Shown piece after piece: positions 1 through 64,000 of a stretch of 64,000 nucleotides of DNA (the first letter of the stretch is position 1; each line of letters starts with the position of its first letter). The notes under the pieces were generated by a model that was not told where the DNA came from, ran no database searches, and saw only the letters and a program-made list of their open reading frames with translations. Source of the stretch: Luminiphilus sp. (GTDB taxonomy: Bacteria; Pseudomonadota; Gammaproteobacteria; Pseudomonadales; Halieaceae); assembly GCA_029242325.1 (NCBI GenBank), contig JAQWUD010000038.1, forward strand, positions 164,791 through 228,790. The letters run 5' to 3'. Both the position numbers and the translations under genes were made by a program.

Positions 1-111
1 TGAGTGGCAGTACCAGTGGCAGTACAAAAGATTTCGCTGTCGGCCCGCAGGAAATGTTGATCATTATAATTGGGAGACGTCGCCCCTTTTGGATGAGGCT
101 GAGAGAAACAG

Positions 112-933
112 GTGAGGCAAATTTCGGGCAAGGTCATTGCAGGGCTGATCGGGTTCCTGGCGTTTGGTCCTGTGGGATTGCTGTTTGGATTGGTATTGGG
201 CCATGCCTTTGATAAAGGGCTGTGGCGCGCCCTACAGCTATCCGGGCCAGATGCCGTGCATATTATGCGTGCCCAGTTTTTCGAGACCACCTTTTCGTTG
301 CTGGGCTTTATTGCCAAGTCCGATGGGCGGGTGTCCGAGGCTGAGATTGCACAGACCGAGGCATTGTTCGCACAACTCAGGCTCAGTGCTGAGCAGAGGC
401 GCACCGCTATTGCTCACTTCAAAGATGGCGCTGCCGCCGATTTTGACCCCGCGGCGACCGTTTCTCGCTTCAGGGAATGCCTGGGCCCGCGCCGCCAGGC
501 CCAGCACACGCTGATTGTGTTTCTGGTCGGTATTGCGCTGGCAGACGGTTCTCTCGCTTCGTCGGAGAGAGCGGCTTTAAAACAAGTGGCGGGGTTGTTA
601 TCTATGCCCTCGGGGGCGCTCGATCAGCTGATTTCGATGCTCAATGCACAGTCGAGGTTCCAGGAACGGGCTTATCAACAGCGCGGCGGGCGGCATCAGG
701 GTAATTTTGATGGCCCCTCTGAACTGGATACCGCTTATGCCGCTTTGGGGCTCACACTCGGCGCATCTGCCAGTGAGGTGAAGCGTCGATATCGCAAGTT
801 GATGAGCGAAAATCACCCGGACAAACTCATTGCAGAGGGTGTCCCTGATGAGTTGCTGAAGGTTGCTACAGCGCGTGCCCAAGAAATTACTGCGGCGTAT
901 GAAGTCATTCAGCGATCTGGTAAGACGAAATAG
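112..933 (+). CDS. djlA: DnaJ-like membrane co-chaperone (TerB-like region plus C-terminal J domain)
   Basis: GTG start; N-terminal glycine-rich TM segment; C-terminal J domain with HPD motif (YRKLMSENHPDKL). Confidence 0.9.
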   Translation: MRQISGKVIAGLIGFLAFGPVGLLFGLVLGHAFDKGLWRALQLSGPDAVHIMRAQFFETTFSLLGFIAKSDGRVSEAEIAQTEALFAQLRLSAEQRRTAIAHFKDGAAADFDPAATVSRFRECLGPRRQAQHTLIVFLVGIALADGSLASSERAALKQVAGLLSMPSGALDQLISMLNAQSRFQERAYQQRGGRHQGNFDGPSELDTAYAALGLTLGASASEVKRRYRKLMSENHPDKLIAEGVPDELLKVATARAQEITAAYEVIQRSGKTK

Positions 934-949
934 CGACGCGGAGTCTTGC

Positions 950-2398
950 TCAATGTCGCCAGAATGCGGGCGTAAACAGGACTAGCATCGTGAACACTTC
1001 GAGCCGACCCATAAGCATTGCCAGGCACAGGATCGCTTTGCCCCCTTCGCTGACGGAGGCGTAATTACTCGCGACCTCTCCGAGTCCAGGGCCCAGATTA
1101 TTCAATGTTGCCGCCACGGCCGAGAATGCGGATGTGAAATCGAGCCCCGTCGCAAGTAAAGCCAACCACATCGAGACGAAGCAAAACATGTAGACGGCAA
1201 AAAAACTCCATACCGCGCTGATGATCTCCGTCTGAACACGCCGCGAATCGATTTTAAGAGGGATGACCGCATTGGGGTGCAATAGCTGTTTTAGCTCGCG
1301 CATGCCCTGTCGAAAAATCAGCAGGATCCGCATAGCCTTCATCCCGCCGCCTGTAGACCCGACGCAGCCCCCCATAAAACTGAGCATGAGCAGCAAAACA
1401 GGTAAAAACAGGGGCCAGGTTGAGAAGTCCTGCGTGGTGAATCCCGTTGTCGTGGCGATGGAGACTGTTTGAAACAGGCCGTGAATCAGCCCGTCTTGTA
1501 CGGGGAATGTCTCGGTGATCACTAACAAAACACAGACCACACAGGTGGCAATGATGAGTACGGAAAGGAAAAAAGCAGCTTCGGAGTCACGGCTGTAAAC
1601 GCGAATATCTTTTCTTTGGAGTGCCACGAAGTGGAGGCCAAAATTAATGGCGGAAGCCACCATGAACAGGGAGCTGACCATCAGGACACTGTTTTGTTGG
1701 TAGTAACCCAGGCTCGCGTCATGGGTAGAGAATCCGCCTATTGCCACCGTGGAAAAAGCATGGCAGATCGCATCAAAAGGCGTCATTCCGGCTATCAGAT
1801 AACATATGGCACAGGCCGTTGTCAGCAACAGGTAAATCCCGAACAGGGCTTTGGCTGTGCTGGTGATTCTGGGGGTCAGTTTTCGCTCTTTTGACGGACC
1901 TGCGCTCTCTGCTCGATATAACTGCATGCCGCCAATGCCCAGCATGGGGAGGATAGCGACTGCCAGAACAATAATGCCGATCCCGCCCAGCCACTGCAAA
2001 ATCTGACGGTAGAGCAATAGTGATGACGGCAAATTATCGAGACCGGTGATGACTGTGGCACCCGTGGTGGTCAGTCCGGAAATCGATTCAAAAATGGCGG
2101 CAGCTGGAGAGAGGCCCAGATCAGGGAACAGCCACAGCGGGATCGCCCCAAACAATCCCAGTACCAACCAGAACAAAGCTGTGACCAAAAAGCCGTCTCG
2201 GATATTCAAATCACGGCGCAGGCTATGCGTGGGCAACCACAGTAAAAGCCCGCACACCAGTGTGGCACCAAAGCCCACTGAGAAGGCTGACTCGGCACCA
2301 TCGTTGGCAAAGAGCGACAGTGCGAGCGAAGGCAGCATGGCGCTACTGAAGAGAATCAGCAGTACGCCAATAATTTTGGTCGCCATCGCGAACTGCAT
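950..2398 (-). CDS. trkH: Trk system potassium uptake protein TrkH
   Basis: 482 aa polytopic membrane protein; pore-loop-like segments (SGLTTTGAT, GSTGGGMKAMR); next to trkA. Confidence 0.93.
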   Translation of the reverse strand: MQFAMATKIIGVLLILFSSAMLPSLALSLFANDGAESAFSVGFGATLVCGLLLWLPTHSLRRDLNIRDGFLVTALFWLVLGLFGAIPLWLFPDLGLSPAAAIFESISGLTTTGATVITGLDNLPSSLLLYRQILQWLGGIGIIVLAVAILPMLGIGGMQLYRAESAGPSKERKLTPRITSTAKALFGIYLLLTTACAICYLIAGMTPFDAICHAFSTVAIGGFSTHDASLGYYQQNSVLMVSSLFMVASAINFGLHFVALQRKDIRVYSRDSEAAFFLSVLIIATCVVCVLLVITETFPVQDGLIHGLFQTVSIATTTGFTTQDFSTWPLFLPVLLLMLSFMGGCVGSTGGGMKAMRILLIFRQGMRELKQLLHPNAVIPLKIDSRRVQTEIISAVWSFFAVYMFCFVSMWLALLATGLDFTSAFSAVAATLNNLGPGLGEVASNYASVSEGGKAILCLAMLMGRLEVFTMLVLFTPAFWRH

Positions 2399-3774
2399 CA
2401 GATGAAACCGAAACCCACTGCGAACAGTTTCTCTACCACCGATATCTGCGACCGATCCGTCAGGAAAAGAATCACATGATCGTCTTCTTCTACCACGACG
2501 TGGTCGTGTGCGATCAGCACTTCATCGCTGCGCAGAATAGCGCCGACAGTCACGCTTGAAGGTAGCTTCAGCTCATCGAGTCGTCGGCCGACAACTTTAG
2601 AGGAGCGGGCGTCTCCGTGGGCCGTTAGTTCGATCGCCTCTGCCGCGCCTCGGCGGAGAGAGTGCACGGACCCAATATCGCCCTTTCTCACATGCGACAA
2701 TAGGCTGCTGATCGTGATTTGCTGCGGTGAGATGGCGATGTCGATATCATCGCCAATTAGGTCGGCATAGGCTGCATTGGTGATCAATGTAATCACTTTT
2801 TTTGCGCCCAGGCGCTTGGCCAACAGTGACATCATGATGTTGGACTCATCGTTGTCAGTCAGCGCGCAAAAGACGTCGGTATTCTCGATATTTTCCTGCT
2901 GCAGTAGTAATGGCTCGTTGCCGCTCCCGTGCAGGACAGTGCTGTCTTCCAGCAGGTCGGATAAGGTTCGACAGCGATCATAGGAGCGCTCGATTACCTT
3001 CACTTGATAATCCCTCTCGAGACGCCCGGCAAGCGTGGCGCCAATGTTGCCCCCGCCGACAATCATGATGCGATGATAAGGTTTGTCCACTTTTCTGAGC
3101 TCGGCGGTGACTTGCCGTATGTGCTCTCGAGCGGCAATAAAAAACACCTCATCATTTGGTTCAACAATGGTAGAGCCTTGAGGAATGATGGGATCGCCGC
3201 CGCGCCGGAAAATAGCTGCGACCCGAGTGTCTACTTTAGGCATGTGCTCCCGTATCTCTTGGAGTTCACGACCGACAATGGGTCCGCCTTCCACCGCTTT
3301 TACCGCAACAAGGCGAATACGGCCTTCGGCAAAATCCAAGACCTGCAGCGAGCCGGGGTTGGCGATCAACTGTTCAATATTGCGTGTCACCAGCTGCTCC
3401 GGGCCGATGATTACGTCGACAGGGATGGCGCCTGATTCGAACAGGCCGGCGTGCTCCGCCAGATAGTCAGCAGAGCGAACGCGGCTGATCTTTGTGGGAG
3501 TGCGGAACAACGTAAATGCGACCGAGCAGGCAAGCATATTGATCTCGTCACTGTCTGTGACAGCGATCAGCATGTCAGCATCTTCTGCACCGGCATTCAT
3601 CAGTGTAGAGGGATGCGCCCCATTGCCCAGCACGGTGCGGAGATCGAGGCGCTCCTGCAGTCGCTTCAGAGTCGCGGCATGCTCATCTATGACCGTAATG
3701 TCATTTTTTTCATCGGCGAGATGTTCAGCGAGGTTGCCGCCGACTTGGCCCGCCCCAAGGATGATAATTTTCAC
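2398..3774 (-). CDS. trkA: Trk potassium transporter NAD-binding regulatory protein TrkA
   Basis: Two Rossmann motifs (IIILGAGQVGGNLAEHL, IMIVGGGNIGATLA) with TrkA-C-like regions. Confidence 0.95.
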   Translation of the reverse strand: MKIIILGAGQVGGNLAEHLADEKNDITVIDEHAATLKRLQERLDLRTVLGNGAHPSTLMNAGAEDADMLIAVTDSDEINMLACSVAFTLFRTPTKISRVRSADYLAEHAGLFESGAIPVDVIIGPEQLVTRNIEQLIANPGSLQVLDFAEGRIRLVAVKAVEGGPIVGRELQEIREHMPKVDTRVAAIFRRGGDPIIPQGSTIVEPNDEVFFIAAREHIRQVTAELRKVDKPYHRIMIVGGGNIGATLAGRLERDYQVKVIERSYDRCRTLSDLLEDSTVLHGSGNEPLLLQQENIENTDVFCALTDNDESNIMMSLLAKRLGAKKVITLITNAAYADLIGDDIDIAISPQQITISSLLSHVRKGDIGSVHSLRRGAAEAIELTAHGDARSSKVVGRRLDELKLPSSVTVGAILRSDEVLIAHDHVVVEEDDHVILFLTDRSQISVVEKLFAVGFGFI

Positions 3775-3879
3775 TGGTCTTTGGATCCTCCGGACGACCC
3801 GTCCACACCTTAAACCAAGTGAAAGCAGTCATGCCATGTGGATTAGTCACGTTGTTGAGACCACCATGAAAGGGGTTTT

Positions 3880-5169
3880 TCAGCTTTTTTGGAGTAGTGC
3901 GAAATAGAGGCCATCACCTCCGTCGGCGCGCGGAAGAGTCTGCCAGCCCAGCGCTGTAGGCAGCCCGCTGTTCAGTTCGAGTGGCGCGGTCGTCACTGCC
4001 TGCTCACGGCCAAAAAGCCTGACCACGTCATCGTTTTCCTGTTGGAGTATTGAGCACGTCACGTATAGCAGCCGGCCGCCGGGCTTGAGTGCCGGCCAGA
4101 GCCCGCGAAGAATGGCTAGCTGCTGTGCGGCGAATCCCGAAATGTCGTCCGCTCGACGCAACACCTTGATGTCCGGATTACGCCGCATCACACCCGTTGC
4201 GGAGCAGGGCACATCAGCCAAAATGGCATCGAAAGGTGTCGACAGAATGTTTCTTGGCAATTCTCTGGCATCCGCCACTACCGTCTTAATCTGCAGCCCC
4301 AGCCGCTGACTGCTCTCGGCGACCTTGGTCAGGCGCGACTCGCTAATATCGCATGCGACGAGCTCGTCGAGAGCAGGTTCGTGCTCAAGCAAGTGGCAGG
4401 CCTTACCGCCTGGTGCGGCACACGCGTCCAGAATCCGCTCCCCCGGGCGCGGATCAAGCAATTGGGGAACACATTGCGCGGACTGGTCTTGCACGCTGAC
4501 CCAGCCTTTGAGGAAGCCCGGGAGCCGCATCACATCCACGCCATGAGCCAGGGTGATGCCGGCCTGCTGTTCGCTGCAGGGTATTGCTTCGATGCCTGTC
4601 TCGGCGAGGTGTCCGAGGTAGTCGTCCCGCGTGACTTGAGTGTTATTCACACGTAGCACCATCGGTGGGCGACTCCGCGCCGCCGTCGCAATATCGTCAA
4701 TGCGATCACCGTGTTGCGCTACCAGTTGATCGAACAACCAATCTGGCATTGCATTGCACTGAGCGAGGCTCAGTGAGTCAGAAAGCGGTTCGGAGCGTCT
4801 TTGGTGATTGCGCAAAATACCGTTGACCAAGCCCGCAGCCCACGACTTGCCCAGTGCGCGTGCGGCATTGACCGTTTCTGACACCACGGCGTGTGCAGGC
4901 GTGTTCAGGTGGGAGAGCTCATATAGACCCACGCAGATGGTTGTCTTGATATCACTGTCTTTTCTCCGCAGGGGTTTTTTCATATAGCTTTGGCAAAGCG
5001 GTGCCAGCAGAGGCCACTCCCGCAACGTCCCGTACACCAGCTCTTGGCACAGCGGCCGGTCCACAGTAGCAGCGGCGTCCAGCGCGCTGGGTAACAGCGT
5101 ATGCAGGGATTCACCTTGTATTACGCGGTGAATAATATTTGAGGCTACTACTCTGACGGGGGTCGTCAT
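3880..5169 (-). CDS. rsmB: 16S rRNA (cytosine967-C5)-methyltransferase RsmB
   Basis: NusB-like N-terminus; DACAAPGGKACHLLE and ADVPCSATGVMRRNPD motifs. Start trimmed to MTTPVRVVA, which overlaps the fmt stop. Confidence 0.93.
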   Translation of the reverse strand: MTTPVRVVASNIIHRVIQGESLHTLLPSALDAAATVDRPLCQELVYGTLREWPLLAPLCQSYMKKPLRRKDSDIKTTICVGLYELSHLNTPAHAVVSETVNAARALGKSWAAGLVNGILRNHQRRSEPLSDSLSLAQCNAMPDWLFDQLVAQHGDRIDDIATAARSRPPMVLRVNNTQVTRDDYLGHLAETGIEAIPCSEQQAGITLAHGVDVMRLPGFLKGWVSVQDQSAQCVPQLLDPRPGERILDACAAPGGKACHLLEHEPALDELVACDISESRLTKVAESSQRLGLQIKTVVADARELPRNILSTPFDAILADVPCSATGVMRRNPDIKVLRRADDISGFAAQQLAILRGLWPALKPGGRLLYVTCSILQQENDDVVRLFGREQAVTTAPLELNSGLPTALGWQTLPRADGGDGLYFALLQKS

Positions 5170-6134
5170 GGGGCGACTGGGGTGAGTAGAAAACGGTTGC
5201 CCGGGCGCAAACGTTCGCGATGACCGTTTATGAGTGCTGCGACCGGTTGTGGTTTTGCCCCCGGCATTTGCGCTTCGCTGATGGTAAGGGTACCCGTACC
5301 ACAGGCGACGCATAGGCCTGCTTCATCCGCAGAGATAATTTCACCGACCGCCACGGAGTGATCATGATTGCCAGCAGTGGCGCCACGTAATTTGATGCGG
5401 TCACTGCCCAGAAAAGTGAAGCAGCCTGGAGCGGGGTGGAAAGCCCTCACGCGGCGAGCGATATCCGTGGCGTCGGCCGACCAGTCAATGGCGCACTCAT
5501 GCTTTTCAATCTTCTTGGCGTAGCTTGCTTGCGCATCGTCTTGTGGCTTTGCCTGTTGCAACAAGTGCTCGTAATCATTGAGGCACTCTCCCAGTGTTTC
5601 GGCTCCGATTTCTGCCAATTCGGTCATCAGTGTCCCACCCGTATGATGGGGCTCAATAGTAAGGATGCGAGACAACAAGACGGGGCCGGTATCCAGGCCG
5701 GGCTCCATCAGCATAATGCAGACACCCGTTTCGGAGTCCCCCGCCTCGATGGCCCGTTGTACCGGGGCGGCGCCGCGCCATCGCGGCAGCAGGGAGGCGT
5801 GCACATTGATGCAGCCCAGCTGAGGGATTGCCAGAATTTCAGGTGGCAGAATCAAGCCGTAAGCGACCACTATTAAGACATCCGCACGGATAGTCATAAG
5901 CTCAGCAGCGCTGTGAGGCTGCCTCAGTGATTCGGGCTGCCAAACGGGTACGCCGGCCTCCATTGCCGTGGCCTTAACCGGTGATGGTTGCAACCGCTTT
6001 CCTCGCCCAGAGGGGCGGTCTGGTTGCGTCAGTGCGGCGACCACGTTGTGAGGGCCTGCGAGGAGCTGCAGAAGATGCCGCGCCGCAAACGCGGGTGTCC
6101 CGGCAAAAGCGATATCGAGGGGAGTAGTCATCAC
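5166..6134 (-). CDS. fmt: methionyl-tRNA formyltransferase
   Basis: FAGTPAFAARHLLQLL, NVHASLLPRWRGAAPVQRAI motifs; upstream of rsmB. Confidence 0.96.
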   Translation of the reverse strand: MMTTPLDIAFAGTPAFAARHLLQLLAGPHNVVAALTQPDRPSGRGKRLQPSPVKATAMEAGVPVWQPESLRQPHSAAELMTIRADVLIVVAYGLILPPEILAIPQLGCINVHASLLPRWRGAAPVQRAIEAGDSETGVCIMLMEPGLDTGPVLLSRILTIEPHHTGGTLMTELAEIGAETLGECLNDYEHLLQQAKPQDDAQASYAKKIEKHECAIDWSADATDIARRVRAFHPAPGCFTFLGSDRIKLRGATAGNHDHSVAVGEIISADEAGLCVACGTGTLTISEAQMPGAKPQPVAALINGHRERLRPGNRFLLTPVAP

Positions 6135-6641
6135 TCAGGTGCGGCGTTTTTGATCTTTAACCAGCTTGCTCCGTATGCGCTGCCTCTTGAGAGGAGAGAG
6201 GTAATCTACGAAAAGCTTTCCCTCGAGATGATCAATCTCGTGTTGCAAGCAAATACTGGTGAGTCCGTCTAACAGTTCTGTAAAAATCCCACCGTCGCGA
6301 TCCAGTGCGGTGACTTCAACGATGCTGGGTCGTTGCACGGTTTCATAAAAACCTGGCACTGACAGGCAGCCCTCATCGTAGGCGCCTAACGCTTCGTCGA
6401 TGATTTTGATCTCCGGATTAATAAAGACTCGCGCGGCTGATTGATCCTCAGAAATATCCATCACGATGACGCGTTCATGCACATCGACCTGACTCGCCGC
6501 CAAACCAATGCCAGGGGCGTCGTACATGGTTTCAAACATGTCGTCGACCAATTTTTGAATGCGCGCGTCCACGCTTTGAACCGACTCCGCGCGCGTGCGC
6601 AGGCGCGGATCGGGAAATTCGAGGATTGGTAGTAGCGCCAT
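6135..6641 (-). CDS. def: peptide deformylase
   Basis: [19 protein letters not shown] and [12 protein letters not shown] motifs. Start trimmed to [15 protein letters not shown]. Confidence 0.95.
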
Positions 6642-6877
6642 GCCGGAGTCCGTGTTGAAGGCTTGGTGGGTGGGAGGAAAGTGCACGGATTTGGTCTTGC
6701 TCTATCCGCTACCTCCCCCCCACACTCCGATTATACCTTGAAGCCATAAAAGCGCTGGAGTGCTCGTTGTTTGGCTGATAGCCCACTGAATGAGGTGATG
6801 CTCTTTTCCGCCTCTGATGAGATCGTTTCATCATCTCGTGAGATCACACAGCACGCAATGCAGCTCAAGGATGAGTC

Positions 6878-8002
6878 ATGGCACATCATTTCGGCAAGGA
6901 CCCGGTGGCAGATGCCCACTGGTTGGCGCTAACACAGGGAATCGCATTTGGCGCTCGTTGGCTGGATCAGATGCTACAGCGGTTTCCGTCCCCCCTCGCG
7001 ATTCTTAATTGCTCACAAGGCGAGGCTCAGCTTTACGGGCTGGCCTCATTGCAGCGCAGCATCGATTCATCCTCAACGCAGTGCCATGTCGAGACGCTCG
7101 CGGCGCTGCAGAACTTGTACTTGGTGGTTGTGGGTGACCGTGAGTATCCGCCTCTTTTGGCCCAGTGCAGCGATCGGCCCCCTTTTCTTTTTGTTTACGG
7201 TGACGTAGCGGCAATAGGGGATGCTGCACTATCGATTGTTGGCACACGCAGACCGTCGCTCGAAGGCAGGCGCGCTGCCGAAGCATTTGCTGCTGAGGCG
7301 GTGCGGCTGGGGAGGGTGGTTGTCAGTGGTCTGGCGCTGGGCATTGATGCTTTAGCGCACGAGGCGGCATTGATGGCGGGCGGGCGAACGGTAGCAGTGC
7401 TGCCCTCTGGCATAAACCGCATATACCCTGCTCGCCATCGTGACCTTGGTCATCGTATCGCCTGTTCAGGTGCACTGGTGAGCGAGTTCCCTTTCGCGAC
7501 TCCCCCGCGCAAGCACCACTTTCATCGGCGTAACAGAACCTTGTCTGGCCTGAGCGCCGCGACTTTAGTGATTGAAGCGGGACGGCCCAGCGGCACACTG
7601 ATCACCGCCTCAGCCGCTGCTGATCAAGGGCGAGATGTCATGGCGCTGCCTTGGTCGATTTACCATCCTCAGGGAGCCGGCTGTCGCTTTCTTCTGGAGG
7701 ATGGCGCCCTACCTTTGTACTCCATCGCTTCGCTGGAGGAGCATATTGGCACGCTGAATGACCTTGGGGTGGTGAATGCACGACGCGCGGCATCCAGCCA
7801 GCCCCGCGATCAATCATTACTTGATGGTCACGAGCGGGCGATTATGCAGCTCATCGGCAGGAGTAGTGCGACGCCCGAAGAGTTGGCCTTACATCTCCGG
7901 TGGGATCTCGACCACTGTCTGTCATGCCTGTCTGGCCTCGAGGTCACTGGGTGGGTGACGAGGGGCGCGCGGGGCTATATAGCAATACAATCAGCAACAT
8001 AG
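6878..8002 (+). CDS. dprA: DNA processing protein DprA/Smf
   Basis: Rossmann-like core SIVGTRRPSLEGRRAAEAFA...VVSGLALGIDALAHEAAL...GRPSGTLITASAAADQGRDVMALP. Confidence 0.93.
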   Translation: MAHHFGKDPVADAHWLALTQGIAFGARWLDQMLQRFPSPLAILNCSQGEAQLYGLASLQRSIDSSSTQCHVETLAALQNLYLVVVGDREYPPLLAQCSDRPPFLFVYGDVAAIGDAALSIVGTRRPSLEGRRAAEAFAAEAVRLGRVVVSGLALGIDALAHEAALMAGGRTVAVLPSGINRIYPARHRDLGHRIACSGALVSEFPFATPPRKHHFHRRNRTLSGLSAATLVIEAGRPSGTLITASAAADQGRDVMALPWSIYHPQGAGCRFLLEDGALPLYSIASLEEHIGTLNDLGVVNARRAASSQPRDQSLLDGHERAIMQLIGRSSATPEELALHLRWDLDHCLSCLSGLEVTGWVTRGARGYIAIQSAT

Positions 8003-8073
8003 CCTGCCTCAGCGGCTTCTTATCGGGCAGCAGATTGGCCGGATGATGGCTCTGCTGTAAGGTACGTGTTTCG

Positions 8074-9611
<1,538 letters not shown>

Positions 9612-9668
9612 TGTCAGGTCGGATAGATCAAGAGGTGCGCTATCGCGCGGGCTATTGGATATGAAGCT

Positions 9669-10526
9669 ATGGCAGAGCAGCATATGATTCCCGGTCGCTT
9701 CGGGGTGGTGGGCAACCCGATTAAACACAGCTTGTCACCTGTTATTCATGCCGCCTTCGCGGACCAAATTGGCCAGACCATTGATTATCAGCGCCACCAT
9801 GTGGATCTCGATGCTTTCGAATCGTGGGTGGATGCGTTTTTTGATCAGGGTGGTAGGGGGTTGAATATTACGCTCCCGTTTAAGACGCGCGCGTTTGACC
9901 TCGCCTGTGACACTTCAGATAGGGCTCGCGTTGCTGGCGCTGCCAATTTTTTGTGTCGCAATGTCGATGGAAGGATCTGTGCGGACAATACAGATGGCAC
10001 GGGTTTGATCAGGGACATGCGGGGAAGCGCAGGCTGGTCTCTGACCAACGCGCGCATTTTGGTGTTGGGTGCGGGAGGTGCAGTGAAAGGCGTTGTATCG
10101 TCGTTGCTGGCAGAGAGACCTCAATGCTTATTTGTGGCTAATCGCACGGCTGAGCGAGCCACTGCCCTAACCGAAGATTGGCGCGATCAGGATGTGCCGG
10201 TTGAGGGTGGCGGTTACAACGACATCGGAAGCGAGGCGTGGGATCTGATTATCAATGGCACCAGCACCGGGTTGTCCGGGGAGATGCCGAACTTGCCTGC
10301 TTTTTTGGCGCTGGCACCAGCGTGTCGATGCTACGACATGGCTTATGGAAGCGAGCCCACACCCTTTATGGCCTGGTCGACCGACCATGGTGTGGACGAT
10401 GTCAGGGACGGATTGGGTATGTTGGTAGAGCAGGCGGCAGAGAGTTTTTACCTATGGTTGGGCCAACGGCCCCAAACCCGACCGGTCATCGATTCTCTGA
10501 GAGCGCTCAAGTCCGCGCCTCTTTAG
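9669..10526 (+). CDS. aroE: shikimate dehydrogenase
   Basis: GNPIKHSLSPVIHAAFA, GLNITLPFK, VLGAGGAVKGVV motifs. Confidence 0.95.
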   Translation: MAEQHMIPGRFGVVGNPIKHSLSPVIHAAFADQIGQTIDYQRHHVDLDAFESWVDAFFDQGGRGLNITLPFKTRAFDLACDTSDRARVAGAANFLCRNVDGRICADNTDGTGLIRDMRGSAGWSLTNARILVLGAGGAVKGVVSSLLAERPQCLFVANRTAERATALTEDWRDQDVPVEGGGYNDIGSEAWDLIINGTSTGLSGEMPNLPAFLALAPACRCYDMAYGSEPTPFMAWSTDHGVDDVRDGLGMLVEQAAESFYLWLGQRPQTRPVIDSLRALKSAPL

Positions 10527-11098
10527 GGGTTACCCCAGGGGCTGCCGTCCAGATAACGCTGTTTCAGAGAGACATAGCCATCGGCGCTGTAGGGCAGAAA
10601 GCGGATTTCTTCTTCGCTCAGTGACCGGACCTCTCGGGCAGGAGTGCCGGCATATAGATAGCCACTGCGCAACCGCTTCCCTGGCGTAACCAAGGCGCCT
10701 GCGGCGATCATGACATCGTCTGCCACCTCTGCGGCATCCATGATGATCGCGCCCATGCCAACGAGGACGCGGTTACCCACTGAGCAACCGTGCAGGAGCG
10801 CCCGGTGCCCGATGGTCACATCATCACCGATGTCCAGCGGGTGCCCTCCCACGTTGTAGGGTCCGTCGTGAGTCACATGGAGAACCGTGCCGTCCTGAAT
10901 ATTGGTTCTGGCGCCGATGCGAATCACCTGAACATCTCCCCGCATCGCAGCCTGAGGCCAGACGCTGGCATCGTCGCCGAGAGAGACATCGCCCATAACA
11001 ACCGCTGTGGGGTCGATCATGACGCGCTGGCCCAGCCTTGGCGTTACCCCCAAAGCCGATCGAATATGATGCTCGCCTCTAAAATTAACAGTACCCAC
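10523..11098 (-). CDS. gamma-class carbonic anhydrase-like hexapeptide-repeat protein (YrdA family)
   Basis: Left-handed beta-helix hexapeptide repeats (IGARTNIQDGTVLHV, IGDDVTIGHRALLHGCSVGNRVLVGMGAIIMD). GTG start assumed at VGTVNFRGEH. Confidence 0.85.
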   Translation of the reverse strand: MGTVNFRGEHHIRSALGVTPRLGQRVMIDPTAVVMGDVSLGDDASVWPQAAMRGDVQVIRIGARTNIQDGTVLHVTHDGPYNVGGHPLDIGDDVTIGHRALLHGCSVGNRVLVGMGAIIMDAAEVADDVMIAAGALVTPGKRLRSGYLYAGTPAREVRSLSEEEIRFLPYSADGYVSLKQRYLDGSPWGNP

Positions 11099-11227
11099 TG
11101 CCCATCTCCTAAAAAATGTGCTGTTGACTTTCTTCTGGCGTAGCGCGGCTTCTCCCTGCCCACTCACGCCATGTCGGCCGAGGCCGACCTTGCTAAACTG
11201 GTAGTGCCTTCCCGCCGAGATGCGAGT

Positions 11228-11491
11228 ATGTCGGATTCTCCAGACGAACCCAATCAACGACCCCGATTCGTCGCGGGTGCGGTGTGCCCAAGTTGTGGCG
11301 CACAAGACCGCACCGTCATTGATACCCAGCGTGATGAGCGTCGTTGCATCGCCTGTGAGTATATCGAGGGCCGTCCCATTTCAGGTTCGCCAGAAGCGCC
11401 TGCCACGAGGGTCACTCGTGCCACCGCACGCCGGGTAGAAACGGCGCCCGAGGCAGTCAGGATTTTGATGCCCAACACGAAAAAGAAATAA
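11228..11491 (+). CDS. YheV-like zinc-ribbon protein
   Basis: Small protein with CPSCGAQD...CIACEY zinc-ribbon motif; start trimmed to MSDSPDEP. Confidence 0.75.
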   Translation: MSDSPDEPNQRPRFVAGAVCPSCGAQDRTVIDTQRDERRCIACEYIEGRPISGSPEAPATRVTRATARRVETAPEAVRILMPNTKKK

Positions 11492-11628
11492 AGATATAGC
11501 TCATTAACATAATTACCGCTTATGGAAACAATGCGTAAAAAGCATTGGCAATTATCAAGACTTGCTAAGACCATACGCGCCGTTGATGGGATGTGACGTT
11601 TTGCCCATGGAATTCCCAGTAACTTCGC

Positions 11629-11634
11629 TATAAT
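11629..11634 (+). promoter_or_regulatory. candidate -10 hexamer (TATAAT) upstream of the cox operon
   Basis: Exact TATAAT about 70 nt upstream of the coxB start; no convincing -35 at standard spacing. Confidence 0.4.
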
Positions 11635-11702
11635 CCGGCGCTTTTCGACCCCCACTGTGGCCCGGGATCTTGTGCCACACAGACAAACGGAGTACGCACG
11701 AG

Positions 11703-12815
11703 ATGGGAAGGTCATTCTCAGGAGCGGCCTTGGCGTTGTTGGCGCCAATGGCGACGGCGCAAAATCAGGTCAATATGTCACCGGGCGTGACAGAAATTGG
11801 CGCCGACATCTTCGGGCTACATATGCTGATTATGTGGGTCTGTGTTGTGATTGGCATAGCCGTATTCGGCGTCATGTTTTACTCGATTTACGCGCACAGA
11901 AAGTCAAAAGGTCACCAAGCATCTCAGTTTCACGAGAGCACGAAAGTCGAGGTGGCGTGGACAGTTGTGCCATTCCTTATTCTGATCGCAATGGCAGTAC
12001 CTGCCACCTCTACCCTGCTTGAAGTGTATGACAACGACGAGGCCGAGTTGGACATCCTCATTACCGGGTATCAATGGAAATGGAAGTACGAATACCTGAC
12101 TGACTCTGGTGAGCCGGTATCATTTTTTTCAAACCTCGCAACCCCGCAGGAAGAAATCTACAACACGCAGACCAAAGGGGAGAATTATCTGCTTGAGGTC
12201 GACGAACCCTTGGTGATCCCAGTGAACACGAAGGTGCGATTTTTGATCACCGCCAATGATGTGATTCATTCCTGGTGGGTGCCGGAAATTGCAGTCAAGC
12301 GCGACGCCATCCCCGGCTTCATCAACGAAGCGTGGACACGAGTGCACACAGAGGGACTTTACCGCGGCCAGTGCACGGAGTTATGCGGCGCTTATCACGG
12401 GTTTATGCCTGTCGAAGTACACGCTGTTTCCCGAGATGAGTTTGACGTTTGGTTGGCGGCAAAGCGCGGTGCGGCAGTCGTGCGGAGCGCGCTCGCGACA
12501 CAAACCCTGTCCGTCGACGACCTGATGGCTCAGGGCAAGGGCATTTACGATCGCGCCTGCCTGGCGTGCCATGGTGCGCAGGGAGAGGGAGGTGTCGGCA
12601 ACGCGATTGCCGGAAGCCAAGTCGTATTGGGTGATTTGTCTGGTCATTTTGCCGCGGTAGCCAAGGGTGTGTCTGGCACGGCGATGCAGGCGTTTGGCGC
12701 TCAGCTTGACGACGTCGAGTTGGCGGCAGTGCTGACATATCAGAGAAATGCGTTTGGTAACAACACGGGCGATGTCGTCCAGCCCGGTGACGTCACCGGC
12801 ATGAAGAACGGTTAA
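11703..12815 (+). CDS. coxB: cytochrome c oxidase subunit II with fused C-terminal cytochrome c domain
   Basis: CuA motif CTELCGAYHGFMPVEV plus C-terminal CLACHGAQGEGG heme-binding motif. Confidence 0.95.
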   Translation: MGRSFSGAALALLAPMATAQNQVNMSPGVTEIGADIFGLHMLIMWVCVVIGIAVFGVMFYSIYAHRKSKGHQASQFHESTKVEVAWTVVPFLILIAMAVPATSTLLEVYDNDEAELDILITGYQWKWKYEYLTDSGEPVSFFSNLATPQEEIYNTQTKGENYLLEVDEPLVIPVNTKVRFLITANDVIHSWWVPEIAVKRDAIPGFINEAWTRVHTEGLYRGQCTELCGAYHGFMPVEVHAVSRDEFDVWLAAKRGAAVVRSALATQTLSVDDLMAQGKGIYDRACLACHGAQGEGGVGNAIAGSQVVLGDLSGHFAAVAKGVSGTAMQAFGAQLDDVELAAVLTYQRNAFGNNTGDVVQPGDVTGMKNG

Positions 12816-12831
12816 AAGGGGAGCGTAGACA

Positions 12832-14412
12832 ATGGGTGATCATTATCACGGACCGGCGACGGGCGTAACGCGCTGGCTGTTTACAACTAACCACAAAGAT
12901 ATTGGCACTATGTACCTCTGGTTTTCATTCGCCATGTTCTTGCTCGGCGGTTTCTTTGCCATGGTGATCCGCGCTGAACTGTTCCAGCCAGGTATGCAGT
13001 TGGTAGAGCCCGCTTTCTTCAACCAGATGACAACGCTTCATGGGTTGATCATGGTATTTGGTGCGATCATGCCGTCCTTCGTTGGGCTCGCAAATTGGTT
13101 GATACCGATGATGATCGGCGCGCCAGATATGGCGCTGCCAAGAATGAATAACTGGAGCTTCTGGATTTTGCCGCCGGCATTTCTCATGCTGGCTTCGACC
13201 CTATTCATGGAGGGCGGGGCGCCGGCATTTGGGTGGACCTTCTATGCGCCGCTGTCGACTACCTATGCGCCGCCTTCGGTCACGTTCTTCATATTTGCCA
13301 TCCACATTCTGGGCGTGTCATCGATCATGGGGTCAATCAATATTATTGCCACAGTCATGAACATGCGTGCGCCAGGCATGACGTATATGAAAATGCCATT
13401 GTTCGTGTGGACGTGGTTGATCACTGCCTTTTTGCTGGTGGCGGTGATGCCCGTGCTCGCTGGCGCCGTGACCATGATGCTGATGGATGTTCACTTTGGC
13501 ACCAGCTTCTTTTCGGCAGCGGGAGGCGGTGATCCAGTGTTGTTCCAGCATATTTTCTGGTTCTTTGGGCACCCTGAGGTCTACATCATCATCCTCCCTG
13601 CATTTGGTGTGGTGTCACAAATCATCCCGGCGTTCTCCCGCAAGCCTTTGTTCGGGTATGCCTCAATGGTTTACGCCACCGCCTCGATCGCGTTTCTGTC
13701 GTTCATCGTTTGGGCTCACCACATGTACACAGTCGGCATGCCCGTGGCGGGGGAGCTGTTCTTTATGTACGCCACGATGCTTATTGCGGTGCCCACTGGC
13801 GTCAAGGTCTTTAATTGGATCACCACGATGTGGCGTGGTGCTCTCAGTTTCGAGACCCCCATGTTGTTCTGCATCGGATTCCTTGTGCTGTTTACGCTGG
13901 GCGGGTTCACCGGCCTGATGCTTTCAATAGCTCCGGCCGATTTTCAGTACCACGACACCTATTTTGTGGTGGCTCATTTCCACTACGTGATGGTGGCTGG
14001 TGCTGTATTTTCCATGACAGCGGCGGTGTATTACTGGCTGCCTAAGTGGTGTGGGCGAATGTATAACGAATCCATGGGTAAGGCCCACTTCTGGATTTCC
14101 TTTATTGGCTTCAACATCACTTTTTTCCCGCAGCACTTTGTCGGTTTGGCGGGCATGCCGCGCAGAATCCCCGACTATGCGCTGCAGTTTGCTGACTTCA
14201 ATATGATGTCTTCAATTGGCGCCTTCATTTACGGCGCCTCACAGCTGTTGTTCCTCTATAACGTGGTTGCAACGATCGTCGCGGGCGAGCGGGTCAGCGA
14301 TGAAAAGGTCTGGGACGGCGCCGAGGGTCTTGAGTGGACGGTACCTACACCTGCCCCGTACCACACTTTTGAGGAGCCACCGTTAGTACCCAAACCTGCG
14401 GGTACTATTTAA
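12832..14412 (+). CDS. coxA: cytochrome c oxidase subunit I
   Basis: FWFFGHPEVYIIILPAFG, WAHHMYTVG and HDTYFVVAHFHYVM motifs. Confidence 0.98.
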   Translation: MGDHYHGPATGVTRWLFTTNHKDIGTMYLWFSFAMFLLGGFFAMVIRAELFQPGMQLVEPAFFNQMTTLHGLIMVFGAIMPSFVGLANWLIPMMIGAPDMALPRMNNWSFWILPPAFLMLASTLFMEGGAPAFGWTFYAPLSTTYAPPSVTFFIFAIHILGVSSIMGSINIIATVMNMRAPGMTYMKMPLFVWTWLITAFLLVAVMPVLAGAVTMMLMDVHFGTSFFSAAGGGDPVLFQHIFWFFGHPEVYIIILPAFGVVSQIIPAFSRKPLFGYASMVYATASIAFLSFIVWAHHMYTVGMPVAGELFFMYATMLIAVPTGVKVFNWITTMWRGALSFETPMLFCIGFLVLFTLGGFTGLMLSIAPADFQYHDTYFVVAHFHYVMVAGAVFSMTAAVYYWLPKWCGRMYNESMGKAHFWISFIGFNITFFPQHFVGLAGMPRRIPDYALQFADFNMMSSIGAFIYGASQLLFLYNVVATIVAGERVSDEKVWDGAEGLEWTVPTPAPYHTFEEPPLVPKPAGTI

Positions 14413-14446
14413 CAGGCAACCCAGATGACAGGAAGCCACAAAAACA

Positions 14447-15013
14447 ATGACTAGCTTGCGCTTAAGTCGCGTCCCCACAATCGATACCGCCCTGAAGTTG
14501 GTCGCGGTTGCCGTGGCGATGTTTGCGTTTGTCTTCGTGGTCATGGTGCCTCTCTACAACGTGCTTTGCGACGCGCTGGGCATTAACGGTAAAACAGCAG
14601 GACAAGCCTATACCGCCGCTTCCGCTGAGGTCGATGAAAGCCGAGAGATTACGGTCCAGTTTGTGGCGATCAAGAATGACGGGATGCCCTGGGCATTTTC
14701 GCCGGATGTCCGCACTGTGCGTGTTCACCCGGGTGCCGCCCATGGCGTTATTTTCCACGCCCAGAATCCCACTGAACTCGACATGGTGGCGCAGGCCATT
14801 CCCAGCATCTCACCGAGTCGCGCCGCGGCTTATTTCCACAAGACGGAGTGCTTTTGTTTCGATCAGCAGGCCTTGCCCAGCAGATCCGATACGGACATGG
14901 CGCTGCAGTTTATAGTGGATCAGGGATTGCCGGAGGATATTCACACCATCACTCTTTCTTACACACTTTTTGACGTCACGGGCACGTTGGCGGAAGGTCT
15001 CGCTACCCGTTGA
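14447..15013 (+). CDS. ctaG: cytochrome c oxidase assembly protein CtaG/Cox11
   Basis: Single N-terminal TM, HKTECFCFDQQALP copper-binding motif. Confidence 0.95.
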   Translation: MTSLRLSRVPTIDTALKLVAVAVAMFAFVFVVMVPLYNVLCDALGINGKTAGQAYTAASAEVDESREITVQFVAIKNDGMPWAFSPDVRTVRVHPGAAHGVIFHAQNPTELDMVAQAIPSISPSRAAAYFHKTECFCFDQQALPSRSDTDMALQFIVDQGLPEDIHTITLSYTLFDVTGTLAEGLATR

Positions 15014-15035
15014 GGGAGCGCTAGAGGAAACAGTT

Positions 15036-16016
15036 ATGTCCAGCAATACCACGGCGGTTCCAGGGCACGAAAAATATTATGTTCCCGAATCATCCAGTCT
15101 GGCAGTGCGCGCCACCATCGGGCTGGTGACGTCAGTCTTTGGTGCCGGTCTGGTGCTTAACGACATGACTTATGGTGCTGCCAGCGAATCGAGCAACTCT
15201 GTCTGGGTGCTGACGGCGGGGCTGGTGTTTTTTGTCCTAACGTTATTCAGTTGGTTTCGTACCGCGATCAGAGAAAATCTCGCCGGCATGAATAGCGGCC
15301 AGTTGCACCAGAGTTACGTATTGGGCATGTTCTGGTTCATCTTTTCTGAACTGATGTTTTTCGCCGCTTTTTTTGGAGCACTGTTGTATGTGCGCCAGTT
15401 CGTTGGGCCCTGGCTCGCGGGAGAGGGCGAGGGCGGCCGCATGAACGCGCTGCTCTGGCCGGGCTTTGAGTTCAGCTGGCCGCCGGTGACGACGCCACAA
15501 GAGGTTGTTGGCGGGGTCGATGCTCAGGCGATCGCGAATAACGGCGCTTTTGTCTCTCAGGAAAAGTCGATGGCACCAGCGGATGCCCACGCTTGGTATG
15601 CGTGGTTACCGATGTGGAACACGATCATTCTTCTGTCATCCAGTGCAACGGTCCACGTAGCGCACACAGGGATCCTGGCTGGCGATCGCAAGAAATTCAA
15701 TCTCTGGTTAGGGATTACGGTAGGCCTCGCCCTAGTGTTTCTGGTGCTGCAGGCGGCAGAGTATTACGAGGCCTACGTGCTATTCGGGCTCACGCTTAAC
15801 TCCGGTATTTATGGATCTACGTTCTTCATGCTCACGGGGTTTCACGGATTCCACGTTGCCATGGGTATGACGATGTTGTTGATACAGCTGATTCGATCGC
15901 TTAAAAACAACCACTTTACGGCTACTGATCACTTTGGCTTTGAAGCGTCCAGTTGGTATTGGCATTTCGTCGACGTGGTCTGGGTGTTTCTCTTTTTGTT
16001 TGTTTATATTCTCTGA
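15036..16016 (+). CDS. coxC: cytochrome c oxidase subunit III
   Basis: FTGFHGFHVAMG-type motif (MLTGFHGFHVAMGMTMLLIQ), WYWHFVDVVWVFLF C-terminus. Confidence 0.96.
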   Translation: MSSNTTAVPGHEKYYVPESSSLAVRATIGLVTSVFGAGLVLNDMTYGAASESSNSVWVLTAGLVFFVLTLFSWFRTAIRENLAGMNSGQLHQSYVLGMFWFIFSELMFFAAFFGALLYVRQFVGPWLAGEGEGGRMNALLWPGFEFSWPPVTTPQEVVGGVDAQAIANNGAFVSQEKSMAPADAHAWYAWLPMWNTIILLSSSATVHVAHTGILAGDRKKFNLWLGITVGLALVFLVLQAAEYYEAYVLFGLTLNSGIYGSTFFMLTGFHGFHVAMGMTMLLIQLIRSLKNNHFTATDHFGFEASSWYWHFVDVVWVFLFLFVYIL

Positions 16017-16091
16017 CGACGAGTGCTGCGGCGGCCCTTTCTTGTCAAGTTGGTCGTCGACCCAGCTCGTGTTTCAATGCGAGGCGTCGCA

Positions 16092-16340
16092 CTATTCTTC
16101 AGCGATCTCTGTCGAGGGAGTCGGGCCTGCGTCCCAGGGATTTTGGTGGCCTAGCTCACCCGTGACTACGCCATAGAGAATAACGGCGAGCAAGCACACG
16201 CCCAAGCCAAGGCGGACACCGAGAGTGGTGAATAGGCGGCGCTTGTCGGTGCTGCCTTGATCCGACATGAGAAATACGAGGCCCGACGCGAGACTGGCAA
16301 CTAGCGCTATCATGAGCAGGATAATCACGGTTTTAAGCAT
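16092..16340 (-). CDS. small twin-TM protein, DUF2909 family
   Basis: 82 aa, two TM segments; position between coxC and SURF1 typical for this family. Confidence 0.75.
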   Translation of the reverse strand: MLKTVIILLMIALVASLASGLVFLMSDQGSTDKRRLFTTLGVRLGLGVCLLAVILYGVVTGELGHQNPWDAGPTPSTEIAEE

Positions 16341-16405
16341 AGGCCGGCCTTGATACTCAGATTCGCGACAGGGTGCCGGGCTGAGTCGATGTGAGATGAA
16401 AGAGC

Positions 16406-17179
16406 ATGCAGTTTAACCGAAGCATTGGGCCAGTGGCGGTGGCCGGAGACTTGAGGGCGGTTCTCGCGGGAGCCTTGCTGCTTGGACTACTGTTGAATTT
16501 GGGGTTTTGGCAGCTTGGCCGCGCATCAGAAAAGGCCGCTTTGGAAGCGCGGTGGGAGGCGCGCAGTGCGATCCCGGCTGTGACTCCTGCAGCATTGGTT
16601 GCTGATGTACCAGCCGAAGCGCTGGCTGATCGGGCAGTCAGCTGGCAGGGAGTATTCCGCGGGGACGCCTATTTATTGCTGGACAATCGGCTTCACCGCG
16701 GCCAAGTGGGATATCACGTGATCGCTCTGGCGGAGGCGGATGGCTTGTTGGTGCCCGTCAATTTGGGCTGGCTGGCGGGTGATCCGTCTCGCAGGACCAC
16801 ACCGAGACCGGAGCTGCCCAGCGGCACGGTTATGATTGATGGCCGAGTCTACGTGCCCTCAGCCAAACCCATCATGATGCAGAAGCCGGTCCCGCCAGAC
16901 AGCCTCCCCGCAACGGTGCAAACCTTGTATTGGGATAACTGGAACGATGTCTTGACCGCGCTCACGGGAACACCGGTGTTCCCGTATCAAGTGCGGGTTC
17001 TTTCTGACTCCCCCCATGCGTTACTGGCTGAGTGGGCCGTGGTTAATCAGGCGCCGTCCAAACATATTGGTTATGCCGTGCAATGGTTTGCCATGGCGGC
17101 TGTGCTTTTATTGATTGGAGTCTTCCGCCTGACAAATCTGAAAGCGCTACTGGGTGGCGAGGAGCGGTCGTCGCTGTGA
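16406..17179 (+). CDS. SURF1 family cytochrome oxidase biogenesis protein
   Basis: N- and C-terminal TM helices, NFGFWQL-like start (LNLGFWQLGRASEKAAL), WAVVNQAPSKHIGYAVQWFAMA C-terminus. Confidence 0.92.
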   Translation: MQFNRSIGPVAVAGDLRAVLAGALLLGLLLNLGFWQLGRASEKAALEARWEARSAIPAVTPAALVADVPAEALADRAVSWQGVFRGDAYLLLDNRLHRGQVGYHVIALAEADGLLVPVNLGWLAGDPSRRTTPRPELPSGTVMIDGRVYVPSAKPIMMQKPVPPDSLPATVQTLYWDNWNDVLTALTGTPVFPYQVRVLSDSPHALLAEWAVVNQAPSKHIGYAVQWFAMAAVLLLIGVFRLTNLKALLGGEERSSL

Positions 17180-17844
17180 CCGAAACGACGGTCATTGCGC
17201 AGCGGCGTGCGCGCAGAGTGTTATTGCTGATAGGCGGCATCCCTGTAGCCATGATGTTAAGCGCGACGGCGCTCTGGTGGGGGGTTCAGGGTGGATACGT
17301 GGACGTGCTGGGACAAGTCGGGACAGCGAACCATGGCAGCCTGGTCACACCACCTCGTTCGGTCGATGGCGTCACGTTTCGGCACGAGGGAGTGGCGGAT
17401 ACCTTGTGGCAGGATTTGCCCAAGAAATGGCGGATGGTAATTGTTCAGCGCGGGTCCGTTTGCAACGCTCAGTGTCAGTCCCAGCTGTACCAGACCAGGC
17501 AGATTCATATTGCTCTGGGCAAGGACTTTAATCGAGTGGCGCGAGTGGTGCTCAGCGATACCTCCCCCGCAGACGTTGCAATGGCCAGAGGGTCCGACGC
17601 CCGGGCAGGGGTGGAAGCGGCACCCCAACTCACCACATGGCTTGATCTTGAGCATAAAGGAGTGACAGCACTGACCTTATCTGCGCCAGCGCTGGATAAT
17701 CTGTCCCCGGAGAGCAAACAGGCGCCTAACCAGTGGTACCTTGTTGACCCGGCTGGCTGGATAATGATGCGATTCGCAGATGATCTGAATTACAAGGATG
17801 TGATCAGTGATCTCCGGTTCCTTCTGAAAAACTCGGGTGGCTGA
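17176..17844 (+). CDS. uncharacterised cox-cluster membrane-anchored protein with a CX3C motif
   Basis: GTG start overlapping the SURF1 stop; N-terminal TM; CNAQC motif in a thioredoxin-like context. Confidence 0.7.
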   Translation: MTETTVIAQRRARRVLLLIGGIPVAMMLSATALWWGVQGGYVDVLGQVGTANHGSLVTPPRSVDGVTFRHEGVADTLWQDLPKKWRMVIVQRGSVCNAQCQSQLYQTRQIHIALGKDFNRVARVVLSDTSPADVAMARGSDARAGVEAAPQLTTWLDLEHKGVTALTLSAPALDNLSPESKQAPNQWYLVDPAGWIMMRFADDLNYKDVISDLRFLLKNSGG

Positions 17845-17936
17845 GCTCCTGACCTCGGTCGTTACCGTTGGAGAAGTGGGCGCCGTTTTGTTTTGGCTCT
17901 GGTCGTCTGCAGCGGCCGACCCCGTTTGAGAAAAGG

Positions 17937-18599
17937 ATGATAGGACCAGTGGCGCAAGCAACACAACGCGGTATCCGGTGGACGTTGTTTTCAATTTTGG
18001 CCTTCATGGCGTTGGTGGTAGCCAGTTTCGTTCACCGCGTTGGCGAGCCCCGCGTTATGAGCCTTGCGGAGACCCGCGCCAATGGCCTCTTCTTATTCGA
18101 AACTCCCAGAAACCCCGGCGACTTCGCTTTGGTTGACCACAATGGTGCGCCTTTTACGCCATCCTCGCTGCAGGATCAGTGGACGCTGATTTTTTTTGGC
18201 TTCACGCATTGCCCGGATATCTGTCCCACAACCATGGCAGACCTAGCTGAGTTACAGAGGCAGCTCATGGGCACTGAAGCCGAAGCAGTACAAGTAGTGA
18301 TGGTGTCAGTAGACCCCGCGCGCGACACCCCGGTTCGCTTGGCGCAGTACGTGCCGTATTTTTCCTCGGATTTTCGCGGCGTGACGGGGGAGTTTCCGGC
18401 TATTCTGAGTTTTGCCCAGCGCCTCAATGCGCCTTTCCGTAAGATCAGCGAGGCTGATGGTGGGTATCAAATGGAGCATAGCGCCAATATCACGCTAATG
18501 AATCCACGGGGTGACTATCATGGCTTTTTTCGCGCCCCGCTTGACATTCCCAAAATGCGGGTAACTTTGCGTTCCACCCAGTATGTGTGGGAGCACTGA
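17937..18599 (+). CDS. SCO1/SenC family copper chaperone
   Basis: FFGFTHCPDICPTTMADL (CX3C) plus downstream conserved His region (YQMEHSANITLMNPRG); N-terminal TM. Confidence 0.93.
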   Translation: MIGPVAQATQRGIRWTLFSILAFMALVVASFVHRVGEPRVMSLAETRANGLFLFETPRNPGDFALVDHNGAPFTPSSLQDQWTLIFFGFTHCPDICPTTMADLAELQRQLMGTEAEAVQVVMVSVDPARDTPVRLAQYVPYFSSDFRGVTGEFPAILSFAQRLNAPFRKISEADGGYQMEHSANITLMNPRGDYHGFFRAPLDIPKMRVTLRSTQYVWEH

Positions 18600-18603
18600 T
18601 CTG

Positions 18604-21357
18604 ATGGCCAACCGGCTGATTTTGGTAGACGGATCCTCTTACCTTTTCCGTGCCTATCACGCGCTGCCTGCGCTGACGAATTCAAAGGGTCTCAACACGG
18701 GTGCAGCCAAGGGCGTGATCGGGATGATCCGAAAGCTGATGGCGGATTATGCTGGGGATCAAGTGGTGGTGGTGTTCGATGCCAAGGGGCCCACTTTCCG
18801 CAACGATATATACCCTGAATACAAAGCAAATCGCCCGCCAATGCCTGATGAGCTACGCGAACAGATCGAACCTATTCACAATGCGATTCGAGCGATGGGG
18901 CTGCCGCTGGTGTGTGTTGGTGGAGTGGAGGCTGACGATGTCATTGGCACTCTATCGGTAGCGGCCGCTGCGGCCGGCAGAGAAGTCGTGATCTCGACTG
19001 GCGACAAGGATATGGCGCAACTGGTCAACGACCATGTCACGCTGATCAATACTATGAACAACGTGTCAATGGATCGCGATGGCGTAGTGGAGAAGTTCGG
19101 TGTGCCTCCCGAGTTGATGGTCGATCTGTTGGCCTTGATGGGCGATAAAGTCGATAACATCCCGGGGGTTGCCGGAGTGGGCGAGAAAACAGCCACGGCG
19201 CTGTTACAACACCTCGGTGCTATCAGCTCGATTTATGAGCAGCTCGATGCAGTAGCCGACCTGCCCATACGCGGTGCGAAAAGCCTTGCGACAAAACTCG
19301 AGAACGCACGCGGCGACGCGGAGCTTAGCTATGAGTTGGCGACAATCAAAACGGATTGTGATCTCGGCGAGGCAGCGGGGGATCTCGACTCCGTTCCCCC
19401 CGATGCGGACGTCTTGGTCGCTTTGTTTCGCGAGCTTGAGTTCAAGACATGGCTGGACGCCCTGCTGCAGGATGGCACGACAGGGGTAACAGACTCGGGC
19501 AAAGAAGCCTCTGGCGAAGAGGCTGTGGACCCTGAGCTTGCCAGCGTAGCCATTGAGGTAACCACGGTACTTGATCAGGGCGCTTTTGACGCCTGGCTGG
19601 ATAAGCTCAAGGCAACCGAACTCTTTGCATTTGATACTGAGACCACCAGCCTCGATTACATGAGGGCAGAAGTCGTTGGCGTATCCTTTGCTGTCGGCGC
19701 GGGTGCCGCCGCCTATGTGCCGCTGGCGCACGATTACCCGGGCGCCCCCGACCAGCTCAACCGGGACGATGTGCTGGAGGCTCTGCGCCCACTGCTCGAG
19801 GATGAGCGCATCGGTAAAGTTGGGCAGCACCTCAAATACGATGCAAATGTGCTTGCTAACCATGGCATTACTTTGCGCGGGATTCGCGACGACACCATGC
19901 TGGAGTCCTACATACTGGATGCTACGGGTAGCCGCCACGATCTCGATACTCTGGCCCTGAAACATCTCGGACAGCGCACGATTCATTTCGAGGATATCGC
20001 GGGCAAAGGCGTTAAACAGCTCACCTTCAATCAAGTGGTGATTGAGCAGGCGGCGCCATACGCTGCGGAAGACGCCGAGGTCACGTGGCGACTGCACCAG
20101 CTGCTTTCTCAGCGGCTGGAGCGGGAGACCACATTGTCCAAACTCTATCGGGAGCTCGAAATCCCGCTGGTGCCGGTGCTGTCTCGTATAGAGCGCAATG
20201 GCGCCCTGGTGTGTCGGGATACGTTGGCGACACACAGCCAGGAGTTGGGGGAGCGTATTTTGGCGCTGGAGGCGAAGGCGCATGAGTTGGCAGGCGGGCC
20301 CTTCAATCTCGGCTCGCCCAAGCAGCTGGGTGAGATTCTCTTTAATCAACTCGAGCTGCCAGTGCTCCGCAAAACCCCCAAGGGAGCGCCCTCGACAGCT
20401 GAAGAGGTCCTCGCCGAGCTGGCGCTGGATTACCCGCTGCCGGCAGTGCTGATGGAGTATCGTAGCTTCAGTAAATTGAAGTCCACTTACACCGACAAGC
20501 TGCCTGAGATGATCGATCCTCGAACAGGGCGCGTGCACACTTCTTACCATCAGGCCGTTACGGCGACCGGCCGCTTGTCTTCTTCCGATCCGAACCTGCA
20601 GAACATTCCCGTCCGGACTGCGGAGGGTAGGCGTATTCGTCAGGCTTTCATTGCCGCGCCAGGGTGCAAGATAGTGGCTGCTGACTATTCGCAAATTGAG
20701 CTGCGCATCATGGCGCAGCTGTCGCAGGATGGCGGCTTGCTGAGTGCCTTTGCCGATGATCTAGATGTTCATAGTGCGACAGCAGCAGAAGTATTCGGTG
20801 TCGATATTGACGCAGTGTCAGGGGATCAGCGTCGAAAGGCCAAAGCGATTAATTTTGGGTTGATCTACGGCATGTCGGCATTTGGTCTTGGCAAGCAGTT
20901 AGGCATTGGCAGAAACGAGGCGCAGGAGTATATCGATCTCTACTTTTCTCGTTACCCTGGCGTCGCGGAGTATATGGCGCGGACCCGGGAGCTTGCTCAC
21001 CGAGTAGGGTACGTGGAAACGTTGAAAGGCCGCCGCCTTTACCTGCCGGAAATCAACGCCCGCAATCGGCAGCGGCAACAGGCCGCAGAGCGCACGGCGA
21101 TCAATGCTCCCATGCAGGGTACGGCCGCCGACATCATCAAAATGGCCATGATCGCGGTTGACGACTGGCTGACCCGATCCGGTATCGAGGCGCGCTTGAT
21201 CATGCAGGTGCACGACGAACTGGTTTTTGAAGTTCGAGAAAGTGCGATGGACGAGCTGCGCGAGACAGTGAGTCAACTCATGTCCGGGGTGGGGGTGCTG
21301 GATGTGCCGCTACTGGTCGAGGCCGGGACGGGCGACAATTGGGACGAAGCACACTGA
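18604..21357 (+). CDS. polA: DNA polymerase I
   Basis: 5' nuclease, 3'-5' exonuclease-like (AFDTETTSLD) and polymerase A motifs (VAADYSQIELRIMAQLS, RRKAKAINFGLIYGMSAFGL, QVHDELVFEV). Confidence 0.98.
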   Translation: MANRLILVDGSSYLFRAYHALPALTNSKGLNTGAAKGVIGMIRKLMADYAGDQVVVVFDAKGPTFRNDIYPEYKANRPPMPDELREQIEPIHNAIRAMGLPLVCVGGVEADDVIGTLSVAAAAAGREVVISTGDKDMAQLVNDHVTLINTMNNVSMDRDGVVEKFGVPPELMVDLLALMGDKVDNIPGVAGVGEKTATALLQHLGAISSIYEQLDAVADLPIRGAKSLATKLENARGDAELSYELATIKTDCDLGEAAGDLDSVPPDADVLVALFRELEFKTWLDALLQDGTTGVTDSGKEASGEEAVDPELASVAIEVTTVLDQGAFDAWLDKLKATELFAFDTETTSLDYMRAEVVGVSFAVGAGAAAYVPLAHDYPGAPDQLNRDDVLEALRPLLEDERIGKVGQHLKYDANVLANHGITLRGIRDDTMLESYILDATGSRHDLDTLALKHLGQRTIHFEDIAGKGVKQLTFNQVVIEQAAPYAAEDAEVTWRLHQLLSQRLERETTLSKLYRELEIPLVPVLSRIERNGALVCRDTLATHSQELGERILALEAKAHELAGGPFNLGSPKQLGEILFNQLELPVLRKTPKGAPSTAEEVLAELALDYPLPAVLMEYRSFSKLKSTYTDKLPEMIDPRTGRVHTSYHQAVTATGRLSSSDPNLQNIPVRTAEGRRIRQAFIAAPGCKIVAADYSQIELRIMAQLSQDGGLLSAFADDLDVHSATAAEVFGVDIDAVSGDQRRKAKAINFGLIYGMSAFGLGKQLGIGRNEAQEYIDLYFSRYPGVAEYMARTRELAHRVGYVETLKGRRLYLPEINARNRQRQQAAERTAINAPMQGTAADIIKMAMIAVDDWLTRSGIEARLIMQVHDELVFEVRESAMDELRETVSQLMSGVGVLDVPLLVEAGTGDNWDEAH

Positions 21358-21360
21358 GCC

Positions 21361-22026
21361 TCACGGCGTCTCTGGGTTGGCATCCGAGGATTCGTCCAGC
21401 ACCGACTCGTCGGTCAGCCACTGAGAGAGATGTTTGCTGAGCTCTTCCACACCTTGCCGTTTCAGCGAGGAGAACAGTTGCACACTCACCAGTTCAGCAT
21501 GTGCTGCCAGTTCTCCCCGCACGCGCAGTAATGTGCTCTGTGCAGGCCCGCGCTTCAGTTTGTCTGCCTTTGTCAGCAAAATATGAACCGGCATGCTGGC
21601 ACTGATTGCCCATCCCAGCATCTGTTTGTCCGGGTCCGTTAAGGGGTGACGAATGTCCATCAGCATAACCAGCCCGCGCAGACTTTCCCGGTACTGTAGA
21701 TAACGCTCCAACTGCTGGTTCCATTTTTTCTTCACTGCCAGCGGCACTTTGGCGAAGCCATACCCGGGGAGGTCGACTAGGCGCTGACAGTCGCTGAGGG
21801 TAAAAAAATTGATGAGCTGCGTCCGCCCCGGCGTGCGAGAGGTACGGGCAAGCTTTCCCTGATTCGTTAAAGTATTAATTGCACTCGATTTTCCTGAATT
21901 AGACCGCCCCGCAAAAGCGACCTCCCAGCCCTGATCCGGGGGCGCATTTTCGACGGCGCTTGCGCTCTGCAAAAAACAGGCGCTGCGGAAATTTACTGAC
22001 GGTGGTGAAGCGCTGAAGTCGGTCAT
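21361..22026 (-). CDS. engB: ribosome biogenesis GTPase YihA/EngB
   Basis: P-loop [32 protein letters not shown]. Start trimmed to [10 protein letters not shown]. Confidence 0.94.
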
Positions 22027-22034
22027 TTTGCAAT

Positions 22035-22062
22035 TTGTGCCACGACGCGGAACGTCTATAAT
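22035..22062 (+). promoter_or_regulatory. candidate sigma70-type promoter (TTGTGC - 16 nt - TATAAT)
   Basis: Read directly from sequence in the divergent engB / cytochrome c5 region; perfect -10, weak -35. Confidence 0.45.
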
Positions 22063-22290
22063 GCCACGCTCTTCTGGCTGTAAGGCGCGAAAATCAACGA
22101 GTATTTTTTGCTGAACGCCGAAGACTGCACGAAAGCGCATGTGGCGTACCGCTTACGAAAAATGATGGTTGGCAGCGAGCTGAGCCGTGGGGCTCTCCTT
22201 GACGTAAATCAACAGCAGGACGCCGTGCAGTGCGTCGCGAGTTCTGGCCCGGGGCCAGGGTACAAAACCGAGACATCAGAGGGTCTGATC

Positions 22291-22611
22291 ATGAGTACAA
22301 CCGCATTCATCCGTTTAACCGCTATCCGATTCGCCGCCATCGCGGCACTGACCACTGGCCCAGTGGTGCTTGCGGGTGATCCGCCCCCTCAGTACGCTGC
22401 CTCCTGTGGTGCCTGCCACGCTGTAGGTGTGGCGGGTGCGCCGGCAACCGGTGATGCCGAGGCGTGGGCACCAAGAATGGAGAAGGGCATGGATGCCTTG
22501 GTGGCATCAGTGCGGAATGGTTTAAATGCCATGCCCCCCGGTGGCCTGTGTAATAGCTGCAGCGACGATGACTACGCGGCACTAATCACTTATATGGCCA
22601 CCGCGCAGTAA
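22291..22611 (+). CDS. cytochrome c5 family protein
   Basis: Signal peptide; YAASCGACHAVGVAGAP heme motif; c5-type CNSC near the C-terminus. Confidence 0.9.
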   Translation: MSTTAFIRLTAIRFAAIAALTTGPVVLAGDPPPQYAASCGACHAVGVAGAPATGDAEAWAPRMEKGMDALVASVRNGLNAMPPGGLCNSCSDDDYAALITYMATAQ

Positions 22612-22684
22612 AAAGCGGCAATAGATCGATGACCGAGCTGTCTGCTCGGTCGTCGATGGCCCCCGGCAACACCATCTCACAGGT

Positions 22685-23335
22685 ATGACTATGATCCAGT
22701 TCCTTATCAAAAAAGCGCTAGGCCTTACTGCACTGGGTGTGATCATCATCGCATCCACCACGCTGGTCTTTGCATCGGGCGGCAACGCTGAGGCGGGCCA
22801 GGTCAAGGCCGCGACCTGTGTCGCCTGCCACGGCATAGACGGAAATAGCGCAGTCCCGACTTTCCCCAAGCTTGCGGGTCTTGGCCACAAGTACCTGTTA
22901 AAGCAGATGAAGGATATTCGCGACAGTCGTCGACCCGTGGCGCTTATGGCCGGTCAGGTCGACAATATGTCCGACGAAGACCTCGCTGATATCGCTGCTT
23001 TCTATAACACACAGTCCCGTACCGGTAGCACTGCTGACGCGGACAAGGTTTCGGTAGGCCGTAAAATCTACCTCGCCGGGATTGCCGACAGGCAAGTGCC
23101 GGCGTGTTCGGGTTGCCACAGCCCGACGGGAAATGGCAATGGACCGGCGGGCTATCCTGCGCTGGGCGGTCAGCATGCCGAATATATTGCGTCGCAGCTT
23201 AAGATGTTCCGCAAAGGCTACGAAGACCCAGCGGGTAGAACCAACGGCGGCGATGCCAAAATTATGCGTACCACAGCGTTCCGCATGAGTGATATGGAGA
23301 TTGACGCGGTTGCCAGTTATATTGCTGGATTGTAG
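22685..23335 (+). CDS. diheme cytochrome c4
   Basis: Two CXXCH motifs (CVACHGIDGNS, CSGCHSPTGNGNGPAGYPALGGQHAEYI); signal peptide. Confidence 0.94.
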   Translation: MTMIQFLIKKALGLTALGVIIIASTTLVFASGGNAEAGQVKAATCVACHGIDGNSAVPTFPKLAGLGHKYLLKQMKDIRDSRRPVALMAGQVDNMSDEDLADIAAFYNTQSRTGSTADADKVSVGRKIYLAGIADRQVPACSGCHSPTGNGNGPAGYPALGGQHAEYIASQLKMFRKGYEDPAGRTNGGDAKIMRTTAFRMSDMEIDAVASYIAGL

Positions 23336-23404
23336 CTGCACGGTTAGGCGCGATAGCCAAACCGGATTCGATTTTTTTGAAAGGGTATTCCAAGGAGGGA
23401 AATC

Positions 23405-24052
23405 ATGACGTTTAGGTTCTATTCTCGCGCAGCAGCGCTGTGCTTTTTCTGCCTAGCCATCTTCGCCGGTTCCTTGGTGGTGGCTGAAGAGCAGTGGATA
23501 GAGGGACAGCATTATCAGGTTCTCAACCCTCCGGTAGCGGTGGGGCGTGGCAAGGACGTGGTTGTCACCGAGTTTTTTTGGTACGGCTGTGGGCATTGCT
23601 ATACTTTTGAGCCGATGCTCACCGCGTGGGGAAAACAGTTGCCGGAGGGTGCGGTGATGCAACCTTCACCAGCAGTTTGGAACGACCCGATGCGGGTGCA
23701 CGCGACGGCTTTCTACATCGCTGAGGTGCTGGATGCCAAGGAGGTTATGCATCCCGTGATCTTTGATGCCATGCATGTTCAGAGAAAGCGCTTGGTGTCT
23801 CGCCTTGAGTTGCGCGATCTTTTCGAAGATAACGGCGTTGATCCGGAGCAGTTTGACAAGGCGTTCGATTCTTTTGGCGTTGATTCGCAGGTGCGTCAGG
23901 CGGAAGCGAGAGCCCGTTCGGCGAGAATCTCGGGTACGCCCTCTATTATGGTGGCGGGCAAGTACCTGATTGAGACGCGAGCGGCCGGCAGCCAGACCAA
24001 TATGCTTGAGATTGCCCGGCACCTTGTTGAGAAGGAACTCGCTGCGCTCTAA
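23405..24052 (+). CDS. dsbA: thiol:disulfide interchange protein DsbA
   Basis: Signal peptide; active site FFWYGCGHCYTFEP (CGHC); cis-Pro loop SGTPSIMV. Confidence 0.93.
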   Translation: MTFRFYSRAAALCFFCLAIFAGSLVVAEEQWIEGQHYQVLNPPVAVGRGKDVVVTEFFWYGCGHCYTFEPMLTAWGKQLPEGAVMQPSPAVWNDPMRVHATAFYIAEVLDAKEVMHPVIFDAMHVQRKRLVSRLELRDLFEDNGVDPEQFDKAFDSFGVDSQVRQAEARARSARISGTPSIMVAGKYLIETRAAGSQTNMLEIARHLVEKELAAL

Positions 24053-24538
24053 TCAGTCATCGGGTACTGAAATAGCTGTGCGTGTGACGACCCGCCGCAG
24101 CTCGAAGCTGGAATGTACCCCCGTTACCCCGTCAATGCGGGTGAGCTTGCCCAGCAGAAACTGTTCATAGTGCGCCATGTCGCGCACGACCGCTTTCAGT
24201 AAGTAATCCGCACTCTGGCCCGTGACGACACAGCAGTCGACCACCTCGGGTAGTGAAGACACCGCCTCCTCAAAGGTTTCAAATCGATCGGGCGTGTGTC
24301 GATCCATGGTCACGCTCACATGCGCAGTGAGATTGAGGCCTAGCTTTTTGGGGTCCACCATTGCGACCTGATGAGTGATTATTCCCTCAGACATCAGCCG
24401 TTTTACCCGTCGCGCACACGGTGTGGGGGACAGGCCGACCTGCTCTGCCAGTTCAAGGTTGCTGACCCCGGCATTGGCCTGCAAAACCTGTAGAATCCGG
24501 CGATCCAGGCGATCGAGCAGGAGAGGCTGAATATTCAT
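24053..24538 (-). CDS. Lrp/AsnC family transcriptional regulator
   Basis: N-terminal HTH (LDRRILQVLQANAGVSNLELAEQVGLSPTPCARRVKRL) and RAM-like C-terminal domain. Confidence 0.93.
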   Translation of the reverse strand: MNIQPLLLDRLDRRILQVLQANAGVSNLELAEQVGLSPTPCARRVKRLMSEGIITHQVAMVDPKKLGLNLTAHVSVTMDRHTPDRFETFEEAVSSLPEVVDCCVVTGQSADYLLKAVVRDMAHYEQFLLGKLTRIDGVTGVHSSFELRRVVTRTAISVPDD

Positions 24539-24689
24539 TTACGTGCCTTAAATTGCTTTATTAAAACAATAATCAAGTAAAAATTAGCATAAATCACCAA
24601 AAATTGCGCCAAACGAAAGATGTTTAGTGATTATTTCTGGTGCCGGCTGGTTACACTAAGCGCCCTTTAATGACAATCAGGAAATAGCC
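24539..24689. promoter_or_regulatory. AT-rich divergent regulatory region between the Lrp-type regulator and leuA
   Basis: Markedly AT-rich intergenic segment in otherwise GC-rich DNA, with A/T runs. Confidence 0.5.
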
Positions 24690-26366
24690 GTGGATGCCAC
24701 TCGCTTTGATCATCGCAAATATCGAGCGTTTCAGCCGATTGCGAAACCGGATCGGCGCTGGCCTGATCGCGAGATTACCCGGGCGCCCCAGTGGTGTTCT
24801 GTGGATTTGCGCGACGGCAATCAGGCGCTCGTTGAGCCGATGAATGCAGAGCAAAAATTGAGGTTGTGGGAGCTGCTGCTGTCGATCGGCTTTACACAGA
24901 TCGAAGTGGGTTTCCCGTCTGCCTCCAGCCATGACTTCGCTTTTCTGAGAAAGTTGATTGAAGAAAATCGTATTCCAGGGGGTGTGACAGTCCAGGTGCT
25001 GACTCAGGCGAGGCCGGACTTGATTGAGAAAACCTTCGCTGCACTGCAAGGCGTAAAGCGCGCCGTGGTGCATTTTTATAACAGTACGTCGACCGTTCAG
25101 CGAGAGTATGTTTTCGGCCTTGATCGTGACGGCATTCGTGAGATCGCGGTCAACGGCGCGCACATGGTGAAGGAGGCAGCAGACGCGCGCCCTGAAACTG
25201 AGTGGGTTTTCGAGTACAGCCCCGAGAGCTTTACGGGGACTGAGATCGACTTCGCCGTGTCGGTGTGTGATGCGGTCAACGCAGTACTGGAGCCAACGCC
25301 TGAGCGCCCGGCCATCATCAATCTACCTGCTACCGTCGAGATGAGTACGCCCAATATTTATGCCGACCAGATCGAGTGGTTTTGTGACCAGATTCAAAAC
25401 CGCAAAGCGCTGATCATTTCGCTACACACCCACAACGACCGCGGATGTGCAGTTGCCGCGGCTGAGCTGGGCGTGATGGCCGGAGCCGATCGTGTCGAGG
25501 GCACCTTGCTGGGTAACGGTGAGCGGACCGGTAATATGGACATCATGACCATGGCGATGAACCTTTACAGCCAGGGCGTTGACCCGATGCTCGATTTCAC
25601 TCACATGGACGAAATCTGCATGGTTGCGCGTGAGTGCACTCAATTGCCGGTTCATCCTCGTCACCCTTACGCCGGTGAGCTGGTATTCACTGCTTTTTCC
25701 GGCAGCCATCAAGATGCCATTCATAAATGTCTGTCAAAGCGGGACACCAATGACGCATGGGACGTCGCGTACTTACCCATAGATCCGGCGGACATTGGGC
25801 GCACGTATCAGGAAGTCATTCGCATTAATAGCCAGTCGGGCAAAGGCGGTGTCGCACACGTTTTGCGTCGCGATTATGGTTTGGAGTTGCCGCGCTGGCT
25901 GCAGGTAGATTTCAGTACCGCAGTGCAGGGACTGGCTGAGGACAGCGAAGCCGAGGTATCCTCCGAGGATATTTTTGCGTTGTTCAATCAGACTTATCTG
26001 AGTACGGCGGATCGCTGGCAGCTGGGCAACTATCAGTTGTCGCGCCATGACGGCTCAGATGGTTTGGAGGTCACGCTCCATGGACCTGAGGGTGAAATGG
26101 CGTTGAACGGTCAGGGCAACGGTGTCGTCGATGCTTTTGTTCAGGCGATGGAGGTGGTCACCGGCCGGCATATCGTCGTGGTGGAGTATTCTGAACATAC
26201 GCTAGGTCAGAGCGCAGACGCGGAGGCAGTGTGCTACGTACAACTGAACATCGATGGCGAGCGGCCCTGTGGTGTCGGCCGCAGTCACGATATTGTTCAG
26301 GCATCACTCACGGCTATTCTCTCGGCACTCGACGGCAGGGGATTGGGGTTCGCCGACGCAGCTTGA
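24690..26366 (+). CDS. leuA: 2-isopropylmalate synthase (long form)
   Basis: APQWCSVDLRDGNQALVEPM, SLHTHNDRGCAVAAAELGVMAGADRVEGTLLGNGERTGN. Confidence 0.96.
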   Translation: MDATRFDHRKYRAFQPIAKPDRRWPDREITRAPQWCSVDLRDGNQALVEPMNAEQKLRLWELLLSIGFTQIEVGFPSASSHDFAFLRKLIEENRIPGGVTVQVLTQARPDLIEKTFAALQGVKRAVVHFYNSTSTVQREYVFGLDRDGIREIAVNGAHMVKEAADARPETEWVFEYSPESFTGTEIDFAVSVCDAVNAVLEPTPERPAIINLPATVEMSTPNIYADQIEWFCDQIQNRKALIISLHTHNDRGCAVAAAELGVMAGADRVEGTLLGNGERTGNMDIMTMAMNLYSQGVDPMLDFTHMDEICMVARECTQLPVHPRHPYAGELVFTAFSGSHQDAIHKCLSKRDTNDAWDVAYLPIDPADIGRTYQEVIRINSQSGKGGVAHVLRRDYGLELPRWLQVDFSTAVQGLAEDSEAEVSSEDIFALFNQTYLSTADRWQLGNYQLSRHDGSDGLEVTLHGPEGEMALNGQGNGVVDAFVQAMEVVTGRHIVVVEYSEHTLGQSADAEAVCYVQLNIDGERPCGVGRSHDIVQASLTAILSALDGRGLGFADAA

Positions 26367-26386
26367 GCGGCGCTTGTGCCGGACAA

Positions 26387-27322
26387 ATGATCCACAAGCC
26401 GTTACCCAATTTGTCGGGTAAACAGCACTCCTGGCGCCAGCGGCAGGGGCACACCCGCTTTTATCTCGGAGACACAGCCGGTGCACGGATCAGTAAAGCA
26501 TTGGTTGGCTGCTTGATGGTTCTGACGCTGAGCGGCTGTTCGGCGACTCAATTCATTTATAACCGCGTTGATATTCTCGTTCGCTGGTACCTTGATGACT
26601 ACGTCACTTTGGATCGCGAGCAACAAGCGCGCTTTGATCAGCGATTGGGCGCGCTGCTGGAATGGCACCGGCGCGAGGAACTGCCCGAGTATGTCATCCT
26701 GCTCGATGACGCGTTGATCATCCTCGATGAGGGTGTGCCGTTAGATGGCACCCGGGCAATGGCTGACCGTATTGAAGCCGCTGCCATCCGGTTTCAGGAC
26801 CCGTTTCTGGAGTTGCTGTTGAGTACGGGTGAGGATCTTCGACCAGAACAGCGACAAGATTTTATTGAGGCGCTTCTCGCCAAACAGGATGAGTTCGAGC
26901 GAGACCGCCTCAAACGCAGTGATCAGGAATATCGGACGGATGTTGAGGCGCGCTTCGACAAGCAGTTAAAGCGATATCTGGGGCTCCTCACTGATCTCCA
27001 AACCGATCGTATTCGGGATGGCGTGGCGAATATGACCCGTCTCGATCATTTCTGGTTAGAGGATCGGCGTGTCTGGATCACGGACTTATCGGGCATTTTG
27101 CTCGCTGCAGACCCTAATTGGCCGGATCAGGTGCGCGCGCTGATTGCCCGGCGCGAGGACGCGTTGCTACCGCCTTATCGCGAGGGCATCGATCATAACG
27201 GTGAAATTATTCTGCAGCTGTCGCGGGATGTTTTAATTGCCCGCACTGACAAGCAGGACCAAAAATTACGGGGCCGGTTACAGGCCCTTCGGGAGGATCT
27301 CGCTGCGCTTTCGGGGCAATAG
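26387..27322 (+). CDS. lipoprotein, DUF6279-like
   Basis: Lipobox MVLTLSGCSA followed by TQFIYNRVDILVRWYLDDYVTLDREQQ; start uncertain. Confidence 0.7.
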   Translation: MIHKPLPNLSGKQHSWRQRQGHTRFYLGDTAGARISKALVGCLMVLTLSGCSATQFIYNRVDILVRWYLDDYVTLDREQQARFDQRLGALLEWHRREELPEYVILLDDALIILDEGVPLDGTRAMADRIEAAAIRFQDPFLELLLSTGEDLRPEQRQDFIEALLAKQDEFERDRLKRSDQEYRTDVEARFDKQLKRYLGLLTDLQTDRIRDGVANMTRLDHFWLEDRRVWITDLSGILLAADPNWPDQVRALIARREDALLPPYREGIDHNGEIILQLSRDVLIARTDKQDQKLRGRLQALREDLAALSGQ

Positions 27323-27323
27323 G

Positions 27324-29168
27324 CTATCCCTTTATCAGCGCCTGATCTCGAATAGCGCCCTTGTCGGCACTGGTAACCATGCTCGCGTAAACCTTGAGCG
27401 CAGTAGAAACTTGTCGGGGTCTATCCTGTTCGGGCTGCCACGGCCGCTCCCGTTGACTCATGGCTTCACGCCTGCTTGCCAAGATGGCGTCATCAACCAA
27501 AACGTTGATCGTTCTGGCAGGAATGTTGATCTCTATCGGATCGCCGGGCTCTATCAGCCCTATCGTTCCGAACGCTGCCGCCTCTGGTGATAAGTGACCA
27601 ATTGACAGGCCCGAGGTGCCTCCAGAGAATCGACCGTCGGTAATCAGCGCGCAAGCCTTACCGAGTCCTTTTGATTTGAGATAGCTCGTTGGGTAGAGCA
27701 TTTCCTGCATGCCGGGACCCCCGCGGGGACCCTCGTAGCGAATAACAACAACGTCGCCCGCTTTCACTCGGTTTTCCAGAATATCGGCAACGGCTGCTTC
27801 CTGACTTTCGCAAACATGTGCGGGCCCCTTAAAGCGCAGTGATTCCTCGTCGACACCTGCGGTCTTCACAACACAGCCTTGCTCGGCGATATTGCCAAAC
27901 AGGACGGCCAGCCCGCCCTCCTGGGAATAGGCATGAGCCATTTCTCGTACACAACCGCCTGCGCGATCGGTATCGAGATTGGGCCAGCGCAGGTTCTGGC
28001 TGAACGCCTGTTGGGTGGGAATGCCGGCCGGTCCGGCCGCATAGAGCGTCCGTACTGCCTCGTCGTCGGTTTGCACAATATCCCAACGGGATAAGGCTTC
28101 ACCGAGGCTGCCGCTGTGCACCGTTGGGCAATCAAGATGTAACAGATCACCCCTGGCGAGCTCACCTAAGATTGCCATGACACCGCCGGCGCGGTGGACA
28201 TCTTCCATATGGTAAAGCGGAGTACTGGGAGCAACCTTGCACAGTTGTGGGACTTTGCGCGACAGCGTATCGATAGCCGCCATATCAAAATCCACCCCTG
28301 CTTCCTGCGCGGCGGCCAGCAAGTGCAGGATGGTATTGGTGGAGCCCCCCATGGCGATATCGAGGCTCATGGCATTCTCGAAAGCCCGCTGGCTGGCGAT
28401 CTCTCTGGGCAGGGCCGTCGCGTCATCCTGTTCGTACCAACGTCGTGCGAGTTCCACGATTAAGCGCCCTGCGCGCAAAAACAGCTGCTCGCGGTCTGCA
28501 TGGGTTGCCAGCAGCGAGCCGTTGCCCGGCAAACTGAGGCCCAATGCCTCTGTCAGGCAGTTCATTGAATTGGCGGTGAACATGCCTGAGCAGGAGCCGC
28601 AGGTGGGGCAAGCCGAACGCTCGTAGGCTTCGACGGTTGCATCATCAGCGCTGGAATCCGCGGCAATGACCATGGCGTCAACCAAATCCAACTTGTGCTC
28701 GGATAAGGCGGTTTTACCGGCTTCCATTGGCCCGCCAGAGACAAACACAACAGGAATATTCAGTCGCATGGCGGCGTTTAGCATTCCGGGAGTGATCTTG
28801 TCGCAGTTGGAGATGCAGACCATGGCATCAGCACAATGGGCGTTAACCATATATTCGACAGAGTCTGCGATGAGGTCTCGGGAGGGTAAGCTGTAAAGCA
28901 TGCCGTCATGCCCCATGGCAATACCGTCATCGACGGCGATGGTATTAAATTCTTTTGCTACGCCCCCTGCCGCCTCGATTTCTCGGGCCACCAGTTGCCC
29001 AAGGTCCTTAAGATGAACATGCCCCGGTACGAACTGTGTGAACGAATTCACCACCGCAATGATCGGTTTCTCGAAATCTTCGTCTTGCATACCGGTGGCC
29101 CGCCAAAGGGCCCTGGCGCCTGCCATGTTCCGCCCAGCGGTTGAGGTACGGGATCGATATTGAGGCAT
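27324..29168 (-). CDS. ilvD: dihydroxy-acid dehydratase
   Basis: 614 aa; [55 protein letters not shown]. Confidence 0.97.
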
Positions 29169-29229
29169 CGAAATCTCCGGATAGTGTTGGAGAGAAGGGG
29201 CGCTAGCTTAACACTGCCATGCCGGTAGG

Positions 29230-30528
29230 TCAGACAGGTCTGCTGAGTACCGTGGCATTGCGTTGCCAGTTGTAGAAGCGCTGTTTCTCGATGGGCAGTG
29301 AATCCGGGGACGCGACAGTAAATTCTTGTTCGAGGAACCAGTGGGTGCTCTGGGTGGTCAGCGCAAAGACACGGGTGAGGGAAAGGTTTTTTGCCGTCGT
29401 GATCAGTTCTTGCAACAGCTGCTCGGCTCGACCGGCACCGCGGTAGTCTGGGTGGGTGGCTACGCAGGCGATCTCTCCCACCTGCTCATCGCAGTAGGGA
29501 TACAGCGCTGCGCAGGCGACGACGCGCCCATCTCGCTCCAGAATAGAGAAGTGCCCGATTTCCTCCTCAAGTCGCTCCCGCGATCGCTTGACCAGAGCGC
29601 CGCTGTCTTCCAGCGGCCTGATGAGCTCAACGATGCTCGCAATATCGTCTATTTCGGCCGGTCTCGCCTGTTCGTAAGGGTCCTGTGCGATCAGTGTTCC
29701 CGAGCCATCGTGGGTAAACAGTTCTTCGAGAAGAGCGCCTTCCCGCTCGTAGCTGATCAGATGGCTGCGCGTGACACCATTGCAGCAGGCGCGGCAGGCA
29801 GCGTCGCGCAGTCGCTGCTGTTCGCCATCGGCGATCTGAAGCTGCTGCGCCACAGCCACCGTGCATTGCCGGATAAGGGTTCCATCAGCTGCCTCGAGCC
29901 CCGAGTGACGATCCAGAAAAATGAGCTTGTCGGCGCCAACGGCGACGGCGACGGTTTCGGCCAGTTCGGCAGCGCTAACGCTGAACAGCTCTCCCGCGGG
30001 GGAATAGCCAAGTGGGGACAGTAGCGCAATGGCATCGTGATCCAAAATCCCGCGAATGGCGCCCGCATCGATGCGACGCACGGTGCCACTGTGACAATAA
30101 TCGACGCCACCGAGGATACCCAAGGGGCGCGCCGCGACCACATTGCCCCCGAGCACTCGTAGCCGAGCACCTCTCAGGGGGGTATTCGGCAAGCCCATCG
30201 ACAGTAGCTGCTCCAGCTGCACCCGTTGTTGTGCAGCGGTGTCTCGCGCTATCGCAAGTGTTGCATCATCGGTGACGCGAATTCCCTGATGAAATTCGCC
30301 AACCTGCTCCCCTGCCAGCGCGCCGTCGATCGCTGAGCGGGTCGCGTGCACCAGGACTAACCTGACGCCAAGCGAATGCAGCAACGCCAGATCGTGGACC
30401 AGTGTCAGCAGGCCAGCCGATTCGAGCGCGCCATTGCCAAGGTAAACCACAAAGGTGCGTCCACGGTGTGCCTTGATATAAGGCCCCGTGTGGCGAAACC
30501 AGTCGATATGGCTATCAGTTCTGGACAT
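29230..30528 (-). CDS. argA: N-acetylglutamate synthase (amino acid kinase plus GNAT)
   Basis: N-terminal kinase-like domain and C-terminal GNAT (CVATHPDYRGAGRAEQLLQ). Confidence 0.93.
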   Translation of the reverse strand: MSRTDSHIDWFRHTGPYIKAHRGRTFVVYLGNGALESAGLLTLVHDLALLHSLGVRLVLVHATRSAIDGALAGEQVGEFHQGIRVTDDATLAIARDTAAQQRVQLEQLLSMGLPNTPLRGARLRVLGGNVVAARPLGILGGVDYCHSGTVRRIDAGAIRGILDHDAIALLSPLGYSPAGELFSVSAAELAETVAVAVGADKLIFLDRHSGLEAADGTLIRQCTVAVAQQLQIADGEQQRLRDAACRACCNGVTRSHLISYEREGALLEELFTHDGSGTLIAQDPYEQARPAEIDDIASIVELIRPLEDSGALVKRSRERLEEEIGHFSILERDGRVVACAALYPYCDEQVGEIACVATHPDYRGAGRAEQLLQELITTAKNLSLTRVFALTTQSTHWFLEQEFTVASPDSLPIEKQRFYNWQRNATVLSRPV

Positions 30529-30732
30529 AACGCGTTTTCTTTACCGGTTTGAAGTTCAATGCAGGTGCTTCTTCAAGGAGGGCGAATCCTACCCGAGTCA
30601 CGGCACTCCGAGAAAGGGTAAAAATCGCATGGTGGCCTGTCGGCATTAAGGCGGTGGTACCGGTTGCACCTTGCCGATAGGCTATCGGTATGCCCACGAC
30701 AGCGCGTCTCGTTCATGCCGCAAGACCCAGTG

Positions 30733-33600
30733 ATGTCCTCTCCCTTGAAGAGCAACCTGCGCGATGCAGTTGCCCGCCTTTCAACGCGGATAGGCGACGC
30801 ACACTACGGAGCGCTTCATAGAGCGGCTCAGGTATGCGGCCAGCAGCTTCATTTTGAGGCGCTGATGGCAACGAGTGAGTTTTTTGTCGAGCAGGCGGCG
30901 CGCCAGCACGATTGGTTGCGGCGCGCGCTCGAGCAGGGTCAATGGCTGGATGATCGTGGCTGGGCGGAGAGAGATTGGGACCGCGCGTTGAGTGCCCTCC
31001 TCAAGCCGGGTCTCGATGAAGCCAAGATGTTGACGGCGCTACGGTTGTTTCGTCACCGTGAAATGCTGCGCATTCTGTGGCGCGACAAGGCACAAATCGC
31101 TGACGTTGAGGTCGCCTTCGGTGAACTTAGCCAGCTCGCAGATTGTTGTATCCGCGCCGCAGTTCGCTACGCCGAATCGACTCTCAGCGAGAAATATGGG
31201 ACACCAATCGGTGGCGAAAGCGGTGAAGCACAGGCACTTGTTGTACTCGGCATGGGTAAGTTGGGAGGCCAAGAACTCAACTTTTCTTCTGATGTCGATC
31301 TTATCTTTGCTTATCCCGAGGCAGGCGAAACGGTTGCTGGCCGCCAGCAGCTCGACAATCAGACCTATTTCACCCGGCTGGGGCAGATGGTTATTCGCCT
31401 TTTGGATGCGGTGACCGAGGAGGGGTTTGTGTTCCGGGTCGATATGCGACTGAGGCCCTATGGCGACAGTGGCGCATTGGTCGGCGCCTTTAGTGCTTTG
31501 GAGGTGTACTACCAGGAGCAGGGTAGGGAATGGGAGCGCTATGCCATGGTAAAAGCGCGGCCCATCACCGGCACGCCTGAGGCGCGGTGGGCATTGTCGG
31601 AGATGCTGGCATCTTTTGTTTATCGTCGTTACACAGATTTTTCGGTGATTGCTGCGCTGCGCGACATGAAAAGCATGATGCGGGCAGAGGTCACTCGGCG
31701 GGGTATGCGGGATGACCTTAAGCGCGGTGCAGGAGGAATCCGCGAGATTGAATTTATTGTCCAGAGTCTGCAGCTGATTCATGGGGGCAAATTGCCGGAG
31801 CTCCACTGCCGGTCATTGCTACACGCTTTGAAGGCGCTATCAACGGCGAAAATATTGCCGGCTGAGCAAGCGCTCCTGCTCGCGGAATACTACCGGTTGG
31901 AGCGCCGCATCGAGCACGGTTTGCAATCCATGCAGGATAAACAGACGCAGTCTCTGCCCATTGAGCCCACATCACGGGCTCAGCTGGCTGCGCTCACAGG
32001 CTTTGCTGAGTGGGAGGCTTTGGAGAGGTGTCTGACAGAAGCGCGCCAATCGGTCGCGGCGCTCTTTAATGATCTGATTGCAGAGCCCCCGGCTGCCCTA
32101 GAGGCTGACGACGATGAGCATACCCCTGCGCCTCGGCTGTTCTCAGAGCTCAGGTGCGACGACCTTCAGGTTATGGGGTATCGGCAGGCCGATGAAACCT
32201 GGTCAGCGCTGGAAGCGTTCCTTGATACCGCATGGACCGCCGCTTTACAGCCTGAAGGGCGTCGACGGCTGGAGGTGTTTTTACCGTTGCTCTGCGCTAC
32301 GGCAGCTGTGCGCCCGGACCCGGACCTGGCGCTGACGCGGAGCTTGCCTTTTGTCAGGGCAGTCTGTCGCCGCAGCGCGTATTTGGTGCTGTTACAGGAG
32401 AACCCTCGCGCTTTGGAGCATTTGCTGACTTTGGTCGGCGCAAGTGCGTGGGTGGCAGCTCGGCTCACCGCGCGTCCCGAACTGGTGGATGAGCTGCTTC
32501 ATGAATCCACCCTCTACAACGCTCCCAGCCGTGACGAGTTGCAGTCTTTGGTCAGGCAGCAATTGCTGCGGATACCAGAGGAAGATCTCGAGGCCCAAAT
32601 GGGCGCGCTGAGCAGAACAAAGGATGGCTTTACTCTGCGTGTTGCAGCGAGTGAACTCACTGGCACGCTGCCGATTATGAAGGTCAGTGACTACCTGACA
32701 TTTCTTGCCGAAGTGATGCTTGAACAAGCAGTGGCTGTGGCGCGCGCAGAATTGGTGCAGCGCTATGGCGAGCCGATCTCAGAGCATGCCGGCTTTGCCG
32801 TGATGGCCTACGGTAAGCTCGGAGGCATAGAGCTGAGCTATGGTTCGGATCTTGACCTGGTATTTGTATTCGATGGGGCCGAAGGTGAGACCGCGGGTCC
32901 CAAGGTTATCGATAACACACGGTTCTACACACGACTTGCCCAGAGGGTCGTGCACGTATTGTCTACACAAACCTATGCCGGAAGGCTTTATGAGGTTGAC
33001 CTGAGGTTGCGGCCAGACGGAGATTCTGGGCTTGTCGCCACCACCTTGTCCGCGCTGCGCCGCTACCAGACATCATCTGCCTGGGTATGGGAGCATCAGG
33101 CACTGGTTCGTGCGCGAGTGGTCGCAGGGGATCCTGCGCTCAGGAGCGCGCTGGAGGCGCTGCGCCACGACGTTCTGACGCTTTCCAGAGACCGAGAGCA
33201 GCTAGCCAGGTCGGTGTGCGAAATGAGACAGAAAATGCGCGCCGAGCATACTGCAGGCGGGCGTGACCTGGATTGCTTTGATCTGAAACGTGACCCCGGC
33301 GGTATTGTCGACATTGAATTTGTGGTGCAATACCTTGTGTTGGCGCATGCCAGCGAGCATCCCGGTCTGACAGAGTGGTCTGACGTGATTCGACTTCTGG
33401 ACGTGCTCGAAGGATCAGAGTGCGTTTCCGAGGATGATAAATCAGTGCTGGCGCAGGCTTATCTGAGCTATCGCAGCGCGACCCACGCTGCGGCGCTTCA
33501 GGGACGCAGCGCAGAGGCTAGCGCGACAGACTACCGGGGGCAGCGCGAGCAGGTACAGCGGGTGACCCGGGCCTTATTACCGGGGCTCCAGTCAGGGTAG
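30733..33600 (+). CDS. glnE: bifunctional glutamine synthetase adenylyltransferase/deadenylase
   Basis: Two nucleotidyltransferase domains (GMGKLGGQELNFSSDVDLIFAY; YGKLGGIELSYGSDLDLVFVF). Confidence 0.96.
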   Translation: MSSPLKSNLRDAVARLSTRIGDAHYGALHRAAQVCGQQLHFEALMATSEFFVEQAARQHDWLRRALEQGQWLDDRGWAERDWDRALSALLKPGLDEAKMLTALRLFRHREMLRILWRDKAQIADVEVAFGELSQLADCCIRAAVRYAESTLSEKYGTPIGGESGEAQALVVLGMGKLGGQELNFSSDVDLIFAYPEAGETVAGRQQLDNQTYFTRLGQMVIRLLDAVTEEGFVFRVDMRLRPYGDSGALVGAFSALEVYYQEQGREWERYAMVKARPITGTPEARWALSEMLASFVYRRYTDFSVIAALRDMKSMMRAEVTRRGMRDDLKRGAGGIREIEFIVQSLQLIHGGKLPELHCRSLLHALKALSTAKILPAEQALLLAEYYRLERRIEHGLQSMQDKQTQSLPIEPTSRAQLAALTGFAEWEALERCLTEARQSVAALFNDLIAEPPAALEADDDEHTPAPRLFSELRCDDLQVMGYRQADETWSALEAFLDTAWTAALQPEGRRRLEVFLPLLCATAAVRPDPDLALTRSLPFVRAVCRRSAYLVLLQENPRALEHLLTLVGASAWVAARLTARPELVDELLHESTLYNAPSRDELQSLVRQQLLRIPEEDLEAQMGALSRTKDGFTLRVAASELTGTLPIMKVSDYLTFLAEVMLEQAVAVARAELVQRYGEPISEHAGFAVMAYGKLGGIELSYGSDLDLVFVFDGAEGETAGPKVIDNTRFYTRLAQRVVHVLSTQTYAGRLYEVDLRLRPDGDSGLVATTLSALRRYQTSSAWVWEHQALVRARVVAGDPALRSALEALRHDVLTLSRDREQLARSVCEMRQKMRAEHTAGGRDLDCFDLKRDPGGIVDIEFVVQYLVLAHASEHPGLTEWSDVIRLLDVLEGSECVSEDDKSVLAQAYLSYRSATHAAALQGRSAEASATDYRGQREQVQRVTRALLPGLQSG

Positions 33601-33663
33601 AATTCGGCATTACCGCGAAACAATCCGGCGCGGAACACCGGATCATAGATGTACCCGCAACAT

Positions 33664-33700
33664 CGACATACGCTACACCGACATACGCTACACCGACATA
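33664..33700. repeat. 15-bp tandem repeat (CGACATACGCTACAC, two full copies plus 7 bp)
   Basis: Read directly: cgacatacgctacac cgacatacgctacac cgacata, just upstream of the ilvE RBS. Confidence 0.95.
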
Positions 33701-33711
33701 AAGGAAACAGC

Positions 33712-34638
33712 ATGGACCTCTCACAACTCTCCGGCCACATATGGCTCGACGGCGAAATGGTGCCCTGGCAGGAGGCGCGGGTTCATGTGCTCACGCACAC
33801 TTTTCATTATGGCCTCGGTGTATTTGAGGGTGTCCGTGCCTACAAAACGCCTGAGGGCCCCTCGATATTCCGGCTGAGAGAGCATACTGACCGCCTGTTC
33901 CGGTCAGCGCATATTTTGCGCATGGATATGCCCTTTGATAAGGAGACGCTCAGTGCCGCGCAGCGGGAGGTGGTCCGGAGCAACGAGCTTGATGAGGCTT
34001 ACATTCGACCGATGTGCTTTCTCGGCTCTGAGGGAATGGGTCTGCGGGCCGACAACTTAAAAACCCACGTGATGGTGGCTTCCTGGGCGTGGCCTTCTTA
34101 CATGGATCCTGAAGCGCGTGATCGCGGCATTCGTATTGCGACGTCAAGCTATACCCGCCACCACGTCAATATCACTATGTGCAAAGCCAAGGCCAACGGC
34201 AATTACATCAACTCGATCCTCGCTTTGCGAGAGGCCATGGATGCCGGCTTTGAAGAAGCGTTGATGCTGGATAATGAGGGGTATGTCGCTGAGGGTAGCG
34301 GAGAGAATTTCTTTCTGGTACGTGATGGCGTTTTGTACACACCGGAGCTGACCTCTTGCCTGGAGGGCATTACTCGCGACAGTATTTTGCGCATCGCGGC
34401 CGACCAGGGGCTCGAAGTGAGAGAGAAGCGAATAACGCGTGATGAAGTGTATGTTGCGGACGAAGCGTTTTTCACTGGTACCGCTGCGGAGGTGGTGCCC
34501 ATCCGCGAATTGGATAACCGCACCATTGGCGACGGTAAACGCGGGCCGATTACGGAGAAACTGCAAACAATCTATCTTGAGGCGGTGCGCGGTGCGCAAC
34601 CTCGCTATGCAGAGTGGCTGGCCCCCGTCGCTCACTAG
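33712..34638 (+). CDS. ilvE: branched-chain amino acid aminotransferase
   Basis: HTFHYGLGVFEGVRAY, KANGNYINSILALREA, EGSGENFFLV motifs; RBS aaagga upstream. Confidence 0.96.
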   Translation: MDLSQLSGHIWLDGEMVPWQEARVHVLTHTFHYGLGVFEGVRAYKTPEGPSIFRLREHTDRLFRSAHILRMDMPFDKETLSAAQREVVRSNELDEAYIRPMCFLGSEGMGLRADNLKTHVMVASWAWPSYMDPEARDRGIRIATSSYTRHHVNITMCKAKANGNYINSILALREAMDAGFEEALMLDNEGYVAEGSGENFFLVRDGVLYTPELTSCLEGITRDSILRIAADQGLEVREKRITRDEVYVADEAFFTGTAAEVVPIRELDNRTIGDGKRGPITEKLQTIYLEAVRGAQPRYAEWLAPVAH

Positions 34639-34802
34639 CCCATTCGATCAGTTCACCCGGTATCGATGCCTCGGTATCGGGCTGCGAGGGTCAGGCAGCA
34701 TGACGCGGGGTGCCACACAGTGCTCTCAAGTGCCTTGCACCTCCGGCTACCCTTTCGAGATGCGCAGCTCGCTAACGCCTACGAACCGAGGAGACTCTAA
34801 GA

Positions 34803-35609
34803 ATGGAAAGCCTTCCCAGCGGTATTCAATATCGTCACTGGCCAACTCCAAGCGCAAAAGCCTGCGTGCTGCTGGTACACGGACTGGCGGAACATACCGG
34901 CCGCTACGAGCGAGTGGCGGCGCGATTCAATGAGTGTGGTGTCGCGGTGGTGGGCCCCGATCATATTGGGCATGGCGCCTCCCCGGGGGTGCGGTGCCAC
35001 GTCAATCAGTTTGCTGAATATGTAGCCCCGTTAAGCGCGCTGCGCACCCGGATTGGTGATTGGTATCCCGACACGCCAGTGTTTTTGCTGGGGCACAGCA
35101 TGGGTGGTCTGATTGCTGCGCATGCGTTATTCGAGGCGCAAGCATCCTATCGTGGTGCAATGTTTTCGGGCCCTGCCTTTACCGCAGTTGATCCAGTTTC
35201 GTCCTTCACCATCTGGATAGGTCGGTTGCTGCGGAGCCTGTTGCCGAAAATGGGCATGCTTGCCCTCAATGCACAGGAAGTCAGCCGGGACCCTGAGGTG
35301 GTTGCGGACTATCTCGCAGACCCGCTGGTCTTTAGCGGCAAGATCACAACATCCTTGGGTCTCGAGATACTGGATGCGATGGAGGCTGCGCTCGTCCGAG
35401 CAGGAGCATTGACACTGCCGGTGTACATCGCTCACGGAGACGCCGATGTTATGGCGGGGCCCGAGGGTTCCAGCGCGTTTTTCGAAGCGCTGTCGTCAGA
35501 CGATAAGACGCTCGATTTTTGGCCCGGGCTATATCACGAGATCTTCCATGAGCCTGAGGCAGAGGAAGTCATCGCACGCTACGTCAAATGGCTCGAGGCG
35601 CATTTGTGA
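34803..35609 (+). CDS. alpha/beta hydrolase, monoacylglycerol lipase-like
   Basis: VLLVHGLAEHTGRYERVAARF, LLGHSMGGLIAAH (GXSXG), C-terminal GLYHEIFHEPE. Confidence 0.9.
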   Translation: MESLPSGIQYRHWPTPSAKACVLLVHGLAEHTGRYERVAARFNECGVAVVGPDHIGHGASPGVRCHVNQFAEYVAPLSALRTRIGDWYPDTPVFLLGHSMGGLIAAHALFEAQASYRGAMFSGPAFTAVDPVSSFTIWIGRLLRSLLPKMGMLALNAQEVSRDPEVVADYLADPLVFSGKITTSLGLEILDAMEAALVRAGALTLPVYIAHGDADVMAGPEGSSAFFEALSSDDKTLDFWPGLYHEIFHEPEAEEVIARYVKWLEAHL

Positions 35610-36496
35610 GCGTGCCCCGAGCGCTGGTTCTTGGTGCGGGTGGTCAGCTCGGAATGGCCTGCACTGCCCGTTCTCCCGGGTCAATCGAAGTGGTTGGAGT
35701 GACAAGAAGAGAATGTGATATCACTGACTATGGCGCGCTGGAGCGCTGCCTGGATCGGATAGCACCCAAAGTCGTCGTCAATGCAGCCGCCTACACCGCG
35801 GTTGATGACGCCGAAGATCACCCGGAACAAGCGAACGCTATCAACGCTGATGCACCGTCAGCCCTGGCCGAGATCTGTGCCCAACGCGGTGCCCGGCTGG
35901 TACACCTCTCAACAGATTTCGTTTTTGATGGCGCGGGCACGGCACCTTACGCCCCCGACTCGCGAACCGCTCCGCTGGGTGTTTACGGTGCCAGTAAGCT
36001 CATTGGCGAGCAGGCTGTGACTGCCAGTGGCGTCAGCCATGCGGTGGTGCGCACCAGTTGGGTGTATGCAGCGACTGGACATAATTTTTTGCTTACCATG
36101 CTGCGATTAATGCGCGAACGATCTGTCGTGCGGGTGGTAAATGACCAGATTGGTTCACCTACTTCGGCTACCGGACTCGCCGAGATCTGCTGGGCGCTGG
36201 CACTGCGTGAGGAAGTCAGCGGCGTATTTCACTGGTCAGATCGCGGTGAGGTCAGCTGGTATGACTTTGCCTGCGCTATCAGAGATGAGGCAACAGCCCT
36301 CGGGCTGTTGGCTGAACCTGTATCAGTGGAACCCATCGCAAATGAGGCTTTTCCGACCAAGGCGCGGCGACCGCGTTACAGCGTGCTCGACGTCGAGGAG
36401 ACTTGTTCGCTACTGAGGGTGGCGCCACGTCCTTGGCGAGAAGCGCTCCGTGACGTGCTACGGTCGGTCAGCGCAATGGAGGAGGTAAGGCCATGA
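35606..36496 (+). CDS. rfbD: dTDP-4-dehydrorhamnose reductase
   Basis: LVLGAGGQLGMA, VVNAAAYTAVDDAE, STDFVFDG, YGASKLIGE motifs; GTG start overlapping upstream stop. Confidence 0.93.
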   Translation: MSVPRALVLGAGGQLGMACTARSPGSIEVVGVTRRECDITDYGALERCLDRIAPKVVVNAAAYTAVDDAEDHPEQANAINADAPSALAEICAQRGARLVHLSTDFVFDGAGTAPYAPDSRTAPLGVYGASKLIGEQAVTASGVSHAVVRTSWVYAATGHNFLLTMLRLMRERSVVRVVNDQIGSPTSATGLAEICWALALREEVSGVFHWSDRGEVSWYDFACAIRDEATALGLLAEPVSVEPIANEAFPTKARRPRYSVLDVEETCSLLRVAPRPWREALRDVLRSVSAMEEVRP

Positions 36497-37554
36497 CGCG
36501 GTCCCTGATGGTGACAGGGGGTGCTGGATTCATTGGTGTGAATTTTGTCTACCACTGGGCCCTTACCCGGCCTGACGATCAACTCGTAGTGCTCGACGCA
36601 CTGACCTATGCAGGCAATCGAGCCAGCTTGTCGTCCCTCGAGCAAACCAAGCGCATCCGCTTTGTGGAGGGTGACATCTGTGACGCCGCTTTGGTAGCGC
36701 AAGTGATGGCCGCGCACGATATCGACACCATCGTTCACTTTGCCGCAGAGAGTCATGTTGACCGGTCTATCACCGGCCCCGACGCCTTTATCCGAACTAA
36801 TCTTGAGGGCACGCATACGCTTCTGGCGGCTGCTCGCCAAGCGTGGTTGATCGGATCAGGCAGAGAGCATCGTTTCCACCACGTGTCCACCGACGAGGTA
36901 TACGGCGCGCTCACTGCCGCCGATCCGCCCTTTACCGAGACGACGCGTTATGAGCCCAATTCGCCTTACTCTGCGAGCAAGGCCGGCAGTGATCACCTGG
37001 TACGCGCCTACCATCACACCTATGGGCTGCAGGTCACGACCAGCAACTGCTCGAATAATTATGGCCCCTTCCACTTTCCGGAAAAACTGATCCCCCTCTG
37101 CCTTACCCGGATACTTGATGGCGGTCAGCTGCCGGTTTATGGCGACGGAAGCAATATCCGCGATTGGCTGTATGTGGAGGACCATGCTCGGGGGATTGCG
37201 GCGATTCTCGAATCCGGAGCGCCTGGCGAAACGTATAACATTGGTGGCCACAACGAGTGGGCCAACCTCGATATTGTGAAGCAGCTGTGTCGCGTGATGG
37301 ACGACCGCTTTGCGGCGGACGACACGCTCGCATCCCGCTTCCCAAAGGCGCCTCAGGCGCGCGGGAACAGCGCGGAATCTCTCATTGAGTTTGTTGGTGA
37401 TCGCGCGGGACATGACTGGCGCTATGCTATTGATGCTGGAAAAATTGCAGAAGAGCTGGGTTTTATCCCGCAGGAAACCTTCGAGACCGGACTGGTAAAA
37501 ACGGTCGACTGGTACTTGGGCAACGAGGTCTGGTGGCGGCCGCTACTGGGTTAA
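36493..37554 (+). CDS. rfbB: dTDP-glucose 4,6-dehydratase
   Basis: VTGGAGFIGVNFVYHW, HFAAESHVDRSI, YSASKAGSDHLVRAYHHTYGL, SNNYGPFHFPEKLIPL. Confidence 0.97.
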   Translation: MTRSLMVTGGAGFIGVNFVYHWALTRPDDQLVVLDALTYAGNRASLSSLEQTKRIRFVEGDICDAALVAQVMAAHDIDTIVHFAAESHVDRSITGPDAFIRTNLEGTHTLLAAARQAWLIGSGREHRFHHVSTDEVYGALTAADPPFTETTRYEPNSPYSASKAGSDHLVRAYHHTYGLQVTTSNCSNNYGPFHFPEKLIPLCLTRILDGGQLPVYGDGSNIRDWLYVEDHARGIAAILESGAPGETYNIGGHNEWANLDIVKQLCRVMDDRFAADDTLASRFPKAPQARGNSAESLIEFVGDRAGHDWRYAIDAGKIAEELGFIPQETFETGLVKTVDWYLGNEVWWRPLLG

Positions 37555-37652
37555 CGTAGGGGCGTGCCGCGTGCTTACCACTGAGACAGGCACCCGGCGA
37601 AAGCGAAGGCGCGCTTACTGGGTCCGTAACGTCAGGCCAATGCGAGGCCAAT

Positions 37653-38216
37653 TTATAAAGCCGCGTGATTTCTCGCGTCCAATTCCGCCCAACTGATGCC
37701 TTGGTGGTCCTTATCGGAGAGTTGCGGCGGTTCATTGGCAGGGATGGACCATTCAACGCCAATATGCGGGTCATTCCAAGCGAGCGTTACTTCGCTTTCC
37801 GGGCGGTAGTAATCAGTGCACTTATATAAAAAATCGGTGTAATCACTCAGCACGTAAAATCCATGAGCGCAGCCTGGTGGAACCCAAAGCTGTTGATGGT
37901 TTTCCGCACTGAGGGTAACGCCGTGCCACTTACCGTAGCTGGCCGAGTGTTTCCTGCAGTCGACCACCACATCAAAAACGGCACCCGCCAGTACCTGTAC
38001 CAATTTGCCCTGAGGTTGCTCGGTCTGCAGATGCAGCCCCCTGAGAATGCCCCGAGCCGATCGGCTATGGTTGTCTTGGACAAAAGGCAGCGTGATGCCG
38101 GCATCGACGTAGCGCGCTGCATGCCAGGTTTCGAGAAAGAACCCCCGGGAATCGCCGTGTACGGTGGGGGTGATCAGGGTGACACCCGCCAGAGGCGTCG
38201 ACTCAATCTCCATCAA
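37653..38216 (-). CDS. rfbC: dTDP-4-dehydrorhamnose 3,5-epimerase
   Basis: [42 protein letters not shown]. Confidence 0.96.
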
Positions 38217-39111
38217 AAACGGGCCCCGAGTCGCTTACCATCGCTTGCAGGTAGGTGCCGTAACCGCTCTTGATCAGGGGTGCTGCCAGTGCAAGAACCT
38301 GGTCAGCGTCGATATATCCTAGCCGATAGGCTATCTCCTCAAGGCAGGCGACTTTCAGGCCCTGGCGTTCTTCAATTACGCGAATAAAGTTGCCCGCATC
38401 GAGTAGGGACTGGTGCGTGCCAGTATCCAGCCACGCGGTACCGAGGCCCATGACCTCGACGTGCAGCGTTCCCTGCTCCAGATAATGACGGTTCACGTCG
38501 GTGATCTCGAGCTCACCTCGCTCAGATGGGGAAATGGACTTGGCGACTGAGATGACGTCGTTGTCGTAGAAATAGAGGCCCGTCACGGCGTAATGGGAGC
38601 GGGGTTCCGCCGGCTTTTCCTCGATGCCTATTGCTCGGCCCTCACCATTGAACTCGATCACGCCGTAGCGCTCTGGGTCTTGCACGTAATAGGCAAATAC
38701 CGATGCGCCTTGGGTTCGCTGCGCCGCCCGGCGGAGTTTGGAGGTAAAGCCCGCTCCGTAGAAAATATTGTCGCCCAGTAAAAGGCAAACGGGGTCCTTT
38801 GCAATGAAAGCCTCGCCTAGGATGAAGGCTTGGGCGAGGCCGTCAGGGCTATCCTGAATGGTGTACTGAATGTGGACGCCCCACTGACTTCCGTCACCCA
38901 AGAGATCGGCGTATGCAATCTGATCGCGGGGCGTGGTAATGATCAGGATATCCCGGATACCCGATTGCATCAGTGTGGCCAGCGGGTAATAAATCATGGG
39001 CTTGTCATACACGGGCATCAGCTGCTTACTGACGGTCGTGGTCAGTGGATGCAATCGCGTTCCGGACCCGCCGGCGAGAATGATGCCCTTGTATGCAGTG
39101 TGCTCGGCCAT
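38203..39111 (-). CDS. rfbA: glucose-1-phosphate thymidylyltransferase
   Basis: [37 protein letters not shown]. Confidence 0.97.
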
Positions 39112-39275
39112 GATGAAAGGATATCCCAACGGGCGCAGGAGTGTAGCGCCCGTTGGTGTCATTAGCGAGAGGTCACCCCAATGGGTGGCGCTGTACTTGC
39201 CGTCGGGCCATCGATAATATGGCACCCTGACTGCCAACAGTTGCCACCCCTTCGGAGCGACCTATCAACGCCCCC

Positions 39276-40550
39276 GTGCAAACTCCCGACATCGTTCAGC
39301 CGGAAGCCTGCCTGTCTGCCGAGAAGCCCCTTCGAATCGCTCTGCTGGGATATCGCTCTGCGCCTTTCTCGGGAGGGCAAGGGGTGTATCTGCGGTATCT
39401 CAGTCAAGCCCTGGTCGCATTGGGCCACGAAGTGACTGTGATCTCAGGGCCGCCTTATCCACAGCTGGTGGAAGGGGTCGCGCTGGTCAAGTTACCCAGT
39501 CTTGATCTCTATGCCCGGCCGTTATCGAGCGTCACCTTCGCCGACCTCAAAGACAGGCTGGGACGCAGGGAGTGGATCAGTAAGCTAACGGGGGGATTTG
39601 TCGAGCCATGGACGTTTGCCGAGCGCGCGCGCGAATGGCTGTTGCGGCATGCTTCGGAATTTGACGTCATACACGACAATCAAACCTTGGCCGATGGAAT
39701 CCTCGACTTGCAGCGCGCGGGCTTGCCTGTTATCACGACGATTCATCATCCCATCACCCGGGATCTGCGGGTTGCCCTGGCCAGTGAACCACGGTGGTGG
39801 TGGCGGTTGTTGATACGGCGCTGGCATTCCTTTTTGGGTATGCAGGCCAGCGTTGCACGGCAACTCTCTCACATTGTGACCGTATCGAGGCTTTCTGCGA
39901 CTGACATTGCGACCGATTTTGGTGTGATGCCGGCGGTATTAAAAGTCATACCCAACGGCGTGGACACGGCGCTTTTTCGGCCGTTACCGGAGGTGGCACG
40001 GCAATCGAATCAGATTATTGCCACCGCGTCGGCTGATGCACCTTTGAAGGGGCTGTCCACTTTGCTCCATGCGGTCGGCAAGTTGACTCAAAAGCGCCCA
40101 GAACTCCGTCTGGTGCTGATCGCCCGGCCTAAGCCCGGTGGCGATACGGAGAGGGTGATCGACGCGCTTGGACTGGCCGAGCGAATCCAATTTGTTGGTG
40201 GTGCGACCCATGAAGAGATCAATCAGCTCTATGCGGAGAGCGCCGCGGCTGTCGTACCGTCTCTTTACGAAGGTTTTGGTCTTCCAGCGGTGGAGGCAAT
40301 GTCGGCCGGCATCCCCTTGATATCCAGTGATGGCGGCGCGCTGGCGGAAGTCGTTGGGGAGGGCGGTTTGCTCGTGCCGGCCGGCGACAGTGAGGCGCTC
40401 GCCGCCGGTCTGCAGCGGGTCCTTTCCGACGCCGACCTCGCCAGGGAGTTGTCGAACAGAGGCTTGAGGCGGGCGCGGCAGCAGTTTTGTTGGTCGGTGT
40501 GCGCGCAGCAGATGGTCGATGAGTACCGGGCCTGTATCAGCAGATGTTAA
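39276..40550 (+). CDS. glycosyltransferase family 4 (GT-B fold)
   Basis: PNGVDTALFRPLP, VPSLYEGFGLPAVEAMSAGIPLISSDGGALAEVVGEGG; start uncertain. Confidence 0.92.
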   Translation: MQTPDIVQPEACLSAEKPLRIALLGYRSAPFSGGQGVYLRYLSQALVALGHEVTVISGPPYPQLVEGVALVKLPSLDLYARPLSSVTFADLKDRLGRREWISKLTGGFVEPWTFAERAREWLLRHASEFDVIHDNQTLADGILDLQRAGLPVITTIHHPITRDLRVALASEPRWWWRLLIRRWHSFLGMQASVARQLSHIVTVSRLSATDIATDFGVMPAVLKVIPNGVDTALFRPLPEVARQSNQIIATASADAPLKGLSTLLHAVGKLTQKRPELRLVLIARPKPGGDTERVIDALGLAERIQFVGGATHEEINQLYAESAAAVVPSLYEGFGLPAVEAMSAGIPLISSDGGALAEVVGEGGLLVPAGDSEALAAGLQRVLSDADLARELSNRGLRRARQQFCWSVCAQQMVDEYRACISRC

Positions 40551-41269
40551 CGGTTGATCTCAACAGACTGTCACTGCGTCCAGGGCAGCTCTTTCTCGAT
40601 ATCGGTTGCGGAGAGGGCCGCCATACCCTGGCCGCTCACCGAGTGCCCGGCGTGTATGCCTTGGGGCTCGACTTATCGGTCAAGGATTTATCGACGGCAA
40701 TCAGTCGTATTGGAGATATGGCGCCCCATAGCCCTCAGGGAGAAGTCGCCTTTGGGGTCGGTGATGCAACCACATTGCCTATCGCTGATGAGACGGTAGA
40801 CGCCGTGGTGGCAAGTGAGATTCTGGAGCATATTCCCAATTATCTCGTAGTGCTGGAGGAGGTCTGGCGGGTGCTGAAACCTGGCGGTCACTTTTGCCTC
40901 AGCGTCCCCAGGCAATGGCCTGAATGGGTGTGCTGGAAATTGAGTGAGGGCTACCGCAATACCCCGGGCGGCCACATCCGAATCTTTGACGCAATGCATC
41001 TACGTCGCGAGGTCGAGCGGAACGGGTTCTCTTTTATGGGTCGAGGCAGCGCCCATGCCTTGCACGTGCCTTTTTGGTGGCTGAAGTGTCTCTTTTGGCG
41101 CAGCGAGAAAGAGCACAGGCTGGTCACCGCTTATCACAAGCTCTTGGTCTGGGATCTGCTGCGACGCCCGTGGATTACGAGAGTGTTCGACGCACTTCTC
41201 AATCCGGTAATGGGGAAGAGCGTGGTGCTGTATTTTTCGAAGCCCCATCGCAACGACAATCTCGCATGA
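40544..41269 (+). CDS. class I SAM-dependent methyltransferase (Methyltransf_11-like)
   Basis: LFLDIGCGEGRHTLAAH, VDAVVASEILEHIPNYLVVLEEVWRVLKPGGHFCLSVPR. Confidence 0.9.
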   Translation: MLTVDLNRLSLRPGQLFLDIGCGEGRHTLAAHRVPGVYALGLDLSVKDLSTAISRIGDMAPHSPQGEVAFGVGDATTLPIADETVDAVVASEILEHIPNYLVVLEEVWRVLKPGGHFCLSVPRQWPEWVCWKLSEGYRNTPGGHIRIFDAMHLRREVERNGFSFMGRGSAHALHVPFWWLKCLFWRSEKEHRLVTAYHKLLVWDLLRRPWITRVFDALLNPVMGKSVVLYFSKPHRNDNLA

Positions 41270-42303
41270 ATGCGCCCGTTTTCAGCACCGATGTGTATCC
41301 CGCACAGTGGCTTCGCCCAACGGTTGATTTTTTGCTCCGCACCCAGCGTGCGTCGGGCGAGATCCCCTGGTTTGAGGGTGGCCATACAGACCCGTGGGAT
41401 CACGTCGAGGCCGCGATGGGCTTGAGTATTGCCGGTGAGACAGCGGCGGCAATCCGCGCGTATGAGTGGTTGTCCACAATGCAACTTAAAGACGGGAGTT
41501 GGTGGGCCTGTTACCGTGACGGCAAGCCTGATCAAACGGTGGAGCGCCGGGAAACCAATTACGTTGCCTATGTTGCCACGGGTGTCTGGCATCATTTTTT
41601 GATCACGGGGAATCGGGTATTTCTCGAGAGACTGTTCCCAACGGTATCTGCCGCGCTCGATTTTGTTTTGCGCTACCAAAGCCAAGAGGGAGAAATTGAC
41701 TGGGCGGTTGACCCGTCGGGCCGGCCTTTGGGCGATGCATTGGTGACCGGTTGCAGCTCAATATATAAGTCACTCGAGTGCGGGATCCTGATTGCGGACG
41801 AGCTGGGGATTGCGCAGCCGGGGTGGCAATTGGCTCGCGATCAATTGAGGCGAGCGTTACGCGATCGACCGCAGCGCTTTGATCGCACCTGGGAAAGCAA
41901 GGCGCGGTATGCCATGGATTGGTTTTACCCCATTCTCGCTGGCGTGATGAGTGTCGAGGAAGCCGGGAGCCAGCTGGACCGGCGATGGCAAGAGTTTGTA
42001 GAGCCCGGCCTTGGGTGTCGGTGTGAAAACCATCAGCCATGGGTAACCGTCGCTGAATCTTGTGAGCTCACCCTTGCCCTCTTGGCGGCGGGGCGTCATG
42101 AGCAGGCAGTTGAGCTGTTTGGATGGTTAATGCAGTGGCGCGACACCGATGGTGCCTGGTGGACTGGCTACCAGTTTGCCGAGCGCGTACTCTGGCCGCT
42201 CGAAAAGCCCACCTGGACGGCCGGTGCGGTCTTGTTGGCGGTGGATGCGCTGACGCGACATACCGGTGGCAGTGATTTGTTCGGTGGCGTGACCCTGAGA
42301 TAG
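41266..42303 (+). CDS. predicted alpha/alpha-barrel protein (prenyltransferase/terpenoid-cyclase-like or glycosidase-like), function unknown
   Basis: ATGA overlap with upstream gene; helical repeats such as LLRTQRASGEIPWFEGG, WLSTMQLKDGSWWACY, LRYQSQEGEIDWAVD, LMQWRDTDGAWWTGYQF. Confidence 0.65.
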   Translation: MNAPVFSTDVYPAQWLRPTVDFLLRTQRASGEIPWFEGGHTDPWDHVEAAMGLSIAGETAAAIRAYEWLSTMQLKDGSWWACYRDGKPDQTVERRETNYVAYVATGVWHHFLITGNRVFLERLFPTVSAALDFVLRYQSQEGEIDWAVDPSGRPLGDALVTGCSSIYKSLECGILIADELGIAQPGWQLARDQLRRALRDRPQRFDRTWESKARYAMDWFYPILAGVMSVEEAGSQLDRRWQEFVEPGLGCRCENHQPWVTVAESCELTLALLAAGRHEQAVELFGWLMQWRDTDGAWWTGYQFAERVLWPLEKPTWTAGAVLLAVDALTRHTGGSDLFGGVTLR

Positions 42304-42356
42304 CGCAGGGTAACTATTGGATATCAGGCCCGGAGTGCGCTCCGGCAACCGGGGTT

Positions 42357-42983
42357 TCAACAAGCCACGCGCCTGAGGCCGCGTAGGCTCCCAATTGCGC
42401 CGAGCGATTGAAACAATCCTGACTCCTGAGCAAGTCGCCAGATGGTGAACGGCGCTTGCCCACCCTCTGCGGGGTCGGGAAAAACATCGTGTATCGCGAG
42501 GATCCCGCCGGCGCAGACACGAGGTGCCCAACAGCGATAATCGATAAGGGCGGATGCAAGACTGTGTTCGCCGTCGATAAATACCATTCCCAGATCACCC
42601 GACCAGTGACGCGCAAATGTAGCGCTATCCGAAACGATTGGGATCACGGATGGCTCCAGTCCTGCGCCTGCAATATTGCGGCGGAAAGCGTGCAGCGAGT
42701 CGAAGCGGCCATCGGTATCGAGCAGATCCGAGTCGTGATAGCTCTCTCCTGGTTGGTGCTCTTCAGAGCCGCGGTGGTGGTCCAACGCAAGGACAATGCT
42801 GTTGGCCTCTCGCGCAGCTTGTGCCAGCCAAATGGTTGAGCGGCCACAGTAACTGCCCACCTCCAGTAGCGGTCCCAGTGGCGCAGCATCGAGGCCCCAA
42901 TCAAACAATTGCCGGCCCTCATTGTCGGCGAGAAAGCCGGTGACATTGGGGCTTGGAGGCTGGGGCACAACTGAGGGGGGCAT
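42357..42983 (-). CDS. class I SAM-dependent methyltransferase (Methyltransf_24-like)
   Basis: LLEVGSYCGRSTIWLAQAA, LGMVFIDGEHSLASALIDYRCWAPRVCAGGILAIHDV. Confidence 0.85.
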   Translation of the reverse strand: MPPSVVPQPPSPNVTGFLADNEGRQLFDWGLDAAPLGPLLEVGSYCGRSTIWLAQAAREANSIVLALDHHRGSEEHQPGESYHDSDLLDTDGRFDSLHAFRRNIAGAGLEPSVIPIVSDSATFARHWSGDLGMVFIDGEHSLASALIDYRCWAPRVCAGGILAIHDVFPDPAEGGQAPFTIWRLAQESGLFQSLGAIGSLRGLRRVAC

Positions 42984-43023
42984 GATAGGCTCCGCGTGAT
43001 CAGGTGCTGAGTATACGATTGTC

Positions 43024-44340
43024 TTGAGCGCGCGGACCCGGTTGACCTTTCCAATTAACCGCCAGCTGTATTCGTTGGTGATGTGGCTGTTATCGCCCCT
43101 TGTGTTGGCGCGCCTTTTGTGGCGGAGCCGGCGGCACGCGGGTTATCGTCGCAATCTGCTCCACCGGATCGGGCTGTATGGCACCCATAACACTGTTTCG
43201 CCGGGTGCCAGGGTGTGGATTCACGCCGTCTCAGTCGGTGAGACAGTGGCCGTAGCGCCCTTGCTGGAGCGTCTTCTGCAGCAGCGTCCCGACCTTGAGG
43301 TGCTGGTAACCTCAACGACCCCGACGGGAGTAGAGCAGGTGCGACGCCAATTTGGCGAGCGGGTGGCATCGGATTGGGCGCCCATCGATACGCCGCAGGC
43401 GACGCGGCGTTTTTTCGCGCACTGGCGACCCACGATAGGGGTGCTGATAGAAACCGAGATTTGGCCGAACATGATCGAGCAGGCTTCGCTGCGAGGTGTC
43501 CCCATGTTGTTGCTCAACGCTCGCTTGTCGGCTCGGTCTGCCAGAGGCTACGCGCGCTTGCCCGGTCTAATACGTCAGGCACTGCAGGGCCTGTCTGGGA
43601 TCGCCGCCCAGGAGCGAGCAGACGGGAGACGCTTGCGAGCCTTGGGCGCCAATCCCGACCGGCTCTCCACCACAGGTAACCTCAAGTTTGCGGTCAATGT
43701 GGCGTCGCTGGAGCAGCAAAATGAAATAGAGAGAGCCGTTCTCGGTAGTGAAATCGAGGGGAGGCCCGTCTGGCTCGCTGCCAGCACGCACCCCGGGGAG
43801 GAGGAGGCCATCATCCGCGCCTTTGCTTCACTGAAAGCGGCCGTGCCCACCGCACTACTGATGCTCGCGCCTCGCCACCCGGAGCGCGTCCCCGCGTTGC
43901 TGGCCATCCCTGAGATACAGGGGCGCACAGCGGCGCTCTACAGCACCCAAAGCCCACTCCGACCGGAAACCGATCTTTTGCTGATTGATACGCTAGGCCA
44001 TCTCGGCGCACTCACGGGGTGCGCAGATTTGGTTTTTGTGGGCGGGAGTTTAGTCCCACATGGCGGTCATAACCCGCTTGAAGCAGCCGCTTGGGGGTTG
44101 CCCATTATCACGGGGCCGCATTATGTTAATTTTTCGGGAGTGTATCGCGCACTGTTTCGCGCCGGCGCTGCGCGAAGAGTGGAGGAAAGTGCGCTGGCCA
44201 CAACATTGGTTGAGTTGTTGGGTTCTGGGGGGCGCAACGCCGAGCTCGCGCGCATGGGCGAGTGCGCGAAAGCGGTTCAGTCAGCTCAGCACGGTGTGCT
44301 GGACCGTCAGTGGGCCATTTTGCAGGCCCATTTGCCCTGA
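43024..44340 (+). CDS. waaA: 3-deoxy-D-manno-octulosonic acid transferase
   Basis: VWIHAVSVGETVAVAPLLERLL, IGVLIETEIWPNMI, FVGGSLVPHGGHNPLEAAAWGLPIITGPHYVNF. Confidence 0.95.
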   Translation: MSARTRLTFPINRQLYSLVMWLLSPLVLARLLWRSRRHAGYRRNLLHRIGLYGTHNTVSPGARVWIHAVSVGETVAVAPLLERLLQQRPDLEVLVTSTTPTGVEQVRRQFGERVASDWAPIDTPQATRRFFAHWRPTIGVLIETEIWPNMIEQASLRGVPMLLLNARLSARSARGYARLPGLIRQALQGLSGIAAQERADGRRLRALGANPDRLSTTGNLKFAVNVASLEQQNEIERAVLGSEIEGRPVWLAASTHPGEEEAIIRAFASLKAAVPTALLMLAPRHPERVPALLAIPEIQGRTAALYSTQSPLRPETDLLLIDTLGHLGALTGCADLVFVGGSLVPHGGHNPLEAAAWGLPIITGPHYVNFSGVYRALFRAGAARRVEESALATTLVELLGSGGRNAELARMGECAKAVQSAQHGVLDRQWAILQAHLP

Positions 44341-45783
44341 TTATTCGCTTGCGTCGGAAGCAGTGGGGGCCGCGGGTTCTAGCAGGAAGCTTTCAAGCCG
44401 CGCAATATCCTCTGGCGAGAGTGTGCCGGCCACTTCTTTGAGTCTTAACGAGTTGATGACGAAGTCGTACCGACTATTGGCGTAATCCCGTTGCGCAGCA
44501 AACAGTTTGTTTTGTGCGTTCAGCACATCAACGATGTTGCGTGTGCCGACTTCATAACCTGCCTGCGTGGCATCAACGGCACTCTGACTGGAAACGATGG
44601 ATTGTTTGCGCGCGTTGACCCGAGACACATCGGACATCACAGTCATATGCAGTGACCGAGCTTGGGTGACGGTATTACGTGACAAATTGATTCGCGTTTC
44701 TCGGGCGGCATTAAACTGCTCTGCAGCGCGGCGCCGATTGGCGCTGATGGCTCCACCGGCCGCCAGAGGCACGTCAAAACGAATTTGCCATGACTCGTTA
44801 GTTTGTTCCGAGTCGGGCGCGAAGTTGAATAGGCTATCTGGGTTTTGCCGAATGCTACCGGTGGTTTCTGTGTCCTGATAACGATAGGTTGCCGTGATAG
44901 TCGGCGCATGCCCCATGCGAAACGCTGTCGCATTTTGCCGTGCGGCCTCCTCAGCGAACCGCGCCGCAGCAAGCTGGTTGTTGTTGGATAGTGCAAAGTC
45001 GACCCATGCGCCTCGATCGGCGGGCTCGGGCGGCTTTGGAGCAAACCCCTCTCCCAACACATGAAGGGCGCCGGGGGCCTGACCGGTCAACACCGAAAGG
45101 TTTTCTTTCGCCACCGCGACATTGTTTTCGTCAACAATTCTTGTGACTTGCGCGAGGTCCCGGGCGGCCTCGGCTTCATATACGTCCGTGATGGCGATGA
45201 GGCCCACTTCAAACCGTTGCCGGGTTTGTTCCAGTTGCCGCTCAAAGGCGCGCTCCTGTGCCTGAGACGCGCGCAGATTGTCCTGTGCGCGTAGCACCCC
45301 GAAATAGGCCTGCACCACTCTTACGATCAGGTCCTGTTGCGCCGCCGATAAATTGGCCTCGGCTTGTTGCGAGCTTTCCTTCCCTGCGCGCCAGCCAAAC
45401 CAGGCAGAGAGGTCGAAAAGCGTCTGCGACAGGCTGACGTCGTAACCCTCATTTTCAGTTTCACGGACCGAGGTGACATCAATCTGGTCCAGAGCGTTCG
45501 TTTCTGGGTTGAGATAAACGTTGGGTGATGTGCTGTCGTTCTCGCTGTCAGTGAACGAGTACCCGGCTCTGGCTTGGGGCAAAAGGGGTGCCAACGCGAG
45601 CTTTTCCAGCTCTATGTCAGCGTTATATTGGGCGACGCTGACCTTGAGGAGCGCATCGTTCTCCAGCGCCAACTCATAGATGTCAACCAGTGTGTCGGCG
45701 CGTGCGGAAATGCCCGTCGTGCAGCACAGCGCAGCGGCCAGCCATACAAGCGAGGGGCTAAATTGTCGGCGATCATGAGGCAT
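44341..45783 (-). CDS. TolC family outer membrane efflux protein
   Basis: 480 aa with signal peptide; duplicated TolC-like regions (ALENDALLKVSVAQYNADIELEKLALAPLLPQARAGYSF; GYEVGTRNIVDVLNAQNKLFAAQRDYANSRYDFVINSLRLK). Confidence 0.93.
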   Translation of the reverse strand: MPHDRRQFSPSLVWLAAALCCTTGISARADTLVDIYELALENDALLKVSVAQYNADIELEKLALAPLLPQARAGYSFTDSENDSTSPNVYLNPETNALDQIDVTSVRETENEGYDVSLSQTLFDLSAWFGWRAGKESSQQAEANLSAAQQDLIVRVVQAYFGVLRAQDNLRASQAQERAFERQLEQTRQRFEVGLIAITDVYEAEAARDLAQVTRIVDENNVAVAKENLSVLTGQAPGALHVLGEGFAPKPPEPADRGAWVDFALSNNNQLAAARFAEEAARQNATAFRMGHAPTITATYRYQDTETTGSIRQNPDSLFNFAPDSEQTNESWQIRFDVPLAAGGAISANRRRAAEQFNAARETRINLSRNTVTQARSLHMTVMSDVSRVNARKQSIVSSQSAVDATQAGYEVGTRNIVDVLNAQNKLFAAQRDYANSRYDFVINSLRLKEVAGTLSPEDIARLESFLLEPAAPTASDASE

Positions 45784-45907
45784 GGGATAGAACTTCTATA
45801 AATTTTGGGCACGCGATTCTAACACTCTGAGACCCGTTTTTGCGGCCGCAAAGGGTACAACATTTTTGCTGTTCTTGCTGGCTGTGGCGCTTGGTACACT
45901 CCGCACT

Positions 45908-46393
45908 ATGGTCACTGAACGAAATCGTATTCAGCCACGCCGGCGCGCGCGAAAGGGTTACCAGATAGACCTTTCGGATCTGCACGCACAGTGCGAGGCA
46001 AATTATCATCGCTTGATGCGCTTGTTCCCTGAATACGAACAGCAGAGCGGCTGCGTATTTGCCGCAGGTGAGGTCTCTGTCTCACTTGAGGTGACCGCGC
46101 GAGACCGATATACCACCGATATGCGCCTGCGCTACCAAGGCAAGGCTTCTGCTCTATGGGCAGGCAGTTGCTTCGATTTGCGGCTTTACCACGATGCGCG
46201 CATGGCCGAGGTGGTGCACTGCAGCACGTCCAGACGTTTTGAGGCACGATATCGCTACCCCAACCCTGAAATGCTGCAGCGAGATGAGAAGTTCCAACAA
46301 AACCGCTTCGCTGCCGAGTTGATGGAGTTTTGCCTTCATCACGGCCGCTCGCTGGAAACCAGTCTGCCGGACCCTGACCCAGGCACATCATGA
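45908..46393 (+). CDS. yqiB: DUF1249 (YqiB-like) protein
   Basis: YQIDLSDLHAQCEANYHRLMRLFPEY; upstream of cpdA and parE as in other gammaproteobacteria. Confidence 0.88.
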   Translation: MVTERNRIQPRRRARKGYQIDLSDLHAQCEANYHRLMRLFPEYEQQSGCVFAAGEVSVSLEVTARDRYTTDMRLRYQGKASALWAGSCFDLRLYHDARMAEVVHCSTSRRFEARYRYPNPEMLQRDEKFQQNRFAAELMEFCLHHGRSLETSLPDPDPGTS

Positions 46394-47214
46394 ACCCGTT
46401 GAGTGGCGACGTCAGGTTGGAAACAGCTTCCGTGAGTCGTGTCATTCAGCTCTCGGATACTCATCTGATGCGCGAGCGCGGGGGAAGCCTCGTTGGCATT
46501 GATACCGATCGCTCGCTGGCCGCGGTTTGCCGTCTCATCAAGCAAGTGCTCCCGGTGGATGCCTTGCTTGTGACGGGCGACCTCGCCGGTGATGAAGCTG
46601 ATCAAGCGTATTATCGCTTGTCGGCAATGTTGACACCATTAGAGGCGCCGAGTTTCTGGCTGCCTGGCAACCATGACGCGACCTGGTCATCAGAGCATCC
46701 ACTCAATACACACTTCCGGCGCCGTATTCAGTTGTCCGGGTGGGACATTCTCATGCTCAATACCCAGCAACCTGGTGAAGTTGCAGGCTTGCTGCCCGAT
46801 ACAGAACTGACGGCGTTGGCGGAGGCTGTTGCGAGTGCTCGTGAGACGGGGCGACATCTCTTGGTGGCCACGCATCACCCGTTGAGGGGGGTAGGCTGCG
46901 ACTGGCTCGATGAACAGAGTGTGCAAAATGGCGCTACCGCGCTGTCACTGTTAGCGTCGTTGGGTGCTCGGGCAGTTGTTATTTCTGGTCATGTACATCA
47001 GGATTCTGACCAGACACACTCAGGCGTAAAGTGCCTGACTGTGCCCTCGACTTGCGTGCAGTTTGCACCGCAGTCAGTGCAGTTTCGCGCCGACGAAGAG
47101 GCGCCTGGATGCCGCTTGCTGGAGCTTTATGAGGACGGGAAGTGGCATACTCAGGTGCTGCGTGTGTCTGACGAGGTATTTGCCGCTGATCTTACCTCGC
47201 GGGGGTATGCCTGA
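46390..47214 (+). CDS. cpdA: 3',5'-cyclic-AMP phosphodiesterase (calcineurin-like)
   Basis: VIQLSDTHLM, LLVTGDLAGDEADQAYYRL, WLPGNHDAT, VVISGHVHQD metallophosphoesterase motifs. Confidence 0.93.
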   Translation: MNPLSGDVRLETASVSRVIQLSDTHLMRERGGSLVGIDTDRSLAAVCRLIKQVLPVDALLVTGDLAGDEADQAYYRLSAMLTPLEAPSFWLPGNHDATWSSEHPLNTHFRRRIQLSGWDILMLNTQQPGEVAGLLPDTELTALAEAVASARETGRHLLVATHHPLRGVGCDWLDEQSVQNGATALSLLASLGARAVVISGHVHQDSDQTHSGVKCLTVPSTCVQFAPQSVQFRADEEAPGCRLLELYEDGKWHTQVLRVSDEVFAADLTSRGYA

Positions 47215-47288
47215 TCAGGACGCAGTTTTCGGTGCAGCCTCTGATCCTGTGTCGACAGCCTTCACCATTAACCAAGTTGTAGTGAAAC

Positions 47289-49178
47289 ATGACCCAATAT
47301 AATGCCGATGCCATCGAGGTCCTCACCGGATTAGAACCGGTTCGCAAGCGACCCGGAATGTATACCGATACCACTCGGCCCAACCACCTTGCTCAGGAGG
47401 TGATTGATAACTCGGTTGATGAGGCGTTGGCGGGGCATTGCAGTCAAATTGATGTCACGCTGCACGCAGACGGCTCACTGAGCGCGGTGGATGACGGGCG
47501 CGGCATGCCGGTGGATCTTCATCCTGAGCAGAAGCTACCCGGTGTGGAGGTCATCCTATCCACGCTCCATGCAGGCGGGAAGTTTTCCGATAAAAGTTAT
47601 CAATTCAGCGGCGGCCTCCACGGTGTTGGCGTCTCCGTCGTGAACGCCTTGTCTGAGCGATTGGATGTCACGATTCGTCGGGGCGGCGATGTGTTCAGCA
47701 TGGCGTTTTCCGGAGGCGAGAAGATAGAGGATCTCGATGTGACGGGGAGTTGCGGCAAGCGCAACACCGGAACCGGTATTCGATTCAAGCCGGACCCCCG
47801 GTACTTTGATTCGCCCCACTTTTCGCTTCCCAAGCTCAGTCATGCGTTGCGAGCCAAGGCGGTGCTGTGTCCGGGATTGAGGGTCACACTTACGGACGAG
47901 AAGAAAAAGGAAAAAACCGAGTGGTATTACGAAGACGGAATCGCCGATTATCTTGCAGATGCCACAATCGATTTTCCCGCTATTCCTGAAACACCCTTCA
48001 CGTCTCATTTTGAGGGCGAGACGGAGGCCGTTGACTGGGCAATCCAGTGGTTGCCTGAAGGCGGTGAGGTGGTGGCGGAATCTTATGTCAACCTGATCCC
48101 CACCGCTCAGGGCGGAACGCACGTGAATGGGTTGCGTTCCGGCTTGCTCGATGCGATGCGCGAGTTCTGTGAACTCCGCAACTTGCTGCCAAGAGGCGTT
48201 AAACTCATCGCAGAAGATGTCTGGGATCGTTGCTGTTTCGTGTTGTCATCTAAGTTACGGGAACCCCAGTTCTCTGGTCAAACAAAAGAGCGGTTGTCCT
48301 CGCGCGAGGCGGCGGGCTTCATTTTTGGAGTGGCCAAGGACGCGTTCGGCTTGTGGCTCAACCAGCACACGTCAGACGCTGAGCGACTGGCTGAAATGTG
48401 TATTGAGCGCGCCCAGAGCAGGCTGCGCTCGGCAAAGAAGGTGGTCCGTAAGAAGGTGACTTCGGGCCCCGCTTTACCGGGGAAATTAGCTGACTGCACA
48501 TCTGAAGACCCCAGTCGTGGAGAATTATTTCTTGTCGAGGGTGATTCCGCTGGCGGCTCCGCCAAACAAGCCCGCGACCGGGAGTGTCAGGCGATCCTGC
48601 CGCTGCGCGGCAAGATATTGAATACGTGGGAAGTGGATGTTGGAGAGATTCTCGCCTCGCAGGAGGTCAACAATATCTCCGTCGCGCTGGGTATCGAGCC
48701 GGGGAGTACCGATCTGAGCCAGCTCCGTTACCACAAGGTGTGCATTCTCGCCGACGCGGATTCAGATGGGCTACACATCGCCACGCTGATTTGCGCTTTG
48801 TTTCTGCGGCATTTCCGCCCATTGGTCCGCGCGGGGCATGTATTTGTAGCGATGCCGCCGCTGTATCGAATTGATGTGGGTAAAGAGGTGTATTACGCGC
48901 TGGACGAGTCGGAAAAGAACGGCATTCTCGAACGGTTGGCGGCAGAAAATAAACGGGCCAAGCCGGGGGTGCAGCGCTTCAAGGGGTTGGGCGAGATGAA
49001 CCCGCCCCAGCTTCGCGAGACGACAATGGATCCCGACACGCGTCGCTTGGTGCAGTTGGTGCTGGATGACGCCGGTGATACTGACGGTATATTCGATCTT
49101 TTACTTGCCAAAAAGCGGGCAGGAGATCGCAAGACTTGGCTGGAGCAAAAGGGCGATCTGGCCCAGGTAGCAAGCTGA
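47289..49178 (+). CDS. parE: DNA topoisomerase IV subunit B
   Basis: GHKL ATPase and TOPRIM motifs (LFLVEGDSAGGSAKQARDRECQAILPLRGKILN, QRFKGLGEMNPPQLRETTMDP). Confidence 0.97.
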   Translation: MTQYNADAIEVLTGLEPVRKRPGMYTDTTRPNHLAQEVIDNSVDEALAGHCSQIDVTLHADGSLSAVDDGRGMPVDLHPEQKLPGVEVILSTLHAGGKFSDKSYQFSGGLHGVGVSVVNALSERLDVTIRRGGDVFSMAFSGGEKIEDLDVTGSCGKRNTGTGIRFKPDPRYFDSPHFSLPKLSHALRAKAVLCPGLRVTLTDEKKKEKTEWYYEDGIADYLADATIDFPAIPETPFTSHFEGETEAVDWAIQWLPEGGEVVAESYVNLIPTAQGGTHVNGLRSGLLDAMREFCELRNLLPRGVKLIAEDVWDRCCFVLSSKLREPQFSGQTKERLSSREAAGFIFGVAKDAFGLWLNQHTSDAERLAEMCIERAQSRLRSAKKVVRKKVTSGPALPGKLADCTSEDPSRGELFLVEGDSAGGSAKQARDRECQAILPLRGKILNTWEVDVGEILASQEVNNISVALGIEPGSTDLSQLRYHKVCILADADSDGLHIATLICALFLRHFRPLVRAGHVFVAMPPLYRIDVGKEVYYALDESEKNGILERLAAENKRAKPGVQRFKGLGEMNPPQLRETTMDPDTRRLVQLVLDDAGDTDGIFDLLLAKKRAGDRKTWLEQKGDLAQVAS

Positions 49179-49253
49179 CCGTCCGGCGAGGTATCTACCG
49201 AGTAGTGGCATAACAGCATCACACCAGTAACGGCCAAAAAGGGAGTGCATAAG

Positions 49254-49835
49254 ATGAAAACGCGATTCATGGTGTTGTGTGCCAGCCTTCTGGCTGGCAT
49301 GGCGCCTGCCTGGGCAGACTGGGAGATGGCCGCCGGCTCACAGATCCAGTTTGTGTCCATCAAGAACAATATGATCGGCGAAGTGAGTTATTTTGAGTCT
49401 ATTTCAGGGACGGTGACCGACGCTGGCGCAGTGTCTGTTCAGGTCGCGCTGGCATCCGTCGAGACGAACATTGGCATCCGCAACGAACGTATGCGGGAGT
49501 TCTTATTTGAAGTGGGTGTCTATCCCGAGGCAGCTATTACCGCGCAGCTAGATCCAGAAGTGCTCGCGGCAGCCGTATCTGGCGAGAGTGAGATTCTCTC
49601 GGCAACGCTGCAAATTGATTTGCACGGCCAGATGATAAGTAAGGAGGCATCACTGAAGGTATCGTCCACTGCTCAGGGCTTGAGTGCCACCACCACCCAG
49701 CCTATTTTGCTCACTGCCTCGGAGTTTGAGCTCGAGGAGGGTGTGGCGGCTTTGCAAAAAATTGCCGGCCTTAACGCCATCAGTCGCATCATTCCGGTCA
49801 CCTTCGCGCTGCGGTTTCAGCCCAGCACGCCATAG
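49254..49835 (+). CDS. YceI-like periplasmic protein
   Basis: Signal peptide; WEMAAGSQIQFVSIKNNMIGEVSYFESISGTVTDAGAVSVQVALASVETNIGIRNERMREFLF. Confidence 0.75.
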   Translation: MKTRFMVLCASLLAGMAPAWADWEMAAGSQIQFVSIKNNMIGEVSYFESISGTVTDAGAVSVQVALASVETNIGIRNERMREFLFEVGVYPEAAITAQLDPEVLAAAVSGESEILSATLQIDLHGQMISKEASLKVSSTAQGLSATTTQPILLTASEFELEEGVAALQKIAGLNAISRIIPVTFALRFQPSTP

Positions 49836-49842
49836 CGAACGT

Positions 49843-52353
49843 CTATCGCAGACCAGCTGTTTGCGCTGTGGTGCGCAGCTCGTCGCGATAACGATGTGCT
49901 GAGGGCAGATCCCCGGCCTCTTGGCTGTACTGGACCAATGCCGCCAGTACGTGGGGTTGCCCTGGTGCGGCGAGATGCGTTGACCGGAGGGTGGCAAGGG
50001 CATCTGCCAGGCGGCCTTGGTCGTGCTGGGCCACGGCGAATACGTAGTGGTAATAGCCCGGTATGTCTTCCAGTGCTGCGGCGCGTTCAAGCGCTATTAA
50101 TGCTGGTTCGCCATTGCCCTCACGAACCTCGAGCAGCGCTAGGCTGAACCACAGCGCGGCGTCGTTGGGATTGAGAGAAATACCCTCCTCGAGAACCTCG
50201 CGAGCGTCAGCCTCTTGTCCCTGTGCACGGTAAAGATCAGCGAGATTTACCCGGGCGGTGCTGTTCTGCGGGTTTTTGAGGAGGGCTGACCGTAACAGCG
50301 ACAGAGCGTTAGCGCTGTCGCCGCGCGCCTGTTGAAAATGGCTCAGCTGGGTCAGCACTGAGGGCATATCGAGATGCCGGGATTGAACCCTCAGATATTC
50401 ATTGAACAGCACATTGAGAGCATTATTGTCGTGCTGATCCTGGGCTACGGTCAGGTTGCTATTGCCAGCCGGGCCAGTGGAATTCATTCCCGCCAGCTGC
50501 TCAGCCGCCGCCATACGAACCGCAAGCACCGGGTCTTGGCTCAGTGGGAACAGTAATGTGAGGCGTTGATCCGGAGGCAGTTGTCCGCTCGCCCCAGTAG
50601 CCGCAAGCCGGATCAACGGGTCACTGCTGCCCAGCCAGACCGGCAAAGAGGGCACTAATCGTTCTGGCAACAGCCGACTCACATGCGTAATTGCAGAGGC
50701 GCGGAGCATGCCTGAGGCACTTTGATTGTTCGCGGTTTCGATCAGTGCCGGTATCGCGCGAACATCCCCCCGGCCTGCGGCGTGGAAAGCCCTTGCGGGG
50801 TGGGTTCGCCCGTCCTTGAACGTCACGCCCCAGTTGACCATCGCTGAGTACGCCCAATCGGCACTTTGGCCTGTATGGCATTGGTTGCACGCATTCGGGC
50901 TACCCGTGCTGAGCGACAAGTCGGGCCGCGGGATGCGCATGCTGTGATCCCGCCGGGCATCGACACCCATGAAGACCTGACTGGGCATGTGACAATCTAC
51001 ACACGCAGTGCCTGCCGATGCGATCTGATGGCGGTGGTGTCTGGTATTGTCGTAGGTGGTGGCCAGATGGCACTGGGCGCAGACACCGTTGCCTTCGACA
51101 ACGAGCTGGTTGCTATGGGGGTTATGGCAGTTGGTGCAGGCAACGCCCGCCTGATGCATTTTGCTCTGTATAAACGAGCCGTAGACATAGACTTCGCCGC
51201 GGATTTGACCATCGGGCCAGTACAAGGGTTCCTCGACTGTGGCGAGCCGGTGCGTGTCCAGTAGGGGCCTACCGTACTGGTACTCTCCCAATGTGCCTCT
51301 GCGAGCATGGCAACGTGCACAGGTATCGATTTGATTGGATGAGGCCAGCGGTTCGGTGCGTGCGGCAATGTCTGCACCCACGGACCAGCGCCAGTTGCCC
51401 CGTGCCTTGAGGCTCATGGCAAAGCCGGTCTGGGTTGCTGACGGCGAGCCGGCACTGGCTCTGCCGACATGCTCACTGCCTGGGCCATGGCACGCCTCAC
51501 AGCCCACATCGATCTGCTCGTAATGGGTATCAAACCGGTCGAGGACCGCATCATATTGCTTCTTGACGTCGGTGCTGTGGCATTCGGCGCAGCTGGTGTT
51601 CCAGTTGAAGAATCCACCCGTCCAGTGCAGCGGGTCGCCCGCAGCGATCTCCTCCTCGGGGTAGAGGTGGTACCAACGTTGCCCGCCCTCGCTTTTGGAC
51701 CTGGAATCCCAGGCCACCGAGAGGGCCTGCAGGCGGCCGTTTCCTAGGGGCAGCAAATACTGCTGCAGCGGCTCGACACCGAAGACGTATGCGACCGGAT
51801 AAGTCTGCAACTCGCCCGCTGCATTATCTGTCTTGATAAAAAAGGCGTCGCCCTCGCGGCTAAAGGTCGTGGTCACGCCGAAATGGTCGAAGGTTGCGTT
51901 GTTAAAGTCTCCCAGAACCGTCTCTGGCGTGGCCTCTTGCATGGCCAGGTCATGATGTGAGTCCGTCCAGTCAACCGTGGCCTGCTCGTGACAGCCGGCG
52001 CAGGCAGCGCTGCCCAAGTATGAACGCTCCTCAGCCGACGCGGATTTTAGGCTGAGGAAGATACTCAGCATCAGTGTTGCCAGGATCAGAAAACCCCGAA
52101 AGGTCTTTGATGCAGCCCGCCCAAATTTGCCATAGGCGCATGAGCTCCGCCTCTCAAAGCATGCGCGAGCACGCTGTTGATATCCGCGACGCAGGGGTCC
52201 GGGATTGCTGCTGGAAATCTTTGCTGCTGGCCGGTAAGTGGGTTGTGGACGGGGTACATTGGGGTAGCGAAACGCTTCAACGCCAACACAACCTGTCGGC
52301 GCCGCTGTTCTCTGTGCTTTGCCGCCGGCTTGGTGCGAGCGAGCTTGCGTCAA
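49843..52353 (-). CDS. multiheme c-type cytochrome (eight CXXCH motifs) with HEAT-like and TPR repeats
   Basis: CXXCH: CAGCH, CAECH, CEACH, CARCH, CTNCH, CAQCH, CVDCH, CNQCH; C-terminal TPRs. True start probably inside the ORF, near the signal-like KTFRGFLILATLMLSIFLSLKSASA. Confidence 0.88.
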   Translation of the reverse strand: MTQARSHQAGGKAQRTAAPTGCVGVEAFRYPNVPRPQPTYRPAAKISSSNPGPLRRGYQQRARACFERRSSCAYGKFGRAASKTFRGFLILATLMLSIFLSLKSASAEERSYLGSAACAGCHEQATVDWTDSHHDLAMQEATPETVLGDFNNATFDHFGVTTTFSREGDAFFIKTDNAAGELQTYPVAYVFGVEPLQQYLLPLGNGRLQALSVAWDSRSKSEGGQRWYHLYPEEEIAAGDPLHWTGGFFNWNTSCAECHSTDVKKQYDAVLDRFDTHYEQIDVGCEACHGPGSEHVGRASAGSPSATQTGFAMSLKARGNWRWSVGADIAARTEPLASSNQIDTCARCHARRGTLGEYQYGRPLLDTHRLATVEEPLYWPDGQIRGEVYVYGSFIQSKMHQAGVACTNCHNPHSNQLVVEGNGVCAQCHLATTYDNTRHHRHQIASAGTACVDCHMPSQVFMGVDARRDHSMRIPRPDLSLSTGSPNACNQCHTGQSADWAYSAMVNWGVTFKDGRTHPARAFHAAGRGDVRAIPALIETANNQSASGMLRASAITHVSRLLPERLVPSLPVWLGSSDPLIRLAATGASGQLPPDQRLTLLFPLSQDPVLAVRMAAAEQLAGMNSTGPAGNSNLTVAQDQHDNNALNVLFNEYLRVQSRHLDMPSVLTQLSHFQQARGDSANALSLLRSALLKNPQNSTARVNLADLYRAQGQEADAREVLEEGISLNPNDAALWFSLALLEVREGNGEPALIALERAAALEDIPGYYHYVFAVAQHDQGRLADALATLRSTHLAAPGQPHVLAALVQYSQEAGDLPSAHRYRDELRTTAQTAGLR

Positions 52354-52610
52354 TGCAAATACTCCAAGTGCGTGCTTAGGCCGCCATTACAGACAACACC
52401 ACCATGGGTTGCAAGGTCGATTTCGGGTTCAGAGTGGCGTCAATGCGTCGAGCGCCATCAAGTAGGCCGACCGGCAGGCTATCCATCAGGCCGTGGGGCA
52501 AGGTTGCAGACAACTCAGTGTCCGCCTAACGACTGTGTCACAATCGTTGCGTTGGCCGACGCCATCATTCTTTGCACCATGCTCTATAGTAAGACAGGGA
52601 GGGGTTCACA

Positions 52611-53312
52611 ATGCATATTGGTATTTTGCGCACCGATTCAGTCAGCCCGGAATGGGTCCCGACCTACGGTGAATATCCGGATATGTTTGAGCGCCTCCTG
52701 TCCGCCGAGGATCAGGCGCTGACGTTTACTACCTGGAACGTGGAGGCGGGCCACTTCCCCGACAATGTCGACGCTGCGGATGGCTTCCTGATCACAGGCA
52801 GTAAAAGTAGCGTCTACGACGATAAGGACTGGATCCGCACGCTTGAAGACTTCGTGCGTGAGTGTCATGCCGCGCAGCGCAAAGTCATCGGTATCTGCTT
52901 TGGACACCAGCTGGTAGCTCAGGCGCTTGGCGGCTCAGTGGGCAAATCGCCCAAGGGCTGGGGTGTGGGTGTGAATTGCTACAACGTTGACCGACAGGCC
53001 TTCGACGTGGCCGATGCCGACCAGGTCTGTTTACTTGCTTCACATCAGGATCAGGTGATAACGGCGCCCCCCGGTGCGAAGCGGATTGCCGAGAACGCGC
53101 ACTGTGAAGTGGCGGGAATGGCCCTGGGGGACCACATTCTCACTTTTCAGGGACATCCGGAATTTACGCCAGCCTATTCGCGGGAGATCATGACCTTTCG
53201 TCGAGAAATGATAGGCGAGCGCCGCGTCGCCCAAGGCCTTGACAGTCTCGAGCAGCGTCGACATGAGGGGGACCGTGTCGCTCGCTGGATGCTTGCTTTT
53301 TTTAAGCGCTGA
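52611..53312 (+). CDS. class I glutamine amidotransferase (GMP synthase-like GATase domain protein)
   Basis: GICFGHQLVAQALGG nucleophile elbow; FQGHPEFTPAYSRE catalytic His/Glu region. Confidence 0.9.
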   Translation: MHIGILRTDSVSPEWVPTYGEYPDMFERLLSAEDQALTFTTWNVEAGHFPDNVDAADGFLITGSKSSVYDDKDWIRTLEDFVRECHAAQRKVIGICFGHQLVAQALGGSVGKSPKGWGVGVNCYNVDRQAFDVADADQVCLLASHQDQVITAPPGAKRIAENAHCEVAGMALGDHILTFQGHPEFTPAYSREIMTFRREMIGERRVAQGLDSLEQRRHEGDRVARWMLAFFKR

Positions 53313-53315
53313 GGG

Positions 53316-53756
53316 TTACCACTCGCCGATATTTTCCATGGACTCCCAGGGTTCCTGTGGTGGTAGCGCGTCACCCGATTGCAGTAGTTCAATCGAAATG
53401 CCATCGGGTGAGCGAATAAAAGCCATCCTACCGTCTCGGGGTGGACGATTCAGTGTGACGCCGTTGTCGAGAAGCCGCTGGCAGGTCGCGTAAATATCAT
53501 CAACTTGATACGCGAGGTGCCCAAAATTGCGGCCACCGTCGTAGGCTTCTGGATCCCAGTTGTAGGTGATCTCAACCAGCGGTGCCTGCCGGGTTCTCGC
53601 GCCTTCAAGATCATCGGGTGCGCTGAGGAAAACGAGAGTGAAGCGCCCCGCGTCATTATCGTAACGATAAGCCTCAACCAATCCCAACTTGTCGACAAAA
53701 AAGTCGAGGGTGTCATCGAGGCTGGCGGCGCGGATCATGGTGTGAAGGTAGCGCAT
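53316..53756 (-). CDS. VOC/glyoxalase I-like protein
   Basis: YLHTMIRAASLDDTLDFFVDKLGLVEAYRYDND, VEITYNWDPEAYDGGRNFGHLAYQVDDI, FIRSPDGISIELLQ. Confidence 0.9.
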   Translation of the reverse strand: MRYLHTMIRAASLDDTLDFFVDKLGLVEAYRYDNDAGRFTLVFLSAPDDLEGARTRQAPLVEITYNWDPEAYDGGRNFGHLAYQVDDIYATCQRLLDNGVTLNRPPRDGRMAFIRSPDGISIELLQSGDALPPQEPWESMENIGEW

Positions 53757-53868
53757 GCGGTTCTCCCAAATTTCAGATCCTGATTTTAGGCCAAGTTGCC
53801 ATTTGCTGGGGAAGACTGCGATACACTGCGCGGCCCCTGACTCATCACACTCTCCGGATTAATGCCTT

Positions 53869-54771
53869 ATGTGGTTCCGCTCGCTTCGCCCCTATCGCTT
53901 ACCCAATCGCCTTGGCATAGATGCCGAGGAGCTGGAGCGGCGCCTGCAGTCGCGCACTTTTTCAGCCTGCGCGCCTGCTCAGGCAAGCAGTATGGGCTGG
54001 GTGCCGGCGCTGGATGATGCCGCGTCTGCGCTGGTGCATGCGGCCGGTTCCTATTGGATGGTGCGTCTCAAGCGAGAGGAAAAGTTACTGCCTGCGACGG
54101 TGGTAAGGGAACAGGCCAACGAGCGGTGCGCGCAAATTGCGAAGGCTCAGGGGCGCAAGGTCAGCCGTCGCGAGCGGCTTGCCGTAACGGATGAGGTCAC
54201 CCAGGAACTGCTTCCGCGAGCTTTCTCGCGCTCAAGTACGATCCGTACCATCATCGCAGATCAAGCCGGCTGGATTTGGATAGACAGCAGTAGCGCGGGA
54301 CGATCAGAACAGGTGCTCAATCATTTGCGCGAGGCTTTGGGGAATCTGCCTGCGCTCCTCCCTAAAACGCAGAAAGCGCCTGCCCATGTGATGACGCAGT
54401 GGCTTTTACACCAGGCCATACCAGACAATATAGAGCTAGCTGACGAGGCCGACTTTGCCGATCAGCGTGACGAAGGCAGTTCTATAAAGGTTCGCGGTGT
54501 GCCCCTCGACAGCGAAGAGGTGCTGGCCCATCTGTCTTCGGGGCATCAGGTCGTCAAATTGGCGCTGGAGTGGGGGAATCGTGTTGCGGCAGTTGTCGAT
54601 AAAGATCTGTCGCTACGGCGCCTGAAATTCAGCGACGCTATTCGCGAAGTCAACGACGAGCTGATCGAAGACCCCTTCGCTCGCGCGGACGCCGACTTTC
54701 TGATCCTTTGCGAGATCCTCGACGGCTTGCAGGGCAACTTGCTCAAAGCGTTTGGTGGGATTGCTGAATGA
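53869..54771 (+). CDS. rdgC: recombination-associated protein RdgC
   Basis: MWFRSLRPYRL N-terminus and overall 300 aa RdgC-like composition. Confidence 0.9.
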   Translation: MWFRSLRPYRLPNRLGIDAEELERRLQSRTFSACAPAQASSMGWVPALDDAASALVHAAGSYWMVRLKREEKLLPATVVREQANERCAQIAKAQGRKVSRRERLAVTDEVTQELLPRAFSRSSTIRTIIADQAGWIWIDSSSAGRSEQVLNHLREALGNLPALLPKTQKAPAHVMTQWLLHQAIPDNIELADEADFADQRDEGSSIKVRGVPLDSEEVLAHLSSGHQVVKLALEWGNRVAAVVDKDLSLRRLKFSDAIREVNDELIEDPFARADADFLILCEILDGLQGNLLKAFGGIAE

Positions 54772-54986
54772 GTGATGTCCTGCCCGGCCGTTACCGACAC
54801 TACAAAGGCAATGATTACATCGTAATCGGTACAGCGCGGCATTCCGAGACAGGTGAAGTGCTGGTGGTTTACCGGCCTGATTACGGCGATCGCGCATTGT
54901 GGGTGCGACCAATGTCCATGTTTCAGGAGTCAGTTGAAACCGCCGACGGCATGAAGCCGCGTTTTACCCTGATTGGCGAGTCTTGA
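54768..54986 (+). CDS. DUF1653 family protein
   Basis: PGRYRHYKGNDYIVIGTARHSETGEVLVVYRPDYGDRALWVRPMSMFQESV. Confidence 0.9.
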   Translation: MSDVLPGRYRHYKGNDYIVIGTARHSETGEVLVVYRPDYGDRALWVRPMSMFQESVETADGMKPRFTLIGES

Positions 54987-54990
54987 TCAG

Positions 54991-55432
54991 TTAGGGCTCC
55001 GTTTTCCAGAGTCGTGTCATTTCAAGATATAGGTATGACGCGGTCCAGGTGATTAAAGCGAATCCCGTTAGCGCTTCCATTCCGGCAAGCAAACGAACCG
55101 GCCCGGTGGGCACGATGTCCCCAAAGCCCACCGTGGTAAGGGCGGCGTAGGAGAGGTAAAGGTAGTCTGCGATCGAGCCTTCGAAGTTGCCCTCGAGCGA
55201 GCCGAAACCTGAGCTGAGGGATATCCTGTACGCCATAGCAAACAGCGCGACTTCTAAAGAACGCGCCACCAGAGACACCATAACCTAAGCGAATCTGGGG
55301 GAATCGTATCGCCAGCGTGGAGCCGTGATTAAGGTGTTGCAGGAACAGGTAATGCACCGAGGTCGACAGTAATACGGTCAGCAAGATGACGGCCAAATTT
55401 CCGACCTGCGCGAGCAATGAATGTGCAATCAT
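54991..55432 (-). pseudogene. two-TM potassium channel-like gene (Ion_trans_2 type), split by an apparent frameshift
   Basis: N-terminal TM in the frame starting MIAHSLLAQVGNLAVILL; selectivity filter TTVGFGDIVP in a different frame (ORF 54991-55281). Confidence 0.65.
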
Positions 55433-55585
55433 GACCGTCTGTCTCCTTGCGCTGTGTGCTTGAGGAAGGCCGAAAAGATCCCATACGCCGCTCTTGAAAG
55501 AGCATGCCCGCTTCACACGGCACAAAGTTTCGCAGTACACGACAGATTCGACTAAGCTCAAACCTCCTAGCAGAGGGTCAGGGTT

Positions 55586-56053
55586 ATGTGGATACGAAAT
55601 TTGATGCTGGCGACGTTGTTTTTAAGCGCCTCTCACGTGTTTGCGCAAGGCAGTGAATCCCTGCCCGCCGGGTCTTCTGCATTTGTACTGATAGCTCGAT
55701 TACACGCCTTGCCGGGGCAGGCCGACAAGGTGGTCGCGTTATCGAGCGCAGTGGACAAAAAGGTAGAGGCGGGCGAGCCCGGCATGCTACTTCATACCTT
55801 TGATCAGGATCCGCGCGATCCTCAGGGCTTCGTTTGGACAGAAGTCTATGAAAATAGTGACGCACTGATTTTTCACCTCAACAACGCTGACCTCGCGGCC
55901 TACCTTGAGGCGGTGTCGCCACTGTTAGATGTATTTACGATTGAGCTCTATGGCGCTGTATCTGATGACGCGGTTGCCGCTCTAAGCGCAACCGAAACCC
56001 CCGTGACACATTACGCCAATCTGCTGGGTTACATTCGGGACCTGACGCCATGA
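55586..56053 (+). CDS. secreted antibiotic biosynthesis monooxygenase (ABM)-like protein
   Basis: Signal peptide; FVLIARLHALPGQADKVVAL...EPGMLLHTFDQDPRDPQGFVWTEVYENSDALIFHLNNADL. Confidence 0.75.
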   Translation: MWIRNLMLATLFLSASHVFAQGSESLPAGSSAFVLIARLHALPGQADKVVALSSAVDKKVEAGEPGMLLHTFDQDPRDPQGFVWTEVYENSDALIFHLNNADLAAYLEAVSPLLDVFTIELYGAVSDDAVAALSATETPVTHYANLLGYIRDLTP

Positions 56054-56421
56054 GTGAATCTTCAACTGAGCCCGCATCGCAAAATGGCATCGACCTGGGT
56101 GCACTCGCGCACGCGATAGCGGGCGTGTCTGCGGTGGTGCTCGGCGGGTTGATGTACACCCGGCCTTGGGCAAAGGATTTATTTGCGCTGTTGATGATCG
56201 TGGCAGCAGTCAGCGCCGTTTATTTTTCCTGGAGGCATGCGGCGTGGGTCACTGGGCACTGGCTGGCGATGGTGCCGGTGACGGGAGTGATCCTTGGCTA
56301 CCTAGGATGGGCATGGGGGTTTACCCTGGCTTATGTGACCTTGTGGATCGCCTTTATTCATTTTGTGATTCGCGGCGCAAAGTCATTACGCTCGCCCGCT
56401 GCAGGGCAAGACAGTGCCTAG
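56050..56421 (+). CDS. hypothetical membrane protein
   Basis: ATGA overlap with ABM gene; several predicted TM segments. Confidence 0.65.
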   Translation: MSESSTEPASQNGIDLGALAHAIAGVSAVVLGGLMYTRPWAKDLFALLMIVAAVSAVYFSWRHAAWVTGHWLAMVPVTGVILGYLGWAWGFTLAYVTLWIAFIHFVIRGAKSLRSPAAGQDSA

Positions 56422-56475
56422 CCGCCCAGAGTTCCATCGAGAGGCAAGGTCGCGATATTGATAGAGGCAATCGTT

Positions 56476-56937
56476 ATGAGCAAAGTAGTGGATCGGTTTT
56501 ATGAGGCTATCCGCACAGGAGACACCCCGACGCTGGATGCTGTCATCGCTGAAGATTTTTGTTTGATCTGTCCAACTCAGAATCACGTGCTTTCCGGAAT
56601 CTACGAGGGTAAGCGGCGTTTTTTCGAGGAGGTCACGCCGCATGTGTTTGGTTGTGTCAACCCGGAGGATATTACGTTTTGCGGAGAGCACCGGGTGATT
56701 GTCGAGGCGGGAGAAGTCGTAGTTACCATGGCACAGAATGAGGGGCTTGCGCTGACCGGTGAACGTTATGATCAAACCTACCTCCATATTTTCAAGATCC
56801 GAGATGGTCAGATACACGCGTTAATAGAAGGGTTCGATACCGCGTTGGCAAATCTCGCATTATGGGGAGGGCGTGAACCCCTGGTTCCCGACGCGCCGGC
56901 AGCCCTTGCCAATGTCGACCGTTTTCAGCGGGCTTGA
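56476..56937 (+). CDS. NTF2/SnoaL-like protein
   Basis: VVDRFYEAIRTGDTPTLDAVIAEDFCLICP... pattern typical of the SnoaL-like fold. Confidence 0.7.
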   Translation: MSKVVDRFYEAIRTGDTPTLDAVIAEDFCLICPTQNHVLSGIYEGKRRFFEEVTPHVFGCVNPEDITFCGEHRVIVEAGEVVVTMAQNEGLALTGERYDQTYLHIFKIRDGQIHALIEGFDTALANLALWGGREPLVPDAPAALANVDRFQRA

Positions 56938-57028
56938 TATAACGCCCTTCACCCTGTCGCTGTGCTAAGGCTGAACCCGCTGCGATGGGTTGTTCACCAC
57001 GGGGCATTTACCGTCCACCTTGCCTGAG

Positions 57029-57376
57029 TCAAAAGGCCCTCATGGCGCCCAGTGTTTCCGTCAGCCAATCACCAGTTTGCGTCGTTTTCATGCCGCAGAT
57101 CATCCAATACGGCTTGCCACTCCAGGAGCTTCCGCTGGCCAGGTGCTCAATGAATTGTTCTGCGGAATATCCGTAGCGCTTGCCCTGCGCATATTTCCGC
57201 TCAAGATGCTTGGCAGCTTCCTGCGCTGAGTATTGGCTGCCATTGCGATCAAATTGACAGCCGCTCTCGGCGATCGCTTGGATCAGCGCCCGAATCTCAG
57301 TTTCAGCAGCTCCTGCGGCAACCATCGACGTAACAAGCGCCAGCGCCAAAAAAGCGGTCCGGGCTTGGCGGATCAT
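57029..57376 (-). CDS. DUF5329-like secreted protein
   Basis: Signal peptide; EIRALIQAIAESGCQFDRNGSQYSAQEAAKHLERKYAQGKRYGYSAEQFIEHLASGSSWSGKPY. Confidence 0.75.
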   Translation of the reverse strand: MIRQARTAFLALALVTSMVAAGAAETEIRALIQAIAESGCQFDRNGSQYSAQEAAKHLERKYAQGKRYGYSAEQFIEHLASGSSWSGKPYWMICGMKTTQTGDWLTETLGAMRAF

Positions 57377-58230
57377 CTGATACTGCGCCGTAAAGTGGCG
57401 AAGAGAGGATTATGGTCTGACGTGGTGACGGGTATCGACTGCGTGAACTGCCAGGCGAGCCCGCGCACATAAATATGATCTAACGGTCTGCCGAAGCTGG
57501 TGGTGCGATGATCGGGGGCGAACGGAATGGCCTTTAGTTGAAGTTGGGATGTCATCAGGTCGAGGATCTCCTGCCGGGCACCGCTCCATGAGTTCAGGTC
57601 ACCCGCGAAAATGACCGGCCCAGGGTGGGCGGCGATCAGATCGCCTGCTTGAGTCAATTGGGCGCGATACGCCTCCACGCCCAGACTGAAATTGATGGCG
57701 TGCAGATTCACAGTGAGCAGTGTCTCGCCAGTGTCTTCCAGCGGATAGAGCGTGATGCTGGTCGCCTTGGGCGTCCTCAACCAGGGTTCGAGAGCAGTGA
57801 GATGGCAGTGCACGGTGTGAGGGACTCTGGCTAATGTGAGTACGCCGGTTTCTATTTCGTTTTGAACGTAACCCCGGACAAAGGCGTCTGCGAACGACTG
57901 CTCAATCGCCACCTGCGCTTTGCGCAGTGGAACCGCTTCCTGCAGGAAGATCAGATCAGCTTTGTTGGCAAATGCAGCGAATTCTCTGACTAAGTCGGTG
58001 TGCCCGGCTTTCTGCACATTCCAGTTGAATACCGTAAAGGGGCTCGCCAATGCAGCGCCCCCGGACCGCTCTCGTCCACGTGAGAGCGCCCCGGCACATT
58101 CCGCCGCGCGATCAGCCGGAACAACCAATGGCCAATTCTCTTCAGCCTGACAACAGCCCCCCACAAACAGGGCTAACACGCCACGGCGCAGCGAAGTTAG
58201 GCTGGATCTTGCGCTACGAGGTAACGGCAT
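57373..58230 (-). CDS. endonuclease/exonuclease/phosphatase family protein
   Basis: FTVFNWNVQKAG, LIFLQEA, VIFAGDLNSWSGAR, HRTTSFGRPLDHIYVRGL, TTSDHNPLFA. Confidence 0.88.
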   Translation of the reverse strand: MPLPRSARSSLTSLRRGVLALFVGGCCQAEENWPLVVPADRAAECAGALSRGRERSGGAALASPFTVFNWNVQKAGHTDLVREFAAFANKADLIFLQEAVPLRKAQVAIEQSFADAFVRGYVQNEIETGVLTLARVPHTVHCHLTALEPWLRTPKATSITLYPLEDTGETLLTVNLHAINFSLGVEAYRAQLTQAGDLIAAHPGPVIFAGDLNSWSGARQEILDLMTSQLQLKAIPFAPDHRTTSFGRPLDHIYVRGLAWQFTQSIPVTTSDHNPLFATLRRSIR

Positions 58231-58255
58231 AGTGAGGGGCGTATCGGGTTGGTGG

Positions 58256-58663
58256 TCAGCGTGTTTGCTGGGTGCTCCGTATCACCAGCTCATGGCGCTT
58301 GATCTTCCAGCCCTCGTCTGCTCGGACAAAGTCGGTCAGGTAGGTTGCCCATAAAGTTAAGGTGCCACTGCCATCCTGAAGCACGTGGAGCGCTTGCACG
58401 TCGGCTCTGGCCGACGCAGTGTCACCCGAGACCGTTGCGAGTTGCGGGCTCATTAGGTGTTGCGTCGCGGAGAAGGCCTTCAGCTGATTCTCGACGGATT
58501 CGGCCCATTGGTCGGCGCTATGCACAACGGATTCGCTAAATCCAACGATTTCGACATCATCCGCGAAGCAGGCACGATAGCGGTCCATGTCGCGGTCGTC
58601 GACAGCCGCTGCATAGGACAGCATCACATCCTGCAATGCCTGCCGGTCTTCACTCTGACTCAT
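58256..58663 (-). CDS. NTF2/SnoaL-like protein
   Basis: LQDVMLSYAAAVDDRDMDRYRACFADDVEIVGFSE...; next to Rieske oxygenase gene. Confidence 0.8.
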   Translation of the reverse strand: MSQSEDRQALQDVMLSYAAAVDDRDMDRYRACFADDVEIVGFSESVVHSADQWAESVENQLKAFSATQHLMSPQLATVSGDTASARADVQALHVLQDGSGTLTLWATYLTDFVRADEGWKIKRHELVIRSTQQTR

Positions 58664-58681
58664 AACCGGTGCTCCCTGTTT

Positions 58682-60037
58682 TTAGATCCTGCCATCAATG
58701 TAGTCGTCAATACGTTCGTGGTAACGGCTGATCCGTTTTTCTTGGCCAGAGAGGTAGGCCCCCTTGAAGCCACGCGAGCGGACACCCCGTTGTTGGGTAA
58801 TAAAAACGGCAACATCGTCCTCGATGGCGGGCCCGATAGAGTCCTCGCCGCAAGTGAGCCACTTTACTGCGACATCTCCCAAACTGTCTCCGGTGAGAGA
58901 TTCAGTTGCGCTGGTCCCGTCATCAAGTCCGGCACTGATGCTCGCCGGGCTCCCATACCACCAGTTATCAAACAAGCACTGCTCTGGGTCGGTCGGGTGG
59001 GGTCGTGCGCGCAAAAAGTGGAAGCCATCGGCCCAGACCGAAACCGCAAAATTCGGGAAGACGGTGTAGTGGAAAGCGTCGGTGAGTTGCTCATCGGGGA
59101 CAGCCGCATAGTGGGTGTATCCCTTGTCAGGTCCCAGGGCCCGTTTGGCTTGCTGAAGTGCTTCGCGAGTGTCTTCAGGCCGGCCTTTAAAGTCGGCGGG
59201 ATCAAGATTCCAGTAGCTGAGCAGTGATGCCAGTGGCTCGACAATATTCCCGTCAGTATCAGTGATGCCCGCGCCGTAGCCGCCCTTCATGATCATGCGC
59301 GCATGGCCCTCATTGGCGAGGTCGAATTGGGTCTCTTTGAAGTAAGTGTTAATGCCGCCCGCAATCGCCGAGCGATCGGTGGACGGTGTGGCGCCCAGAT
59401 GTACCGTGGGCACGTGGTAGGACTCATTGAAGTTATCCAAAACAACCTTCCAGTTGCAGGGTAACCACATGGTGTTGGCCATCGTGCGCTGCCAACTGCC
59501 AACTTCCCTTGCCTGCCACTCGTCCCAGATGGGTCCAAGGTAAGTCTTCAGCGGCTGGCACTCCGGGTCCATGTTGATCCAAATGAAGCCGGCAAATGTC
59601 TCGCATTGAAGTTCCGCTAAACGCAATGTCCCGCAGGGATTTCCCTGAGGAAAATCTTCCTTGTCGGGCGCAAACTGCAATGTGCCGTCCGGCAAAAAGG
59701 CCCAGCTGTGGTAGCGGCAGACAAAGCGTCTCGGGTTGGAGCCCTTAGCGTTATCAACCAGTGGGTTCCCGCGGTGCTGGCACACGTTATAAAAGGCTTT
59801 GATGCTCTCGTCCTGTTGCCGCACCATCAGGATTTCCTCGCGGCCGACGGGCTCCATTTGCCAATCTCCCGGGTCGGGTAGCTCTGACTCCCGTCCCAAA
59901 AGTAGCCAGACACGCGTCCACATGCCCTCCCATTCCTGCTCCATAAAGTCCCGTGCGATATAGCGAGAGCCGTGGATACTATGGCCGTGAATGGTTTGGG
60001 TAGGCCAGGTGTCCAGAGTGGGGATGGGCGCATTCAT
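58682..60037 (-). CDS. Rieske non-heme iron aromatic ring-hydroxylating oxygenase, alpha subunit-like
   Basis: Rieske CQHRGNPLVDN...CRYHSWAF; mononuclear Fe site region NFNESYHVPTVHLGA. Start trimmed to MNAPIPTLDTWPT. Confidence 0.9.
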   Translation of the reverse strand: MNAPIPTLDTWPTQTIHGHSIHGSRYIARDFMEQEWEGMWTRVWLLLGRESELPDPGDWQMEPVGREEILMVRQQDESIKAFYNVCQHRGNPLVDNAKGSNPRRFVCRYHSWAFLPDGTLQFAPDKEDFPQGNPCGTLRLAELQCETFAGFIWINMDPECQPLKTYLGPIWDEWQAREVGSWQRTMANTMWLPCNWKVVLDNFNESYHVPTVHLGATPSTDRSAIAGGINTYFKETQFDLANEGHARMIMKGGYGAGITDTDGNIVEPLASLLSYWNLDPADFKGRPEDTREALQQAKRALGPDKGYTHYAAVPDEQLTDAFHYTVFPNFAVSVWADGFHFLRARPHPTDPEQCLFDNWWYGSPASISAGLDDGTSATESLTGDSLGDVAVKWLTCGEDSIGPAIEDDVAVFITQQRGVRSRGFKGAYLSGQEKRISRYHERIDDYIDGRI

Positions 60038-60148
60038 GAGGTATGCCTCCGCGGAGCTGCGGTGGGAGAGACACAGCACCATATTACGGTGATCAGTATG
60101 AAACAACAGTGTGCGTAGACGGTTCAGTAGCCAGCTGCAGTGCCTTTC

Positions 60149-60337
60149 CTACCAGCCAAACATGTTGCTGGCGTTTCCGAAATAACACATACCGATAAAA
60201 GCAATAATCGCGCTAATGAGGGGTAACCACTGCAGTCCGTTCGCGACTTCAGCACTTCTGGCAAGACCAATGTCCCCTGCGAGGCTGACCAGCCACATGG
60301 CCGCACAGCCCCAGAAGCCCACTAACAGCCAGCTCAT
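60149..60337 (-). CDS. small hypothetical membrane protein (62 aa)
   Basis: Two hydrophobic segments (WLLVGFWGCAAMWLVSLAGDI; WLPLISAIIAFIGMCYF). Confidence 0.5.
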   Translation of the reverse strand: MSWLLVGFWGCAAMWLVSLAGDIGLARSAEVANGLQWLPLISAIIAFIGMCYFGNASNMFGW

Positions 60338-60653
60338 CTATCGCCTTGCCGGGGGTGTCAGAGCTTGTGACTGCGATCCAGAAGTAGCAAAGGCGCTGTT
60401 CTGGTTGTCGCATTAACGCTAAGGAATACCCATAACGCAACGGGTATCGCCCAAATCAGATAGTCCACTCCCTCACCACTTATGTCGGTATTCCTTTAAC
60501 GGTACGCCATCGCGCGCCATTTAGATTGGACACTCTCTGATCGCGTCCCGAGCCTTAGCAACTACGGTATTGGTGAAGTGGAGTCACTAGGTTCCCATGT
60601 CATTGCCCGCCGGGCGGTCACATCAATGCCAGCTTCATGCCAAAAACCAATTC

Positions 60654-60667
60654 AAAAACATGTTTTT
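60654..60667. repeat. 14-bp perfect palindrome AAAAACATGTTTTT
   Basis: Read directly in the intergenic region upstream of the gene at 60770. Confidence 0.9.
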
Positions 60668-60769
60668 AGCGTGACTTTATTACGTAGAATAGTTCCGCAA
60701 CGCTTTGTTGATTTGAACGGGGGTAATGCCTATTTTGGGGTGGTCATAGCAATGAACCCCCACATATAG

Positions 60770-61861
60770 GTGTCAAGTCAAAACCACATAATGAGAGCAA
60801 GGGCCATGAAGGTGGGCCGCCCTCGCGCCCGAAAGTCTTTGATGGCAATCGGATTGTTGCTCTCCGTATTGCTCGTGAGCATCTCTGGTTGCGCGCCACG
60901 GGATGGCAATGGCTTCCTGGCCCAGACTCGCTGTCAGCAACTGGGTAATACGCCCCTCGCAAACGGCAGTGAACTGATGATGGTGGTGAACCACATCAGA
61001 GCAAGGCTGGGTCTTCCCAATTTTGTAGGTTCGTGGGAGTTCGCGAGAGATGCCTACTATTTAGGGATGTGTTTGGATCTTCTGACGTCAGATGCCATCG
61101 CTTTCATAGAGCGATACGAGCGCGCTCTGGTAAAGTCAGTCACCACTCCAGAAGCGTCGCCGGCGCGAAAAACGCTGCTGATTGATGCTGCGATTACTCC
61201 CACCTCGCCCACCGCAACACCCAGAAGAGCGGTTGCCGAGCTCATGACGGACGACAGGCCGCTCACCATAGAAATCGTGGTTTCCATGCTTACAGGGATT
61301 ACTTTGCTTGGCGTGTTGTTTGCGTTACCTTACACCTTGCCCCGTATGGAACAGATTAACGAAAGGAAAAAGGTCCTGGCCCGAATGAAAGCGCGTGAAT
61401 TTACGCCTCGAGAGCATGGCGAGAGCGGTGAACATACATTTATGAGTCTCGGCAGGCCGATAGGTTGCCTTTGGGATCATGCAACGCGCGCAGCCATTCT
61501 CATTCTGATTGGCGTGCTCTTCCTCCTATGGAGTGACAACGTCAGCGCCGAAACCGATATGATGTTTATCTGCTGTGTGGCATATCCGCTGCTGGCTATT
61601 GGTTACGCAACCATTCAATTCGTAAGCAGCTCCGAGCGGTTTATTACCAATCACCGGGTAATCCCGAGCACCACATTCTTTTTTCCTCGCGAAGATCTTT
61701 ACAGCGATTTTGTGAGCGGTTTGGAGGTGCAAAGATCACCGTTAGGGATGATCTTTGGCTATGGCACCCTGAAGATTTCGATCGGTGACGAAGTGATCGA
61801 AATGCCCTACGTGAAGGACGCCAAGCAGGTGCAGGCCACGTGGGAGAAAATGACCAGCTAA
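60770..61861 (+). CDS. uncharacterised protein: N-terminal lipobox/signal, internal TM helices, C-terminal PH-like (bPH) domain
   Basis: LLSVLLVSISGCAPRD lipobox; TM segments near MLTGITLLGVLFALPYTL and AAILILIGVLFLLW; C-terminal SSERFITNHRVI...REDLYSDFVSGLEVQRSPLGMIFGYGTLKISIGDE pattern. Confidence 0.7.
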   Translation: MSSQNHIMRARAMKVGRPRARKSLMAIGLLLSVLLVSISGCAPRDGNGFLAQTRCQQLGNTPLANGSELMMVVNHIRARLGLPNFVGSWEFARDAYYLGMCLDLLTSDAIAFIERYERALVKSVTTPEASPARKTLLIDAAITPTSPTATPRRAVAELMTDDRPLTIEIVVSMLTGITLLGVLFALPYTLPRMEQINERKKVLARMKAREFTPREHGESGEHTFMSLGRPIGCLWDHATRAAILILIGVLFLLWSDNVSAETDMMFICCVAYPLLAIGYATIQFVSSSERFITNHRVIPSTTFFFPREDLYSDFVSGLEVQRSPLGMIFGYGTLKISIGDEVIEMPYVKDAKQVQATWEKMTS

Positions 61862-61880
61862 TGTTCGCCGGTTTGGCGCG

Positions 61881-62192
61881 CTACAGGCGGTCCTCGGAGC
61901 CGACATAGGGCATCTCAACTACCTGTCCTTTGTGCAGGCTGAGTCGGGGTCTTCCGTAGCCCTCTTTGATCACCATTTCTAATAGTTGGTTATTGCGAAT
62001 TTGAATCTGCAGTAAACCGAACGGAATGACACCCGCAACAAACCCAATGCCGGCACCGAGTAAGGTTGTCAGGAATTTTGAACCAAGATACTCCGCCTGA
62101 TAGCCCATTACGCCTCCCGCAATAATGGTGAACCAGAGTCCCACCTCTACGACCCACGGGAATATCCTGCTGAGCAAGTAAGACATGATCAT
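61881..62192 (-). CDS. small hypothetical membrane protein
   Basis: 103 aa, two TM-like segments; convergent with the preceding gene. Confidence 0.6.
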   Translation of the reverse strand: MIMSYLLSRIFPWVVEVGLWFTIIAGGVMGYQAEYLGSKFLTTLLGAGIGFVAGVIPFGLLQIQIRNNQLLEMVIKEGYGRPRLSLHKGQVVEMPYVGSEDRL

Positions 62193-62335
62193 GTGCGTTG
62201 AGTCCTTAATGGCCGGAGCACTGTATTTTGAGACGCTTAAACATAACCAAGGTTGAGGGTCTCTGCCAGCGGATTTATCGGTAACAAAAGCAGTCCGCCT
62301 AAGCTGTTGTGCCCCATTAGTTATGGTCGGGCCAA

Positions 62336-62358
62336 GTCAAGACAAGACAAGACAAGAC
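62336..62358. repeat. pentanucleotide microsatellite, about four units of AAGAC/CAAGA
   Basis: Read directly: gtcaagacaagacaagacaagacg. Confidence 0.85.
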
Positions 62359-62598
62359 GTACTGAAGAAATGCATGGGAGGCTGATCGAACCGGACGCCG
62401 AGCTCGGTGGCTTGATCGCAGACAAGCGAAGCCGCGGCGAGTAGCACCGGCGAATCTACAGCGCCGGCAGAAAAGGTAGAGTAAGCGACTGACCAAGCAA
62501 GTCACCATCGGTAATCGGTTGCAGCTATTCTGCAGCCCCGGGGACGAGAGCACAGCCCATTCGCTGCTCGTGAGCTACTCGACACAGAGCTTGCACAT

Positions 62599-63880
62599 TG
62601 TTCCGGACACATGGTTTACACATAACGGTATTTGGGGAGAACCCGGATGCCTTGGAATGAGTGTAAACCGATGGATGAGAGACTACGTTTCATGGCCCGT
62701 TTGCTCGAAGGCGAGAAGATGGCACCGATGTGCCGTGAGTTCGGTATCTCCCGAGTCACTGGATACAAGATTTTCAACCGCTACAAAGACAGCGGCCTGG
62801 ATGGCCTCAACGACCGCAGTCGCGCACCCTACCGGCAAGCCAACAAGCTGCCCTTTCAGATTGAACGTTCGATCTTAGGCATCAAGAAGCAGCACCCGAC
62901 CTGGGGTGCGCGCAAGATCCGCGACACGTTGCTGAAGCAGTTCACGATGTTTAAGCCACCGGCGATAAGCACGGTGCATGCGGTGCTCGATCGTAATGGT
63001 CTGGTTAAACGCCGCAAGCGACGGCGCTACAAAGTCCAGGGGACAACACTGATTGGCGCTAACGCGCCCAACGGTCTGTGGTGTGCCGACTACAAAGGCG
63101 AGTTCATGCTCGGTAACAAGTAGTACTGTTATCCGCTGACCATCAGTGACCATAGATCCCGATCCCTGCTTGCGTGTGAATGCGTTGCCTCCACCCGCAC
63201 TGACTTTGCGTTCTCGATATTTGAAAGGGCTCTCAAGGACTTTGGGCTGCCCGTCGCGATCCGCACCGATAATGGTGTGCCCTTCGCATTCTGGCAATGC
63301 CTTGTTCGGTTTATCAAAGCTCTCGGTCTGGTGGCTGCGCTTAGGTATCCAGATCCAGCGCATCAACCCTGGGCACCCCGAACAGAACGGCCGTCACGAA
63401 CGTATGCATCGCACCCTTAAGTCCGATGCCACTAAGCCCGCCGCTTTCAACTTCCTGCAGCAACAAGAACGCTTCGATACCTTCATCAGGGTTTACAACA
63501 ACGAGCGGCCACACCAGCCGCTCGGCGGTGCCTACCCGGGTGAGCTGTATACACCTTCACCGCGGATCTACGAGCCACCCGGCGATCCCGAGTATCCGTA
63601 TCACGATCGAACCATCCGTGTGACGGGATGCGGTCGAATCTGCTTCGGCAGACGCAAGATAAACCTCAGTTCCGTGTTCGCTGGCCAAACCATTGGCCTG
63701 CGCGAGATCGATGACGATATTTGGCAGGTCAGCCTCTTGGAGTATGATCTGGGATACTTCGATAAAGAAGCGGACCGGGTAGAACCCGGTCCCTCACCGT
63801 TCATAAAAAGATCCCTAAGACTGGTTTCCAGTTCAACAGTCTTCAAAGTGTCCAACCAGACCTATGTATACCGGATGGGG
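62599..63880 (+). mobile_element. IS481-type insertion sequence remnant
   Basis: HTH plus DDE integrase-type transposase halves; candidate left end at TGTTCCGGACACATGG; right boundary tentative. Confidence 0.7.
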
Positions 63881-63985
63881 GGCATGGCCACCTGCCTAGG
63901 GGGTAGTAGCACTATTGGTAGCACCAAACAGTCCCTTGACGGATGGGGTGACTCTAGGAAATGCTTAGGTTTCAGAGATCTTTGA
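62632..63985 (+). pseudogene. IS481 family transposase, disrupted by an in-frame TAG and a 1-nt frameshift
   Basis: First part WCADYKGEFMLGNK-stop (TAG 63121-63123); same frame continues YCYPLTISDHRSRSLLACEC...IRTDNGVPFA; then the next frame carries SGNALFGLSKLSVWWLRLGIQIQRINPGHPEQNGRHERMHRTLK. Confidence 0.88.
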
Positions 63986-64000
63986 AGAGTAGTGGTGCCT

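Follow-up and report, generated by a model that had tools for sequence, protein, structure and literature searches.

A probable gammaproteobacterial version of the mycobacterial methylmannose polysaccharide gene cluster, near-core in Halieaceae and a SAR86-like order

Introduction

The 3-O-methylmannose polysaccharide (MMP), a rare sugar chain that binds fatty acids, is usually explained through mycobacterial fatty-acid metabolism, with FAS-I as its proposed classical partner, though not as a strict criterion. The mycobacterial 6-O-methylglucose lipopolysaccharide (MGLP) differs from it in both its sugar and its enzyme set. MGLP is a cytoplasmic polymethylated polysaccharide and a proposed acyl-CoA binder (PMC9883506). 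The mycobacterial MMP cluster, meT1-mmpH-pmeT3-manT, is known from M. hassiacum (MHAS_04402-04405) and M. smegmatis (MSMEG_6481-6484), the survey in the paper that characterized it being limited to actinobacteria (PMC9883506). The hydrolase MmpH cuts MMP into 4-5-mers and 7-8-mers, ManT extends these products with GDP-mannose, and MeT1 caps free reducing ends; pMeT3 is a likely 3-O-methyltransferase, an activity that is putative even in mycobacteria (PMC9883506). Mutation of mmpH in M. smegmatis abolishes MMP and slows growth at 15 C (PMC9883506).

The window considered here is the whole 64,000-nt stretch of Luminiphilus sp. (Halieaceae) DNA that was analyzed. Linked genes for counterparts of ManT, pMeT3, MmpH, and MeT1 are all present in it (Table 1), and we put the probability at roughly 80% that together they are a full gammaproteobacterial version of the four-gene cluster for MMP known from nontuberculous mycobacteria, and work as it does there. 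All four are orthologous to the mycobacterial genes. The original prediction, made from the DNA alone, placed the four open reading frames correctly and took them to serve a single pathway, with which the present analysis agrees; its suggestion of an undescribed small system is not supported, the barrel protein being an MmpH orthologue and the set the MMP cluster already reported from mycobacteria (PMC9883506). The system itself is known, and what appears to be new is the lineage, the near-core status, and the absence of FAS-I.

Results and Discussion

Layout of the locus

Table 1. The four genes of the MMP-type cluster in the window.
Product	Position	Strand	Remarks
manT-like GT4 alpha-(1->4)-mannosyltransferase	39276..40550	+	GTG start, 424 aa; phmmer 7qsg
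pMeT3-like class I SAM methyltransferase (putative 3-O-methyltransferase)	40544..41269	+	241 aa; Nonomuraea counterpart, Methyltransf_11
mmpH-like (alpha/alpha)6-barrel endo-alpha-mannosidase	41266..42303	+	345 aa plus stop; phmmer 7qsj
meT1-like SAM-dependent 1-O-methyltransferase	42357..42983	-	208 aa, converges on other three; phmmer 6g7d

The manT-like and pMeT3-like reading frames overlap by 7 nt, and the pMeT3-like and mmpH-like ones by 4 nt, in the sequence ATGA. Genes for dTDP-rhamnose synthesis lie upstream of the set and waaA lies downstream. The rhamnose genes (35588-39237) are themselves divided, with rmlD and rmlB on the plus strand and rmlC and rmlA on the minus strand; in relatives, their presence or absence varies independently of the MMP genes.

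No signal peptide or membrane segment is present in any of the four window proteins, as expected for enzymes of a cytoplasmic polymer. When they were searched against solved structures, MMP enzymes were the top PDB matches by a very wide margin for three of them (ManT, MmpH, and MeT1).

The barrel protein

The third gene product matches 7qsj, “Methylmannose polysaccharide hydrolase (MmpH),” with a phmmer E value of 1.5e-95 and 47.2% identity to the solved mycobacterial chain. Its AlphaFold model (pLDDT 94; the structure-prediction alignment comprised the window and genome loci only, with the Nonomuraea row left out) has an alpha/alpha-barrel fold, and superposes on 7qsj with a TM score of 0.93 and an rmsd of 1.9 A, while folds other than 7qsj score 0.77 or lower (roughly 0.6-0.77). 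Pfam and NCBIfam give only generic or sub-threshold matches for this protein, and the MmpH-type gene family, unrecognizable from either, can now be named.

The active site is retained: residues D47, W49, D50, E262, E265, and W315 of the M. hassiacum enzyme correspond to D42, W44, D45, E264, E267, and W317 in the window, while F102 is replaced by Y99. Among 101 aligned sequences, E262 and E265 are invariant and D47 is retained in 100. In the mycobacterial enzyme E262 is the base, and D47, D50, and E262 have been probed by mutation, the choice between D47 and D50 as catalytic acid being left open (PMC9883506). In 16 of the aligned sequences D50 is naturally replaced by N (L024, L029, L030, L032, L035, L037-L039, L041, L042, L044, L047, L055, L101, L102, and L096, from Nonomuraea); this favors D47, and suggests from the alignment that Asp47 is the catalytic acid.

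The repeated G-x-W segments that had led the original prediction to an alpha/alpha barrel are genuine, and the structural comparison it suggested for this protein does return a barrel, of the glycosidase type, with MmpH 7qsj as the best fold; the terpene-cyclase or prenyltransferase type that it also considered does not stand. A cassette making a terpenoid glycoside, around a prenyltransferase- or terpene-cyclase-like barrel, could point to a weak SQHop_cyclase_C match (E 0.05, below cut-off) and to one terpene synthase among the distant fold matches (8zg5, TM 0.59), but with the 7qsj match as close as it is, in sequence and in fold, and with the glycosidase catalytic residues retained, its probability is close to nil. 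As an identity for the barrel itself it is ruled out by sequence and fold, MmpH and other glycosidase folds ranking first.

The mannosyltransferase and its donor

The GT4 protein of the window matches 7qsg with a phmmer E value of 1e-106, the next chain following at 8e-28, and is 46.8% identical to this M. hassiacum chain. The PDB labels 7qsg only as a “D-inositol 3-phosphate glycosyltransferase”; it can be recognized as ManT because the residues reported for that enzyme (G15, H142, K240, E313, and E321; PMC9883506) coincide with G, H, K, E, and E in the chain at one constant offset. Of these, K240, E313, and E321 have been probed by mutation (PMC9883506). H142, K240, E313, and E321 correspond to H157, K258, E332, and E340 in the window, and are invariant among the aligned relatives, apart from one row with a gap at H142.

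One position departs from this pattern. D293, proposed as a guanine contact (PMC9883506), is H312 in the window and varies widely in relatives. GDP-mannose is accordingly a predicted rather than a proven donor for the window ManT. A GDP-mannose synthesis enzyme is present in the window's own genome, and TIGR01479 is above cut-off in 95 of 100 Halieaceae genomes; only 3 of 61 SAR86-like genomes (see below) reach that level for the full canonical GDP-mannose pyrophosphorylase/isomerase recognized by this model.

These observations bear on the idea that the same four orthologous enzymes make a different polymethylated polysaccharide, with another hexose or linkage, by the same make-and-recycle logic. 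The absence of the D293 guanine contact and the rarity of the canonical pyrophosphorylase in SAR86-like genomes would fit such a polymer, as would the identity of the SAR86-like ManT and MmpH proteins to those of the window, which falls as low as about 28-30%. It is nevertheless unlikely, given the near-universal GDP-mannose enzyme in Halieaceae, the closeness of the window proteins to the mycobacterial ones (46-47% identity), and the description of mycobacterial MmpH as highly specific for MMP (PMC9883506).

The methyltransferases

The convergent methyltransferase gene encodes a protein matching 6g7d, which we take to be MeT1 of M. hassiacum, with a phmmer E value of 5.7e-50 (next PDB chain, 0.12) and 45.9% identity to the solved chain. 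Its motif DHHxGSEExQ is near-invariant in 98 sequences. For the pMeT3-like protein there is no solved orthologue and no characterized homologue; it has a Methyltransf_11 domain match, and a full-length identity of 44.5% to the Nonomuraea protein at the same position. Its model (pLDDT 94) finds its best solved folds among sugar O-methyltransferases, AtmM and RebM.

Gene neighborhood in relatives

The four genes occur together in 80 relatives (Halieaceae, Spongiibacteraceae, Microbulbifer, and BD1-7). An absence of such neighbors would have told against a joint system, but they are neighbors almost everywhere. The arrangement is far beyond chance, since partner genes are absent only at contig or locus ends, and the 4-nt MeT3/MmpH overlap recurs across distant lineages, including Nonomuraea. 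The order and orientation ManT>pMeT3>MmpH><MeT1 is common to Actinomycetota (L096), Halieaceae, and SAR86-like genomes. The meT1 gene lies a few kb away in L058, L061, L063, and L074, and is missing from the available stretch in 3 of 20 more distant loci (L098, L102, and L137).

Genes found occasionally between mmpH and meT1, for S15-type hydrolases, a PKD-domain protein, a rhamnosyl O-methyltransferase, or PhyH proteins, are not shared between loci and so are not considered parts of the system. An example of such an insertion is L074 (9122-13154), with a rhamnosyl O-methyltransferase/CmcI-type gene, another methyltransferase, and a PhyH dioxygenase.

Construction of a surface glycan or LPS decoration, together with the neighboring dTDP-rhamnose genes, was the function first proposed for the cassette. 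The rml genes and waaA do adjoin the four genes here, as they do in many Halieaceae. However, many of the 80 loci lack rml genes (e.g., L024, L029, L035, L063, L078, and L080), and in nine SAR86-like loci, from four families, the four genes, ordered and oriented in the same way, sit between ilvE and waaA with no rml genes nearby. The cluster thus persists without rml in several Halieaceae-related lineages, in all the SAR86-like loci read, and in Nonomuraea. The set also includes no flippase, polymerase, or lipid-linked transferase, its proteins carry no membrane or secretion signals, and the polymer on which mycobacterial MmpH acts as an endo-hydrolase is cytoplasmic. The link to rhamnose and LPS is therefore not upheld, and a surface role is very unlikely; an intracellular, self-recycling polymer is supported instead.

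Distribution

MmpH is carried by 129 of 140 genomes of the window's family, taken as Halieaceae since its closest named loci come from Luminiphilus and Halieaceae (75 of the 78 good genomes, and 27 of 28 genera), and in 98 of 295 genomes across the order. Class and phylum samples gave 9 of 274 (7 convincing) and 6 of 299 (3 convincing), the window's genome being among the convincing ones in each case; weak partial matches in G012, G211, G491, and G503 (E about 1e-4) were not taken for MmpH. No relatives were found in viral contigs.

Two of the class matches, G176 and G031, come from an order with genomes of 0.7-1.8 Mb, whose loci, where read, have about 33-37% GC. In this streamlined order MmpH is present in 107 of 121 genomes, including 38 of 39 good ones, and in all four families sampled. 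The order is very probably SAR86, an assignment made because the exact SAR86-1245 probe site (PMC8701031) falls within the 16S gene: in L121 it is inside the 16S rRNA near position 1240, and the 16S gene of L124 also spans it. The exact site is present in 9 of 61 SAR86-like genomes, all within one of the four families. The cluster is, in sum, near-universal, or near-core, in Halieaceae and in the SAR86-like order, both of them abundant among marine bacteria.

In trees of MmpH, ManT, and MeT1, which have long branches and no outgroup, the SAR86-like rows group apart from the rest, and the only two rows from actinobacteria fall next to each other. The actinobacterial side of the comparison draws on the PDB chains, a single Nonomuraea locus, and the published account (PMC9883506).

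Comparison with the actinobacterial clusters

The likeness to the mycobacterial cluster extends to all four genes, in the same order as the M. hassiacum locus tags, and to cytoplasmic enzymes retaining nearly all active-site residues (the ManT D293 and MmpH F102 positions being the differences described above). The mycobacterial cluster belongs to Actinomycetota, whereas that of the window belongs to Pseudomonadota, is near-universal in its family, occurs without FAS-I, and, unlike the mycobacterial one, is often found at an ilvE/waaA locus.

The Nonomuraea gerenzanensis cluster (L096, 4064-8843) has the arrangement ManT>MeT3>MmpH><MeT1, 44-49% identity to the window for each protein, and the same 4-nt MeT3/MmpH overlap. 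It differs in having one gene more, for a DUF1702 protein, where mmpH and meT1 meet, an N at MmpH D50, and a GDP-mannose 4,6-dehydratase gene upstream. The source record (NZ_LT559118.1, 11.85 Mb) is filed in PLSDB as “plasmid I”; its size marks it as a chromosome.

Searches of the openly readable full-text literature, which leave priority uncertain, found neither MMP nor its genes reported from Proteobacteria or from elsewhere outside Actinobacteria. Nor was a report found there of MMP being isolated from Halieaceae or SAR86-like bacteria, and a Halieaceae genomic survey makes no mention of mannose or methylated polymers.

Proposed working and possible role

We infer MMP to be the product of the locus, least surely for the SAR86-like genomes. 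The individual enzyme reactions and the physiological role are likewise proposed by analogy, transferred from the mycobacterial enzymes on the grounds of orthology, active sites, and gene set. A mature chain would number about 11-14 3-O-methylmannoses in alpha-(1->4) linkage, and MmpH would cleave it to short oligomers; ManT would elongate these as primers with mannose from GDP-mannose; MeT3 would methylate the newly added units at O-3; and MeT1 would cap O-1 of the free reducing end with a methyl group. In this way, pieces of old chains would serve in the cytoplasm as the starting points from which new ones are copied. The polymer would probably shield fatty acyl chains or acyl-CoA, and aid growth in the cold.

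A search for FAS-I (PF08354), in which the C. glutamicum control was positive, found it neither in the window's genome nor in any of the 61 SAR86-like genomes. FAS-I regulation therefore cannot be the role of the polymer in these genomes. Our best guess is acyl-CoA or fatty-acid shielding alongside FAS-II and beta-oxidation, or else cold adaptation.

A broader proposal, to which we would give somewhat less than even odds, is that a self-replicating cytoplasmic polymethylated polysaccharide is near-core in Halieaceae (OM60/NOR5) and SAR86, perhaps with another sugar in the latter, and has a role beyond FAS-I. If this is true, the polymer would there serve a different and broader purpose, in the handling of fatty acyl chains or in adaptation to cold. 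The near-core presence of the intact cluster in free-living marine bacteria, even in those with genomes of about 1 Mb, suggests a general use independent of FAS-I, and the cultivable, non-pathogenic Halieaceae offer a setting in which the long-standing question of MMP function might be tested.
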